NCBI GenBank assembly: GCA_021813445.1
Contig: JAKAKP010000088.1
Location: 1-51,841, forward strand
DNA from: Deltaproteobacteria bacterium
GTDB lineage: Bacteria; Desulfobacterota; Desulfobaccia; Desulfobaccales; 0-14-0-80-60-11
Length of the DNA: 51,841 nt
Direction of reading: 5' to 3'
How positions within the stretch are numbered: the stretch's first letter is position 1; each line of letters begins with the position of its first letter. Below are positions 1 through 51,841 of this stretch, in pieces. Below the pieces are notes generated by a model, which saw only the letters and a program-made list of their open reading frames with translations, was not told where the DNA came from and ran no database searches. Made by a program: the position numbers and the translations under genes.

Positions 1-102
1 GCCTGGGAGAATGACCGGAACAACCGACAATCAAAAATAAATTGGCGTTTCTCTACCGCCGATGCCAGGATAAAGCTTAAGCACCTTTATCCGAAACTAT
101 AA

Positions 103-2739
103 TTGTTACATGGTACTAGTCTCCGCTTCCGGTTAATCATCATTATCTTCCTGGCCATTTTACCTTTGGCGGGCTTGATTATATACAATGACCTGGAACG
201 GCGGCAGGAGGCCACCCAAAACTGTGAACGAGAACTCCTACAGGTGGTGCAAAACTGTGATTCCGATTTCACCCATACCATCCAGCAAACCAAGCAGTTA
301 CTGACGACATTGGCAGAATTTCCCGCGCTCAAACACTACGATGCCGCGGCCTGCTCCCGCCTTTTCGCCAAGATAATCCGGGCGGATTCAATCTATCACA
401 ACATTATGGCTACCCGGGCGGATGGAGAAATATTTGCCAGCGCTCAACCGTTACACCCTGGAGGTCTTCACAATTTATCCGACCGCCTCTATTTCAAGCG
501 GATCTTGCAGACCAAGCAGTTCTCATCCGGGGAACTGGTATTCGGCCGCGCCCTGGGCGTGGCCACACTCCCGGTGGCCTCCCCTATCCTCGGTCCCTCC
601 GGACAGCTATTGGGGATGGTGGCCGCGGGTTTGAATTTAGAACGACTCGGGCGCATTTTTCAGATCAACGGCATCTCCCCGGGCGTCTCTTTCACTGTTA
701 TCGATAACCGGGGCAGAATCATGTTCCGGCACCCGGATCCGGAGAAATGGGTGGGCCAGGATGTGGCCCATGCGGAGATTGTCCGCATCATTCTGGCGCA
801 AAAACAAGGAATGGTTAGGGCCAAGGGTATGGACGGCCCGGAGAATTTGTACGCGTTTTTGCCTCTCGGCGGCAAGTCCCAGGAAGGATATGTCTTTTCC
901 GGTATTCCCTTGCACGCCATCCTGACCCCGGCGCGCAAGGCGCTGATCCGCAATCTGACCTCCCTGGGAGTGGTCACGGTTCTGGCTTTAATCTTCGCCT
1001 GGCTACTCGGCTTTCTCTTTCTCATCCGCCGCTTAAACGTCCTGACTAACACCGCCAGGAACCTGGCCGCGGGCGATCTCAGGGCCCGCACCGGCCTGAA
1101 TTACGGCAAAGGTCAGATCGACCAGTTGGCCCGCGCCTTTGATGAAATGGCGGACACTTTGCAGAAGCGGGAGATGGAGAGGCGTCAGTCCGAGGAAGAA
1201 CTGCGCCGGAGCGAAGAGAAATACCGGCTCCTGGTTAATCAAGTTCCTGCGGTGGTGTATAAAGGATACCTGGATTGGAGCCTCGAGTGCTTTGATGATA
1301 AGATCGAGAAACTCACCGGCTATTCCAAGGAGGACTTCAATGCCCGCCGGGTCACCTGGCTCGACCTGATATTCCCGGAAGACATTGAGGAAGCCAAGAA
1401 GCGCTTTGCCGGGGCGGGCCCCGACGATCGCTTTTGCCTTAGTGAATGCCGCATCCGCCAAAAATCCGGAGAGGTTTGCTGGATCCAACTTCGCAATCAA
1501 ATAGTCGACGACCCCGAGGGGAATCCCGATTATATCAGCGGCGTTTTTTTCGACATCACCGAGCGCCGGCAACTGGAAGAGCAACTGGCCCATGCCCAGA
1601 AGATGGAGGCCGTCGGTCTTTTGGCCGGGGGCATCGCCCACGACTTCAACAACCTGCTGTCGGCCATCATAGGCTATAGCGAAATCATGATGCTGGATCT
1701 GGATGTTGACGAACCCCTCCATCAATGCGCCGTGGAGGTCATGAAGGCGGCCGACCAGGGCGCCGCCCTGACCAAGAAACTTCTGGCCTTTAGCCGCAAG
1801 CAGATCTTGCAGCCCCGGCTGATTAATTTTAACGCCGTAATCACAGATATGGAAAAAATGTTGCGGCGCCTGCTGGGCGAGGATCTGGATCTGGTCACCT
1901 ATTATGAGGAGAATCTGGATTTGGTGAAGGCCGATCCCGGTCAGATCGAACAAATCCTTATGAACCTGGCGGTCAACGCCCGGGATGCCATGCCCGACGG
2001 CGGCAAATTGACCATCGAAACTGCCAAGATCTATTTAGATGAATCTTATGCCCAAAGCCACGCGGAGGTCACCCCCGGCCCTTACGTGATGATGGCAGTC
2101 ACTGATAATGGTGCGGGCATGGATGCGGAAAGACTTTCCCACATCTTCGAACCCTTCTTCACCACCAAAGAGAGCGGCAAAGGCACCGGTTTGGGGCTGG
2201 CCACGGTTTATGGCATTGTCAAACAAAGCGGAGGGCACATCTGGGTTTATAGCGAGCTCGGCCGGGGAACCACTTTCAAGGTCTATTTTCCCCGGACCTG
2301 GGAAGGCGCAGTGCCTGAGACGCCGCAGCCTGAGCGCGCCGCGCTCGCCCCCATCAGCGGCAAGGAAACCATCCTTCTGGTGGAAGACGATACCGCGGTG
2401 AAGGGCATGGTTGCCAGAGCTCTCAGGAAATACGGCTATACCGTGTGGGAAGCCAACGATGGCAAAGGAGCTTTAGATATTTGCGAAAAAGAAAAGGGGA
2501 TCATCCACCTGTTGCTCACGGATGTGGTGATGCCGCAAATGGGTGGCCGGGAACTGGCCGAACGCGTAGTCCAATTGCGCCCCGAAATTAAGGTGCTCTA
2601 TATGTCAGGTTACACCACCAACGCCGTGGTGCACCACGGCGTTTTGGATGCAGGGATAAATTTTATCCAAAAGCCCGTAAAAATTCTCAGTCTCCTCCAA
2701 AAGGTGCGGGAGGTCCTGGAGACTGAGACGCCTTCTTGA
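103..2739 (+). CDS. Membrane hybrid sensor histidine kinase (CACHE-HAMP-PAS-HisKA-HATPase-REC)
   Basis: A membrane sensor kinase predicted to autophosphorylate and pass phosphate to its own receiver domain. Seen: hydrophobic segments at about residues 10-28 and 288-308 bracket an extracytoplasmic region that looks like a double CACHE sensor; a HAMP-like linker (310-360), a PAS domain (371-490), a phosphoacceptor His513 in IAHDFNNLL, an ATPase domain with [11 protein letters not shown] (694-704), and a receiver domain with Asp807 and Lys857. The start is uncertain: TTG at 103 follows an in-frame TAA directly, no good ribosome site precedes it, and no in-frame ATG is near. It is a paralog of the kinase at 7022-9721 (same PAS-kinase-REC end). 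No DNA-binding output domain is present, so the downstream target is unknown. Family call is firm; the ligand is not predictable. Confidence 0.93.
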
Positions 2740-2919
2740 AACCCGGCCAGCAGCCTGCCTGCTTCCCGCCTTTCCTTACATTTTTCTGCAACTATTCCTG
2801 CCTGCGATTTCTCCATTCCCGCATGGAGAAATTTCCCAGCGCTTCAGGCAGTTAACTATTAATTCAATATAGTTAAGATTATATAGATAGAGCCTCAAAC
2901 TGGCCCTCCCCTTTTTTGG

Positions 2920-2948
2920 TTGACAACTTATTATCTAGACATTATCTT
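2920..2948 (+). promoter_or_regulatory. Sigma70-type promoter, upstream copy of a tandem pair
   Basis: TTGACA (2920-2925), a 17-bp spacer, and TATCTT (2943-2948) fit a vegetative promoter. The surrounding 45 bp resemble the second promoter at 3060-3088: both have a TTTTGG-like lead-in, TTGACAA, a TATCTA core in the spacer and TTTCCATA after the -10. The shared spacer sequence suggests a common regulator site as well as a common polymerase site. Confidence 0.6.
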
Positions 2949-3059
2949 TTCCATACAGAAAGTCACCTAAATGATAATGACCCTGCTGTCTTCAAATCTA
3001 ATTTCAGGCTTTTGGTCCCGAGGTCAGATGATTTGATTTTGGCGCGGCAGGCTTTTGGC

Positions 3060-3088
3060 TTGACAATTTAGTATCTATACGGTAGAGT
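3060..3088 (+). promoter_or_regulatory. Sigma70-type promoter, downstream copy of a tandem pair
   Basis: TTGACA (3060-3065), 17-bp spacer, TAGAGT (3083-3088). It repeats the architecture of 2920-2948, including TATCTA within the spacer and TTTCCATA downstream. A transcript from here would cross the small ORF at 3347 and meet the strong terminator at 3495-3530 before the cytochrome gene. Confidence 0.55.
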
Positions 3089-3346
3089 TTCCATAATCCA
3101 ATTGGACAGATGAGGCAAAGGCCAACCTGCAAATTTTCAGGAAATCACCCTCAGGATAAAGATTAACTGAATTTGGCCAGGCGGACCACGGGTATCAATA
3201 CCCAATCAGGGATCAGGGAAAATACCTATTAGCCTTTTTTGACACCATCTTTTGCGTCCTCCATCAGACGCATCGCGCCCGAAAATACCGCTGACCATAC
3301 ACGGATTGTTGCAATACGGACACTTCGCTTTTGGTGAGAATTAATT

Positions 3347-3448
3347 ATGGATACAAGAGAAATAATCCGCTTGTTGAATATTATTAAAGCCAAGATGCCC
3401 GAGGCTTATAGGCAATTAATTTCACTGATTAAATGCTTAGCCATGTAA
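3347..3448 (+). CDS. Possible 33-residue small protein
   Basis: An ATG ORF with a GGTGAG ribosome site 8 nt upstream (3333-3338). The product is basic and partly amphipathic (many Ile/Leu, Arg/Lys; begins MDTREIIRLL and ends IKCLAM). It lies between the tandem promoters and the terminator at 3495-3530, so it could be a short independent transcript or a leader ORF. I recognise no family. Its AT-rich codons differ from neighbouring genes. Only position and the ribosome site support it. Confidence 0.35.
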   Translation: MDTREIIRLLNIIKAKMPEAYRQLISLIKCLAM

Positions 3449-3494
3449 CTCGATTCGGTTGAAACAATTTAATCTGGACAGGTAACGGCTTTTG

Positions 3495-3530
3495 GCCCTG
3501 CCCTGCTTATATCGGGGCAGGGCTTTTTTT
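3495..3530 (+). terminator. Strong intrinsic terminator in the cytochrome leader
   Basis: GCCCTGCCC (3495-3503) pairs perfectly over 9 bp with GGGCAGGGC (3515-3523) across an 11-nt loop, followed by seven T. It lies 60 bp before the leader ORF at 3592. It either ends a small upstream transcript or acts as an attenuator for the cytochrome gene. Confidence 0.8.
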
Positions 3531-3591
3531 CGGCGGCCTGCCGGCGAGCTTAACCGCCGGATAATATAAATAATTTCCAGGAGGGGTCGTC

Positions 3592-3702
3592 ATGTTGCAG
3601 CTAAGTCCCTCAAACGGTTTGGTGGTTGTGAGCGTTGTGGTGCGGGAAACTGATTTACTTGGCCGCGGCCAAAACAGCAAATCCCTTTGCCGTTCTCTTT
3701 AA
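3592..3702 (+). CDS. 36-codon leader ORF coupled to the cytochrome gene
   Basis: ATG at 3592 has a consensus AGGAGG (3579-3584) 7 nt upstream, better than most genes here. The product (starts MLQLSPSNGL, then a run of Val, ends SLCRSL) matches nothing I know. The stop codon TAA (3700-3702) lies just before the AGGAGG (3704-3709) of the cytochrome gene, so ribosomes finishing this ORF are placed to start the next one. A CCGGCG/CGCCGG inverted repeat (3541-3560) lies in the same leader. A role in translational coupling or regulation is inference from this arrangement. Confidence 0.5.
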   Translation: MLQLSPSNGLVVVSVVVRETDLLGRGQNSKSLCRSL

Positions 3703-3718
3703 CAGGAGGAGTGACCTA

Positions 3719-5920
3719 ATGCCGAAGATATCAACCTCTAACTTGGTTCTGGGGACGTTGATCATCATCCTGAGCCTCGCCTGCGGTCTCTCATCCATGT
3801 CCTTGGCGGCAGACAAGACCTCTTCCCTCTCCATCCAGGGCACCAGCACCGTTCCTGGAAATAGCCAGTCGCAATACACCGCCTATTTTAATGGCAGCAA
3901 GGTTAATGCTTCCTGGTCGCTGTCTTCCACCGAGTATGCTTCCATCAGCTCCAGCGGCCTCCTGACCACTAAAAAGGTAACAAGAAATCAAACCGTTACC
4001 GTCAGGGCCAGTTACGGCGATTATCGAGCTTACAAATCGGTGACCATTACTCCCACCGGCACCATCGTGTCCCTAACCGGCCTGACCCTGTCCGGTCCGA
4101 GTTCGGTAAATTCCGGAGCTACGGCAAGCTACACGGCCACCGCCACTTTCAGCAACAATACCACCCAAAACGTTACTGCCTCTGCGAGCTGGAGCGTCTC
4201 TCCGGCCCTGGGAACCATCTCCAGCGGCAACTATACTCCTGGTACGGTTTCCGCCAATCAAACCGTCACCATTGGAGCCAGCTACACTTCTGGCGGGGTG
4301 ACGAAATCTGGCAGCGTTGCGGTAACGGTCGTCCCGGCCACCGCCAGCAGCGGCAGCTACCAGGTCTTTGCCTTTAACGACCTGGGGATGCACTGCTATG
4401 ATTCTGACTTCTCGGTGGCCGCGGTGCTGCCGCTCTATAACGTGCTGCACGGCCAGGTCATCCTGAAAGGCCTTAACCCCCAGATCATGACCAGCGGCAG
4501 CGCCAACCTTACCTACCAGGCAGTGGCCGATCCCACTGGCTCCATCAACACCACCAGCGCCGGCAAGACCAACTTCTGGACCTACGTGCAGCAGCTCTTC
4601 GGCATTTCCCTGCCGGTGGATACGGGTATCAAGGGCCAGAAGATGCCGGGGGCCGCCAATACCCCGCAGCCCTTTGCCAGCCCCTATGACACCGCCATGA
4701 ACTGGTTCAGCGCTGAGGGTATTCCCATCACCTGCATCGATGACGCCAATAAGTTCAATGCCGAAGCGCTCATGCGGGTAACCGCCAGGAACCCCAGCGG
4801 CACCGTGTTATCCACCCTGGATACCGTGGTGCCGGCATCCAATGAGATGAACTGCAACAGCTGTCACAACACCGGCGGCGTCGCGGCCGGCAGCTCCCAG
4901 ATGAGCAAGTACGGGATTACGGCCTGGAGCACCAACACCGATCCAGCCAAACAGGTCAAACAGAACGTCTTAATCCTGCATGACGCCATGAATAAGACCA
5001 ATCTGATGTCCAGCCAACCGGTGCTTTGCGCCTCGTGCCACTACTCGGCGGCCCTGGACCTGGGCCATACCGGGCCCACGGGCTCGCAGGTGGGGCACAA
5101 GTACCTCTCCCGGGCTATGCATCAGCACCACGGCCTGACTATCGACGGCCAGGTCCCGTCTGCTGGCAATCCGGCCATCGTTTCCGCCACCGGCACTTCG
5201 GCCTGCTACTTGTGCCATCCGGGGCAGAACACCCAATGTCTGCGGGGGGTCATGGCCACCGCGGGTCTGACCTGTGAAAACTGCCATGGCGATATGTTGG
5301 CCGTGGGCGGTTACTATAACCTGAAAACCACCGGCGCGCCGCGCAATCCATGGCTGGACGAACCCAAGTGCCAGTCCTGCCACACCGGCGACGCCGTCAA
5401 CCATCTGGGCACCGGCATCATCGGCACCCAGGCCTACGACCCCAGCGATCCCGCGGCGACGCCCATCATTGCCACCAACACCCGGTTTGCAGAAAACAAC
5501 GCCACCACCCTCTACCGCAACAGCACGGGGATGGGCGGCGTGGCCTGCGAATCCTGCCACGGCAGCCCACACGCCATATGGCCGGTAAAGGCCGGGGCCA
5601 ATGACAACATTGCGGCCATCCAGATCCAGGGCCACACCGGTGAAATCTCCGAGTGCACCGCGTGCCATGGCACCGGCCTCTCCCGCACCCTAAACGGCCC
5701 CCACGGCATGCATAATGTCAATGACCCCAACTGGTGGAACGGTGGCCATGAAAGCTTCGCCAAGGGTAATAATTGTAAGACCTGCCATGGCATCGACGGC
5801 CTGGGCACAGTGCTCTCCAAGGCCAAGGCCAACCGGACCTTCGGCAGCAGAACCATCACTGCCGGTACGCCCGTGGCCTGTAATATGTGCCATGCCAATT
5901 ACATTAACGGCGGCGGTTGA
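3719..5920 (+). CDS. Secreted nonaheme c-type cytochrome with N-terminal Ig-like domains
   Basis: A predicted periplasmic or outer-surface electron carrier. ATG 3719 is chosen over the upstream in-frame start because AGGAGG lies 9 nt before it and a signal peptide follows at once (hydrophobic residues 9-22; cleavage likely after SLA or LAA near residue 31). Residues 35-205 resemble two bacterial Ig-like (Big_2) domains rich in Ser/Thr. A conserved-looking NDLGMHCYD stretch is at 220-228. Nine CxxCH heme sites follow, at residues 379, 437, 496, 519, 551, 610, 646, 686 and 721. Extra His residues (for example HQHH near 469) could be distal ligands. Cys22 is not in a good lipobox. No porin, other cytochrome or maturation gene is adjacent. 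Whether it reduces an extracellular acceptor is inference. Confidence 0.9.
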   Translation: MPKISTSNLVLGTLIIILSLACGLSSMSLAADKTSSLSIQGTSTVPGNSQSQYTAYFNGSKVNASWSLSSTEYASISSSGLLTTKKVTRNQTVTVRASYGDYRAYKSVTITPTGTIVSLTGLTLSGPSSVNSGATASYTATATFSNNTTQNVTASASWSVSPALGTISSGNYTPGTVSANQTVTIGASYTSGGVTKSGSVAVTVVPATASSGSYQVFAFNDLGMHCYDSDFSVAAVLPLYNVLHGQVILKGLNPQIMTSGSANLTYQAVADPTGSINTTSAGKTNFWTYVQQLFGISLPVDTGIKGQKMPGAANTPQPFASPYDTAMNWFSAEGIPITCIDDANKFNAEALMRVTARNPSGTVLSTLDTVVPASNEMNCNSCHNTGGVAAGSSQMSKYGITAWSTNTDPAKQVKQNVLILHDAMNKTNLMSSQPVLCASCHYSAALDLGHTGPTGSQVGHKYLSRAMHQHHGLTIDGQVPSAGNPAIVSATGTSACYLCHPGQNTQCLRGVMATAGLTCENCHGDMLAVGGYYNLKTTGAPRNPWLDEPKCQSCHTGDAVNHLGTGIIGTQAYDPSDPAATPIIATNTRFAENNATTLYRNSTGMGGVACESCHGSPHAIWPVKAGANDNIAAIQIQGHTGEISECTACHGTGLSRTLNGPHGMHNVNDPNWWNGGHESFAKGNNCKTCHGIDGLGTVLSKAKANRTFGSRTITAGTPVACNMCHANYINGGG

Positions 5921-5996
5921 TCCGCTCTAACCCTTGCCTGGCTGCGACCGGCCTCCCCTGGAGGGCGGCCGGTCTCTCCCGGTTTATCACAGCTAA

Positions 5997-6051
5997 AAGA
6001 GGTTGCGGCCATAACCGGCCGTAACCTCTTCTTTCCCTTCTCTCTTTTTTT
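5997..6051 (+). terminator. Intrinsic terminator after the cytochrome gene
   Basis: A 14-bp stem (5997-6010 with 6017-6030, one G-U pair) with loop ATAACC is followed by a pyrimidine tract ending in six or more T. A second GC-rich hairpin with GACCGGCC/GGCCGGTC arms lies just upstream at about 5946-5974. Confidence 0.85.
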
Positions 6052-6132
6052 AACCCCCTGCCAAATCAAGCCGATTACATAAGCAGGAGAAATCCTTCGC
6101 CCGTTATTATCCTGCCGGGAGAGTCGGGACAA

Positions 6133-6872
6133 TTGATCAGCGCCATTAACAGCGGCCTTTCCGGTCTCGTAGTCCATAGCGCCATGGTCTCCACCGCGGC
6201 CGGCAACCTGGCCAACCTCAACACTACCAGTTACAAGAGCATCCGTCTGGACCTGGGGACTCTCGGGGCTGCCTCCCAGCCGGGAGGCGACGTGGGCCAA
6301 GGCGCACAAGTACTGTCAACGTCCCGGGATTTCTCGTCCGGCGCCCTGGTCAATACCGGCAATGAATGGGACCTGGCCATCCAGGGGAATGGCTTTTTCA
6401 AGGTGCGGCAGGGAAACCAGGATGTCTATACCCGGGACGGCTCCTTCCGCCTGGATCAGGACCGCTACCTGGTTGACGCTCAGGGCAACCGGCTCCAGCC
6501 GGACTTGCAGCTGCCCCAGGGGACCGCGTCGATCCGGGTGGACGGAAACGGACATCTGACGGCCCTGGATGCCAGCGGCGACACCTTGGCCAGCGCGGAT
6601 ATCCCCTATCCACCTTCGCCAACGCTCAAGGCCTGCAGAGTATTGGCAATAATGATTATCTGCCCACTGCGGCTTCCGGCGCCCCTTTGGACACGACCGC
6701 GGGGACCGGAGGCGCCGGCGCCTTGACCCAGGGAGCGCTGGAGGGCTCAAATGTGGACCCTGCGCAGGAGATGGTCAATCTGATGATCGGGCAGCAGGGT
6801 TTCGCTGCCAGCATCAAAGTAATGCAGACCACCGCGGCGATGCTCGGCACTGTCCTCGATATCCGGGCGTGA
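6133..6872 (+). pseudogene. Flagellar rod/hook protein (FlgG/FlgF-like), frameshifted
   Basis: Two frames together encode one protein of about 246 residues, a normal size for FlgF/FlgG. The first frame (TTG 6133) has the flagellar rod N-terminus (NLANLNTTSYK) and the central AIQGNGFFKV segment. The frame is lost at the C4 run 6603-6606: one extra C would read DIPLSTF and continue smoothly into FANAQGLQSIG and the C-terminal rod motif ALEGSNVDPAQEMVNLM, ending at 6872. A real one-base loss, a sequencing error in the homopolymer, or slippage could explain it; no canonical slippery heptamer is visible. No other flagellar gene is in the window. Read as frameshifted, it lacks the C-terminal helix needed for rod packing. 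Confidence 0.75.
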
Positions 6873-6906
6873 CCAACAATTACCGATTTTTGTCCTTGAA
6901 CAATAA

Positions 6907-6936
6907 AAGCGGCCCGCAGGCCGCTTCTTATTTCTC
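6907..6936. terminator. Bidirectional intrinsic terminator
   Basis: AAGCGGCC (6907-6914) and GGCCGCTT (6919-6926) form a perfect 8-bp stem with loop CGCA. T-rich sequence follows on both strands, so it can end the flagellar gene from the left and the kinase gene (7022-9721, minus) from the right. Confidence 0.75.
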
Positions 6937-7021
6937 AGGGAGAGTTTGAGGTACAGCTTTCCTTCTCTGGGGCCCCTACCCGTGCCCCGCCAACTCTTCT
7001 CTTAATCTCTGGCAATGAAAG

Positions 7022-9721
7022 CTAATCATTCTGGATTTTCTCAGGGTTCTCGGCCTCATCCGCCGGCCCCAATATTTTTTTCCCTCCCGTAGAGATCGCG
7101 GCCGGAGTCCCTTGGGGCATATCCAATACCTTGCGTACCCGGCTGGCCAGGATATTGGGGGTAAAGGGCTTAGCCAGAAAGGCTATGCCCGGGTCCAGCA
7201 CCCCATGATGGGAGATGGCATTTTCCGCGTAGCCGGAGATATACAAGACCTTCATCTCCGGGTAGCGGGCAGTCAGTTGTTCCGCCAGCTGCTTGCCGCT
7301 CATGCCGGGCATTACCACGTCGGTGAGAAGTAAATGGATGTGGCCTTCCATTCCTTCACAAATAGTCAGCGCCTCTTTAGGGCTCGCGGCCGTGATAACC
7401 TGGTAGCCGTTCTGCTCCAACGCGGCGCAGGCCAATTCCCGCACCACTTTCTCGTCTTCCACCAACAGGATGGTTTCCCAGCCCTGCCGGTAAGCACTGG
7501 TTTCCGGCCGGGATTTTTCCACTTCCAGGGCGGAAGTGGCCACGGGCAGGTAGAGCTTGAAAGTAGTGCCCCATTTGGGCTCGCTGTAAACCCAGATATA
7601 GCCGCCGCTCTGCTTGACGATGCCGTAAACCGTGGACAGGCCCAGACCCGTGCCCTGGTTGCTGCCTTTGGTGGTAAAAAAGGGCTCGAAGATGTGGGCC
7701 ATGGTCTCTTCGTCCATGCCCTCCCCGTTATCGCTTACTGCCAGCATGACATAAGCGCCGGGCTGGAAGTTGACGTCCCGGTAGCCATAGGCCCCATCCA
7801 ACTCCACGTTGGCCGTCTCAATGGTCAGCTTGCCACCATTGGGCATGGCATCCCGGGCGTTGACCGCCAGATTGATGACCACCTGCTCGATCTGCGCGGG
7901 ATCGGCTTCCGCCGACCCCAACCCGGCCTCCAGGTTGGTGACCAGATAGATGTCTTCGCCGATTAACCGTTGCAGGAGCTTCTCCATGTCCCGCACCACG
8001 GTATTGAGGTTAAGTTTTTTGGGCTGCAAAATCTGTTTGCGGCTGAAGGCCAGCAACTGCCGGGTCAGGGACGCGGCCCTCTCCCCTGCTTTCCTGATTT
8101 CTTCCACTTCCCGGCGTTGGGGGTCTTGGGGGTCGCTGCGCACCAACAAAAGTTCGGCATAACCGATAATGCCGGTGAGGAGATTATTGAAGTCATGGGC
8201 CACGCCACCCGCGAGCCGTCCCACGGCTTCCATCTTCTGGGCCTGGAGAAGCTGTGCCTGGCTTTGGCGCAGGGCCTCCTCGGTTTCTTTGGTGTGGGTG
8301 ATGTCATAGAAGACGCCGCTGATATAGGCAAAATCTCCCTGAGTATCGCAGATGATCTGGCTTCTTTCCTGGATCCAGATGATTTTGCCGTCCTTGGCCT
8401 TGATCCGGTATTCACGAGTATAGGATCTCGTCCCCTTCAATGCTGCCGTAACCACTTTTTGGGCGCCGGGGAGATCCTCCGGGAGGATCAGATTCGACCA
8501 TTTTAAGAGTCGGGAATCGAAATCCTCTTTAAGGTAACCGGTCATGCCCTCGATCTTGCCATCGAAGAAATCCACCGTCCAATCGCCGTAACCCGTAAAG
8601 ACCAGAGCCGGGATATTGCTCACCAGCAGACGGTATTGTTCTTCACTTTCCCGGAGCGCTTCAGCCGCGCGCTGCCGCGTCGTCACATTTTTCAGGGAGA
8701 GAACCAGGAATTCCACCTCTGCCTGTTTGTTCAAAATGGGAACTAAGGTCCAGTCCCAATAAGTCACGCCCCACTCGGGATGATCCGGGAAAGTATAAGG
8801 CCGGGCAAAGGTCTGGTAGGCCGTTTTGCTGGCCACGGCCTTGGCAAAAACGTCCCGGGCCAGGCTGGGATAAAGATCAAAATGATTCTTGCCGGGAAAA
8901 TCGGAGACGTCCCGCTGCGCAGCCCGGGCGTAAGCCTGGTTCACCCGGATATAATTGAAATTACGGTCCAGGACGACCAGGGGGGTGATGGTGTGCTCAA
9001 AGAAGGCATCCAGGAGCCAGGATTTTGCCAACAGCTCTTCTTCCGCGTTCTTGCGGGCCGTGGAGTCATTGCCGATGCATAATATTTCGCTAAGCTGCCC
9101 CTTCTCATCCCGGATGGCCTTGTAGGTCCAGGCGACCCAGGCCCTTTCCCCATGGCGGCGCAAGTGTTCGTTTTCACCATTGGGGTACTCCTCCGGATAA
9201 GCCAAGAGTTGCGCCATCGCCCCGGCCAGGTCCCGGCCCTGGCTGTCGGTGGCCGGCACAATGGTGCCCACCGCCGCCCGGTCCAGGATCTCCTCTTCGG
9301 TATAGCCGAAGAAAATCTGGGCAAACTCGTTAAAAAAGGTGATCCGCCCTTGGGGGTCCAGACGCATGATAATACTGTTGGCGTTTTCCACCAGTTCCCG
9401 GTACTTGGCTTCACTCCGGGCCAGGGCGTCGTTGGTGCGTTGGATGGAGCGGAACAGGGGGGCGATCCAGGCGATGCCTAGAAGCAGGAGGGCCGAAGTG
9501 GCCAGGGCCACCCACTCAATGGTGATGGGTGCAAGTAGGATCGGCCCCGTAATTTCCGATTGCCAATAGCTGAGGGCCCGGCGCAGGGCCATGAGCAGCA
9601 GGGCCACCGTGATCAGCCACCAGGCCAGGCGGCGTCCGGTAACCGGAATCAACCGCAGCGCCAAAATGGCCGCCACCCCTTGTAAAACTATAGATAATAT
9701 CAGAATGGTGCTGACTTCCAT
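7022..9721 (-). CDS. Membrane hybrid sensor histidine kinase with three PAS domains
   Basis: Predicted membrane-bound kinase. Three hydrophobic segments near the N-terminus (about 4-24, 33-48, 67-90) leave no large extracytoplasmic domain, so sensing is probably through the membrane part or the cytoplasmic PAS domains at about 102-225, 230-355 and 360-485. The phosphoacceptor is His509 in VAHDFNNLL; the ATPase domain carries [11 protein letters not shown] (690-700); a receiver domain ends the protein with Asp801. The third PAS and everything after it closely parallel the kinase at 103-2739, differing mainly in the sensor part. ATG 9721 is used. A tail of about 30 polar residues after the receiver is not part of a known domain. 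Both kinases lack an output domain. Confidence 0.93.
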
Positions 9722-9829
9722 ACTAGCCTCGTTCGATCATTTTCCCTTAATAAACATCTAAAACCGGGGGCCCCGGAAATCCGCCCTCCTTAAACGCACC
9801 GCTGATAGCGTTCAAAGGAAGAAAAACAT

Positions 9830-9937
9830 GTGAAAATTATCACTAGAAGGCCCTACGATTATATATATGCCGCGAGTTCTCGTGGTTATCAAAGCTTGCT
9901 GGAGGTTCTCCTAGAAAATGGAGTGAAAGAGGGGTAG
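9830..9937 (+). CDS. Possible 35-residue small protein (weak)
   Basis: A GTG ORF with an AAGGAAG ribosome-site-like sequence about 9 nt upstream (product begins VKIITRRPYD). No family is recognised. It is divergent from the kinase at 7022-9721. Such an ORF can occur by chance in this gap, so it is listed only as a candidate. Confidence 0.2.
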   Translation: MKIITRRPYDYIYAASSRGYQSLLEVLLENGVKEG

Positions 9938-10338
9938 ATTCAGGGATTCCAGTAAGTTGAAATTATCGAGGTGACTGCGGGTGCTGATTAACGTGCTGAG
10001 ATTCCCGGCCTCCGATTAGAGAATTATAGTAATATAGTATAGTTAATTAAAACAATTGGTTATTTAAAATTAGGCCCTACAACTTGTTAGGAAATTGTTA
10101 ATATTATGCATGATTTTCCTTAAATATACAAGTCTGCCAAATAAAAATATCTTAGTTTCAATGTATTGTGCATTTTAAGATTTAATTTAACTTAATTTCA
10201 TAATTCATGAACAATCTTTTAAATTCTTGGGCATGGATTTAATTTGGTGCAGTTCCCCTCGTGCTCCGGCTTCCTGGGAAGGATAGCGGAGATGTTCCGG
10301 TTTATTTATTGGGGTTAGCTATAAGGGCCCTCGGCGAG
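9938..10338. other. AT-rich gap between kinase and radical SAM operon
   Basis: About 400 bp with no convincing gene. The part from 10015 to 10250 is extremely AT-rich compared with the GC-rich flanks, with many TTAA and AATT steps. No repeat family of the kind seen later is present. It is the 3' end of the ten-gene minus-strand run, and I could not find a clear stem plus T-tract terminator for that run here. Confidence 0.5.
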
Positions 10339-11940
10339 TTAAGGCTGCTCCCCCTCTACTTCTTTTCGCCGTCCCTGGGCGATGGCCGTGACCTTTTCCC
10401 GGACGATCCCCCGCATATTGATCAAGTCCAGGCTCATGGCGCAGGCCATCAGGTAACTTTTAATCCTGCTGGGATTTTGCCTCCACATCCCCAACAACTG
10501 TTCCCAGAACTGAAGGCGGGACGGCAAACTGATTCCATGCCACCAAAGGATCTTAATAAAGCCCAGGATCTCATAGAAACCTTTCCGCCAAGACATCTTT
10601 CTGTCAGGGAGATCGCGTCCCGGCGGCGGCTTCTGGTTAGCTGCGGCCAAAGCCCGGCGCGTCGGCCGCATATCCAGGTAGAAACGGTAGGCCCTCCCCA
10701 GAAAACGGGAAGGTTCGTAGAGATATTCCCAGGCATCCAAATATTCTTGCAAAATCTCTGCTTCCGGCCGATCCGGATGATAATTCATGGCGCCGAAGGT
10801 TCCCCCCCAGTCGGGAAGCACATCACTGCGCAGCCTTCCTTCTTTTTTCAATCGTTTCGCCAGCTTGCTATTTGGCGGCACTTGCAGTAGCCCGAGCATG
10901 GCTATGGGGATGGCAGCCTGTTCCATAAAAGCACAGATTCGCTGGCCCACACCCTGGGTCTCCCCGTCAAGTCCGAAGATAAAACTACCCATCACGGTCA
11001 TGCCGTTGCGTTTGATATTGTTGACCGATTCCAACAAGGGGTTCCGGATATTGTGGTACTTGCCGCTGATATTGAGCGCGGTCACATCCGGAGACTCGAG
11101 GCCGATAAAGACATTTCCCAGGTTAGCCTCGGTCATGAGGTCGATCATTGCCAAATCCTGGCCGAGATCCACAGACGCTTGGGTCTGAAACACGAAGGGC
11201 GCACCCCTGCTATCGGACCAAAGGAGCAATTCCTGCAAGAGCTCCCGGGCGTACTTCTTACTGCCGATAAAGTTGTCGTCGCAAAAAAACACATTCCCTG
11301 TCGCCCCCAGCCTTCGAAGGTTTTCCAATTCGGCGATGACCTGCCCGGGGGTTTTGTGTCGGAGTCTTCTCCCGAAGAGGCTCACCACATCGCAAAATTC
11401 GCAGTCAAAAGGGCAGCCCCTGGTGGTCTGAATGGCTAAGTGGGCATAGTCGTTTATCCGCAACAGGTCAAACCTAGGAATCGGCGATGTAGTCAAATCT
11501 GGCTTCTCCTGGCTTTCGATCACTCCGGTCCTGCCTGCTCGCATAGCCTGCAGCAGCAATGGAATCGTGTTCTCCCCTTCCCCTCGCACCACGAAATCGC
11601 ATCCCGCAGCCAGGGCCTCTTCAGGCAGGGAAGTCGGATACGGTCCTCCGGCCACCACGGTTTTCCCCCGTTGTTTGCCTTCCCTAACCAAGGCCAGGAA
11701 GCCTTCCTTCTGGATGTACATAGAAGAAAGCAAAATCACATCGGCCCACTGCCAATCCTCTCCCTTCATCCCGCCGGTGTTGAGATCAGCCAAACGCAGT
11801 TCCCATTCTGCCGGCAACAGCGCGGCCACCGTGAGCAGACCCAAAGGGGGCAGACTGGTCTTGGCGCCCATCAGTGCGCTGCATCTTTGGAAACTCCAAA
11901 AGGAAAGGGGAAATTCTGGACAGATCAACAAGGCCCGCAT
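10339..11940 (-). CDS. B12-binding radical SAM protein, HpnP-like (third of three in operon order)
   Basis: An iron-sulfur enzyme with an N-terminal cobalamin-binding-type domain (1-150, beginning with the PPLGLLTVAALLP motif of this family), a radical SAM core with the cluster motif Cys176/Cys180/Cys183 in RGCPFDCEFC, and a C-terminal region resembling DUF4070. The FCDVVSLFGR and FFCDDNFIG stretches are those of the family that includes the hopanoid C-2 methylase HpnP. It is expected to methylate or otherwise remodel an unactivated carbon, probably in a lipid. It is separated by 177 bp from the next paralog upstream (12118-13662), a wider gap than others in the run, so it may be partly independent. 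The substrate cannot be read from sequence. Confidence 0.85.
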   Translation of the reverse strand: MRALLICPEFPLSFWSFQRCSALMGAKTSLPPLGLLTVAALLPAEWELRLADLNTGGMKGEDWQWADVILLSSMYIQKEGFLALVREGKQRGKTVVAGGPYPTSLPEEALAAGCDFVVRGEGENTIPLLLQAMRAGRTGVIESQEKPDLTTSPIPRFDLLRINDYAHLAIQTTRGCPFDCEFCDVVSLFGRRLRHKTPGQVIAELENLRRLGATGNVFFCDDNFIGSKKYARELLQELLLWSDSRGAPFVFQTQASVDLGQDLAMIDLMTEANLGNVFIGLESPDVTALNISGKYHNIRNPLLESVNNIKRNGMTVMGSFIFGLDGETQGVGQRICAFMEQAAIPIAMLGLLQVPPNSKLAKRLKKEGRLRSDVLPDWGGTFGAMNYHPDRPEAEILQEYLDAWEYLYEPSRFLGRAYRFYLDMRPTRRALAAANQKPPPGRDLPDRKMSWRKGFYEILGFIKILWWHGISLPSRLQFWEQLLGMWRQNPSRIKSYLMACAMSLDLINMRGIVREKVTAIAQGRRKEVEGEQP

Positions 11941-11999
11941 TATGTTATTTCTCCTGCCTCCCGGCGATACCGCAGCTTATGGCGCCGGGGGCGATCGTA

Positions 12000-12034
12000 T
12001 TGGGTTAAGTGCTTCTTCGCTGCGCTCAGAATGA
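12000..12034. repeat. Solo fragment of the CTTCGCTGCGCTCAGAATGACA repeat family
   Basis: The gap between two radical SAM genes contains a short sequence ending CTCAGAATGACA that matches one arm of the 126-128 bp elements at 33395, 41870 and 46575. It is the only such repeat inside the lipid-type operon. Confidence 0.5.
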
Positions 12035-12117
12035 CAATTCCAGGTCTAAACTCGGTTCGAAAAGTTGTGGGAGTAACTGCACCTGCTCAAGCTGGAAAAT
12101 ATAGGAGACAACGATAC

Positions 12118-13662
12118 TTATGCCATTCTATCCCGTCGCTGATACATATTTTCCCCGACTACGCAAAGAAGTAAGTATCTCCTCAGCCGGCTGGGATTGC
12201 GGCGATAGATATCCGCTAGTTGCCGCCAGAATTGTCCCCGGAAATCCGCCTGTACTCCCTGTCGCCATAAAAATTTGAAGATCGCGCTTAATACCCGGAA
12301 GCCGGTTGGTTTTCCTGAAGTGCCATCTTCTCGCACTGGCCGGGACTGCCTTTCCTCCTCCAACCCCAGGGCTTTGCGGGTGGGGCGCATGGCCAGAATA
12401 TGGCGGTGGGCGCGGCGCAAAAAGTTTGAAGGTTCGCAGAGATAGCTAATCCCCCGGGCATATTCCGCCAGGATCTCCTCTTCGGAGCGGGTGGGGAGAT
12501 AATTGAGGCGGCCCCCCTCCATGTCGCCGCTGGTCATATCCTCCCGCAGACGCCCTTCCTTCTGCAGACGGCGCCATAGGGCAGTGTTGGGAAAGACCTG
12601 GAGAGTGTTCAGAGTCACCAGGGGAATATGGTTGCGCTCCACAAAGGCGCAAATGCGATCCACCGCTCCTGATTCTTCCCCGTCAAAACCGATCATAAAA
12701 CTGGCCATCACACCCAGGCCCCGGGTCATCATGTTGGCCAGTGATTGATCCAATGGATTCTGAATATTCTGGTGTTTCCGGGTAGTCGCCAGCACCTTGG
12801 TGTCGGGTGTCTCCACCCCCACAATGACGGAGACGAAATTTGCCGCAGTCAGCAGGTCAACCAAGCCCGGGTCCTGCCCTAAATTGATGGAGGCCTGGGT
12901 CCAGAAATCGAAGGGTTCGCCACGGTTCTTCATCCAGGGAATGAGTTTCTCCAGAAAGGCAGTGACAAGAGCCTTATTGCCGATGAAATTGTCATCCGCG
13001 AAAAAGACATCGCCCCGCCAGCCGATCTGATAAAGAGCCTCCAGTTCAGCCAGCACCTGGTCGGCTTCTTTGTAGCGGGGCTTACGGCCATAAAGCTCTA
13101 CAACGTCGCAGAATTCGCATTGGAAAGGACACCCCCGGGAAGTCTGCAGGCACATGGTGAGATAATCAGAAGGGCGGACCAGGTCATAGCGAGGCAGAGG
13201 GGAAGCAGTCATCTCCGGCTTACCAGAAGTCTCCAGCACCATATGGACTTTACCATCCTCAAGAGCCTTGAGCAGCTCATCCACCAGGTTTTCTGCCTCG
13301 CCCCGGACCAGGAAATCCGCACCCGCAGCCAACACTTGCTCGGGCACCGAGCTAGCGTAAGGCCCGCCTATCACCATGGTTTTTCCCCTGGCCTTCCCTT
13401 CCTGGATGAGGGCCAGGAGGCTGGTTTTCTGGGCCAGCATGCCGGTCAGCAACACCATATCGGCCCATTGCCAGTCTTCCTCGGTTAGGGGACGTGTATT
13501 TAAATCCGCCAGGCGCAGTTGCCATTCAGGGGGAAGCAGCGCGGCCACGGTCAGCAGCCCTAAAGGGGGGGCCATGGCTCGGGCGCCCTGGTACTCCAGG
13601 GAAGGTTTAAATGACCAGAATGAATCGAGATACAGTGGGTTGACGAGCAGCGCTTTAGTCAT
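12118..13662 (-). CDS. B12-binding radical SAM protein, HpnP-like (second of three)
   Basis: Paralog of the genes on either side with the same layout: cobalamin-binding-type domain (1-150), radical SAM core with Cys178/Cys182/Cys185 in RGCPFQCEFC, FFADDNFIGN, and a DUF4070-like C-terminus with the AMRPTRKALG stretch. It begins 13 bp after the stop codon of 13676-15235, so the two are almost certainly co-transcribed. The three copies have diverged well beyond a recent duplication, which suggests different positions or substrates rather than dosage. A role in lipid tailoring is inferred from HpnP relatedness and from the synthase and acyltransferase genes upstream. Confidence 0.86.
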   Translation of the reverse strand: MTKALLVNPLYLDSFWSFKPSLEYQGARAMAPPLGLLTVAALLPPEWQLRLADLNTRPLTEEDWQWADMVLLTGMLAQKTSLLALIQEGKARGKTMVIGGPYASSVPEQVLAAGADFLVRGEAENLVDELLKALEDGKVHMVLETSGKPEMTASPLPRYDLVRPSDYLTMCLQTSRGCPFQCEFCDVVELYGRKPRYKEADQVLAELEALYQIGWRGDVFFADDNFIGNKALVTAFLEKLIPWMKNRGEPFDFWTQASINLGQDPGLVDLLTAANFVSVIVGVETPDTKVLATTRKHQNIQNPLDQSLANMMTRGLGVMASFMIGFDGEESGAVDRICAFVERNHIPLVTLNTLQVFPNTALWRRLQKEGRLREDMTSGDMEGGRLNYLPTRSEEEILAEYARGISYLCEPSNFLRRAHRHILAMRPTRKALGLEEERQSRPVREDGTSGKPTGFRVLSAIFKFLWRQGVQADFRGQFWRQLADIYRRNPSRLRRYLLLCVVGENMYQRRDRMA

Positions 13663-13675
13663 GGGTTTAGGGCCT

Positions 13676-15235
13676 CTAGGTTTGCAACACGTTTTCCCGC
13701 ACCTGCCGCCGGAACGCGAACAGAGTTTCCCCCAGCGCGCAATGATTCAGGTAGCGCATCTTGCGGCTGGGGTTTTTTTGGAGGACCGTCAGTAATTGTC
13801 TCCAGAATTGCCCCCGGAAGGAGGGCCGGATTCCCTGCCGCCAGATCAGCCTCAATAAAGGGCCAAGCCATTGTTGTTTGATGGTTTTCTGGGTTGAGTC
13901 CCGTGGGCCCGCGACCCCTTCTGTTTTTTCCTCGACGCCCAGGGCGCGCCGCGTGGGGCGCATATGCAAGATGACCTCCAAGGAGCGGCGCAGATAAGCA
14001 GACGGCTCATAAAGCCGCTCAATGGCCTGGCGGTACTCTGCCAGGATTTCCGCCTCCGGCCTGGTGGGGATGAAGTTGATTTCCCTGCTGGAGATGTCGC
14101 CGGCCGCGCCTTTTCCCTCCAGAAGCCGGCCTTCCTCCTGAAGACGCCGCCAGAGGCTGGTGTTGGGGATGGCCTGGAGGAGATTCACCATGACCATGGG
14201 AATATGAAGTTCCTCCACAAAATTGCGGATACGCTCCCCCGCCCCCGTTTCTTCGCCGTCAAAACCGATAATAAAGCTGGCAACCAGGGAAAGACCGTTT
14301 TTATTAATCGCCTCCAGAGATTCCGCCAGGGGGTTGCGGAGATTGTGGTATTTCCGGCTTAATCCCAAAGATGCAGCGTCAGTGGATTCCACGCCCACGA
14401 AGACGAAGCCGAAATTGGCCGCGGTCATCTGGTCCATCAACTCCTGGTCTTGGCCCAGGTTCACCGAGGCCTGCGTCCAAAAGCCAAAGGGTTCACCGTG
14501 GCTTTTCATCCAGGGCGTCAGTTGCTCCAGGATCGCCAGGGCATGTTGCCGGTTGCCGATAAAATTGTCGTCGCTGATAAATATCCCTTTGCGCCAGCCC
14601 AGGCGGTAAACAGCTTCCAGTTCCCTGATCACCTGCTCCGGCTTCTTATACCGGGGTTTGCGGCCGAAAAGGCTGACCACGTCGCAAAATTCACAGTCAT
14701 AAGGGCACCCCCGGGAGGTTTGGATGCTCATTATCGTGTAATCTTCAAGACTCAGTAGATCGTAGCGGGGAACGGGCGACATGCTCATCTCCAGCTTGCC
14801 GTCCTCCTGGAAAACCCCCTGCTTTTCCCCCGCTGCCAGGGCCGCCAGAAAACGGGGCATGGTGCCCTCCGCCTCTCCCCGGAAGAGAAAATCCGCGCCG
14901 GCGTCCAAAAGGTCCTGGGACAGGGAGGTGGCGTAAGGGCCGCCCACGGCCACGGCCTTCCCCCGGGACTTGGCGTCACGGATCAGGGAGATCATGCTCT
15001 CCCGCTGCGCCAACATCCCGGTGATCATCACCAGGTCTGCCCAGTTCCAGGCCTCAAGGGGCAGCGCCTGGGTATTCAGGTCCACCAGCCGCAATTCCCA
15101 GGCCGGGGGAAGGAGCGCGGCCACGGTGATCAGTCCCAGGGGCGGGGCCAGGGCCTTGGTGCCGTCAACCTGAATACTTTCCTTTAAGGTCCAAAATGAA
15201 TAGGGAAACCGAGGGTTGAGCAGCAAGGTTCTCAT
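13676..15235 (-). CDS. B12-binding radical SAM protein, HpnP-like (first of three)
   Basis: The first-transcribed of the three paralogs. It has the PPLGLITVAALLP N-terminal motif, the cluster motif Cys177/Cys181/Cys184 in RGCPYDCEFC, the ISDDNFIGN stretch and the DUF4070-like end (HMRPTRRALG). It starts 14 bp after the stop of the membrane protein gene at 15250-17088. By analogy with HpnP, such enzymes use methylcobalamin and S-adenosylmethionine to modify sp3 carbons; some relatives join carbon chains. Which reaction applies here is unknown. Confidence 0.86.
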   Translation of the reverse strand: MRTLLLNPRFPYSFWTLKESIQVDGTKALAPPLGLITVAALLPPAWELRLVDLNTQALPLEAWNWADLVMITGMLAQRESMISLIRDAKSRGKAVAVGGPYATSLSQDLLDAGADFLFRGEAEGTMPRFLAALAAGEKQGVFQEDGKLEMSMSPVPRYDLLSLEDYTIMSIQTSRGCPYDCEFCDVVSLFGRKPRYKKPEQVIRELEAVYRLGWRKGIFISDDNFIGNRQHALAILEQLTPWMKSHGEPFGFWTQASVNLGQDQELMDQMTAANFGFVFVGVESTDAASLGLSRKYHNLRNPLAESLEAINKNGLSLVASFIIGFDGEETGAGERIRNFVEELHIPMVMVNLLQAIPNTSLWRRLQEEGRLLEGKGAAGDISSREINFIPTRPEAEILAEYRQAIERLYEPSAYLRRSLEVILHMRPTRRALGVEEKTEGVAGPRDSTQKTIKQQWLGPLLRLIWRQGIRPSFRGQFWRQLLTVLQKNPSRKMRYLNHCALGETLFAFRRQVRENVLQT

Positions 15236-15249
15236 GAGTTGTTCCTTAA

Positions 15250-17088
15250 TTAATTCTGGGGAAGACCTTTTCCCCGGAGAAAGGATCTTGTATCAATCAC
15301 CCGCTGATTCTTATCCACCACCATAGCTGGAAAGTTTCCAGGTTGCAACAAAACAAAGTCGCGCCGTGCCTTTATCTGTCTGCGGATTGCGGCGTCGAAA
15401 GGCGCAAAAAAAGGACAATCCACCCGCTCCGCGGTTCTTGGGCCCTCGGTCTGCAAAGGCGGATTAAATGGGGTCAGGTAGCGCCCCCCGGCCAGAAACT
15501 CGGGAGTAAAATGGCGCTTATCCACCACCAGAAAGGAGACCTGATACTTCCGGCAAAAATCCCGGACCACCTGGGGGTCGGCCGCATAATAGGCCTTGAA
15601 GAAATCTTCCAAACGGGGCCTGATTCGCCGCCAGTAGCCCCGGCTCCAAGGATGGGCCAGCTCATAGTTCACCAGGACCTTGCGCTGGGCAAAAGTGGGG
15701 ACGTTGTCCATCAGGTCGGGGTGCCCGGCGATGAGCGCGTCTTTGGGAGTCTGGGCCAGGACGGCGTACAGCGGGCGGTACATGGAAAAGTCTTTCAACC
15801 CTACATCTTTCAGGCGCACCCCCGACCCGATTACCACCAGCGCCACCAGCGCCGCGAGCAGCCACCGGGGCCAGGACCGGAGCCCCAGGGCCTTGTCCAG
15901 ACACAGGGCCAGGCCCAGGCAATAGCAGAGGTTCAGGGTATAGATGAGATAGCGGTCCGGGATAAACAGCTTGAGTAAAAAGATCCGGGCCAGAAAATAG
16001 AGGAGCAGGGAGGAAACCAGCAGATAACCGAAGGGCTGCAGCTTATCTTTCAATACCTGCCAATCAAGGGCCTTTCCTCCCCAAATCACCACCCCTGATA
16101 GCAAGACGCTCCCCAGAACTCCGCCTGTAACCCCCGTATCGAAGGGAGCGATGTCCTTCCAGGGCCCAAGCAATGCCGCCAACAGGGAGGGCACGGGCAG
16201 GATGGCAAAGCGGCCCTGGGCAGCAAATTCCGGGCGATTCGCCATGTCGGCCGCGCTCACCAAGGGGCCGAAGCCCGCGGCGTCGTATTGGTGGTTCATC
16301 AGCCAGACCAAACCTGCGCCCACGGCCACAATGAGCAGGTGGCCCCAGGTGATGCAGGAAGATGCGCCCCCTCTCCTGCCGCGGCCCGCCAGCCAGGCCA
16401 GCACCGTAGCGCCTGCGGCCACCAGAAAGATATAGGGAATAAAGAGGGCCTGGAGCAGCAGGGCCAGGGCTAAGCCCCAGGGACTGCCCGCCAGCCAGCA
16501 CAGGGCATAAAAGGCCAGCAGGGGCGCAGCAAAGGACCGGGCCAGCCCCCCGGACAGGTTGTCCAGGAAGAAGGGCATCAGCCAGTATACCCCGAGGGTG
16601 CACCAGGCCAGCCGCCGGGAGCCCAGGCAGGCGCCGATCCGGAAAAGGCACCAACCCAGAAAGACGAACAACAGCCCCGGCAGCCATTTGGAAAAAATCA
16701 GGGGGCCCACCCCGGCGGCGGGCAGTGGATATAAGCCCTTGCCCCAGAGAGAGAGGCTGATGAAGGATAAGCCCGGCAGCAATTTGGCAAAAGTCTGGGG
16801 CTCCAGCAGGGGGGAGGCCAGCCGGTAAAGTCCCTTTACCCCCCAGGGCACGTAAGCCCGGGCATAAGCAGTCAGCAAATCCCCTTGAAAAAGCCCGGGG
16901 TCCTCCCACTGCTGCATCCAATAAATCTGCTGCCGCACGTCATCATTGATGACCCAGTGGTTGGTCAAAGCCTGGAAATGGGCAAAAACAAAGATAGCCG
17001 CGGAAAGGATGATTACCAGAACCCGGTCAGTCCAGGGGGTAGTGGCCGGCAGCCGGGCAGCGGCAGCGGGGTTAGATTTCCTTTTCAA
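15250..17088 (-). CDS. Polytopic membrane protein, GT-C glycosyltransferase-like
   Basis: 612 residues with about ten or more hydrophobic segments in the first 430 and a soluble C-terminal part of about 180. The first extracytoplasmic loop has an NDD acidic motif near residue 50 (NHWVINDDVRQQ), the place where GT-C fold glycosyltransferases carry their metal or substrate acid residues. A lipid-linked sugar or phosphate transferase acting outside the inner membrane is the likely role, but I do not recognise a named family. It overlaps the 3' end of the acyltransferase gene by 17 bp, indicating translational coupling in the same operon. A transporter without catalytic function cannot be excluded. 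Confidence 0.6.
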   Translation of the reverse strand: MKRKSNPAAAARLPATTPWTDRVLVIILSAAIFVFAHFQALTNHWVINDDVRQQIYWMQQWEDPGLFQGDLLTAYARAYVPWGVKGLYRLASPLLEPQTFAKLLPGLSFISLSLWGKGLYPLPAAGVGPLIFSKWLPGLLFVFLGWCLFRIGACLGSRRLAWCTLGVYWLMPFFLDNLSGGLARSFAAPLLAFYALCWLAGSPWGLALALLLQALFIPYIFLVAAGATVLAWLAGRGRRGGASSCITWGHLLIVAVGAGLVWLMNHQYDAAGFGPLVSAADMANRPEFAAQGRFAILPVPSLLAALLGPWKDIAPFDTGVTGGVLGSVLLSGVVIWGGKALDWQVLKDKLQPFGYLLVSSLLLYFLARIFLLKLFIPDRYLIYTLNLCYCLGLALCLDKALGLRSWPRWLLAALVALVVIGSGVRLKDVGLKDFSMYRPLYAVLAQTPKDALIAGHPDLMDNVPTFAQRKVLVNYELAHPWSRGYWRRIRPRLEDFFKAYYAADPQVVRDFCRKYQVSFLVVDKRHFTPEFLAGGRYLTPFNPPLQTEGPRTAERVDCPFFAPFDAAIRRQIKARRDFVLLQPGNFPAMVVDKNQRVIDTRSFLRGKGLPQN

Positions 17089-18241
17089 AGATGCGGAAAG
17101 TCTTGTAATGCTCGGCGCCGACGAACCTGAAGGCCCTGATGTAGTGCTTCAGGTTCTCCGGAATCAGGGAAAGGTCGACGAATTCCAAAGGGGTTTCCCG
17201 GGCCCCGTCCACGTAACTCTTGAGGATCAGGGCATGGTGCAGCTTCCGCCCCTGGTAGCGCTGCCGCACTCCCAGCACCAAGGCCCGGGCCTTCTTGACG
17301 GGCTGATATTTGGCTGCATAAAGGAGACGCAACTTCTTCCAGAGGGACAATCTCCCGTTAAAAGTCTTCACCAGGGGATTGAGATCGGGAAGAACGATGG
17401 AGAATGCTACCAAATCGTCCCCATCCAACAGGAGCTTCACTAAATTAGGACGCAGTAAGGGCTTTAGCTCTTCATAAAACGCATTAAATTGCTTACGGGT
17501 GAGGGGAATGTGGCACCAGTTGGAGCTCCAGGCCTCATTAAAGAGCTCATAGACTTCTTCCCGCCGCCGCTCCAGGTCCCGGGGGTTCAGTCGCTCCAGC
17601 CGCAGATTCTGGCCCTGGAGAATTTCCTCGATTTTCGCTTCCAGGGGCTCCAGCGGGAACCGTTGCGTCAGACGCAGGGCATAAAAATCAAAGGTCTTGC
17701 GAAATGCGAGTTCCTCTAAAAATTGGACATAGTACGCCGGATTATGGGTCTGGAACATGGCCGGGATGGAATCGAACCCCTCCACCAGCAGCCCCACTTC
17801 ATCATAAATGGAGAAGCTCAAGGGGCCTAAGAGCCGCGTCCGGCCCCGCTCCCGCAACCATGCGGCCGCGGCTTCGAAGAGGGCCGCAGCCACCGGGGGT
17901 TCCTGGATGCATTCGAAAAATCCGAAGAATCCGGTTATCCGGTCATACCGCGCATCATAAAGGCGGTTGATGTGGGCGGAGATGCGCCCTGCAGGCCGCC
18001 CTTCGTAATAGGCCAGGAAATATTGGGCCTCACCATTCTCGAAGAAAGGTCCCTGCTTGGGATCCAGGAAGGCCCGTTGGTGTTCCAGGAGGGGTGGCAC
18101 CCAAAAGGGGTCGTTTTGGTAGATACGCCAGGGGAGACGGAGAAATTCCTCCATTTCTCCTTCCCCCTGCACGGGAATGACTCGGATGTCGCTCGGTTTA
18201 TCAGTGGAAGGCACAGGATTAACGGGGTTTGCGCACGACAA
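17072..18241 (-). CDS. YghO/bacterial ceramide synthase-like N-acyltransferase
   Basis: 389 residues with the features of the GNAT-fold YghO family: an N-terminal RIYQNDPFWVPPL stretch, FLAYYEGRPAGRISA near residue 90, and LLGPLSFSIYDEVGLL near 140. The bacterial ceramide synthase of Caulobacter has been placed in this same broad family (from memory), where it attaches an acyl chain to the sphingoid amine. Its presence in one operon with a serine-palmitoyltransferase-like enzyme strongly suggests the same job here. It overlaps the adaptor gene upstream by 23 bp and the membrane protein downstream by 17 bp. ATG 18241 is used. A generic N-acetyltransferase role is the alternative. Confidence 0.7.
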   Translation of the reverse strand: MSCANPVNPVPSTDKPSDIRVIPVQGEGEMEEFLRLPWRIYQNDPFWVPPLLEHQRAFLDPKQGPFFENGEAQYFLAYYEGRPAGRISAHINRLYDARYDRITGFFGFFECIQEPPVAAALFEAAAAWLRERGRTRLLGPLSFSIYDEVGLLVEGFDSIPAMFQTHNPAYYVQFLEELAFRKTFDFYALRLTQRFPLEPLEAKIEEILQGQNLRLERLNPRDLERRREEVYELFNEAWSSNWCHIPLTRKQFNAFYEELKPLLRPNLVKLLLDGDDLVAFSIVLPDLNPLVKTFNGRLSLWKKLRLLYAAKYQPVKKARALVLGVRQRYQGRKLHHALILKSYVDGARETPLEFVDLSLIPENLKHYIRAFRFVGAEHYKTFRIFEKEI

Positions 18242-19214
18242 TGCGCACTTTCATGCCCTCTTTGAGGGTCAGGTCGGGGTTAGGCACTTGGACTTCCGCT
18301 TCATAGTAAGAGGGCTGTTCCAGACCCGGCTTGAGCGGCACCCAGGAAAGACGGCTGATCCGGGCCTCAAATTTGCGCCCCGGAAGGGACTCCGGGTAGA
18401 TTTCCGCCAGGTCTCCCACCCGCAGCCGCAAGGACTCCATTTCGTGGACCTGGCCTTTGACCACCAGGGGGTCCATTACTCCTACCTGAAAGGCCACGGT
18501 ATTGGGCGCCAGTTCGGCGTCTACCCGCAGATCTGGGTGCACAAAGAGCACATAACCGTTAATGGGGGCCTTAAGGACCGCCTCTTTCGGCAAGTGGGCG
18601 GCACTCATGGATTTGCCCATCTCGTGCTTTAAGATCTGCAGGTCTTCAGAAGCTAATTCCTGTTCCTGGTGCAGGTTGGCCTGCACGGCATTCCGCTGCT
18701 TTGACAGCTGGTTGTAATCTTTTTGGGCCTGGGCCAAGGCCTGGGCGGGAGCCAGTTTTTGGGCCGCCAACTGGCTGATCTCCCGGCGTTTGGCCGCGGC
18801 CTGGTCCAGGGCCCTTTGCACGTCGGCCAGCCGCATTTCCAGGTCTTTGATTTGGGGCGGGGACAGGCGCCGCCGCAGCTTCATGGTGGCCTCTGGAGTA
18901 AGGCGATATCGGGCCAGAACCTCTCCCGCCTTGACCTGCTGCCCGGCCTGCACCTGAAGGGAAGTGATGATGCCACCGAAAGGCATGATCACCTGCCGCT
19001 TGAGGGGACAGGAAAATTTCCCCATAAAAGAAATTTCATGCTCCGGGGCTGCCACCGGAGGGGGCGTCTTGACCTTACTTTCTCCAGCCGCCTTCTCCGA
19101 GCTGTTGCCCCTGGAGGCGAGGCCCCCCAGAGCCAGAAAGGTCAGAAAGACAGCTCCGGCAAGCCAGACAGCCCGTTTATTGCTGCCAAGAATTCGCATC
19201 CACATAGCTCGCAT
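18219..19214 (-). CDS. HlyD/MacA-type periplasmic adaptor subunit
   Basis: 331 residues: an N-terminal membrane anchor (about 13-32), a biotinyl-lipoyl-like first half (IMPFGGIITSLQVQAGQQVKAG), a predicted coiled coil rich in Gln/Ala/Lys at about 105-190, a second lipoyl half (VLKAPINGYV) and a beta-barrel region. It would link the inner-membrane ABC transporter to the TolC-like channel. ATG 19214 has a GGAG site 6 nt upstream and overlaps the TolC-like gene by 38 bp. It belongs with the permease, ATPase and channel genes upstream as a four-part export machine. Cargo is inferred, not shown. Confidence 0.88.
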   Translation of the reverse strand: MRAMWMRILGSNKRAVWLAGAVFLTFLALGGLASRGNSSEKAAGESKVKTPPPVAAPEHEISFMGKFSCPLKRQVIMPFGGIITSLQVQAGQQVKAGEVLARYRLTPEATMKLRRRLSPPQIKDLEMRLADVQRALDQAAAKRREISQLAAQKLAPAQALAQAQKDYNQLSKQRNAVQANLHQEQELASEDLQILKHEMGKSMSAAHLPKEAVLKAPINGYVLFVHPDLRVDAELAPNTVAFQVGVMDPLVVKGQVHEMESLRLRVGDLAEIYPESLPGRKFEARISRLSWVPLKPGLEQPSYYEAEVQVPNPDLTLKEGMKVRIVVRKPR

Positions 19215-20586
19215 CCAAGTCTCCAGAAAGTTGCCGCAGCCTGATTACCGCCAGATTGTAGTCCAGGTCCTTAAGAAAAGCGTTTTTCTGGGACTCCATC
19301 AGTCCCTTGCGCCCGTCCAGATATACAGCCAGAGGTTCTCCGCCGGAATGATAACGGATATCGGCCTGCCGTTCTTTGAGGCGCGCCAGTTCTTCCTGGG
19401 CTTGGGCCGATTTCCGGGAAGCATCCGCGGACCGTACGTTTTCCTGGGCCTCCTGCCACTGGTCGGTCAGGAGCAGCCCTTTCTCTTTCGTTTCCGCCTC
19501 AAATTCTCTCATGATGGTTTTCTGCCGGGAGACATTGCGCAAACGTTTAAATCCGTCCCAAACCGGCACTTCCAGCCCCATGGAAACAAACAGGCCCCGG
19601 GAAGAGGAACTTAAGGGGTCAGGAGTCTGGGCGCCCATGAAAAAAGAGGGAAGTAATTTGGCCTTGGCCAGCAAAATATTATACCTTTGCAGCTCTTGCT
19701 TTAGGGCTCCGATCTTGAGCTCGTAAGAATGGTTCTTGGCCTGGTCCAGGCTGGCTGCGGCCGGATCAAAGGCTCCAGTGACCTGGCGCTTCGCATCTTT
19801 GCAGTCCACCTCCAGAGACTGGCCTGGTTTCATGCCGATGAAGGCCTGCAAATTATCCCGGAGCCGCTTCTGGGAATAGGCAATATGTTCTTTTTCGGCC
19901 TGGGCTCCGGCCAACTCCTGCTCGGCCACCTTGAGCTCCAGAGAGGTGACGGTGCCCAACTGCATCCGCTTTTGTAAAAAAACCAGATTCTGCCGGTTTA
20001 GATCGATGAGGTCATCCTGACGGGCCGCGGCTTTTTGCAGGGCCTCCATCTCCAGGTACATCTTGGCCAGTTTGCGGATCCCTTCGGAAATGACTTGCAT
20101 ATGGGCCAGTATGGCTATTTGCGTAATTATCTTCCTGGCCTGCAGGCTGAAATAGGACTCAATGGGATTATAATTGCTGCTGACAAAATTCAGGGAATAA
20201 GCCTTGCTGCTGATATCCCGGGGCTGGTTGACATAGTATTGGGTGCGGAAGGTTACGGGGGGGATGAATTCATACTTGCTGTCTTTTTCATCCAGCCGTT
20301 TGACCTCAATTTCCAGGGAACTTTTGGTGAAATAAGGGGACTTCCTGATGGCCAGCCGCACCGCTCGATCAAAGTTCAGGGGACCGGTGACGGCTTCGGC
20401 CTCCTGCGTGCCGGCCCCGCTGGCGGCTTCATTGCCTTGGGCCGTCAACACCGCGGCCCCCAGGGCCGTTGCCAGAAAAATCACCGCCAGGGCAAAGGAA
20501 ACCTTTCCCCGCAACCGCGCCCTAGTCTTCCCCGGGTGCGGCCTTGTTGGGCTCTGGCTGGCCGCATTCCCAGGATCAATTTTCAT
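19177..20586 (-). CDS. TolC-family outer membrane efflux protein
   Basis: About 469 residues with a signal-anchor-like segment (about 30-50) and two repeated halves of long amphipathic helices typical of TolC. ATG 20586 is preferred to the longer reading from 20643: it overlaps the TGA of the ATPase gene (20576-20578) by 11 bp, and the peptide MKIDPGN is followed by the export signal. An unusually long polar stretch of about 28 residues precedes the hydrophobic part. It probably forms the outer-membrane duct for the adjacent MacA/MacB-like pump. Confidence 0.87.
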   Translation of the reverse strand: MKIDPGNAASQSPTRPHPGKTRARLRGKVSFALAVIFLATALGAAVLTAQGNEAASGAGTQEAEAVTGPLNFDRAVRLAIRKSPYFTKSSLEIEVKRLDEKDSKYEFIPPVTFRTQYYVNQPRDISSKAYSLNFVSSNYNPIESYFSLQARKIITQIAILAHMQVISEGIRKLAKMYLEMEALQKAAARQDDLIDLNRQNLVFLQKRMQLGTVTSLELKVAEQELAGAQAEKEHIAYSQKRLRDNLQAFIGMKPGQSLEVDCKDAKRQVTGAFDPAAASLDQAKNHSYELKIGALKQELQRYNILLAKAKLLPSFFMGAQTPDPLSSSSRGLFVSMGLEVPVWDGFKRLRNVSRQKTIMREFEAETKEKGLLLTDQWQEAQENVRSADASRKSAQAQEELARLKERQADIRYHSGGEPLAVYLDGRKGLMESQKNAFLKDLDYNLAVIRLRQLSGDLDASYVDANSWQQ

Positions 20587-21283
20587 TGAGGATGCCGTCT
20601 TCCAGAGAAAATACGCGGGTACAGCGGGAAGCCACTTCCGCATCGTGGGTCACTACGATCAAGGCAGTATCTCCGGTAGCCACGATCTGTTCAAAATGCT
20701 CCATAACCATGTGGCCGTTAGCGCGATCAAGATGGCCGGTGGGTTCGTCAGCCAGGATGACCAGGGGTTGATTGACCAGGGCCCGGGCAATTGCCACCCG
20801 TTGTCGTTCTCCCCCGGAAAGGTAATTCGCCGGATGATGGATCCGGTGGGCCAGGTTCACCCTCTCCAGGGCCGCCAGGATTCTCGCGGGCCGTTCCTGG
20901 CGCTCGACTTTGGCGTACACCAGGGGGAACTCCAGGTTTTCATAGACCGTGGAGTTTTCAAACAGGTCGCAATTCTGAAAGACAAAGCCCACCCGCCGGC
21001 GGCGAAACTCCGCTTGGGCCGCCCGGCTCAAGTCGAGCATATTCTGCCCCATAAACTGATAATTTCCTGAGGAAGCCGGCAGCAGCAGCCCCAGAATAAA
21101 AAGCAGGGTGGACTTGCCCGAGCCGGAGGGGCCCATCACCGCCAGCATCTCTCCCGGGCGCACTTCCAGGTTGACGCCCCGGAGCACAGGGATGACCCCG
21201 TGGCCGTTGCTGTAATGCTTGGACAGGCGAGTGACCTGGATCAAAGGGCGGTCATTCCGGGCGGCAACAAATTCCTTACTCAT
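20576..21283 (-). CDS. MacB/LolD-type ABC transporter ATPase
   Basis: 235 residues with Walker A GPSGSGKST (51-59), signature LSGGERQRVAIARAL and Walker B ILADEPTGHLD. It is the stand-alone ATPase of the MacB/LolD family, which uses ATP to drive a mechanical cycle moving substrates from the periplasm or inner membrane outward. The permease is a separate gene, not fused as in E. coli MacB. Its ATG overlaps the stop codon of the permease gene by 8 bp. Related LolD complexes move lipoproteins, so lipid cargo would be within the family's range. Confidence 0.92.
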   Translation of the reverse strand: MSKEFVAARNDRPLIQVTRLSKHYSNGHGVIPVLRGVNLEVRPGEMLAVMGPSGSGKSTLLFILGLLLPASSGNYQFMGQNMLDLSRAAQAEFRRRRVGFVFQNCDLFENSTVYENLEFPLVYAKVERQERPARILAALERVNLAHRIHHPANYLSGGERQRVAIARALVNQPLVILADEPTGHLDRANGHMVMEHFEQIVATGDTALIVVTHDAEVASRCTRVFSLEDGILNEN

Positions 21284-22508
21284 AGCGAATGGCGCTTACC
21301 ACTTCCATCCGGCTGGCCTGCAGGGAGGGATAAATCCCCGCAGCCACCCCCAGTCCCACAGCCACCAGGAGTCCCAAGATGACGCACATCAGAAACAGAC
21401 CCTGTCCCGGATGGCTGTGGATCATTAAACTGGTGACCTCCACGGACACCCACCCCAGAGCGCTGCCCAACAGGGAGGCGGCCACGCTGAGGCATACGGC
21501 CTCTGCCAGGAACTGGGCCATAATGGCCTGATCCTCAGCGCCCATGGCCTTTTTCAAGCCGATTTCCCGGGTGCGGGAGCGGACCGCGGCCATCATCACC
21601 GTCCAGATGCCCACTCCTCCCAGAATCAAGGTGGCCACAATGGAACTGTAAATGAACAACTCCACCCACCAGGCTATCGCCTTTACCCGCTGCAGTTGAT
21701 CCCAAAGCACCTCCACCTTGAGACCTTGTACCGGCTGCACCGCCAGAATGGCTCCAGGAATAAGAGGCGCAACTTTCTCCACGTCTTCCCAGGTGCGGCA
21801 CCGCAAATAAATGCGGTTCGCCGGGCTGACCCCTTGGATGCGGTCTTCGGCGGTGGTCAAAGGCACAAAGGCAAAATGGGTGTAATCCCCCAGCCCCGCA
21901 CCGTTTAAAACGGCAGTTACCGTGTAGAGTTCTTGCTGAATGGAGATTTTGGAACCCTTAACATCTTTACGGCCAAAAATGCTGCGGGCCAATTCCGAAC
22001 CTAAGATGACCACCCGCTTGCGGTCTTTCATGTCCTGGGCGGTGAAAAACTGGCCTTTCCCGGGGGATAGGCCGTTGACCTTCCAGAAGGATTCATCCAC
22101 CCCCAGCATGGAGCAGTTGAAATCTTGCCCTTCCCAACTGCCGACCACCCAGGGATGGTGTACCGTCAGGCTCGCATCCCTCACCCCCGGCAGCTTCCGC
22201 AAAGCCTCCACCGAAGAGGAATAAAACCATTGATGTTCAAAGGAGGGACGCCTATCGAAGTAAACCCGGATAAGAGTAGCTTTGCCCAGCAGTTCCAGAT
22301 CGTGGTTAAAATTTTTCTTAAGGTCCCGGCCCATGGTGATAATGGTGATGAAACCGGCGGTGCCGATGGCGATAGCCAATATTACCCCCCAATAGCGCCG
22401 CCGGTGGCGCAACAACTGCCGGATGCTGACCCGCATTAAGTCACCGAGTCTCACAGGAAAAGATCTCCTCATTATAACTCGGCAAAAATCTTTGATTTCT
22501 CGAATCAA
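21276..22508 (-). CDS. MacB/FtsX-type ABC transporter permease
   Basis: 410 residues with the MacB layout: one membrane segment near residues 40-62, a periplasmic domain of about 220 residues, then three membrane segments (about 290-312, 335-360, 375-398). The end SLQASRMEVVSAIRYE is the conserved MacB/FtsX C-terminus. TTG 22508 overlaps the synthase stop codon (TTGA); internal ATG codons at 22472 or 22436 are alternative starts. It forms the membrane part of the pump with the ATPase, adaptor and TolC-like protein downstream. Confidence 0.88.
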   Translation of the reverse strand: MIREIKDFCRVIMRRSFPVRLGDLMRVSIRQLLRHRRRYWGVILAIAIGTAGFITIITMGRDLKKNFNHDLELLGKATLIRVYFDRRPSFEHQWFYSSSVEALRKLPGVRDASLTVHHPWVVGSWEGQDFNCSMLGVDESFWKVNGLSPGKGQFFTAQDMKDRKRVVILGSELARSIFGRKDVKGSKISIQQELYTVTAVLNGAGLGDYTHFAFVPLTTAEDRIQGVSPANRIYLRCRTWEDVEKVAPLIPGAILAVQPVQGLKVEVLWDQLQRVKAIAWWVELFIYSSIVATLILGGVGIWTVMMAAVRSRTREIGLKKAMGAEDQAIMAQFLAEAVCLSVAASLLGSALGWVSVEVTSLMIHSHPGQGLFLMCVILGLLVAVGLGVAAGIYPSLQASRMEVVSAIRYE

Positions 22509-23773
22509 ATGCGCAGGCTCTGGGACGAAAAATCGTCTTTTGCCAGAAAAGGCTCTCGACCTTCTAAATCCCTAGACCGGATCCGGTGTTTTCTGGCCAG
22601 CCGATCCAGGACTTCGAGGACGAATTCTATCTGCCGATCTTCATGAGTGCTCATATAGGCAGTACGAATCACGGCTTGTCCTTTGGGTACCGCCGGGAAA
22701 ATGGCTGGCAGGGCAAACACGCCTTCTTGGAACAGGTCCCGGGCAAAATCAAAGGCCTTCTGGTCGTCCCCGATATAGATAGGAATGATGGGGGTTTTGG
22801 AGTCCTTAGTAATGAGACCGATCTCGCGGTAGCCGGCATGCACTCTTCTGGCAATCTCCCAAAGGCGGCTCACCCGCTCCGGTTCTTTTTCCAATACGTC
22901 CAGGCAACCCAGCACCGTGGCTGCATTACTGGCAGGCAAAGCCGCGGAAAAGATCAGGGGCCGGGAGTTGTGGCGCAAATATTCCAGGACATCTTCATCG
23001 TCCGCGGCAATGAACCCCCCCACCGACGCCAGGGCCTTGCTGAAAGTGCCCATGATGAAGTCCACCTGGCTGCTCAGGCCGAAGTGGGCCACTGTGCCCC
23101 GGCCACCGGGACCCATCACCCCCAAACCATGGGCATCGTCCAGATAGATGAGCAGGTCCGGATATTCCGCTTTCAATCGCACCAGTTCTGGTAGAGGAGA
23201 CATATCACCGGACATGCTGAACACCCCTTCGGTGATCAGCAGCACCAGGGATTGGCTGTTTTTCTCCTTGATGGAAGCGAGTTTCCGAACTGCGGCCTCA
23301 ACATCGTTATGGGCAAAAGGGATCAGGCGGGCCCGGGAGGCCTGGCAACCTTCAAAGATGCTGGCATGGTTTTCACGGTCGCACAAGATGACATCTTGAG
23401 GCGTCAGCAAACAGGCGATGGCTCCCAGATTGGTGCTGAAGCCGGTGACGTGCACCACCGCTTTCTTCTTGTGGACGAAAGCCGCCAGACGCTCTTCCAA
23501 GACTTCATGCAAAACCAGATTGCCGCAAAGGAATCGGGACCCCCCCGCCCCTGTGCCCCATCTGCGCATGGCCTTTGCGGATGCTTCCATTACCCGGGGG
23601 TCATGGCTCAATCCCAGGTAATCGTTAGAACCGATCATAACCAACCGTCGTCCGTCCACTTCCACCTCAGTCCCCCAGGACCGGGATAACGGACGGAAAT
23701 AAGGGTAATAACCCTCATTTTTGGCGGATTGCACGTGGCGCGCGAAAGGTTGGCAGCGAGTTTTTAGAGACAT
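22505..23773 (-). CDS. Alpha-oxoamine synthase, serine palmitoyltransferase-like
   Basis: A PLP enzyme that condenses an amino acid with an acyl thioester. Lys246 in TFSKAL should bind PLP; LDDAHG (211-216) and His136 fit the fold. The N-terminal GYYPYFRPLS, the VMIGSNDYLGL stretch and GTGAGGSRFLCGN resemble bacterial serine palmitoyltransferases more than BioF or KBL, as does the 422-residue length with a C-terminal tail. It is the first gene of the minus-strand run and has its own promoter. The acyltransferase of the YghO type in the same operon supports a sphingoid-base product. BioF-like activity is the alternative, but no biotin genes are near. Confidence 0.8.
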   Translation of the reverse strand: MSLKTRCQPFARHVQSAKNEGYYPYFRPLSRSWGTEVEVDGRRLVMIGSNDYLGLSHDPRVMEASAKAMRRWGTGAGGSRFLCGNLVLHEVLEERLAAFVHKKKAVVHVTGFSTNLGAIACLLTPQDVILCDRENHASIFEGCQASRARLIPFAHNDVEAAVRKLASIKEKNSQSLVLLITEGVFSMSGDMSPLPELVRLKAEYPDLLIYLDDAHGLGVMGPGGRGTVAHFGLSSQVDFIMGTFSKALASVGGFIAADDEDVLEYLRHNSRPLIFSAALPASNAATVLGCLDVLEKEPERVSRLWEIARRVHAGYREIGLITKDSKTPIIPIYIGDDQKAFDFARDLFQEGVFALPAIFPAVPKGQAVIRTAYMSTHEDRQIEFVLEVLDRLARKHRIRSRDLEGREPFLAKDDFSSQSLRI

Positions 23774-23808
23774 ATCAAGAATCTGTTCCTCCCCCGTATG
23801 TCCTTATC

Positions 23809-23837
23809 GTTTTAATGGTATCTGCGGAAAAAGTCAA
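23809..23837 (-). promoter_or_regulatory. Sigma70-type promoter of the lipid-type operon
   Basis: On the minus strand TTGACT (23832-23837), a 17-bp spacer, and TAAAAC (23809-23814) lie about 36 bp before the synthase ATG. A GGGGGAGGAA ribosome-site region lies at about 23787-23796. No other promoter of this quality was seen inside the run of ten genes. Confidence 0.55.
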
Positions 23838-24150
23838 CCGTATATCGCCAGGTCTTTAGTTAGGCAGCAAGACCTTTTCCCCCTGAGAACGACTTGATGC
23901 CGCCTACCATAAACGAATTTTAGGATCCAAGTCGACTAGCCCCCCGGCAAGCACTTGGATTCGCAAACCTACTGGCCTCCCTTCTTCTGGTAAATTAAGT
24001 CTATCCCTTTTGTACCTATAGTAAGGGATAATTTGTTTTTATACCAGAATAAAAAGACCTATGGAAAGAAAAATATCTATAATTATCGCCCTTGTTAAAC
24101 TACCGGGGCTCAGGACTTCCCAATAATTTTGATTTTCCTTTGCAAAACAA
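23838..24150. other. Gap between the two minus-strand transcription units
   Basis: About 310 bp with no gene. A GGTCTT/AAGACC inverted repeat (about 23850-23874) lies just upstream of the operon promoter and could be an operator. The section 24000-24130 is AT-rich. I see no clear terminator for the gene at 24151-25515. Confidence 0.4.
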
Positions 24151-25515
24151 CTACCTATGAGACTGTTCCCGGCTCGCTTCCCCACTACCGGCAAGAAAAC
24201 GGCGGATGTTCACCGCCTCCCCCCAGGTAAGATGCAGGCGCTCCGGATACCAGAACTCTGGCGGCACCTGCGCCTGCGCGCCCCCCGGTGCGGATGCCGC
24301 GACCTGATCCAGGTGTTGATAAAAATTCCGGGACGCCCGGCTCATCCGTCCATAGAGCCTCTCCCAGTGCGGCAGGCTGCAGATCTGGCCTCCCACCATA
24401 ACCGCCAGGACCGCCAGTGGCAAAAGCCGGACCACGGTGCTGGACCGCATCTGCCTTTGGAGAATGCTCCAGGCCGCGCCCAAGAGCAACAGGGTCCCCA
24501 TCAGTGTGTACACCGCGTAACGGGGGGCAAAGGCCTGGTTCACTCCTCTCTGATAGCGGGCCAGGGACACCAGAAAGATGGGCAAGGCATTGAAAATCAG
24601 GGCCCAAAGCCCTAACCGCTTCTCCTTGACATTACCCCGGCGCCAGATCAGGGCCACGCTCAAAACCAGAGCCGCGGCTCCCGCGATGTGGGCCCAAACC
24701 GGAAAATGGTAGTGCCCCCAAAACAGATACATGAAAGGGGAGAGAAAAGCTCCCACAAACCAGTGCACCAGATAAAGGGGTCCGGGCAGGCCTTCCCAAA
24801 TCCCCCGGTTGGTATAGGAGGTAGCCGCAAAGCCCGCATAATGAAAGTACCCCAGGGAAAAAGCCAGGAAAGCCAGCCCCACCGCCGCGCTCACCGCCCA
24901 GAATCGGCGCCGCTGCTCTTTGCCTCCCAGGATGGCGATGTACAGAGGCAAGCTCCAGACCGCCAACAGAGTAAAATTCCAGGAAACCAAGGAAAGCCAG
25001 ACGCACAGGCTGATGCCCGCCAACGCGGCCCGGGAGGAGGTATCCAGATAATGCCGGGTCAACAGCAGGGCCAGCAGGAAAAGGTTGAAACAGAGCAAGG
25101 CATTATTGTAGAAGGCCACATCGGTCAGGCTGGTATGGGCCGCGGCGCCGCCGTAAAACAACCCCAGGACCAAGGCTGCGACCGGAGGGAAGTGCTGCCG
25201 CAAAAACAGGTAGAACTGAAAGGCCAGCACCCCGCTGAGCAGGCAGTTAATCAGCAGCAGAGTGGAGTACCCCTCTCCGAAGGTATGAGCCAGGCCGTAA
25301 TAGACCGCCCGGGACAACGGCATCCAGACTTCCCCGTCGGGCATGGCCAAGAACTGCCAAAAGGAATGGCTCACCAATTGGGCCAGGAGGGGCCAGTCGT
25401 CTTCCATAAAAAAATAGTGACCGGGACGCCAGAATAAGACTACTGGCAGGACCAGGAAGAGCAAGGCCACCAATGCCAGATAAATACCCCGGGGATGGGA
25501 TGGTTCACGTCTCAC
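24151..25515 (-). CDS. Polytopic membrane protein, GT-C-like
   Basis: 454 residues with about ten hydrophobic segments. MEDDW after the first membrane segment (near residue 38) is the acidic loop expected in GT-C glycosyltransferases that use lipid-phosphate sugars. It has a different length and sequence from the GT-C-like protein at 15250-17088. Neighbouring GT2, deacetylase and GT4 genes point to surface glycan assembly. ATG 25515 starts only 21 bp inside the flank of the MITE-like element at 25539, so its promoter may have been affected by that insertion. No acceptor or donor is predictable. Confidence 0.6.
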   Translation of the reverse strand: MRREPSHPRGIYLALVALLFLVLPVVLFWRPGHYFFMEDDWPLLAQLVSHSFWQFLAMPDGEVWMPLSRAVYYGLAHTFGEGYSTLLLINCLLSGVLAFQFYLFLRQHFPPVAALVLGLFYGGAAAHTSLTDVAFYNNALLCFNLFLLALLLTRHYLDTSSRAALAGISLCVWLSLVSWNFTLLAVWSLPLYIAILGGKEQRRRFWAVSAAVGLAFLAFSLGYFHYAGFAATSYTNRGIWEGLPGPLYLVHWFVGAFLSPFMYLFWGHYHFPVWAHIAGAAALVLSVALIWRRGNVKEKRLGLWALIFNALPIFLVSLARYQRGVNQAFAPRYAVYTLMGTLLLLGAAWSILQRQMRSSTVVRLLPLAVLAVMVGGQICSLPHWERLYGRMSRASRNFYQHLDQVAASAPGGAQAQVPPEFWYPERLHLTWGEAVNIRRFLAGSGEASREQSHR

Positions 25516-25538
25516 GAGATTCTCTTCCGCGACTATTA

Positions 25539-25656
25539 TACTAATTTGATGTCAAACATAGAGTTATGTTTTGGTAGGGCGGGCCTCCGTGCCCGCCTGT
25601 GGCCCGCAGCACTATGATTCATTTTTCAAAACTCTACCTTTGATGTCAAATTGGTA
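25539..25656. mobile_element. MITE-like element with IS630-type ends
   Basis: 118 bp with imperfect terminal inverted repeats of about 30 bp: TACTAATTTGATGTCAAA at the left and the complement of TACCAATTTGACATCAAA at the right, followed by a shared TAGAGTT block. It starts and ends with TA, the target of IS630/Tc1 elements. The centre contains a GGCGGGC/GCCCGCC hairpin and no ORF. Its right end matches the left end of the IS630-like element at 51730 at about 15 of 18 positions, so that transposase family probably mobilised it. Confidence 0.65.
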
Positions 25657-26042
25657 TTAATATGCGGCCCTTAAAAACACCGCTTTCCCCTCTTTGTCCA
25701 AAGAAGGGCTTATCCCTGCCGGGCTTATTATACCGGACCCGGATTTTTGCCTATCCAGCTTAATAAAGCTCTTCCCTGGTATGTTTTCGGCGCAAATTAA
25801 TTAAAAATTAATGAAGATAAGAGCCAGGGGCTCTCCTTCCAGGTGTCTTGCCACCGCCAGTCACTGGCCGCGGTACCTGGATGAAAATGATAGCGGTCTC
25901 TCCTTCCCCCCTGCTCAGTCTCCGGTATGGCTCTAGCCTAGATCTATGGCAGTAGAGTTGCTTTTTGCCGGTGACTCCTGTATGAAGTGAAGGAAGCGCA
26001 CGATTGCGCAATATATCAGAGGCACGAACAGGGGGAAAGAAT
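25657..26042. other. Gap upstream of the GT2 gene
   Basis: About 385 bp between divergent genes. An ORF of 88 codons can be read on the minus strand (25808-26074), but its start lies inside the GT2 gene and its composition gives no reason to believe it. No promoter of high quality, repeat family member or RNA gene was recognised. Confidence 0.4.
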
Positions 26043-26843
26043 TTGTTGGCCGGGAAAAAGGTGCTGGTGGTCATGCCCGCTTACAATGCCGCCCGCACCC
26101 TGGAACGCACTTTTCAAGACATTCCCTTCGATATCGTGGACGAAGTTTTGCTGGTGGATGACGCGTCCCGTGACGAAACCCTGGAAATCGCACGCCGTCT
26201 GGGCATCCGCTGTTTTTTGCACGAACGCAACCTGGGTTATGGCCGCAACCAAAAGACCTGCTACACCGAAGCCCTGGCCTCAGACGCGGACATCGTGGTC
26301 ATGCTCCACCCGGATTATCAATATTCTCCCAAGATCATTCCCGCGCTGGCCGGGTTGGTGGCCAGCGGCGAATATGACGCGGCCCTGGGCTCCCGCATCC
26401 TGGGGGGCAAGGCCCGCCAAGGCGGCATGCCCGTCTATAAATATCTGGCCAACCGTTTCCTCACTGCGTTCGAGAATCTGCTCCTGGGGGCCAAGCTCTC
26501 GGAATACCACACCGGTTTCCGGGCCTTTTCCCGCCAGGTGCTGGAGACCCTGCCCCTCTGGGAAAACTCCGACGATTTTGTCTTCGATAATGAAATGCTG
26601 GCCCAAACCATCTTTTTCGGCTTCCGGGTGGGAGAAGTCTCCTGCCCTACCCGCTATTTCCCGGAGGCCTCTTCCATCAATTTCACCCGGAGCGTGAAAT
26701 ACGGTCTGGGGGTGTTGGCTACTTCGGTGAAGTTTTTTCTGCAGAAGCAGGGCTGGGGGCAATACCGCATCTTTTCTGCCGCCGGCCGGGGCCTCCAGAA
26801 CCAGTCCTATTATACCCAGCACCCGGCCGGTGACGCGGGCTAG
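26043..26843 (+). CDS. Family 2 glycosyltransferase (dolichyl-phosphate-mannose-synthase-like)
   Basis: A cytoplasmic GT2 enzyme of about 266 residues. [15 protein letters not shown] and [11 protein letters not shown] give the nucleotide-sugar pocket, and [10 protein letters not shown] contains the metal-binding acid residues of this subgroup. There is no C-terminal membrane domain, unlike GtrB-type enzymes. TTG 26043 is favoured because GGGGGA lies 7 nt upstream; an upstream in-frame TTG at 26004 is possible. It probably loads a sugar on a lipid carrier, which would suit the GT-C-like protein encoded divergently next to it. Confidence 0.85.
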
Positions 26844-26862
26844 CCCCTGCCGCCCCAACGAA

Positions 26863-27090
26863 GTTCAAGGTTCAAGGTTCAAAGTTCAAAGTTGGGTCAA
26901 CCTTAACCCACCGAACGTAAAGCAATTACATATCCGAAATATATTTTTTGTAGGGGCGAACCTTGTGATCGCCCAGGCGCATCGAGGGCAAACACAAGAT
27001 TCCCCCCAGCTTGTCAGCCAAAAAGTCTTACCCGGCGCAGTTCCCAACATTGAACCTTGAACTTTGAACTTTGATCTTTGAACTTTGAAC
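26863..27090. repeat. Inverted pair of GTTCAAR heptad arrays
   Basis: Four head-to-tail 7-bp units (GTTCAAG x2, GTTCAAA x2) at 26863-26890 face six complementary units (mostly TTTGAAC) at 27049-27090, around about 160 bp that include a half copy of the GTAGGGGCGAAC repeat (26951). The arms could form a long foldback. Related arrays lie at 34651 and 51359-51500. Confidence 0.8.
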
Positions 27091-27097
27091 TAATCCC

Positions 27098-28048
27098 CTA
27101 CCCTTTCGTCACCACCACCTGGCCATAAAGTTCCGACAAGGTTATCCCCTCCACTGGCCCGGTTTTCTTAAGCCAGGTCATAAAGGCGCGGATTTTGGCG
27201 ATCAGCCGTTCCACCGTGGCTTCGTCGGGGAATTGGGGGCTGCCCCCGGGGGCAATTTCCGAAGAATGGAAAAACAGGTTGAGCACCCTGCCTCCTCGCC
27301 GCCGGTGCAGCGATGCTGCCAGGCGCATGGACGCCAGGGGATACCAGACGGGGTGGATACCCGCGGCCAGCACGTAACGGAACCGGGAGAGAAGACGCCT
27401 TCCTATAGTGCCGGGAAGGGCTTGAGATAAGAGGTGAATTAGTCGGGGGGTGCCGGCCAGCACCGGCACCATGGTCAGGGGCGCCTCCACCAGGGGCAGC
27501 CCGGTATGGCCGGGCACCGCCAAGGGAAAGGGATCGCTGGGCGCCAGGAAATGCGGGGGCCCCCCGGCTTTTTGGTCCAGGGGCACCATGCTGCTGTCCA
27601 CCCGCAAACCCATCTCCGGCAGCAGGGAGAGCAGCCCCGGCCCCCAGTCAAACCGGCCCATGCGGAAGGAGCGGGGCGTCACCCCCAAATTCTCCCGGAT
27701 GGAGCCCACCAGATTAGCCAGTTTTTCCTTGAGGATGGACAGAGGCATCTTTTCCGAAGGCACCGGTTCCGGTTCAGGAAAATCTGCCAGTGGGGGAGTA
27801 TTCCAGGGGTGGAGGTGGGCGCCGATCTCGGTGCCGTAATGGTCCCGCCAATACTCCAGGACCCGGCGGGACGAGGGGTCCCGGACCGCGTGGTAGGTGA
27901 CCAGCAAGGTCAAGGGGAAGCCGAACTCCCGGGGAATGAACTCCAGGCGCCGCAGATGCGCCACATTGCTGACCCCCGGGGGCACCTGGGCGTATTCCCC
28001 GGAAAAAAGCCCCTCTTCCTCCACGTCGATGCTGATAACCAGCTTCAT
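27098..28048 (-). CDS. WalW-like polysaccharide deacetylase family protein
   Basis: 316 residues, a NodB-type (beta/alpha) fold: N-terminal MKLVISIDVEEEG with the catalytic-type Asp, EIGAHLHPWNTPP with the metal His pair near residue 88, and FRMGRFDWGP near 145. This matches the WalW-like branch, found in polysaccharide loci. ATG 28048 is preferred to the upstream reading from 28075, which begins inside the flank of the repeat at 28061. The likely substrate is an N-acetylated surface glycan; deacetylase activity itself is not proven for this branch. Confidence 0.75.
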   Translation of the reverse strand: MKLVISIDVEEEGLFSGEYAQVPPGVSNVAHLRRLEFIPREFGFPLTLLVTYHAVRDPSSRRVLEYWRDHYGTEIGAHLHPWNTPPLADFPEPEPVPSEKMPLSILKEKLANLVGSIRENLGVTPRSFRMGRFDWGPGLLSLLPEMGLRVDSSMVPLDQKAGGPPHFLAPSDPFPLAVPGHTGLPLVEAPLTMVPVLAGTPRLIHLLSQALPGTIGRRLLSRFRYVLAAGIHPVWYPLASMRLAASLHRRRGGRVLNLFFHSSEIAPGGSPQFPDEATVERLIAKIRAFMTWLKKTGPVEGITLSELYGQVVVTKG

Positions 28049-28060
28049 TTTCAAAAACCT

Positions 28061-28184
28061 TACCACCAAGAACAAAGAGCACCAAGGGTCACAAAGTAGA
28101 AGAATTTTATGCAGGCGGGGAACCCGCCAACATAAAAATATTCTTTGTGATTCTTTGTGTCCTTTGTGCCTTTGTGGTTAATTT
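28061..28184. repeat. Large palindrome, ACAAAG-arm family, copy 1
   Basis: Left arm units ACCAAG/ACAAAG spaced 7-10 bp (28064-28096) are complementary to right-arm CTTTGTG units (28143-28179). The core is a TTATG...CATAA stem around GGCGGG/CCCGCC (28114-28128). It fills the space between two minus-strand genes and reaches to 8 bp from the stop codon of the dehydrogenase gene. Other copies: 36869, 37544 and 45821; arms are conserved, cores differ. Confidence 0.8.
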
Positions 28185-28191
28185 TTTAATT

Positions 28192-29400
28192 TTATTTTCG
28201 CAAATCCAGGGCTACCTTCATGCTCTTATAGCGGCGCTTGTCGAAGGCCGCCTGGAAGGCCTGGCGGTACTCGGCCAGGGGGAAGGTATGGGTGAGCAGT
28301 CCCTGCGCCGGGTAACCGCCCCGAGACAGCAGGTCCACCGCCATCTCATAAGTGCGGACTCTTTGCCCTTGAAAATAGCCGTGACCGTACATGGCGGTGC
28401 CGGTGAGCTTAAGCTCCCGGAACCAGACACTGGAGAGATCCACCCGGGGCATCATCCCCGCGGTGCCCACCAGCACATAGGTCCCCCGGGCCCTCAGGGC
28501 CAACACTCCCTCCTGCATGGAACTGTTGCTGCCCACGCAGTCAAAGAAGAAGTCCGCGCCCCCTTCCAGGTTGCCGCCCCCCAGGGTGGTGGACAGCATC
28601 CTGGCCCCCACCGCCGCGGCCAACTCTTCCCGGCCGGGAGACATCAAGATGGTGTCCGCGCCTCCGGCCCGGGCCAGGTCCTCCTGGAAAGCATAACGGG
28701 CCACGGCCACCAGCCGGGCGCCGGGAACCAGGAGCCGCACCAGGCGCAGCAGGTGCTGGCCGATGATGCCCGCACCGTAAACCACCACGGTGTCCCCGTC
28801 CCCGGGCAGATGATCCAGGACCGGCTGCAGGGCCGAAGCCAGGGAATCCGTGAGCACTGCCGCGTCATCGGCCAGGTTGGCCGGCAGCCGTACCAGCCGG
28901 CTGGGATGTGCGGCCATGAATTCCGCCATGCCGCCCCCTGCGTCCCGGTTGAAGCCGATGGTCACCCCAGGGGCCAATCGCCCCTGGGTAAAATTCTCGC
29001 AGAGATTATACTCCCCCCGGGAGCAATAGCGGCAGGGCGGCAGGTCCCGGACCTCGCAAGGGAGCACCGGCTCCACCACTACCCGCTCCCCCTCCCGCCA
29101 TTCCGAGCCGGGGGGAGCCTCCGCCACTTCCGCCAGCGCCTCGTGGCCCAACACCGCGGGAAACGAGCCATAGGGCTCCAGCAGATAGGACTCCGCGCCC
29201 TTCAGCAGGTTCAGGTCCGAACCGCAAATACCGCAGAAACGGTTGCGCAGGATGATCCACTCCGGTCCCGGAGGAGTCAGGGAAAGCTCCCGGAGACTGA
29301 GGGACGATAAAACCGGCACGAACCGCCGGGGCCCGAAGCGGTAGTAGAACCGGGATAAGAGATACCTGGGAATGGACTGGGTATAGACCAGGGCGCGCAT
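28192..29400 (-). CDS. Zinc-dependent medium-chain dehydrogenase
   Basis: 402 residues. The N-terminal domain has the catalytic zinc motif CGICGSD (Cys59) and GHEAL (His86/Glu87), four structural-zinc Cys (115, 123, 126, 134), and a Rossmann motif VYGAGIIGQ near 208-216. It oxidises an alcohol or reduces a carbonyl with NAD(P); substrate is not predictable. The N-terminal extension (residues 10-40, basic and aromatic) is longer than in classical alcohol dehydrogenases. Context is glycan biosynthesis, so a sugar or polyol is plausible. It is followed on the same strand by the deacetylase gene, separated by the large palindrome. Confidence 0.85.
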   Translation of the reverse strand: MRALVYTQSIPRYLLSRFYYRFGPRRFVPVLSSLSLRELSLTPPGPEWIILRNRFCGICGSDLNLLKGAESYLLEPYGSFPAVLGHEALAEVAEAPPGSEWREGERVVVEPVLPCEVRDLPPCRYCSRGEYNLCENFTQGRLAPGVTIGFNRDAGGGMAEFMAAHPSRLVRLPANLADDAAVLTDSLASALQPVLDHLPGDGDTVVVYGAGIIGQHLLRLVRLLVPGARLVAVARYAFQEDLARAGGADTILMSPGREELAAAVGARMLSTTLGGGNLEGGADFFFDCVGSNSSMQEGVLALRARGTYVLVGTAGMMPRVDLSSVWFRELKLTGTAMYGHGYFQGQRVRTYEMAVDLLSRGGYPAQGLLTHTFPLAEYRQAFQAAFDKRRYKSMKVALDLRK

Positions 29401-29528
29401 TAGGATTTACCAGGGGTTAGGATTCAGGCCTAAGGCGAATAAATATTTTTCAAAAGGCCACGGACCATTTATTATTACCATGGAATTTGCCCCGGGGGCC
29501 GCGTCTTGTCAAGGTTATTCGCGGAAGT

Positions 29529-29559
29529 TTGCTTGGATATTGAAGTAAATGGGTATAAT
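29529..29559 (+). promoter_or_regulatory. Probable promoter of the radical SAM/GT4 pair
   Basis: A perfect TATAAT (29554-29559) lies 43 bp before the ATG at 29603. The best -35 match is TTGCTT (29529-29534) with a long 19-bp spacer, so the -10 is convincing and the -35 is not. Confidence 0.45.
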
Positions 29560-29602
29560 ATAACACGTTAAGACTTAAGAACTTTGCACCTCAGGAAACA
29601 TA

Positions 29603-30820
29603 ATGGCAGAACATAGCAGGGTGGCTCTGGGGGTGGTGCTGAAAAGCATGCGCCGCCTGGCCCGTCATCCCTGGATCTATTCAAAGCTTGTAGCGGCCCA
29701 AGGGGAAAAATGGCTTTTCGACCGCTTTTATCCTCCTTCCCAGGAGGGCAGAGCGCGGCGCATCCGCAAGGTGAGCCTCAGGATTACCGATCTTTGCAAT
29801 CTCCGCTGCCACACCTGCGGTCAATGGGGCGACCAGGGGTTTCTCCGGGGGCAGGATCTCAAGGAATTTAAAAAACGGGAAGTCCCGGTCGACCGTTACC
29901 TGGAAGTAATGGAGGACCTGCGGCGTCATGGCCACCGCCCTGAGATCTACCTTTGGGGCGGCGAACCCATGCTCTATGAAGGCACGCTGAAGGTTATCGA
30001 TGCTGCCGCCTCGCTGGGCATGCCCGCCTCAATGGCCACCAACGGCACCCGCATCGCCGCGGTCGCCGACCACTTGGTTAAGGCTCCCTTATTCCTGATG
30101 CAGGTCTCCATCGACGGCCACACGGCCGCGCTGCATAACCGGGCCCGCCCCGGAGTGGGAGGGGCCAACAATTTCGCGGACATCCAGGCCGGACTGGCCG
30201 CGGTGCGCCAGGCCCGGAATAGAAACGGCTCGGGCGGCCTGCCCCTGATCGCCTCCCTCACCACCATCTCTAAAGAGAATTACCGGCACCTGGTGGACAT
30301 CTATGAGGCCTTCCGGGACAAGGTGGATCTCTTTGTCTTTTATCTGGCCTGGTGGATCGACCGCAAGAACGCCAGGGCCCACGCCGAAGATTTTTCCCGG
30401 CGCTTCGGGTTCGTTCCCACCCGGCCCTGGGGCTGGGTGGCCGACTGGAAACCGGACGACTACCAGGAGTTGCACCGGCAGTTGCAGGAACTGCTCAAAC
30501 GCTCCCGCTCCTGGTCGGCCCCGCCGGTCACCGTGATCCCCCCCATCTTTGGCGAGGAGAATCTGCGCACCTATTACACCGACCACCGGGCCCGGTTCGG
30601 CTTTGACCGCTGCCTCTCCATCTACCAGTTCGTGGAAATCAACAGCAACGGCGATCTCTCCCCCTGCCGGGACTACCACGATTACGTGGTGGGCAACATC
30701 AAGGAGGCCACCATCACTGAGCTATGGAATTCTCCGGCTTACCGGAAATTCCGCCGCAGCCTGGCCACCGACGGCCTGATGCCCGTCTGTTCCCGCTGTT
30801 GCGGTTTGATGGGATATTAG
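29603..30820 (+). CDS. Radical SAM/SPASM protein
   Basis: 405 residues. The cluster motif is Cys65/Cys69/Cys72 in CNLRCHTC. The C-terminus has a SPASM-type Cys set (CLSIYQF, CRDYHDY, CSRCC) for auxiliary iron-sulfur clusters and the usual GNIKEATITELWNS stretch. SPASM enzymes modify peptides, sugars or cofactors. No precursor peptide is visible beside it; the downstream gene is a double glycosyltransferase starting 16 bp later, so a carbohydrate or glycolipid role is inferred. An N-terminal extension of about 55 basic residues precedes the radical SAM core. Confidence 0.85.
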   Translation: MAEHSRVALGVVLKSMRRLARHPWIYSKLVAAQGEKWLFDRFYPPSQEGRARRIRKVSLRITDLCNLRCHTCGQWGDQGFLRGQDLKEFKKREVPVDRYLEVMEDLRRHGHRPEIYLWGGEPMLYEGTLKVIDAAASLGMPASMATNGTRIAAVADHLVKAPLFLMQVSIDGHTAALHNRARPGVGGANNFADIQAGLAAVRQARNRNGSGGLPLIASLTTISKENYRHLVDIYEAFRDKVDLFVFYLAWWIDRKNARAHAEDFSRRFGFVPTRPWGWVADWKPDDYQELHRQLQELLKRSRSWSAPPVTVIPPIFGEENLRTYYTDHRARFGFDRCLSIYQFVEINSNGDLSPCRDYHDYVVGNIKEATITELWNSPAYRKFRRSLATDGLMPVCSRCCGLMGY

Positions 30821-30836
30821 GCTTCCGGACTACCAT

Positions 30837-33344
30837 ATGCCTAAGTTCTCCCCTTCTCGTCCCGCGCGTATCGTCCTGCTCTTGGAGGATCTGAAATTCG
30901 GGGGCACCCAGCGCCAGGCCCTGGAATTGGCCCGGGGTCTGGACCGGACCCGCTTTAAACCCGAACTCTGGATCATGGCCGGTGGCGAAGATCTGGACCC
31001 CCTGGCCCGATCCTGGGGCATTCCCCTGGCCCGGTTCTCATCCGGCAAAAAGCCCGGCCCTGTGGGTCTGGCCCGCCTCTGGCGGCGCTTGCAAAAAACT
31101 CCCCCTGACCTGCTCCTGGCCCTGACCGCGTTGCCCAATATCTGGGGCCGGATCCTGGGGCGGTTATCCGGAGCGCCCCTGGTGGTGGGAAATGTGCGCG
31201 GCCTGTTGCCCGGGGTGCAATTTGAACGTTGGCTCTGGCCTCTGGCAAGCCATATTCTTTGTAATACCCAGAGCATACCGCCCATTCTTAATAATGATTG
31301 TAAGATTTGTTCCAGCCGGGTGACCGTGATTCCCAACGGCGTGGATACGGATTTCTTCCGCCCCCCCCGGCGCCCCCCGGCGGATGACCCCATCATCCTT
31401 TCCGTAGCCCGCATGGTCCCGGAAAAAGATCATGTAACCCTCATCCGGGCCTTTTGCCTGGTGAGCCGGGACCACCCCGACACCCAACTCTGCCTGGTGG
31501 GGGATGGCCCCCTGAAACCGGCCATGGAGCAACTGGCGCAGCAAATCATACCTTCCGGCCGGGTCCAGTTTCTGCCGGGCCGCGCGGACCTGCGGCCCCT
31601 GCTGGAGCAAGCCTCTCTCTTCGCACTCAGTTCCCGCCACGAGGCCTTCCCCAATGTCGTCCTGGAGGCCATGGCCATGGGCCTGCCGGTTGTGGCTACC
31701 AAGGTTGGCGGCCTCCCGGAACTGGTCATCCCCGGAGAAACCGGCTGGCTCGCGCCTGCCGGTAACGCCCCGGCCCTGGCCGCAGCCATGTCCCAGTTGC
31801 TGGGCGACCCTAAGACCCGCCAGGCCATGGGCCGCGCTGGCAGAGAAAGAGTGGAGCAAAATTTTTCCCTGGAGGCCATGATACGCCGCCATGAAGAGGT
31901 CTTTGAGTCCCTTCTGGCGCACAAGGCTCGCCAGGATCTTTCCCGGCAAAAGCCGTGTGCCACCCCCATAAAGCGCCAACAAATATCTAAGGCAGAGAAA
32001 GGGACGCTGGCAGGTAAGGAGATGGCCATTGCTGCCACGCCCTGGGAATCGCCCCTGGCGGTCAAGTCCGGACCGCGGGTGGCCTATCTCCTCCTCTGGT
32101 TTCCCGAGCCTACCCAGACCTTTATCCTGGACGAAGTGAACACCCTGCAGCGTCTGGGGCTGGACCTGCAAGTCTATACCTTCTATGGGCCGCGGCCTCC
32201 CGGCCGCATTGCGGGCATGGAGCCGGTCCTGGCGCCGGTGCACCACCTTGGCTTGGCTTCCTTTGGGACCTTAATTTTGCAGGTTTTGCGCCTCTGCCGG
32301 GATCACCGCTCGTTGGCCCGGCGAGTCCTGGCTGAGACCCTGGTGCGCGGCTGGCGCGATCTGGAGACCGCGGGGGAGGCCTTCTGGTCCACCCTGGCCG
32401 GGGTGCACCTGGCGCCCATTTTTACCCAGCTCAATGTGGATCATTTGCACGCACCCTGGGCCAACGGCCCGGCTACCGGGGCCTGGGTGGCCTCCCGCCT
32501 GAGCGGCATCCCCTTCAGCTTCTGCGCCCATGCCCACGATATTTTCCCGCCGGACGGGGCCCTGGCGGAGAAGATTCGGGCCGCCAGCTTCATCCGGGTG
32601 GCCTCCGCGGCCAACCGCAATTATTTGCAGGCGGTGGAGCCGGACGCGGCCGTGAAAATCAAGGCCCTCCATTGCGGCATGCCCTTGAGCGCGGCTCCGG
32701 CGCCCCGCCCGGCCTGGCAGCCCCCTTATCAGCTCCTGGGCCTCGGCCGCCTGATCCCCAAGAAGGGATTCCCAATCCTCCTCCAGGCCTGCCGGGAACT
32801 GGCCGCTCATGGCTTGGATTTTCACCTCACCCTGGCAGGAGACGGCCCCCAGCGCCGGGAACTGGGGGAGATGGTGCAGGAATATGGTTTATCCGGCCGC
32901 GTGCACTTTCCGGGGTTTGTCCCGCACCGGCAGGTGCCGGCGCTGCTGCAGCGGGCCCACTTGTTCATTATGCCCAGCATTATCGACCCTCATGGCGACC
33001 GGGACGGCATTCCCACGGTGATCATGGAGGCCCTGGCCCACGAAGTGCCGGTGGTGTCCACCGACGTCTGCGGCATCTCCGAGATCGTCTTGCCGGGGAA
33101 AAGCGGCTGGTTGATCCCCCCGGAAGACCCCCAGGCCCTGGTCCGGGCCATCCGGGAAGCCCTGGAAAACCCCGCCGAGGCCCGCCGCCGCGGCCAGGCC
33201 GGCAAGCGCCTGGTGGCCCAGGAATTCGACTCCCGCAGAAATTACGGCAGATTAAAGGAATGGTTGGAAAAATATTCTCTAGAAGATAAGGACTGTTGGG
33301 AAAAGACGAATACAACTTGCAATCGAGTAAGGAATAAAATGTAG
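30837..33344 (+). CDS. Fusion of two GT4 glycosyltransferases
   Basis: 835 residues, about twice the usual length. Residues 1-365 form one GT-B fold GT4 enzyme (LKFGGTQRQALELARGL; VIPNGVDTDFF; LVGDGPLKP; HEAFPNVVLEAMAMGLPVV). A polar linker (about 366-410) leads to a second GT4 (PEPTQTFILDEVNTLQRLG; LGLGRLIPKKGF; LAGDGPQRRELG; GIPTVIMEALAHEVPVV). Both halves keep the E-x7-E type sugar-nucleotide motif, so both may be active and add successive sugars. It begins 16 bp after the radical SAM/SPASM gene. The stop TAG (33342-33344) lies inside the palindrome at 33341-33369. Confidence 0.88.
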   Translation: MPKFSPSRPARIVLLLEDLKFGGTQRQALELARGLDRTRFKPELWIMAGGEDLDPLARSWGIPLARFSSGKKPGPVGLARLWRRLQKTPPDLLLALTALPNIWGRILGRLSGAPLVVGNVRGLLPGVQFERWLWPLASHILCNTQSIPPILNNDCKICSSRVTVIPNGVDTDFFRPPRRPPADDPIILSVARMVPEKDHVTLIRAFCLVSRDHPDTQLCLVGDGPLKPAMEQLAQQIIPSGRVQFLPGRADLRPLLEQASLFALSSRHEAFPNVVLEAMAMGLPVVATKVGGLPELVIPGETGWLAPAGNAPALAAAMSQLLGDPKTRQAMGRAGRERVEQNFSLEAMIRRHEEVFESLLAHKARQDLSRQKPCATPIKRQQISKAEKGTLAGKEMAIAATPWESPLAVKSGPRVAYLLLWFPEPTQTFILDEVNTLQRLGLDLQVYTFYGPRPPGRIAGMEPVLAPVHHLGLASFGTLILQVLRLCRDHRSLARRVLAETLVRGWRDLETAGEAFWSTLAGVHLAPIFTQLNVDHLHAPWANGPATGAWVASRLSGIPFSFCAHAHDIFPPDGALAEKIRAASFIRVASAANRNYLQAVEPDAAVKIKALHCGMPLSAAPAPRPAWQPPYQLLGLGRLIPKKGFPILLQACRELAAHGLDFHLTLAGDGPQRRELGEMVQEYGLSGRVHFPGFVPHRQVPALLQRAHLFIMPSIIDPHGDRDGIPTVIMEALAHEVPVVSTDVCGISEIVLPGKSGWLIPPEDPQALVRAIREALENPAEARRRGQAGKRLVAQEFDSRRNYGRLKEWLEKYSLEDKDCWEKTNTTCNRVRNKM

Positions 33345-33369
33345 GGGCGAACCTGGTGTTCGCCCCTAC
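33341..33369. repeat. GTAGGGGCGAAC palindrome
   Basis: GTAGGGGCGAAC (33341-33352) and its exact complement (33358-33369) flank a 5-nt loop. The first TAG of the repeat is the stop codon of the double GT4 gene. There is no T-tract, so it is not a standard terminator. A half copy is at 26951. Confidence 0.8.
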
Positions 33370-33394
33370 GACATGATATCCATTTAACAACTAC

Positions 33395-33522
33395 AAGCCG
33401 TTTCAAAACCTCAAATAACCCTGAATGGTTATTCTGGGCGCCGCGAAGAATCTCGTATTTTCAAAGGGTTGAGATCCTTCACTGCGTTTAGGATGACAGG
33501 AAAAGAGGTTTTGAAATGGCTT
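33395..33522. repeat. 128-bp inverted-repeat element, copy 1
   Basis: Terminal inverted repeats of 18 bp (AAGCCGTTTCAAAACCTC and the complement of AAGCCATTTCAAAACCTC) enclose an inner hairpin with GAATCTCGTATTTTC and TCACTGCGTTTAGGATGACA. Copies at 41870-41995 and 46575-46702 share the whole sequence. No ORF. It has the structure of a MITE or REP-like element. Confidence 0.8.
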
Positions 33523-33548
33523 TAAGAAGTTATCATCCTTCTCCCGGC

Positions 33549-34604
33549 CTAATAATCCAATTTTCCTCGCCGGATAAACTGCTCCACCTGCCTGAAAATC
33601 TCCCCATTGCCGCAAAAATTGGCGCGGCGGATGCGATCCTGAAACTCTCCCAGCCGCGACTCGAATTCCGGGATAAGCTCCGGCTGCAGATACGCCCCCC
33701 TGGCGAAATGCCCGTAGCCTAGGCGCTCGATATAAAAAGCGTTGAGAAACTGCTCGAACGCGCTCTTGATGGGGAAGGAGATTACCGGCTTGCCGTAATA
33801 CAGGGCCTCGGAAATCATGGAGTGGCCGCCCCCGCAGACCACGTAGGCGCAGCCGGCCAGATCGTCCAGGAACCCTTCCTCCGACTTCCTCTTGTACAGG
33901 AGGTTCCCTTCCCGCCCCTCTTTGGGCACCCCATAGACGATCACCGGCCGCTCCAGGGCCGTCACAAAGGCCAGAAACTTGCGGAAGTCGGTAATATAGC
34001 TCTGGTAGACCAGGACGTGGCCCTTATCTGTCGGCTGCCGGGCTAACACCGTGTCCCGGAGCAGCGGCGGCAGAATTTTTGCCCTCAGTCCGGGGCTCAC
34101 CTGCGGCTGGAAAAAGGAGATCACCAGATAGTCCGTGGCCCGGCTGAAGAGCAGCCGCACCGACAGGGCCGTGGCCAGATAACTGGGGTACTCCCCCCGG
34201 GGGATGGGATGGCGGCAAGCGGTGATGACGTGCTGGTGGTCGATGGAGAGGCACGGCACCCCCAACCGCCGGCAGGCCCGGGGCAGGAAAAACTCGTAGT
34301 CGCTGATCACCGCGTCCGGCTGAAAATCCGCCATCAGCTTCAGGACCCGGCCCATGATGGCCTTTCTATCCCGCAGCACCGGATAATTGAGCTTCACCGT
34401 GGCCCAGGTGTCCACCCGGTGCTTGGTGAACACGGTCCCCAGGCTGGGGATGTCCACTACCGGGTACTCTACCTCTAAAATCGCGGGTCCCGCTTCATGG
34501 CTGACAAAAATAAACTCGTGCTCCGGGAAGCGCCGGGCAATGGTCAACGCCCGAATCGCATGCCCATGTGCGGTGCCGTGGACGCCGTAGAGAATTTTGG
34601 CCAT
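33549..34604 (-). CDS. GT28/MurG-like glycosyltransferase
   Basis: 351 residues. The N-terminal MAKILYGVHGTAHGHAIRAL and the C-terminal VVCGGGHSMISEALYYGKPVI are the acceptor and UDP-sugar motifs of MurG/GT28-type (GT-B) enzymes. It lies convergent to the double GT4 gene, with two repeats between them. No signal peptide, so action at the cytoplasmic face of the membrane is likely. Donor and acceptor unknown. Confidence 0.8.
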   Translation of the reverse strand: MAKILYGVHGTAHGHAIRALTIARRFPEHEFIFVSHEAGPAILEVEYPVVDIPSLGTVFTKHRVDTWATVKLNYPVLRDRKAIMGRVLKLMADFQPDAVISDYEFFLPRACRRLGVPCLSIDHQHVITACRHPIPRGEYPSYLATALSVRLLFSRATDYLVISFFQPQVSPGLRAKILPPLLRDTVLARQPTDKGHVLVYQSYITDFRKFLAFVTALERPVIVYGVPKEGREGNLLYKRKSEEGFLDDLAGCAYVVCGGGHSMISEALYYGKPVISFPIKSAFEQFLNAFYIERLGYGHFARGAYLQPELIPEFESRLGEFQDRIRRANFCGNGEIFRQVEQFIRRGKLDY

Positions 34605-35089
34605 AGTGTAAGAGATATCTGAGGTGGCAGTCTAATGTAATGCTTTAAAAGTTCAAAGTTCAAGGTTCAAGGTTCAAGATTAAGATAGCAACGCCTATTT
34701 TTTTTAATAATTTGTGGTAGGCCGGAGGCGGAGCATGACTGTTGCGTTCCGGTTACCCGGTGGCACAGGCGTCTCGCCTGTGTGAGACTGGAGCGGGCGG
34801 GGACGCCCGCCCCTACGGGTCCCTGCCCTTCTCCCAGACCCCCTTCACCACCCGCATAAAAAGTAGGGTGCGCCTTGCGCGCCATTTTTTTTCTGGTTCC
34901 CAAGCTGAGCTTGGGAACCCTATTTATTGGCAAAGCTTGGCTTTGCCAACGATACCATTGTATTAATCAGAAGCGATGCTTAGGAATAACTAAGACCAAG
35001 CAAAGCTTGGCCAATAATTACGTTCCCAAGTACAACTTGGGAACGAGAATAACATCCGTAACAATCGGCCTCGCATTACTACTTTTCCG
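34605..35089. repeat. Repeat cluster in a gene-free gap
   Basis: Nearly 500 bp with no gene but at least five repeats: four GTTCAAR heptads (34651-34678), CACAGGCG/CGCCTGTG (34764-34782), a GGCGGGGACGCCCGCC hairpin (about 34798-34813), the perfect 12+1+12 palindrome GGTTCCCAAGCT... (34895-34919), a GCAAAGC/GGCTTTGC hairpin (about 34929-34949) and CGTTCCCAAGT...ACTTGGGAACG (35021-35045). The same families recur at 44044-44462. Confidence 0.75.
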
Positions 35090-35491
35090 TTACTGGATTA
35101 CCTGATACATTCCCGGGGCCTTTGGGTCACGGGCCTTGAATCCGAATGGTTCATAATATTTTTCGAGTCCCTTTGCCGCCATCAGACCCACAAATGCTCC
35201 GGATTTGGCGCTTTTCTTAATATAGTTCATTAATTCTTGCATCAATGCCTTTCCTAATCCTTGATTCTGAAAGTCCGGATGGACCATCAAATCTTGAATA
35301 TAGAAATATAGCCCGTCGTCGCCGACGATACGCCCCAACCCAACTACATCGGCATTCTCAATAGCAACTACAGAAAATAAGGAATTCTTCAGAGCCGCAT
35401 CTATTGCCTCTTCATCAGTCTTCAACCAGCCGACTGACTCTCTCAGTCTCGTATATTCGGATAGAATCGGTGATCGGCGTTCGATTCGCAA
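35090..35491 (-). CDS. GNAT-family N-acetyltransferase
   Basis: 133 residues with the GNAT acetyl-CoA loop in VHPDFQNQGLGKALM and a C-terminal YYEPFGFKARD. TTG 35491 has a GGAAGAGAG site upstream; no ATG is available. The substrate is not predictable. Its codons are much more AT-rich than those of the adjoining genes and it is boxed in by repeats on both sides, which suggests acquisition by transfer. Confidence 0.8.
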   Translation of the reverse strand: MRIERRSPILSEYTRLRESVGWLKTDEEAIDAALKNSLFSVVAIENADVVGLGRIVGDDGLYFYIQDLMVHPDFQNQGLGKALMQELMNYIKKSAKSGAFVGLMAAKGLEKYYEPFGFKARDPKAPGMYQVIQ

Positions 35492-35517
35492 AGATATCTC
35501 TCTTCCGGCTCTCGAGG

Positions 35518-35595
35518 CGCAGGGCGCGTCTTACGCGCCAATTCTTCTATCTTCTCAAGAAAATACAAAGTTAATGGTACGTGAGACGCACCCTA
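35518..35595. repeat. Foldback repeat related to 43101-43146
   Basis: GGCGCGT/ACGCGCC hairpin (35523-35539) and, 40 bp later, a GTGAGACGCACCCTAC end that also closes the palindrome at 43101-43146. It separates ribD from the acetyltransferase gene. Confidence 0.5.
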
Positions 35596-35606
35596 CAAGT
35601 CTTACC

Positions 35607-36860
35607 TTATAAATACCCCGTGATCAGCAAATCCGGCCCTATCCTTCGAATGCTCAAATCCCTGGCCTGCAAAGCGTTCCCCAGGTGCTTCACCCCCATG
35701 CCGGCCAGCATACCCGGGGCGCTTGTCCCTCCTAAAATCTTGGGCGCGTAGAAAAAATAGAACTTATCCACCAGCCGCCGGTCGAAAAAGGACCCCAGGG
35801 TCTCCGCCCCCCCTTCCACCAGAAGGCTCTGGACCTGGCGCTGCCCCAGTTCTTCCAGAAGGGGAGGCAAGGCCACCTTGCCGTTGGTCTCGGCGGGCAT
35901 GACCAGGACCTCTGCGCCCAAATCCCGGAGGGCCAGGATCTGGTCCTTCGGAGCCGCGGGCGTGCACGCGATCCAGGTGGGCGCCGGAGAATCGAGATGC
36001 AGCAGCCGGGCCTGAAGGGAGAGCCGCAGGCGGCTGTCCAGGATGATGCGGATGGGGTCTTTATGAAGGTTTTCGGTTTTCGGTTTTCGGTTTTCGGAGT
36101 TTTTAGTGCCTGCAAGTCTCATATCCTGCACTGCGCCCGTGACTCCCTCATCCAAACCCATATATGGGGTTGGGGGAGAGGGGGCAGGGGTCTGTGACCC
36201 CTGCCCCCCTCTCCCACTCTTTTTTCCCCTTCCCCCCAGCCTGACGGTGAGTTGGGGGTCATCGGCGATGACCGTTCCCACGCCCACCAGGATGGCGTCC
36301 ACCTGGTGGCGCAATTGGTGGCCGAAAGCCCGGGCCTCCTCCCCGGTGAGCCACTGGCTCTCCCCGGTGACGGTGGCGATCTTGCCGTCCAGGGAGCACG
36401 CGGCCTTGGCGATAACGAAGGGGAAGCCCGTTTCCACCCAGTGAAACCAGGCCTCGTTCAGCCGCCGGGCCTCGCCGGCCAGCAGGCCGATTTCCACCTG
36501 CAGCCCTCTAGCCTGCAAAAATTCGGCGCCGCCGCCGTTCACCCGGGGGTTGGGATCCCGGGTGGCAATAACCACCCGGCGGATGCCCGCCTGGAGCACC
36601 GCCTGGGTGCAAGGCGGCGTGCGGCCCTGATGGTTGCAGGGCTCCAGGGTGACGTAAAGGTCCGCGCCCCGGGCCGCGGCCCCGGCCTTTCTTAACGCCT
36701 CCACCTCGGCGTGGGGCAGCCCGTAGGCCCGGTGGTAGCCCCGGCCCAGAATCTGCCCTTCCTTGACCACCACCGCCCCCACCATGGGGTTGGGGGAGAC
36801 CCAGCCCGCGCCCCGGGCCGCCAGGCGTAGCGCCAGCTTCATGTACGCTTGGTCATTCAT
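35607..36860 (-). CDS. ribD: Bifunctional riboflavin deaminase/reductase RibD with an inserted repeat block
   Basis: Second and third steps of riboflavin synthesis. The deaminase domain has the zinc ligands His50-Ala-Glu52 and Cys75/Cys84 in PCNHQGRTPPC; the reductase domain begins near residue 145 (AKAACSLDGKIA). ATG 36860 gives the family N-terminus MNDQAYMKLAL; the longer reading begins in repeat DNA. At 417 residues it is about 50 longer than usual because residues 208-268, between DDPQLTVR and DPIRIILDSRLR, are encoded by low-complexity repeat DNA (36057-36239). The insert lies between two strands of the reductase core, likely a surface loop. Domain motifs on both sides are intact, so the enzyme may still work. 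Confidence 0.93.
   Translation of the reverse strand: MNDQAYMKLALRLAARGAGWVSPNPMVGAVVVKEGQILGRGYHRAYGLPHAEVEALRKAGAAARGADLYVTLEPCNHQGRTPPCTQAVLQAGIRRVVIATRDPNPRVNGGGAEFLQARGLQVEIGLLAGEARRLNEAWFHWVETGFPFVIAKAACSLDGKIATVTGESQWLTGEEARAFGHQLRHQVDAILVGVGTVIADDPQLTVRLGGRGKKSGRGGQGSQTPAPSPPTPYMGLDEGVTGAVQDMRLAGTKNSENRKPKTENLHKDPIRIILDSRLRLSLQARLLHLDSPAPTWIACTPAAPKDQILALRDLGAEVLVMPAETNGKVALPPLLEELGQRQVQSLLVEGGAETLGSFFDRRLVDKFYFFYAPKILGGTSAPGMLAGMGVKHLGNALQARDLSIRRIGPDLLITGYL
36057..36239. repeat. Repeat block translated inside ribD
   Basis: Contains four exact GTTTTCG heptads (36069-36096), an AACCC/GGGTT hairpin (about 36155-36172), and a near-perfect 17-bp palindrome GAGAGGGGGCAGGGGTC (36176-36192) with its complement (36196-36213). 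All of it is read in frame as a Gly/Lys/Pro/Asn-rich loop of RibD without a stop codon. Confidence 0.8.
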
Positions 36861-36868
36861 AAAAAAGA

Positions 36869-36990
36869 TTAACCACAGAGGCACAGAGAGCACAGAGTTT
36901 CACAGAGGGAAATATTTAATTTAGGCGGAAACCGCCTAAATTAAAAAAATTCTCTGTGAACCTCTGTGTCCTCCGTGTCTCTGTGGTGAA
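36869..36990. repeat. Large palindrome, ACAGAG-arm family, copy 2
   Basis: Left arm has ACAGAG units spaced 8-10 bp; right arm has matching CTCTGTG units. The core AATTTAGGCGG-AAA-CCGCCTAAATT (36918-36942) is an 11-bp perfect stem. It starts 9 bp from the ribD ATG and ends 2 bp before the nrdR stop codon, so it occupies the whole gap. Confidence 0.85.
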
Positions 36991-36991
36991 A

Positions 36992-37462
36992 TTATTTCTC
37001 CCCCTCCTTCCGGGTGGCCAGGAGCTTACGGATTTCGTCCATGAAGTCCGTGGCGTCGGTGAAGTGGCGATACACGGACGCGAAGCGCACAAAGGCCACT
37101 TCGTCCCACTGCCGCAGCTGGTTCATCACTTTTTCGCCGATCCAAGTGGAGGGGATTTCCCGCTGGCCACTCTCCAGCATCTCCCGTTCCAGCTGGTCCA
37201 GGAAATTTTCGATGGCGTCGATGGAGACCGGCCGCTTTTCGCAGGCCTTTTTGATGCCCTCGTAGATTTTCGGCCGCTGGTAGGTCTCCCGGCGGCCGTC
37301 CTTCTTGACGATCAAGGGCATGGTCTCTTCCACCTGTTCGTAGGTGGTGAAGCGGCGCTGGCAGTTGAGGCATTCCCGCCGCCGGCGGATGGCGTTGGCC
37401 TCCCGGGAAGGCCGGGAGTCCACGACCTTATTGTTGGTGCTGTGGCAGTATGGGCAGCGCAT
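36992..37462 (-). CDS. nrdR: Transcriptional repressor NrdR
   Basis: 156 residues. A zinc ribbon with Cys3/Cys6/Cys31/Cys34 (MRCPYC, CLNCQ) and an ATP-cone domain (about 49-139) define NrdR, the ATP/dATP-sensing repressor of ribonucleotide reductase genes. Length is normal. Its place between glyA and ribD matches many Deltaproteobacteria. No ribonucleotide reductase gene or obvious NrdR-box pair is in the window, so it regulates elsewhere. Confidence 0.96.
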   Translation of the reverse strand: MRCPYCHSTNNKVVDSRPSREANAIRRRRECLNCQRRFTTYEQVEETMPLIVKKDGRRETYQRPKIYEGIKKACEKRPVSIDAIENFLDQLEREMLESGQREIPSTWIGEKVMNQLRQWDEVAFVRFASVYRHFTDATDFMDEIRKLLATRKEGEK

Positions 37463-37504
37463 GGCGGTATTTTATACTAAGGATTGGATATTGTGAAATT
37501 AAAT

Positions 37505-37694
37505 AGCTGTCAGCTTTCAGCTATCAGCGATCAGCTAAAAAACCTCACCACAGAGGCACAGAGAACACAGAGTTGCACGGAGATTAATTTGGCCCTTGGC
37601 GCCAGGCGCCAAGGGCCAAATTAATTTCTTGGTGAATCTTTGTGCCCTCTGTGTCTCTGTGGTGAGAATTTCTTTTAGCTGATAGCTGAAAGCT
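37505..37694. repeat. Nested foldback: AGCTNTC heptads outside, ACAGAG palindrome inside (copy 3)
   Basis: Five head-to-tail 7-bp units (AGCTGTC, AGCTTTC, AGCTATC, AGCGATC, AGCTAAA; 37505-37539) face three complementary units (37674-37694). Between them sits an ACAGAG-arm palindrome (37544-37666) whose core is a perfect 21-bp stem around one base (37583-37625). The right heptad array overlaps the glyA stop codon (37693-37695). Confidence 0.88.
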
Positions 37695-38946
37695 ACCCGA
37701 TCTGCCATTCTTCCGCGAAGAGGGGGTATTGTTCGGTGAATTCCCGCACCTGGGACTCCAGGCGGCTGAGCAGCGCAGTATCTTTGGGGTTGCTCAGGGC
37801 CTGGTGCATGAAATCGGCGACAATCGCCATCTCCTTTTCCTTCATCCCCCGGGTGGTGAGGGCCGGGGTTCCCACCCGGATGCCGCTGGTGATGGTGGGC
37901 GGCCGGGAATCGAAGGGAATGGCGTTCTTGTTCACCGTGATGCCCGCCTGATCCAGGGCCTTTTCCGCGTCTCTGCCGGTGAGGCCGGTGGCGGCCAGAT
38001 CCACCAGGATCATATGGGTGTCGGTGCCTCCGGCCACCAGCCGGTAGCCCCGCTTCAGAAACTCCCGGGCCAGGGTCCGGGCATTGCTGATGATCTGCTC
38101 CTGGTAGCGTTTAAACTTGGGGGCCAGGGCCTCCTTAAAGGCTACGGCCTTGGCCGCGATGATATGCATCAAAGGGCCGCCCTGCATGCCGGGGAAGATC
38201 TGGCTGTCCAGGGCCTTGCCGTATTTTTCCTGGGCCAGAATCAGACCGCCCCGGGGACCACGCAGGGTTTTATGGGTAGTGGAAGTGACAAAATCGGCCA
38301 CCGGCACGGGGTCGGGGTGCAGGCCCACGGCGATGAGACCGGCGATATGGGCCATGTCCACCAGCAGATAGGCCTCCACTTCCCGGGCAATCTCGGCAAA
38401 GCGGGCGAAATTCATGGCCCGGGGATAGGCGCTGGCCCCGGCGATGATCATTTTCGGGCGGTGGCGTAAAGCCAGTTCATGCACCGCGTCAAAATCTACC
38501 TGTTCGCTATGGCGGTCCACCCCGTAAGTCACGGCCTTGAACATGCGTCCGGAAAAGTTTACGGCCGCGCCATGGCTCAGATGCCCCCCATGGGCCAGGT
38601 CCATGCCCATGATGGTGTCGCCGAACTGCAGATAGCTGAAGTAAATGGCCATATTGGCCTGGGTGCCGGAATGGGGCTGGACATTGGCATAGGGAGCCCC
38701 GAAGAGCTCTTTCACCCGGCTCAAGGCCAGATTTTCGGCGGTATCCACATATTCGCAGCCGCCGTAAAAGCGGCGGCCCGGGTAGCCCTCCGCGTATTTA
38801 TGCGTAAGGATTGACCCCTGGGCCTCCAGCACCGCGGCACTGACGAAGTTCTCAGACGCGATCAACTCCAATTTATGGAGTTGGCGTTGCCGCTCCCGTT
38901 CAATCACCGCAAAAATTTCAGGGTCCGTGTGAGCCAAATCGTCCAT
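37693..38946 (-). CDS. glyA: Serine hydroxymethyltransferase
   Basis: 417 residues, the usual length. It interconverts serine and glycine with tetrahydrofolate in the cytoplasm. PLP Lys226 is in [14 protein letters not shown]; the N-terminal LELIASENF and [10 protein letters not shown] stretches are diagnostic. It starts directly at the rpiB stop codon, so the two are coupled. The product pathway also supplies or consumes serine, the likely amino-acid substrate of the synthase at 22505. Confidence 0.97.
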
Positions 38947-39449
38947 TATGTCATTTCCGCCGGAGGACGAGCCTCTCGGGCCAATTGTTCTATGAGATTG
39001 AGCCGTTCCTGGTGACGGCCGCCTTCGAATGGGGTCTGCAGCCAGGCCCGGACAATCTCTTTACCCAAATCCGGGCCGATAATCCTGCCGCCCATGACCA
39101 GCAGATTGGAATCATTATGGCGGCGGCTCAACATCGCGGTATAGATATCGTGGCACAAAGCCGCGCGGATGCCGGCAAAGCGATTGGCCACGATGCTCAT
39201 GCCCAGGCCGGTGCCGCAGATCAATATGCCCCGGCAGTTGGGCCGGGCCAGGAGAGCGTCCACCACTCTTTTGCCGTATAGGGGATAATGCACCGATTCC
39301 GTACCGGAGGCGCACCCCAGGTCAGTCACCGGCAGCTGCAATTCCTGCAACAGTCTGAGAATTACGGTTTTCAGGCCGTGACCGGCGTGATCGCAAGCAA
39401 TGGCAATCACTTCCGGATCAAGTCCTGGCTTTGATGAAACTGATGACAT
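38946..39449 (-). CDS. rpiB: Ribose-5-phosphate isomerase B
   Basis: 167 residues of the RpiB/LacAB family: [11 protein letters not shown] near residue 18, the [17 protein letters not shown] motif with the catalytic Cys near 78, and [13 protein letters not shown]. It interconverts ribose- and ribulose-5-phosphate. ATG 39449 overlaps the acpP 3' end by 32 bp; a GTG within DPEVIAI is a shorter alternative start. It takes the place directly after acpP where fabF usually stands. Confidence 0.95.
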
Positions 39450-39651
39450 CCTGGACGGTCCTCATTTTTTCCGCTTCTTCATCCGCGATCTCAAAGCCGA
39501 ATTCCTCTTCCATGGCCATGATCAATTCCACCAAGTCCAGGGAATCCGCGCCCAGGTCGTCCACGAACACCGCTTCGGGGGTCACTTCAGCCCGATCTAC
39601 CCCTAATTTGTCCACAATGATGTCAATCACTTTCTCTTCCACTGCGCCCAT
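39418..39651 (-). CDS. acpP: Acyl carrier protein
   Basis: 77 residues, acidic, with the phosphopantetheine site Ser37 in [13 protein letters not shown] 39651 has AAGGAGG 9 nt upstream; an in-frame TTG 6 bp earlier is too close to that site. It is directly downstream of fabG, as in fatty acid synthase clusters. It could also carry the acyl chain used by the serine-palmitoyltransferase-like enzyme, but that operon is 16 kb away. Confidence 0.96.
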
Positions 39652-39673
39652 GGGCAAAAACCTCCTTAGGATC

Positions 39674-40420
39674 TTAAACCATCAACATGCCGCCGTTCAC
39701 GTGCAAGACCTGGCCGGTCATATAGGCCGCGGCGTCTCCGGCCAGGAAGACCACCGCCTGGGCCACCTCTTCCGGGGTGCCGAAGCGGTTCAAAGGAATC
39801 TGGGCCTGCATTTCTGCCCTTACTTTCTCTGGCAGGGCCGCGGTCATCTCCGTTTCGATGAACCCCGGGGCCACTGCGTTCACGGTAATATTGCGGGAGG
39901 CCAGCTCCCGGGCCACCGTTTTGGTCAGCCCGATCAGGCCCGCCTTGGAGGCCACGTAATTGGCCTGGCCGGCATTGCCCATCACCCCCACCACGGAGGC
40001 GATGTTGATGATGCGCCCGCCGCGCTGCTTGATCATGGGCTTGGCCGCGGCCCGGATGCAGTTATAAGCCCCCTTGAGGTTGACCTCCAGGACCTGGTCC
40101 CATTCAGTCTCTTTCATGCGCATCACCAGGTTGTCCCGGGTGATGCCCGCGTTATTCACCAAAATATCCAGGCGGCCGCTTGCCTGAATGATCTGATCGA
40201 TCCCCTGCTGCACTGCGGCCTGGTCGGCCACATTAAATTGCAGCAAATGGCCCGCCGCACCCCGGGCCTCCACCTCCTTCCGGGTATCTTCGGCTTCGGC
40301 GCCGATCACTACGTCATTGAGGTAGAGAGCCAGGCCAGGCTGGGCCAAGGCCAGGGCAATGGCCCGGCCAATGCCCCGGGCCGCGCCGGTGATTAGAGCT
40401 ATGCGTAAATTTTCGGTCAT
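39674..40420 (-). CDS. fabG: 3-oxoacyl-[acyl-carrier-protein] reductase
   Basis: 248 residues, short-chain dehydrogenase fold: [10 protein letters not shown] cofactor motif (11-20), NNAG (89-92), and the catalytic Ser142, Tyr155, Lys159 set (NIAS, YVASK). It reduces beta-ketoacyl-ACP in fatty acid elongation. The immediate acpP neighbour supports FabG over other short-chain dehydrogenases. fabD and fabH are not upstream; etfA is. Confidence 0.93.
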
Positions 40421-40625
40421 GAGATTTACTTGGGACTATTCTTTGATCTTACCGCCGCTCCAAGGGGTGAGGTTCGTTTAAGTCCAGTCAAATTTAACTA
40501 AATTAAATAAAACGAATCGCCGGAAATTGAAAGAGGTTTGTTACAATTTTTTCAATCCGTATAATTTGGAGCGGGTCTGGCATTTCCTTTTTGATCTCTT
40601 CCCCTTTCCTCTTTTCGCCCTTTTC

Positions 40626-41828
40626 TCACTCGCTCCTGGATTTCTTTATTTCCTGGATCAGGGCCGGGAGGATTTCCATGAGGTCTCCCACCAGGCCCAC
40701 ATCCGCTACCTGGAAGATCGGCGCCGCCGGGTCCTTGTTGATGGCCACGATAAAGTCCGAAGACTGCATGCCCACCAGATGCTGGGCTGCGCCGCTGATG
40801 CCGCAGGCGATATAGATTCTGGGAGACACAGTCTTGCCGGTCTGCCCGATCTGGTGCGCGTAGGAGATCCAGCCCGCATCCACCGCGGCCCGGGTGGCCC
40901 CCAGGGCCGCGCCCAATAAGTCCGCCAGCTCTTCCAGCAGCCGGAAATTTTTCGCTTCTTTCAGCCCCCGGCCCCCGGCGACGATGACTTCCGCCGCGGA
41001 CAGGGCCACCCGCTCCTTGATTTCGGCCACGGTGGCCATAAACCGGCTGCGCCGGGCCGCCGCACCTGGGTCAAAATCCACCCGCACCACCTGGCCGTCC
41101 CCCTGATAACCCTCGGACCAGGGCTTGAAGGTGCCGGGCCGGGCCGTGGCCATCTGGGGAAAAGACCGGGGAGTGATGATGGTGGCCATGATATTTCCGC
41201 CGAACGCGGGACGGGTCTGCTGCAGGAGCCGTTTTTCCACGTCAATGGAGAACGCGGTGCAATCCGCGGTGAGACCGGTTTTCAGAGCCGCGGCCACCCC
41301 GGGGATAAAGGCCCGGCCCGCGTAAGTGGCCCCAGCCAGAATGATTTCCGGCTGATACTGCCGGGCCAGGGTGGTGAGGGCCGCGGCGTAGGGCTCCTCC
41401 AGAAATTCTCCCAATACCGGGTGTTCTAGAAGATAAACTTTGTCCCCGCCCCGGTTGAGCAGCGAGGAAGCCAGGCTTTCCACCTTTTCCCCGAAAAGCA
41501 CGGCGCTGACCTTGACCTGTAAGGTCTCCGCCAGCCGCCGGGCTTCCCCCAACAATTCCAGGGCTACTGGGGCCAGCTCGCCGTGGCGCTGCTCCGCAAA
41601 GACCCAGATGCCGTCCGGGGGAATGCCCAGCCGGGAAGAAGGTCCTTCTCCCGCATCCGGGGGCAGACTTAAGGCTCCGAAGCCGCAGGCATCGACGCAG
41701 GCGCCGCACAGGGTGCAGCCCTCGCCGATGACCAGATTCTCCCCTTCCAGGCGCAAGACCCCGAAGAGGCAGGTCTCCACACACAGGCCGCAGGCCGTGC
41801 ATTTGTCGGCAGCAAAGATAATGCTCAT
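40626..41828 (-). CDS. etfA: Electron transfer flavoprotein alpha subunit with N-terminal 2x[4Fe-4S] domain
   Basis: 400 residues. Two ferredoxin motifs at the N-terminus (Cys10/13/16/20 and Cys38/41/44/48) precede a normal EtfA: the C-terminal FAD region has [16 protein letters not shown] and [13 protein letters not shown]. The ferredoxin-bearing type is known from anaerobes in electron-bifurcating or ferredoxin-linked acyl-CoA dehydrogenase systems. Its partner etfB is 1.4 kb upstream, separated by a methyltransferase gene and repeats. With the acyl-CoA dehydrogenase it should pass electrons between acyl-CoA and a low-potential or quinone-linked acceptor. Confidence 0.94.
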
Positions 41829-41869
41829 AATTTGCTCGGTTGTCTCAGAACCTTTTCAAAACTTTTTAT

Positions 41870-41995
41870 AAGCCAATTCAAAACCGCAACTTGCCCTAAC
41901 CTGTCATTCTGAGCGGAGCAAGAATCTCGTATTTTCGAGGCGTTGAGATCCTTCACTGCGTTCAGGATGACCAAACAGAGGTTTTGAACCAGCTT
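41870..41995. repeat. 126-bp inverted-repeat element, copy 2
   Basis: Same sequence family as 33395-33522, with termini AAGCCAATTCAAAACC and the complement of AAGCTGGTTCAAAACCTC, an inner GTCATTCTGAGCGG arm and its partner CAGGATGAC. It starts 41 bp before the etfA ATG. Confidence 0.8.
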
Positions 41996-42048
41996 CTACA
42001 CTGCAATTTGCTCACAACCGCTAACTAATCGAAAAATATGGTTATAAA

Positions 42049-42129
42049 GTCCCCTTTCCTAAAGGGGGATTTAGGAGGATTATCGAGGCGTCACTTAATC
42101 CCCCCTGCCCCCCTTTAGAAAAGGGGGGA
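42049..42129. repeat. Paired CCCCTTT/AAAGGGG hairpins
   Basis: CCCCTTT-CCT-AAAGGGG and CCCCCTTT-AGAA-AAGGGGG hairpins lie in inverted orientation around about 35 bp. A closely related unit is at 42976-43061, so the two bracket the methyltransferase gene. Confidence 0.7.
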
Positions 42130-42143
42130 AGCATTGGCTTTTC

Positions 42144-42884
42144 CTATCTCCCCTCTACCTTTAGCCAATCGGTGCGTTTTTTGAGATATCTCACGCCCAG
42201 GTAAATGGTAAGGCTCAGGCCGAACATGATGGCCCAGCGCGCGTCCAGCCCCAGGCGCCCGCGGCTACATAATTCCCCGGTTATTTTCAACACCGTGAAG
42301 ACCGCGATCATGGCGAAAAAGCCGGAGTATTCCTTGCGGATCGCGGTTTTCCAGGAGAAGGGCAGATGCGGCTTCCGCCAATTCCCGAATTTAGGGATAA
42401 AGGCCGGAGTTTTGTTAGCCCACTCCATAAAGGCTTCCCCGAATTTCTCCTGCAGAAATTCCTCTTCCGCAAACATGATCCGTTCGTAATAGAGCCAGAG
42501 GATCAAGATGATGAGCACGGTAAACCACCACATCCCCCAAAACAGGGCAATCCCCAGCCACATGAGGAAGTTCCCCAGATACAGGGGGTGCCGCGCCAGG
42601 GAATAGGTGCCCGTGGTATTCAAAACGTCCGCTACCTGGCCCTTGGTGTTGCGCCCGGAAGTGCCTACAGGCACGTAGCCGCCGGTGTAGAAGCGAATCC
42701 CCAGCCCCAGAAAAGAGACAGCCAGGCAGAAATTCTCCCATGTCTCGGCGGGCAGCTCGCGGCCATAGGGGTGGCGCAGACTGCCCAGAGCCAGGAGAAA
42801 CAGGGCGATCAATAATAAGGGGAGATAGCTCCGCCAGCGGAACAGCCACTCCCCGGATTTTCTAAATTCTTCTCTGAGGGCCAT
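42144..42884 (-). CDS. PEMT/isoprenylcysteine methyltransferase-like membrane protein
   Basis: 246 residues with about five hydrophobic segments. LARHPLYLGNFLMWLG (about 98-113) is the SAM-binding RHPxY motif of this family, and YYERIMFAEEEFLQEKFGEAF supplies the conserved E-x-x-L...FG..Y-like end. Members methylate phospholipid head groups or C-terminal prenylcysteines; bacterial substrates vary. It splits etfB from etfA and is flanked on both sides by repeats, so it may be a later insertion in the etf unit. Confidence 0.82.
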   Translation of the reverse strand: MALREEFRKSGEWLFRWRSYLPLLLIALFLLALGSLRHPYGRELPAETWENFCLAVSFLGLGIRFYTGGYVPVGTSGRNTKGQVADVLNTTGTYSLARHPLYLGNFLMWLGIALFWGMWWFTVLIILILWLYYERIMFAEEEFLQEKFGEAFMEWANKTPAFIPKFGNWRKPHLPFSWKTAIRKEYSGFFAMIAVFTVLKITGELCSRGRLGLDARWAIMFGLSLTIYLGVRYLKKRTDWLKVEGR

Positions 42885-42888
42885 TAAA

Positions 42889-43146
42889 TGCCGTTTTCCG
42901 TTTGCCGTTTTCCGTGAACGGCATATCTAATAGTCTGCTGAAAAAAAGTTTTGGCCCTAATTAAAAGCAGTTCTTATCCCCCCCTTTGCAAAAGGGGGGT
43001 TAGGGGGGATTTATAGGCGCTCGAAATCCCCTTAATCCCCCTTTTTCAAAGGGGGACTTTTTAATTCCCGTTCTCAAGTTACACTTGGAAACAAGGGCTT
43101 TAGGGTGTGTCTTACGCACCATCTTTGGTGCGTGAGACGCACCCTA
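42889..43146. repeat. Repeat cluster between etfB and the methyltransferase gene
   Basis: The 367-bp gap holds, in order: four 7-bp units of CCGTTTT type (42891-42918) closed as an ATGCCGTT...AACGGCAT palindrome (42889-42924); a CCCCCCTTTGC hairpin pair (42976-43061) like that at 42049; and a 20-bp palindrome TAGGGTGTGTCTTACGCACC with its 18/20 complement (43101-43146). A GGGCGTGCCGTGCACGCC hairpin follows at about 43158. No gene. Confidence 0.75.
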
Positions 43147-43251
43147 CAAAAGCTTATAGGGCGTGCCGTGCACGCCGCATTCCGGCGGCCGCGGGCCGCC
43201 CTATAAATGTCCTGCGCCTTTGCTCTTTGCGCCTTGGCGTCTTTGCGTGAA

Positions 43252-44043
43252 TTAATCCGCGGCCTTGGACCTTTCCTGCAGCCGCTGCCAGAGCCGGGCG
43301 GCCAGGTCCGGCGCAGAACCTTCCCAGGTCTCGGACTCGCCCCGGGCCGGGGGCGCAAAGACCTTCACCACCTGGGTAAAAGAGCCGCAGAGGCCCACGT
43401 CGTCGGTCTGTAAGCCCAAATCCGCCTGGCCCCAGACCGGGATAGCTTCCTTCTTGGCCCGGAGCTTGGCCCTAAAAGACGGCACCCGGGGCTCGTTGAT
43501 CTCCTTGACCACGGTGATCAGGGCCGGCAGCGTTACCTCCACCGCGTCGTAGCCGTGGTCCAGGAGCCGCTCCACCTCCACTTTGCCGTCCCCGGCGAAA
43601 GTCAATTTCCGGGCCCAGGACGCAAAGGGGATATTCAAAATCGCGGCCAGCATGGGCCCCACCTGGGCGGTGTCCCCGTCAATGGCCTGCTTGCCGCAGA
43701 AGATCAAATCCGGGTCCCCCAGCTTCTCGATGGCCTTGGCCAGGGTCAGGGCGGTGGCCCAGGTGTCCGCGCCCGCAAAGGCCCGGTCCGACAGGAGCAC
43801 CGCGGCGTCCGCGCCGAAACCCAGGGCCTCCCGCAGGGCCTCTTCCGCCTGGGGCGGGCCCATGGTGATCACCCTGACCGTGCCGCCCCGGGCGTCCTTG
43901 ACCCTTAAGCCCTCTTCCAGGGCATAGAGGTCAAAGGGATTGATGATGGACTTAATCCCTTCCCGCTTCAGGGTATGGGTCACCGGGTCCAGGCGCACGT
44001 CCTGGGTTTCGGGCACTTGTTTGATGCAAACGACGATTTTCAT
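43252..44043 (-). CDS. etfB: Electron transfer flavoprotein beta subunit
   Basis: 263 residues with the EtfB signature: MKIVVCIKQVPET, INPFDLYALEEGL, LIFCGKQAIDGDTAQVGP and VTLPALITVVKEINEPR. It binds AMP or, in bifurcating forms, FAD that reacts with NADH. Start ATG 44043 lies directly beside a heptad array beginning at 44044, so its ribosome site is repeat-derived. It is between the acyl-CoA dehydrogenase and etfA. Confidence 0.95.
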   Translation of the reverse strand: MKIVVCIKQVPETQDVRLDPVTHTLKREGIKSIINPFDLYALEEGLRVKDARGGTVRVITMGPPQAEEALREALGFGADAAVLLSDRAFAGADTWATALTLAKAIEKLGDPDLIFCGKQAIDGDTAQVGPMLAAILNIPFASWARKLTFAGDGKVEVERLLDHGYDAVEVTLPALITVVKEINEPRVPSFRAKLRAKKEAIPVWGQADLGLQTDDVGLCGSFTQVVKVFAPPARGESETWEGSAPDLAARLWQRLQERSKAAD

Positions 44044-44462
44044 AGTGGTCAGTGATCGGTGGCCAGTGGTCAGTATTAAAAACTCTCTATAAAACTCGTT
44101 CCCAAGTTGTTCTTGCTAACTGGTCTTGAGGCCAAGCTGCGCTTCGGGCACAAAGCGCAGCTTTGAAAATACAGGGGTTCCCAAGTTCAACTTGGGAACC
44201 AGAAGAATCTTTTTTGTCATGCTGAGCGCCGCGAAGCATCTGGTGGCACAGGCTTTCTAGCCTGTGCGGGATTTTCAGCACAGCCTGGAAAGGCTGTGCC
44301 ACCAAAAAAAGAGATTCTTCGGTCGCCTGCGGCTCCCTCAGAATGGCAATAATTGGAACTGGCCCCTACCTCCTGGCCCCTGATCCCTATTGCTTCTGGC
44401 CACTGACCACTGGCCACTGGCCGCTTCTTTTTTCCTGGTCCCTGCCCCCTGGCCCCTATTTC
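44044..44462. repeat. Nested repeat cluster with three kinds of heptad array
   Basis: The gap between etfB and the dehydrogenase gene is wholly repeats. Arrays with a 7-bp period: AGTGGTC type (44044-44078) facing TGGCCAC type (44397-44424), and CTGGCCC type twice (44359-44393 and 44435-44462), the last running over the dehydrogenase stop codon. Inside them are GTTCCCAAG palindromes (for example a perfect 12+1+12 at 44176-44200) and a GTCATGCTGAGC...CTCAGAATGGCA unit that is itself interrupted by a GGTGGCACAGGC palindrome (about 44240-44305). Confidence 0.85.
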
Positions 44463-45613
44463 TTCTTGGCGTATTCTTTATTCAGCGCCAGGCCGATGAT
44501 GTTGCGCATGATCTGGTTGGTGCCTTCGTAGATCTGCAAAATCTTTGCGTCCCGCATCATCTTTTCCACCGGGTACTCCCGCATGTAGCCATGGCCGCCC
44601 ATGACCTGGACCGCGTCCACGGTCACCTGCATGGCCATATCCGTGGGGAAGAGCTTGGCCATGGCTGAAACTTTGGTGTGATCCTTGGGCTTGGTGTCGA
44701 TGTACCGGGCCACGGAGTAGACCAAAGCCCGGGCCGCCTCCAGCTTGGTGGCCATGTCCGCCAGGAGGTGCTGCACCGCCTGGAAGGAGAAAATGGGCAC
44801 GCCGAATTGCTGGCGTTCCTTGGCGAAGTTGGCGGCTTCGTCCAACGCTTCCTGGGCCAGGCCCACGGCCAGGGCCCCCACGCCGGGCCGGGCCAGGTCC
44901 AGGGTCTTCATGGTGAGGATGAAGCCCAGGCCCTCTTTGCCCAGCAGGCGGTCTTTGGGGATGCGGCAGTCTTCCAGGATCACCTCCCGGGTGACCGAGG
45001 CCCGGATGCCCATTTTCTGCTCTTTCTTGCCGAAGGAAATGCCGGGGTCGCTTTTCTCCACCAGCAGGGCGCTGGCCCCCCGTACTCCCTTGGTCTTGTC
45101 GGTGAGGGCGATGACCGTATAAAATTCCGCCTCGCCGGCATTGGTGATCCACTGCTTATTGCCGTTCAAGACGTAATAATCGCCGTCTTTCACCGCGGTG
45201 GCGGCCACCGCGCCTGCGTCGCTGCCCGCCTGGGGCTCGGTAAGGGCAAACGCCATCAGGGCCTCGCCCTTGGCCAGGGGCGGCAGATAACGGCTTTTCT
45301 GCTCTGGCGTGCCGTACATCAGCAGGGGATAGGCCCCCAGAAAGCTGGCCGCATAGGTGGTGGCCACCCCCACGCAGCCGGCAGCCAGGGCCTCCAGGAC
45401 CAGGCAGTTCTCCATGGTGCCCAGCCCCAGGCCCCCGTATTCCTCGGGGATGATGGTGCCGCAGAGGTCCGCCTGGGCCAGGTCTTTGATGATCTCCGTG
45501 GGGAAGATCTCTTCCTCGTCCAGCTTGGCCCGGACGGGTTTGATGCGCTCAGCCGCGATTTCCCGGGCCAGGTCCTGGAGCAGCCGCTGCTCTTCGGTGA
45601 GCAGGTAATCCAC
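44456..45613 (-). CDS. Acyl-CoA dehydrogenase (short-chain type)
   Basis: 385 residues, a normal length. FAD and acyl-CoA motifs include ALTEPQAGSDAGA and WITNAGEAEFYTV; the catalytic base should be Glu363 in IYEGTNQIMR, the butyryl/short-chain position. It oxidises an acyl-CoA or, run in reverse, reduces an enoyl-CoA, with electrons through the adjacent EtfAB. It starts 6 bp after the rpmF stop, so it shares the DUF177-rpmF transcript, where plsX is expected in most bacteria. Confidence 0.94.
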   Translation of the reverse strand: MDYLLTEEQRLLQDLAREIAAERIKPVRAKLDEEEIFPTEIIKDLAQADLCGTIIPEEYGGLGLGTMENCLVLEALAAGCVGVATTYAASFLGAYPLLMYGTPEQKSRYLPPLAKGEALMAFALTEPQAGSDAGAVAATAVKDGDYYVLNGNKQWITNAGEAEFYTVIALTDKTKGVRGASALLVEKSDPGISFGKKEQKMGIRASVTREVILEDCRIPKDRLLGKEGLGFILTMKTLDLARPGVGALAVGLAQEALDEAANFAKERQQFGVPIFSFQAVQHLLADMATKLEAARALVYSVARYIDTKPKDHTKVSAMAKLFPTDMAMQVTVDAVQVMGGHGYMREYPVEKMMRDAKILQIYEGTNQIMRNIIGLALNKEYAKKK

Positions 45614-45619
45614 GGGGGC

Positions 45620-45802
45620 TTACTCCGCAGCCTTGGGCAGCACCAGCTTGCCTTTGTAAAAACCGCAATGGGGGCAGGCATGGTGGGGCAAGCGCAGTTC
45701 GTTGCACTTGGGGCAGTTAGACAGATGCGGCAGGGTCACGTGGTCGTGGGAACGCCGCATCCCCTTCTTGGAAATGGATTTTTTTCGTTTCGGTAAAGGC
45801 AT
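45620..45802 (-). CDS. rpmF: 50S ribosomal protein L32
   Basis: 60 residues. MPLPKRKKSISKKGMRRSHD is the conserved start, so ATG 45802 is used; the longer reading begins in repeat DNA. Four Cys (30, 33, 43, 46) form the zinc-binding version of L32. It follows the DUF177 gene, the standard pairing. Confidence 0.97.
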   Translation of the reverse strand: MPLPKRKKSISKKGMRRSHDHVTLPHLSNCPKCNELRLPHHACPHCGFYKGKLVLPKAAE

Positions 45803-45820
45803 GGTCCGACTCCTATTTTT

Positions 45821-45950
45821 AACCACAAAGACACCAAGGCACCAAGGCACCAAGAATCACAAAGTAATGATTTTTTCTTTTGGCGCTAAAGCGCCAAAAG
45901 AAAATTATTTCTTGGTGTCTCTTTGTGTCTTTGTGCCTTTGTGGTTAATT
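45821..45950. repeat. Large palindrome, ACAAAG-arm family, copy 4
   Basis: Arm units ACAAAG and ACCAAG at 8-10 bp spacing (45824-45864) face CTTTGTG and CTTGGTG units (45911-45943). The core is a perfect 14-bp stem TTTTCTTTTGGCGC around TAAA (45873-45904). The right end GTGGTTAATT supplies the TAA stop codon (45945-45947) of the DUF177 gene. Confidence 0.85.
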
Positions 45951-46448
45951 ATTTTTGCACGTACACGCTTCCCGGTTGAGCACCGCGCCGCAGCGGGGGC
46001 AGATGCCCTTACAGTCCTCGGAGCACAGAGGTTTCAGCGGCAGCATGAGGATGATTTGCTCCCGGATGATGGCCTCCAGGTCCAGGGTCTCCCCGGTATA
46101 GTAGTCCAGGTCCAGGTCCGGCGCGGAGATTTCTTCGTCCTCACTGCCCGGGGTCCCGGGGCCGGGCACCAGGAGCAGGTCGAAGTCTGCGTCCGCGGGC
46201 AGCGCAAAATTCTCCAGGCAGCGGCTGCAAGCCAGTTGCAGATGTCCCTTAAGCGCGCCTCGCACTAGGATATCCCGGCCGTGTTTCTCCAGGCGCACGC
46301 TGCCGCTGATGGCCGCGGTGGAGAACTCCAGTCCCGGGTCCTCTTCCCGCCACCGGGAAAAATATTGTTCTCCCAGGTCTACCTCCACCTCCAACCCTTC
46401 CGGGGGGATGGAGGTAAGGGGGACGCGCAGGGACTTTTTCTTCACCAT
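45945..46448 (-). CDS. DUF177 (YceD-like) protein
   Basis: 167 residues. CSRCLENF in the middle and CSEDCKGICPRCG near the C-terminus are the Cys pattern of DUF177, a family linked to large-subunit rRNA or ribosome homeostasis and almost always next to rpmF, as here. It has a strong promoter and is the first gene of the long minus-strand block. Confidence 0.92.
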   Translation of the reverse strand: MVKKKSLRVPLTSIPPEGLEVEVDLGEQYFSRWREEDPGLEFSTAAISGSVRLEKHGRDILVRGALKGHLQLACSRCLENFALPADADFDLLLVPGPGTPGSEDEEISAPDLDLDYYTGETLDLEAIIREQIILMLPLKPLCSEDCKGICPRCGAVLNREACTCKNN

Positions 46449-46503
46449 TGCTGACTTTCAAACCAGGCCCAAATAATCCTTGGGCCGAAGCTATAAACAA
46501 TTT

Positions 46504-46531
46504 ATTATAGATAACTAGGCCCGGCTGTCAA
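46504..46531 (-). promoter_or_regulatory. Near-consensus sigma70 promoter of the DUF177-rpmF block
   Basis: On the minus strand TTGACA (46526-46531), a 16-bp spacer and TATAAT (46504-46509), both hexamers perfect. Transcription would begin about 50 nt before the DUF177 ATG at 46448. It is the best promoter in the window and fits strong ribosomal-protein expression. Confidence 0.8.
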
Positions 46532-46574
46532 GGATGGAAAAGCTGGGGGAATAGAAAGGGATTTGCAATCATAT

Positions 46575-46702
46575 AAGCCCTTTCAAAACCTAAACTGCCC
46601 CTGAACTGTCATTCTGAGCGGGGCGAAGAATCTCGTATTTTCGAAGCGTTGAGATCCTTCACTGCGTTCAGGATGACAGAAAAGAGGTTTTAAAATGGCT
46701 TT
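46575..46702. repeat. 128-bp inverted-repeat element, copy 3
   Basis: Termini AAGCCCTTTCAAAACC and the complement of AAGCCATTTTAAAACCTC; interior GTCATTCTGAGCGG and CAGGATGACA arms around GAATCTCGTATTTTCG. It lies in the divergent gap between the DUF177 promoter and feoB. The rest of this 513-bp gap (46703-46887) shows no gene. Confidence 0.8.
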
Positions 46703-46887
46703 TAGCAGGCGATTTCCCTTAATCTAAGGCCTGGGCTTCTGCAGATTGCCGATCCAGGTGCTTCAGCAAAAAAATGCCTTCCCCAGCGCGAGCTTGAGAA
46801 CGAAAAGAAAATGAATCCCCCTTCCAGCCTACCTCACTGGCCGCTTCCGGAAATTAACGCTCGGGGATTTTTACCGAAAAATTACTA

Positions 46888-46916
46888 TTGCAGTTGATTC
46901 TCAATAATGATAAGCT
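46888..46916 (+). promoter_or_regulatory. feoB promoter with overlapping Fur-like box
   Basis: TTGCAG (46888-46893), 17-bp spacer and TAAGCT (46911-46916) form a moderate promoter. The spacer is filled by TTGATTCTCAATAATGATAA (46894-46913), whose complement contains ATTATTGAGAATCA, close to Fur-box half sites. Fur with ferrous iron bound here would block the polymerase, as expected for an iron importer. Confidence 0.65.
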
Positions 46917-46961
46917 TGGCGCAATATTCGGAAGGAGAGGCTTAAGACCCCGTTAATTCCC

Positions 46962-48887
46962 ATGATTATTGCGCTTATCGGCCAGCCCAATTGCGGCAAA
47001 AGCACCATTTTCAACTATTTCAGCGGCTATAAGGCCATGGTCTCCAACTTCCCGGGGACCACCGTGAAATACACCGTCAGCCAGGTGGTCTTTCAGGGGG
47101 AGGAGATCACCTGCGTAGACCTCCCCGGTGTTTATTCCCTGACCTCCATCGATCCCGCGGAACTGGAATCCCGCAACTACCTCCTGTCCGGGGCAGCCGA
47201 CGTCATCCTCAATGTCATCGACGCCTCCCACCTGGACCGCAGCCTGGAGCTCACCCTGGAGCTGATGAGCCTGGAGCGGCCCATGGTGGTGGCCTTGAAC
47301 ATGATGGACGAAGCGGACCGCAAGGGCATCCGCATCGACCCGGCCAAGCTCTCCCAGATGTTGGGGGTGCCGGTGGTGCCCACCATCGCCGCCAGCGGCC
47401 GGGGGCTCACGGAATTATTGGAGACCGCGGTGGCATCCGGTCACGTGGGCGTGCGGCCCGTGCAGATCCTGTTCAGCCGGGACATCGAGGAGGAGATCGT
47501 AGAATTGAGCGACCGCCTGGACCCCGACTGCGCCCGGGAGATGGGACTGCCTTTGCGCCTTTTGCTGGTCAAGCTCCTGGAGGACGACCCCTACCTCCTG
47601 GAAGAGGTGGGCCGACGCCATCCCTATTGTCTGGGTCTGGTCCGCAATCACCAGAAAATTTTGGCCGAAAGCCATGGCCGGCCCCCGGAGATCGTCATTT
47701 CCTCGGAGCGCCATGCCCTGAGCATGAATATCTTCGAAGCCGTGGCCCGGGTCACCCCCTCCCAGAAACCCTCCTGGCGGGAGCGCCTGGATTGGGTGGC
47801 CACCCACAAATTTTGGGGCTATGTCCTGCTGCTGTCGGTGCTCACCCTCTTTTTCCAGGTGGTCTTCCGCCTGGGCGAAACCACGGAGAAATTCCTGGTG
47901 GGCTACCTGGGAGAGGCCCAGAAACTGGGGGCGCTGTGGCTGGGCAAACAAACCCTGAGCTATCACCTCCTGGTGGACGGGGTGTTCATGGGCATCTTCG
48001 GGGGGGTGGCCGTGGTGCTGCCTTACCTGGTGCCCTTCCTCCTGGGGCTGGCCCTGCTGGAGGACAGCGGCTATCTCCCCCGGGTAGCCTTCCTGATGGA
48101 CAACCTCATGCACCTTTTGGGGTTGCACGGCAAGTCCATCATTCCTTTTATCCTGGGTTATGGCTGCAGCGTGCCCGCAGTGATGGCCACCCGCATCCTG
48201 GAAACCCCCCGGGACCGAATGGTGGTGTCGCTTTTGGCCGTGCTTGTCCCCTGCTCGGCCCGCTCGGTGATCATCTTCGCCCTGGTGGCCTACGCCCTGG
48301 GACCCTATTGGGCCCTGGGGGTATATCTTTTCAACCTCCTGGTCATCGGCATCCTGGGACGCATCTCCACCATGCTTCTGCCGGAGGTCTCCCCGGGCTT
48401 GCTCATGGAGATCCCCGAGTACCGCCGGCCCACCTGGCACAATGTCTTACGCAAATCCTGGTACAGCCTGAAGGACTTTATCGTCGTGGCCTGGCCCATT
48501 CTCATTGCCGGCAGCCTGGTGCTCAGCCTCCTCAAATACTATGGTTTTGAGGGCGCGGTCAACGCCGCGCTGCGGCCCTTGACCGGACTCCTGGGCCTGC
48601 CCGCGGCAGTGGGCACCACCCTGATTTTCGGGATCATGCGCAAAGAGCTGTCCCTGATCATGCTCAACGAGGCTCTGGGCACTACCAACGTGACCGCAGT
48701 GCTCTCCATGGCCCAGCTCCTCACCTTTACTATCTTTGTGCTTTTTTATGTGCCCTGCGCCTCCACCATTGCTGCGCTCTCCCGGGAACTGGGCTGGAAA
48801 CAGGCGGGCCTGGCCGTGGTCATCTCCCTGGGCTTGGCCCTGCTGCTGGGGGTGCTGACCCGCAGCTTCGGGGCCTTGGTTTTTTGA
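46962..48887 (+). CDS. feoB: Ferrous iron transport protein B
   Basis: 641 residues. A GTPase G-domain with GQPNCGKST (7-15), FPGTTV, DLPG and NMMDE, followed by a polytopic domain with two Gate-like repeats (for example GYGCSVPAVMATRILETPRDR and PCASTIAAL). It imports ferrous iron across the inner membrane. It is shorter than E. coli FeoB, and no feoA or feoC is adjacent. The AAGGAGAGG site is about 21 nt from the ATG, farther than ideal, but no alternative start codon fits the conserved N-terminus. Confidence 0.95.
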   Translation: MIIALIGQPNCGKSTIFNYFSGYKAMVSNFPGTTVKYTVSQVVFQGEEITCVDLPGVYSLTSIDPAELESRNYLLSGAADVILNVIDASHLDRSLELTLELMSLERPMVVALNMMDEADRKGIRIDPAKLSQMLGVPVVPTIAASGRGLTELLETAVASGHVGVRPVQILFSRDIEEEIVELSDRLDPDCAREMGLPLRLLLVKLLEDDPYLLEEVGRRHPYCLGLVRNHQKILAESHGRPPEIVISSERHALSMNIFEAVARVTPSQKPSWRERLDWVATHKFWGYVLLLSVLTLFFQVVFRLGETTEKFLVGYLGEAQKLGALWLGKQTLSYHLLVDGVFMGIFGGVAVVLPYLVPFLLGLALLEDSGYLPRVAFLMDNLMHLLGLHGKSIIPFILGYGCSVPAVMATRILETPRDRMVVSLLAVLVPCSARSVIIFALVAYALGPYWALGVYLFNLLVIGILGRISTMLLPEVSPGLLMEIPEYRRPTWHNVLRKSWYSLKDFIVVAWPILIAGSLVLSLLKYYGFEGAVNAALRPLTGLLGLPAAVGTTLIFGIMRKELSLIMLNEALGTTNVTAVLSMAQLLTFTIFVLFYVPCASTIAALSRELGWKQAGLAVVISLGLALLLGVLTRSFGALVF

Positions 48888-48935
48888 ATGAAAGCGATTT
48901 GATTTTGTTTCCTTGTATGACGAGGAGGAAGAGGC

Positions 48936-50231
48936 ATGAGCTTTCTACTGCATGACCGAAACCTGGAGCAGATGCTAGTTCCCATTACGATAGTGCGAGG
49001 AGGAAGCAGCCGCGGGTTTTACTTCGAGGGTCGAAACGTACCACCGCCTGGGAAGGGATTGGAGGAGTTCCTCCTGGCTGTGCGCGGCTCGCCGGATCCC
49101 ATGGGCACGGACGGCCTCGGCGGGAACACCGTGTTGCAGTCGAAGGCGGCCATCGTCTCGCCTTCCACCCGCCCCGACGCGGACTTGGATTACACGTTTA
49201 TCATGATGTTTCCCGATCAGCCCACGGGCATCACTTACAAGACGAACTGCGGGAACATCGCCAGCGGCGTGCCGGTATTCGCGCTGATGAAGAACATGAT
49301 TCCGAATGTGCCCGATGGAAAGGTAACCATCCGGGCATTTTCGGTAAACACCCAGAAGATGATGTACCTGACCCTGGAGGTGCTCAACGGCGAGGCGCGG
49401 GTGGCCGGGAACACGGCCATCGGCGGTGTTCCGGGGACGGGAGCGGAGGTGCTGGTCGACTTCCGCGACCAGGCGGGAGGATTCACCGGTAAGCTGTTTC
49501 CCACCGGTCGCCTCGTCGATTCCATCACCATGGATGATGGCAGCTCCCTCGACGTGACGATCGTCGACATGGTGAACGTGTGCGCGTTCTTTGAGGCCCA
49601 GGCGTTCGGTCTCGGCTGCACCGGGCTCGAGCTTCCCAATCCTGACGGAACCGTGCTCCAGCCGCCCGGCATGGAGTCGCGGCTTACGGAGCTGCGTCTT
49701 AAGGTCGCGCAGTTGATCGGTTGGAACCAATATACCCCCGACTCGATTCGCCAGGCTGCGCTGCCGTTCGCCGTCTCCGTTACGACCCCGCACGCTTACA
49801 CGGACCTGGACGGTGGCCGGGTGCAGGCGGGAGACATCGATCTCGTCGCTCGCTTTTATGCCGAGTCCATAATGCACACCGCAGCTCCCGGCAGTGGCTC
49901 GACCTGCCTGGGAGCAGCAGCCTCAATTCCAGGCACTATTCCAAACCGGGTGCTTGCCCCAGGAAAATTAAAGGCTGGCCAGGGAGGCCAGCTCACTTTC
50001 GGACACCCGAGCGGTAAGTTTCTGCTTATGTCCCAACCATTGCTGGGCACCTCGCCAAACCAGACGATGTTTGCTAAACTGGCATTTCCGCGGACAGCTC
50101 GGATTATCTGTGACGGCAGGGTCTATATCAAGAACAACCGGCCGCCGGAACATTCTGCGTGGGTTGAGGTGGATGAGATCACCGCGGCCTCGTTTTTTCT
50201 TTACGCCGACGAGGTGAGCATCCAAAAATAG
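48936..50231 (+). CDS. PrpF-family isomerase
   Basis: 431 residues. The family motifs are IVRGGSSRGFYF, DPMGTDGLGGN, YKTNCGNIASGVPVFAL with the catalytic-type Cys, and TAAPGSGSTCLGAA. PrpF-type enzymes shift double bonds or isomerise aconitate-like acids (2-methylaconitate, 4-oxalomesaconate). No methylcitrate-cycle gene is present, so the substrate is open. AGGAGG lies upstream of ATG 48936. Codon choice (many TCG, CTC, GTC, ACG) looks unlike that of feoB and the next gene, a weak hint of transfer. Confidence 0.88.
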   Translation: MSFLLHDRNLEQMLVPITIVRGGSSRGFYFEGRNVPPPGKGLEEFLLAVRGSPDPMGTDGLGGNTVLQSKAAIVSPSTRPDADLDYTFIMMFPDQPTGITYKTNCGNIASGVPVFALMKNMIPNVPDGKVTIRAFSVNTQKMMYLTLEVLNGEARVAGNTAIGGVPGTGAEVLVDFRDQAGGFTGKLFPTGRLVDSITMDDGSSLDVTIVDMVNVCAFFEAQAFGLGCTGLELPNPDGTVLQPPGMESRLTELRLKVAQLIGWNQYTPDSIRQAALPFAVSVTTPHAYTDLDGGRVQAGDIDLVARFYAESIMHTAAPGSGSTCLGAAASIPGTIPNRVLAPGKLKAGQGGQLTFGHPSGKFLLMSQPLLGTSPNQTMFAKLAFPRTARIICDGRVYIKNNRPPEHSAWVEVDEITAASFFLYADEVSIQK

Positions 50232-50268
50232 GCCGCGACTGAATAGACAGACTCCAGTCTTCTTTTAC

Positions 50269-50400
50269 TATACAGAGCGTCATATATTTTTATGCATGTT
50301 CTTTTTTGTCATTCTGAGCCGTCGAAGACGGCAAAAAATCTGGACCCTTCGCTTTGCTCAGGGTGACAATGATGTGAAAAAATTTATGACTCTCTGTATA
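50269..50400. repeat. 132-bp TA-bounded inverted-repeat element
   Basis: TATACAGAGCGTCATATA at the left and the complement of TATACAGAGAGTCATAAA at the right, 16 of 18 matching. The interior is a GTCATTCTGAGC...CTCAGGGTGACA unit related to the core of the 126-128 bp elements, with a CCGTCGAAGACGG hairpin. TA at both ends suggests insertion at a TA target. Confidence 0.7.
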
Positions 50401-50431
50401 AAAAACTTGAACCTTTCAGTAAGGAATATCC

Positions 50432-51358
50432 ATGAAAGAAAAGAAATTCTTAGGCAAAATCCGGCAAGACCCCCTGGAGGCCCTGGCCAAGGGTCCCAAG
50501 GAGGTGATGGCCTCCCTGTGGCAGGAATACCTCCAGGAGATTCTCAACGCCAAGCAAAAAAGCGGGCGTTTCCGCCTGGTGCGGCAGCAGGTCGAGGAGA
50601 AGGCCGATTTTCCCCAGATTTACCGGGATTGGAACAACATGGACGTGGAGGCCCGGGCCGCGGCCTGGAAGCGGCTCATGGCCGCGGCCAAGGACGTGCT
50701 CTGGGCGGGCTGGGAAACCTGCGTGCGCTGCGGCGAATGCTGCGAACTCTCCAGCCCTACCCTGCTAGCCCAGGACCTGCCCCTGTTCCAACAGGAAGTC
50801 CTTACCTGGAACGAAGTTTATACCCTGCGGCCCGGAGAAAAGGTCACTTCCCGGGAAGGCAAACCCGTGACCCTGGCGGAAGAGCGCCTGAAGATCCGGG
50901 AGGTCCCCGGCTCCCACCAGTGCTGGTTTTATCTGGCCGCCACCAGAAGCTGCCGCATTTACGACCAAAGGCCCGAGCAGTGCCGCCGCCAGGAGTGCTG
51001 GGCTGCAGAGGCTGAAGCCCCGGCTCCGGCAGAATTACTCACCCGGGAAGCCTTGCTGGCCGGCGTGCCGGAAGTCTGGGAACTGGTGCAGGCCCATCAG
51101 GAGCGCTGCGGCCTCGGCCGCGTGCTCCAGGCCCTTCAGGGGCTGGATACAGACCAGGAGACTGCCAGCGAAGCCCTGTTTGATGCGCTCCATTTCGATC
51201 ATTATCTGCGCCACATGTTGCAGGAGGAATGGAAGTTGACTGCCGCAGCCATCGACTTCATCCTGGGCCTGCCCCTGACCAGGTTCCTCCAGGACCACGG
51301 CATCAACGCCAGCCTGACCCCTGAGGGCACCTACCGGCTCACCCCTAGATGTGAATGA
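50432..51358 (+). CDS. YkgJ-type cysteine-cluster protein
   Basis: 308 residues. CVRCGECCE (Cys97/100/103/104), then CWFYLAATRSCRIYDQRPEQCRRQEC-type Cys (in separate groups over residues 168-190), define the zinc/iron-chelating CxxCxxCC family of unknown function. A basic helical region of about 90 residues precedes it and a helical tail of about 110 follows. No partner gene is apparent. The stop TGA (51356-51358) is directly followed by a heptad array. Confidence 0.85.
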   Translation: MKEKKFLGKIRQDPLEALAKGPKEVMASLWQEYLQEILNAKQKSGRFRLVRQQVEEKADFPQIYRDWNNMDVEARAAAWKRLMAAAKDVLWAGWETCVRCGECCELSSPTLLAQDLPLFQQEVLTWNEVYTLRPGEKVTSREGKPVTLAEERLKIREVPGSHQCWFYLAATRSCRIYDQRPEQCRRQECWAAEAEAPAPAELLTREALLAGVPEVWELVQAHQERCGLGRVLQALQGLDTDQETASEALFDALHFDHYLRHMLQEEWKLTAAAIDFILGLPLTRFLQDHGINASLTPEGTYRLTPRCE

Positions 51359-51500
51359 GTTCAGAGTTCCGAGTTCAAAGTTCAAAGTTAATTGGGCCGT
51401 TGGCTTCGCCACCTGCCATGGGAAGCATATTCCCTCATCCAGGTATCGCAAGCAACTCCTAATCCCCCGAACCTTGAACTTTGAACCTCGAACTTTGAAC
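51359..51500. repeat. Inverted pair of GTTCAAA heptad arrays
   Basis: Five 7-bp units (GTTCAGA, GTTCCGA, GTTCAAA x2, GTTAATT; 51359-51393) begin on the base after a stop codon and face five complementary units (CCCGAAC, CTTGAAC, TTTGAAC, CTCGAAC, TTTGAAC; 51466-51500). The arms enclose about 70 bp unlike the interior of 26863-27090. Confidence 0.8.
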
Positions 51501-51521
51501 TTGGGCGTAAAGGAGGCCATC

Positions 51522-51729
51522 ATGATCGAAGAATTAATCACCGGCAACCGCAGTTTCCGGCGGTTTTATGAAAACGAGGCCGTGTCCCTGGACACTTTGA
51601 AATGGCTGGTGAACCTGGCCCGGCTGTCCGCGTCCGGGGCCAATCTCCAGCCTTTGAAATATTACCTTGCCAACGAGCCCTCCCAAAATGCCGGGATCTT
51701 CTCCTGCCTGGCCTGGGCCGCCTACCTGA
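51522..51729 (+). pseudogene. Nitroreductase family protein, cut by an insertion element
   Basis: ATG 51522 has AGGAGG (51511-51516) just upstream. The first 69 codons give the nitroreductase start: ITGNRSFRRFYEN, then LVNLARLSASGANLQPLKYYL. In intact members a domain of another 100 or more residues follows. At 51730 the sequence changes to the end of an IS630-like element. The frame stays open into the element to the window edge, so a truncated fusion could be made, but FMN binding needs the missing part. Confidence 0.75.
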
Positions 51730-51841
51730 TACCAAGTTGCCATCTAATGAGTAATATGGTAGACTGCCCAAAAAATTTTCAAGGGGGCAGTCATGGGAAA
51801 AGTTACCAAGTGCATCGCCCACCTTTCCAAGGAGGAGATTC
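51730..51841 (+). mobile_element. IS630-like insertion element, left end
   Basis: The element begins at the TA 51730-51731 with TACCAAGTTGCCATCTAA, similar to the ends of the MITE at 25539-25656. A GGTAGACTGCCC stretch and a short leader follow before the transposase start. The right end lies outside the window. Confidence 0.7.
51793..51841 (+). CDS. IS630-like transposase, N-terminal fragment
   Basis: ATG 51793 with AAGGGGG about 5 nt upstream gives MGKVTKCIAHLSKEEI, which resembles the N-terminal segment ahead of the helix-turn-helix in IS630-family transposases. Only 16 codons are in the window, so the family call rests mainly on the TA target and the terminal sequence. Confidence 0.55.
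   Translation, partial: MGKVTKCIAHLSKEEI

Follow-up and report, generated by a model that had tools for sequence, protein, structure and literature searches.

HpnP and the HpnP-like proteins are defined by the combination of a B12-binding, a radical SAM and a DUF4070 domain (PMC10697835). HpnP-like proteins are widespread, a function is known for no clade but HpnP, and C-methylation of a lipid is the sole known reaction of a DUF4070 protein (PMC10697835). Bacterial ceramide synthesis offers a second point of reference: CC_1154, or bCerS, is the proposed ceramide N-acyltransferase of Caulobacter, and yghO is its counterpart in E. coli (PMC9386255). The presence of sphingolipids in Desulfobacterota has been inferred from serine-palmitoyltransferase-like (Spt-like) genes and depth correlations (PMC11334938). 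These two subjects meet in the window studied here, the whole 51,841-nucleotide stretch of contig JAKAKP010000088.1 from a Desulfobacterota genome (assembly GCA_021813445.1). What are three HpnP-like enzymes doing at the end of an operon with ceramide-type genes? And do they act on a ceramide, on a hopanoid or on something else?

The three genes, referred to here as A, B and C, are the last of a ten-gene minus-strand operon running from 23773 to 10339 (Table 1). A sequence-only reading of this DNA had placed three tandem genes at 10339-15235, and the open reading frames lie exactly there, with intact CxxxCxxC motifs (CPYDCEFC, CPFQCEFC and CPFDCEFC in the set) and HpnP-like domains. As all three carry the domains of the published definition, HpnP-like is, by domain content, the correct family name. 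The 4.18 Mb genome encodes no other full-length DUF4070 protein, and A, B and C share 50%, 54% and 48% pairwise identity over about 510 residues. Each is under purifying selection, with dN/dS of about 0.2 against the respective orthologues. Fifteen otherwise conserved columns are fixed differently in the three proteins, the majority of the changes being in B.

Table 1. Genes of the ten-gene operon in order of transcription, in window coordinates
Feature	Coordinates	Strand	Length	Domains, matches and orthologues
Alpha-oxoamine synthase, serine-palmitoyltransferase-like (first operon gene)	22505..23773	(-)		NCBIfam SerpalmtaseCFB; SPT structure 3a2b
MacB/FtsX-type ABC exporter permease	21276..22508	(-)		PF12704, PF02687
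LolD/MacB-type ABC ATPase	20576..21283	(-)		TIGR02211 (223 bits); DevA TIGR02982 (174 bits); PF00005
TolC-like outer-membrane efflux protein	19177..20643	(-)		PF02321 (E 4e-22)
HlyD/RND-type periplasmic adaptor	18219..19214	(-)		PF16576, PF13437; weak DevB match
bCerS/CC_1154/YghO homologue, putative N-acyltransferase	17072..18241	(-)	389 aa	GNAT-like
Multi-pass membrane protein	15250..17088	(-)		no Pfam or NCBIfam match
HpnP-like B12 radical SAM enzyme A	13676..15235	(-)	519 aa	B12-binding PF02310, Radical_SAM PF04055, DUF4070 PF13282, all above Pfam cut-offs
HpnP-like B12 radical SAM enzyme B	12118..13662	(-)	514 aa	PF02310, PF04055, PF13282, all above Pfam cut-offs; orthologue L140 in G006
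HpnP-like B12 radical SAM enzyme C	10339..11940	(-)	533 aa	PF02310, PF04055, PF13282, all above Pfam cut-offs; orthologues at the matching operon position in L134, L126, L124

The operon context, ten genes with ceramide-type ones among them, was not part of the earlier reading. Seven genes precede A, the spacing throughout ranges from -68 to +177 bp (overlaps or short gaps), and a scan for internal promoters and terminators gave no signal above shuffles. The best NCBIfam model for the Spt-like protein is SerpalmtaseCFB, at 438 bits and under the 640 cut-off of that model. Its top solved match is the Sphingobacterium-type serine palmitoyltransferase 3a2b (E 8e-102, 344 bits), compared with 204 bits for BioF (1bs0) and 225 bits for Kbl (1fc4), and among solved relatives it is thus nearest, in sequence and by a wide margin, to the Bacteroidota-type enzyme. 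This is the only Spt-like gene of the genome; one further close homologue lies elsewhere and, by the hydrolase gene that comes after it, looks like bioF. The GNAT-like protein, also present in single copy, shares full-length homology with E. coli YghO (30% identity over 377 residues) and 31% identity over 343 residues with a protein encoded beside spt, acpR, cerR and lptFG on a Sphingomonas plasmid. It has a predicted tandem GNAT fold and is the putative orthologue of bCerS. The membrane protein encoded between this gene and A is possibly a GT-C-type glycosyltransferase, judging by its numerous hydrophobic segments and by the DD motif that follows the first of them; it holds the same operon position in loci L124, L126, L134, L150 and L154. 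The operon has no gene for the keto-ceramide reductase CerR, for which the genome gives weak partial matches only, and none for AcpR or AasR.

The ceramide-type substrate is suggested by this gene content. Might the operon make a different N-acyl alpha-oxoamine product instead, such as a secreted signal or a lipid of the 1-deoxy or sulfono type, which A, B and C would decorate? The sub-threshold NCBIfam score, together with an amino-acid substrate that is unreadable from sequence, leaves room for such a product. The exporter is of a secretion type, Black Sea Desulfobacterota have been correlated with 1-deoxy and sulfono-1-deoxy ceramides, and related loci hold PKS and sulfotransferase genes. 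However, the nearest solved relatives of the Spt-like protein are true serine palmitoyltransferases, and bCerS is a ceramide-forming N-acyltransferase. We consider this alternative unlikely; it also overlaps largely with the ceramide reading, from which it differs in head group and role only.

How old are the three genes? In a maximum-likelihood tree of 57 proteins, with alternative groupings judged by the AU test, A groups with L126 and L134, B with L140, and C with L134, L126 and L124, each at 100/100 support. A, B and C are 71-77% identical to their respective orthologues in congeneric species, and a constraint joining them in one clade is rejected (AU p = 5e-71). Their divergence is therefore, on this tree, older than the genus, and dosage through recent tandem duplication is ruled out by the gap between mutual (48-54%) and orthologue identity. 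The sequence-only reading had likewise favoured divergence over dosage. Neither of the outcomes it had set against itself, near-identical copies in relatives or a place in a known non-lipid family, was found.

In the same tree, A, B and C belong to a clade of 27 rows (support 100/99) that is dominated by Desulfobacterota and lies near a cyanobacterial HpnP-like group. Of the three DUF4070 proteins of Nostoc punctiforme NIES-2108, two fall with that cyanobacterial group. The third falls with a Methylobacterium protein, as HpnP should, and this last pairing is what we name the HpnP clade, by inference and not from an assayed HpnP sequence. The clade so named is split from A, B and C at 100/100 and joining them is rejected (AU p 9e-6), which rules them out as HpnP proper by this measure.

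Could hopanoids still be what the enzymes methylate, at sites other than C-2, the genes sitting in a ceramide-type operon since both lipids go to the outer membrane? HpnP is the closest characterised relative of A, B and C, and the source genome encodes a squalene-hopene cyclase, as do nearly all relatives in the family, so that presence or absence within the family is uninformative. Besides the position in the tree, several observations speak against it. The window holds no hopanoid gene, as had been noted from the sequence, and the cyclase gene lies on another contig (C92) that carries no DUF4070 gene. No cyclase was detected in the genomes of three clade members (L016, L017 and L019), two of which lie beside bCerS; as these are draft bins, the absence counts as supporting evidence only. 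Among sampled genomes of the phylum outside the order, 9 of the 11 with DUF4070 have no cyclase. This scenario thus appears quite improbable to us, and a hopanoid is an unlikely substrate of A, B and C. A ceramide-type lipid is more likely, because the three genes end an operon with ceramide synthesis and export genes. Of the earlier reading, any specific tie to hopanoids finds no support, the proteins lying outside the inferred HpnP clade, and its broader expectation of a lipid substrate gains from the operon's Spt- and bCerS-type genes.

The genus as a whole and a second genus of the family retain the operon order, which ends in one to three radical SAM genes. Locus L150, from the other genus, reads spt-macB-lolD-tolC-hlyD-bCerS-mem-rSAM, where mem is the membrane protein gene; L134 reads spt...bCerS-mem-A-C, L126 mem-A-C and L124 bCerS-mem-X-C. 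The operon ends in A, B and C in the window, in A and C in G004 and G002, and in one radical SAM gene in G011; in G001, C is joined there by a B12 radical SAM gene that lacks DUF4070. Members of the A/B/C clade adjoin bCerS in four further layouts. Two of these are clusters of ceramide type, in which Spt, CerR-like and glycosyltransferase genes occur together: L014 has an AMP-ligase/ACP/Spt fusion, a CerR-like epimerase, a GT2/GT21-like transferase and bCerS by the radical SAM gene, and L018 has Spt, a CerR-like epimerase, a GT21-like transferase and bCerS. In L017 and L019 bCerS stands beside the radical SAM gene in a layout of its own, and L128, L129, L132, L137 and L147 combine bCerS with PKS and/or sulfotransferase genes where the contig reaches.

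Unbiased clustering of the neighbours of 55 loci gave bCerS as the commonest family (14 loci, 13 of them in the A/B/C clade). Within the clade it adjoins the radical SAM gene in 13 of about 36 loci, more than half having no bCerS; chance adjacency is roughly estimated at about 0.4% per locus, and it is fairer to count the five separate layouts than the loci, which are related. In Calothrix L022, which lies outside the clade, the HpnP-like gene is accompanied by CerR-like, bCerS and Spt-like genes and a Rieske gene. Does the link extend to DUF4070 proteins generally? Across 198 genomes of the phylum, bCerS occurs in 53 and DUF4070 in 73, and the 18 genomes with both compare with about 19.5 expected (hypergeometric p 0.75); a general link between DUF4070 and ceramide genes across the phylum was not found. 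The two are adjacent in two of these genomes, the source genome and G145 (same contig places as the L017 genome), and most DUF4070 proteins of the phylum fall in a clade other than that of A, B and C. Because there is no phylum-wide co-occurrence and over half of the clade loci lack bCerS, the link is, on these gene counts, limited to the clade of A, B and C and its operon. Plasmid-borne HpnP-like genes in Komagataeibacter, Bradyrhizobium, Methylocystis and Bosea showed no common lipid context. Acyl-AMP ligase genes neighbour plasmid HpnP-like genes in Acaryochloris and on a Rhodobacteraceae plasmid.

What reaction would the three enzymes catalyse? The AlphaFold model of A (pLDDT 85) has the fold of cobalamin radical SAM enzymes, a B12-binding domain plus a radical SAM barrel, and cobalamin binding by A, B and C is assumed. 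The best fold matches are AprD4 (Z 27.9), MgmA (24.3), CysS (22.6), OxsB (22.3) and TsrM (22.2), and as AprD4, the top match, is a dehydratase, fold alone leaves the reaction of A unfixed. HpnP is, to our knowledge, the only assayed DUF4070 enzyme, and since it methylates an unactivated carbon of a lipid, methylation is the preferred reaction for A, B and C by analogy. It is conceivable that at least one of the three instead makes C-C links, rings or rearrangements of the long chains of the same lipid: the top cobalamin radical SAM folds span methylation, dehydration, ring contraction and methylthio transfer, and the radical SAM enzymes that act on lipids include Tes and the archaeal ring synthases GrsA/B (PMC11868695). 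That possibility is doubtful in our view, given that the one characterised DUF4070 enzyme is a methyltransferase and that a sequence search of solved structures gave no Tes match at E 1e-3. No lipid-joining radical SAM enzyme is among the solved-structure fold matches listed, an absence that carries no excluding weight.

With methylation of a ceramide-type lipid as the preferred reading, the pathway would run as follows. From an amino acid and a long acyl-CoA the Spt-like enzyme would form a 3-keto long-chain base by condensation, the bCerS-type N-acyltransferase would attach the second acyl chain, and the membrane protein may glycosylate the lipid. A, B and C would abstract hydrogen from unactivated long-chain carbons and transfer a methyl group from methylcobalamin, each at its own position, so that the lipid would carry one to three methyl branches. 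The tripartite ABC exporter (permease, ATPase, adaptor and TolC) would then carry the product to the outer membrane. Anaerobes cannot use oxygen-dependent desaturases or hydroxylases, and methyl branching by radical SAM enzymes could be their way to tune a ceramide-type membrane. We know of no precedent for radical methylation or joining of chains in sphingolipids, and the open literature that we searched gave no pairing of HpnP with ceramide, nor of radical SAM and B12-binding together with sphingolipid; DUF4070 is named there in just two papers. The operon and its lipid class are well supported, and the reactions of A, B and C we infer; that the three tailor the product of a ceramide (sphingolipid)-type pathway we hold at slightly better than even. 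Successive or alternative action on one ceramide-type lipid seems the best reading. The successive action proposed in the earlier reading is possible, and the varying number of radical SAM genes per operon would suit modular tailoring no less well than a fixed sequence of reactions. More tentatively, and somewhat short of an even chance, the whole A/B/C-type clade may be dedicated to ceramide-type lipids, with up to three paralogues per operon in anaerobic Desulfobacterota methylating or joining different carbons of a single sphingolipid to give multiply branched or membrane-spanning exported ceramides.

An operon with Spt- and bCerS-type genes offers a concrete, testable substrate class for one HpnP-like clade. 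If the proposal is true, oxygen-independent radical tailoring would be added to sphingolipid chemistry, and there would be candidate genes for the unusual sphingolipids of anoxic waters. It would also caution against taking just any HpnP-like gene as a 2-methylhopanoid marker.

How does the locus compare with known systems? HpnP, the hopanoid C-2 methyltransferase, shares with A, B and C the three-domain architecture, a length of about 500-560 residues and the CxxxCxxC motif, but it belongs to a separate clade (32-38% identity to proteins taken as HpnP) and to a hopanoid setting, whereas A, B and C stand together as three paralogues in a ceramide-type operon. The cyanobacterial HpnP-like proteins (PMC10697835) are the nearest large group, at 42-49% identity, and some species likewise have them in tandem, two or three at a time; they form their own clade, and of the loci inspected only that of Calothrix rhizosoleniae has bCerS and Spt-like neighbours. 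In the swf clusters of sponge symbionts (PMC3908369), which resemble L128, L129, L132 and L147, an iterative PKS and a sulfotransferase accompany the HpnP-like SwfC; no bCerS is described for these clusters, and PKS and sulfotransferase genes are both absent from the window operon. The exporter is built like DevBCA-TolC of heterocyst glycolipid export, with a LolD-type ATPase, an FtsX-type permease, a HlyD-type adaptor and a TolC-type channel, but it resembles the Dev models only weakly to moderately and scores below their cut-offs. Finally, the ceramide clusters of Caulobacter (CC_1154/1162-1165), E. coli BL21 (yghO) and Sphingomonas share with the operon the Spt-type, bCerS-type and lipid transport genes. 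Unlike them, the operon lacks AcpR, AasR and CerR, has a MacB/LolD/TolC/HlyD-type exporter in place of LptF2G2 and a Bacteroidota-like Spt, and adds three HpnP-like enzymes.

Outside its operon, the window encodes a radical SAM/SPASM protein whose homologues recur in other genomes close to serine-palmitoyltransferase-like (Spt-like) genes (63% identity in locus L018, 71% in L147), and which may therefore be part of the same lipid system as the operon. The window glycosyltransferase has homologues at four loci, each with a bacterial ceramide synthase homologue (bCerS) and an HpnP-like gene.

Positions of the features discussed (L, loci around HpnP-like genes in other genomes)
Feature	Locus	Position	Strand	Remark
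Radical SAM/SPASM protein	Window	29603-30820	+	Homologues in L018, L147
Glycosyltransferase	Window	33549-34604	-	Homologues in L017, L018, L019, L147
B12 radical SAM protein without DUF4070	L124	11216-12661	-	Enzyme A position
AMP-ligase, acyl carrier protein and Spt-like fusion	L014	8446-11844	+	1132 aa, one ORF
Cyanobacterial tandem HpnP-like genes (pair or triple)	L062	8353-13420
Same	L033	2972-6328
Same	L038	9953-13221
Same	L042	8252-11596

The place of enzyme A, one of the window's three HpnP-like proteins, is taken in one sister species (L124) by a B12 radical SAM protein lacking DUF4070. HpnP-like tandems are found in cyanobacteria too; these are independent of the window trio. Several DUF4070 matches of the phylum (genomes G222, G119, G079, G129 and others) hold one stop codon, of varying type, within the read-through frame, and these stops are probably gene ends.

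The L014 fusion joins in a single protein three domains whose counterparts in Caulobacter, AasR, AcpR and Spt, are separate. Downstream of bCerS and HpnP-like genes, five loci (L128, L129, L132, L137 and L147) carry a type I PKS, a sulfotransferase gene or both, an arrangement like that of the sponge-symbiont swf clusters (PMC3908369), with the ceramide synthase as an extra.
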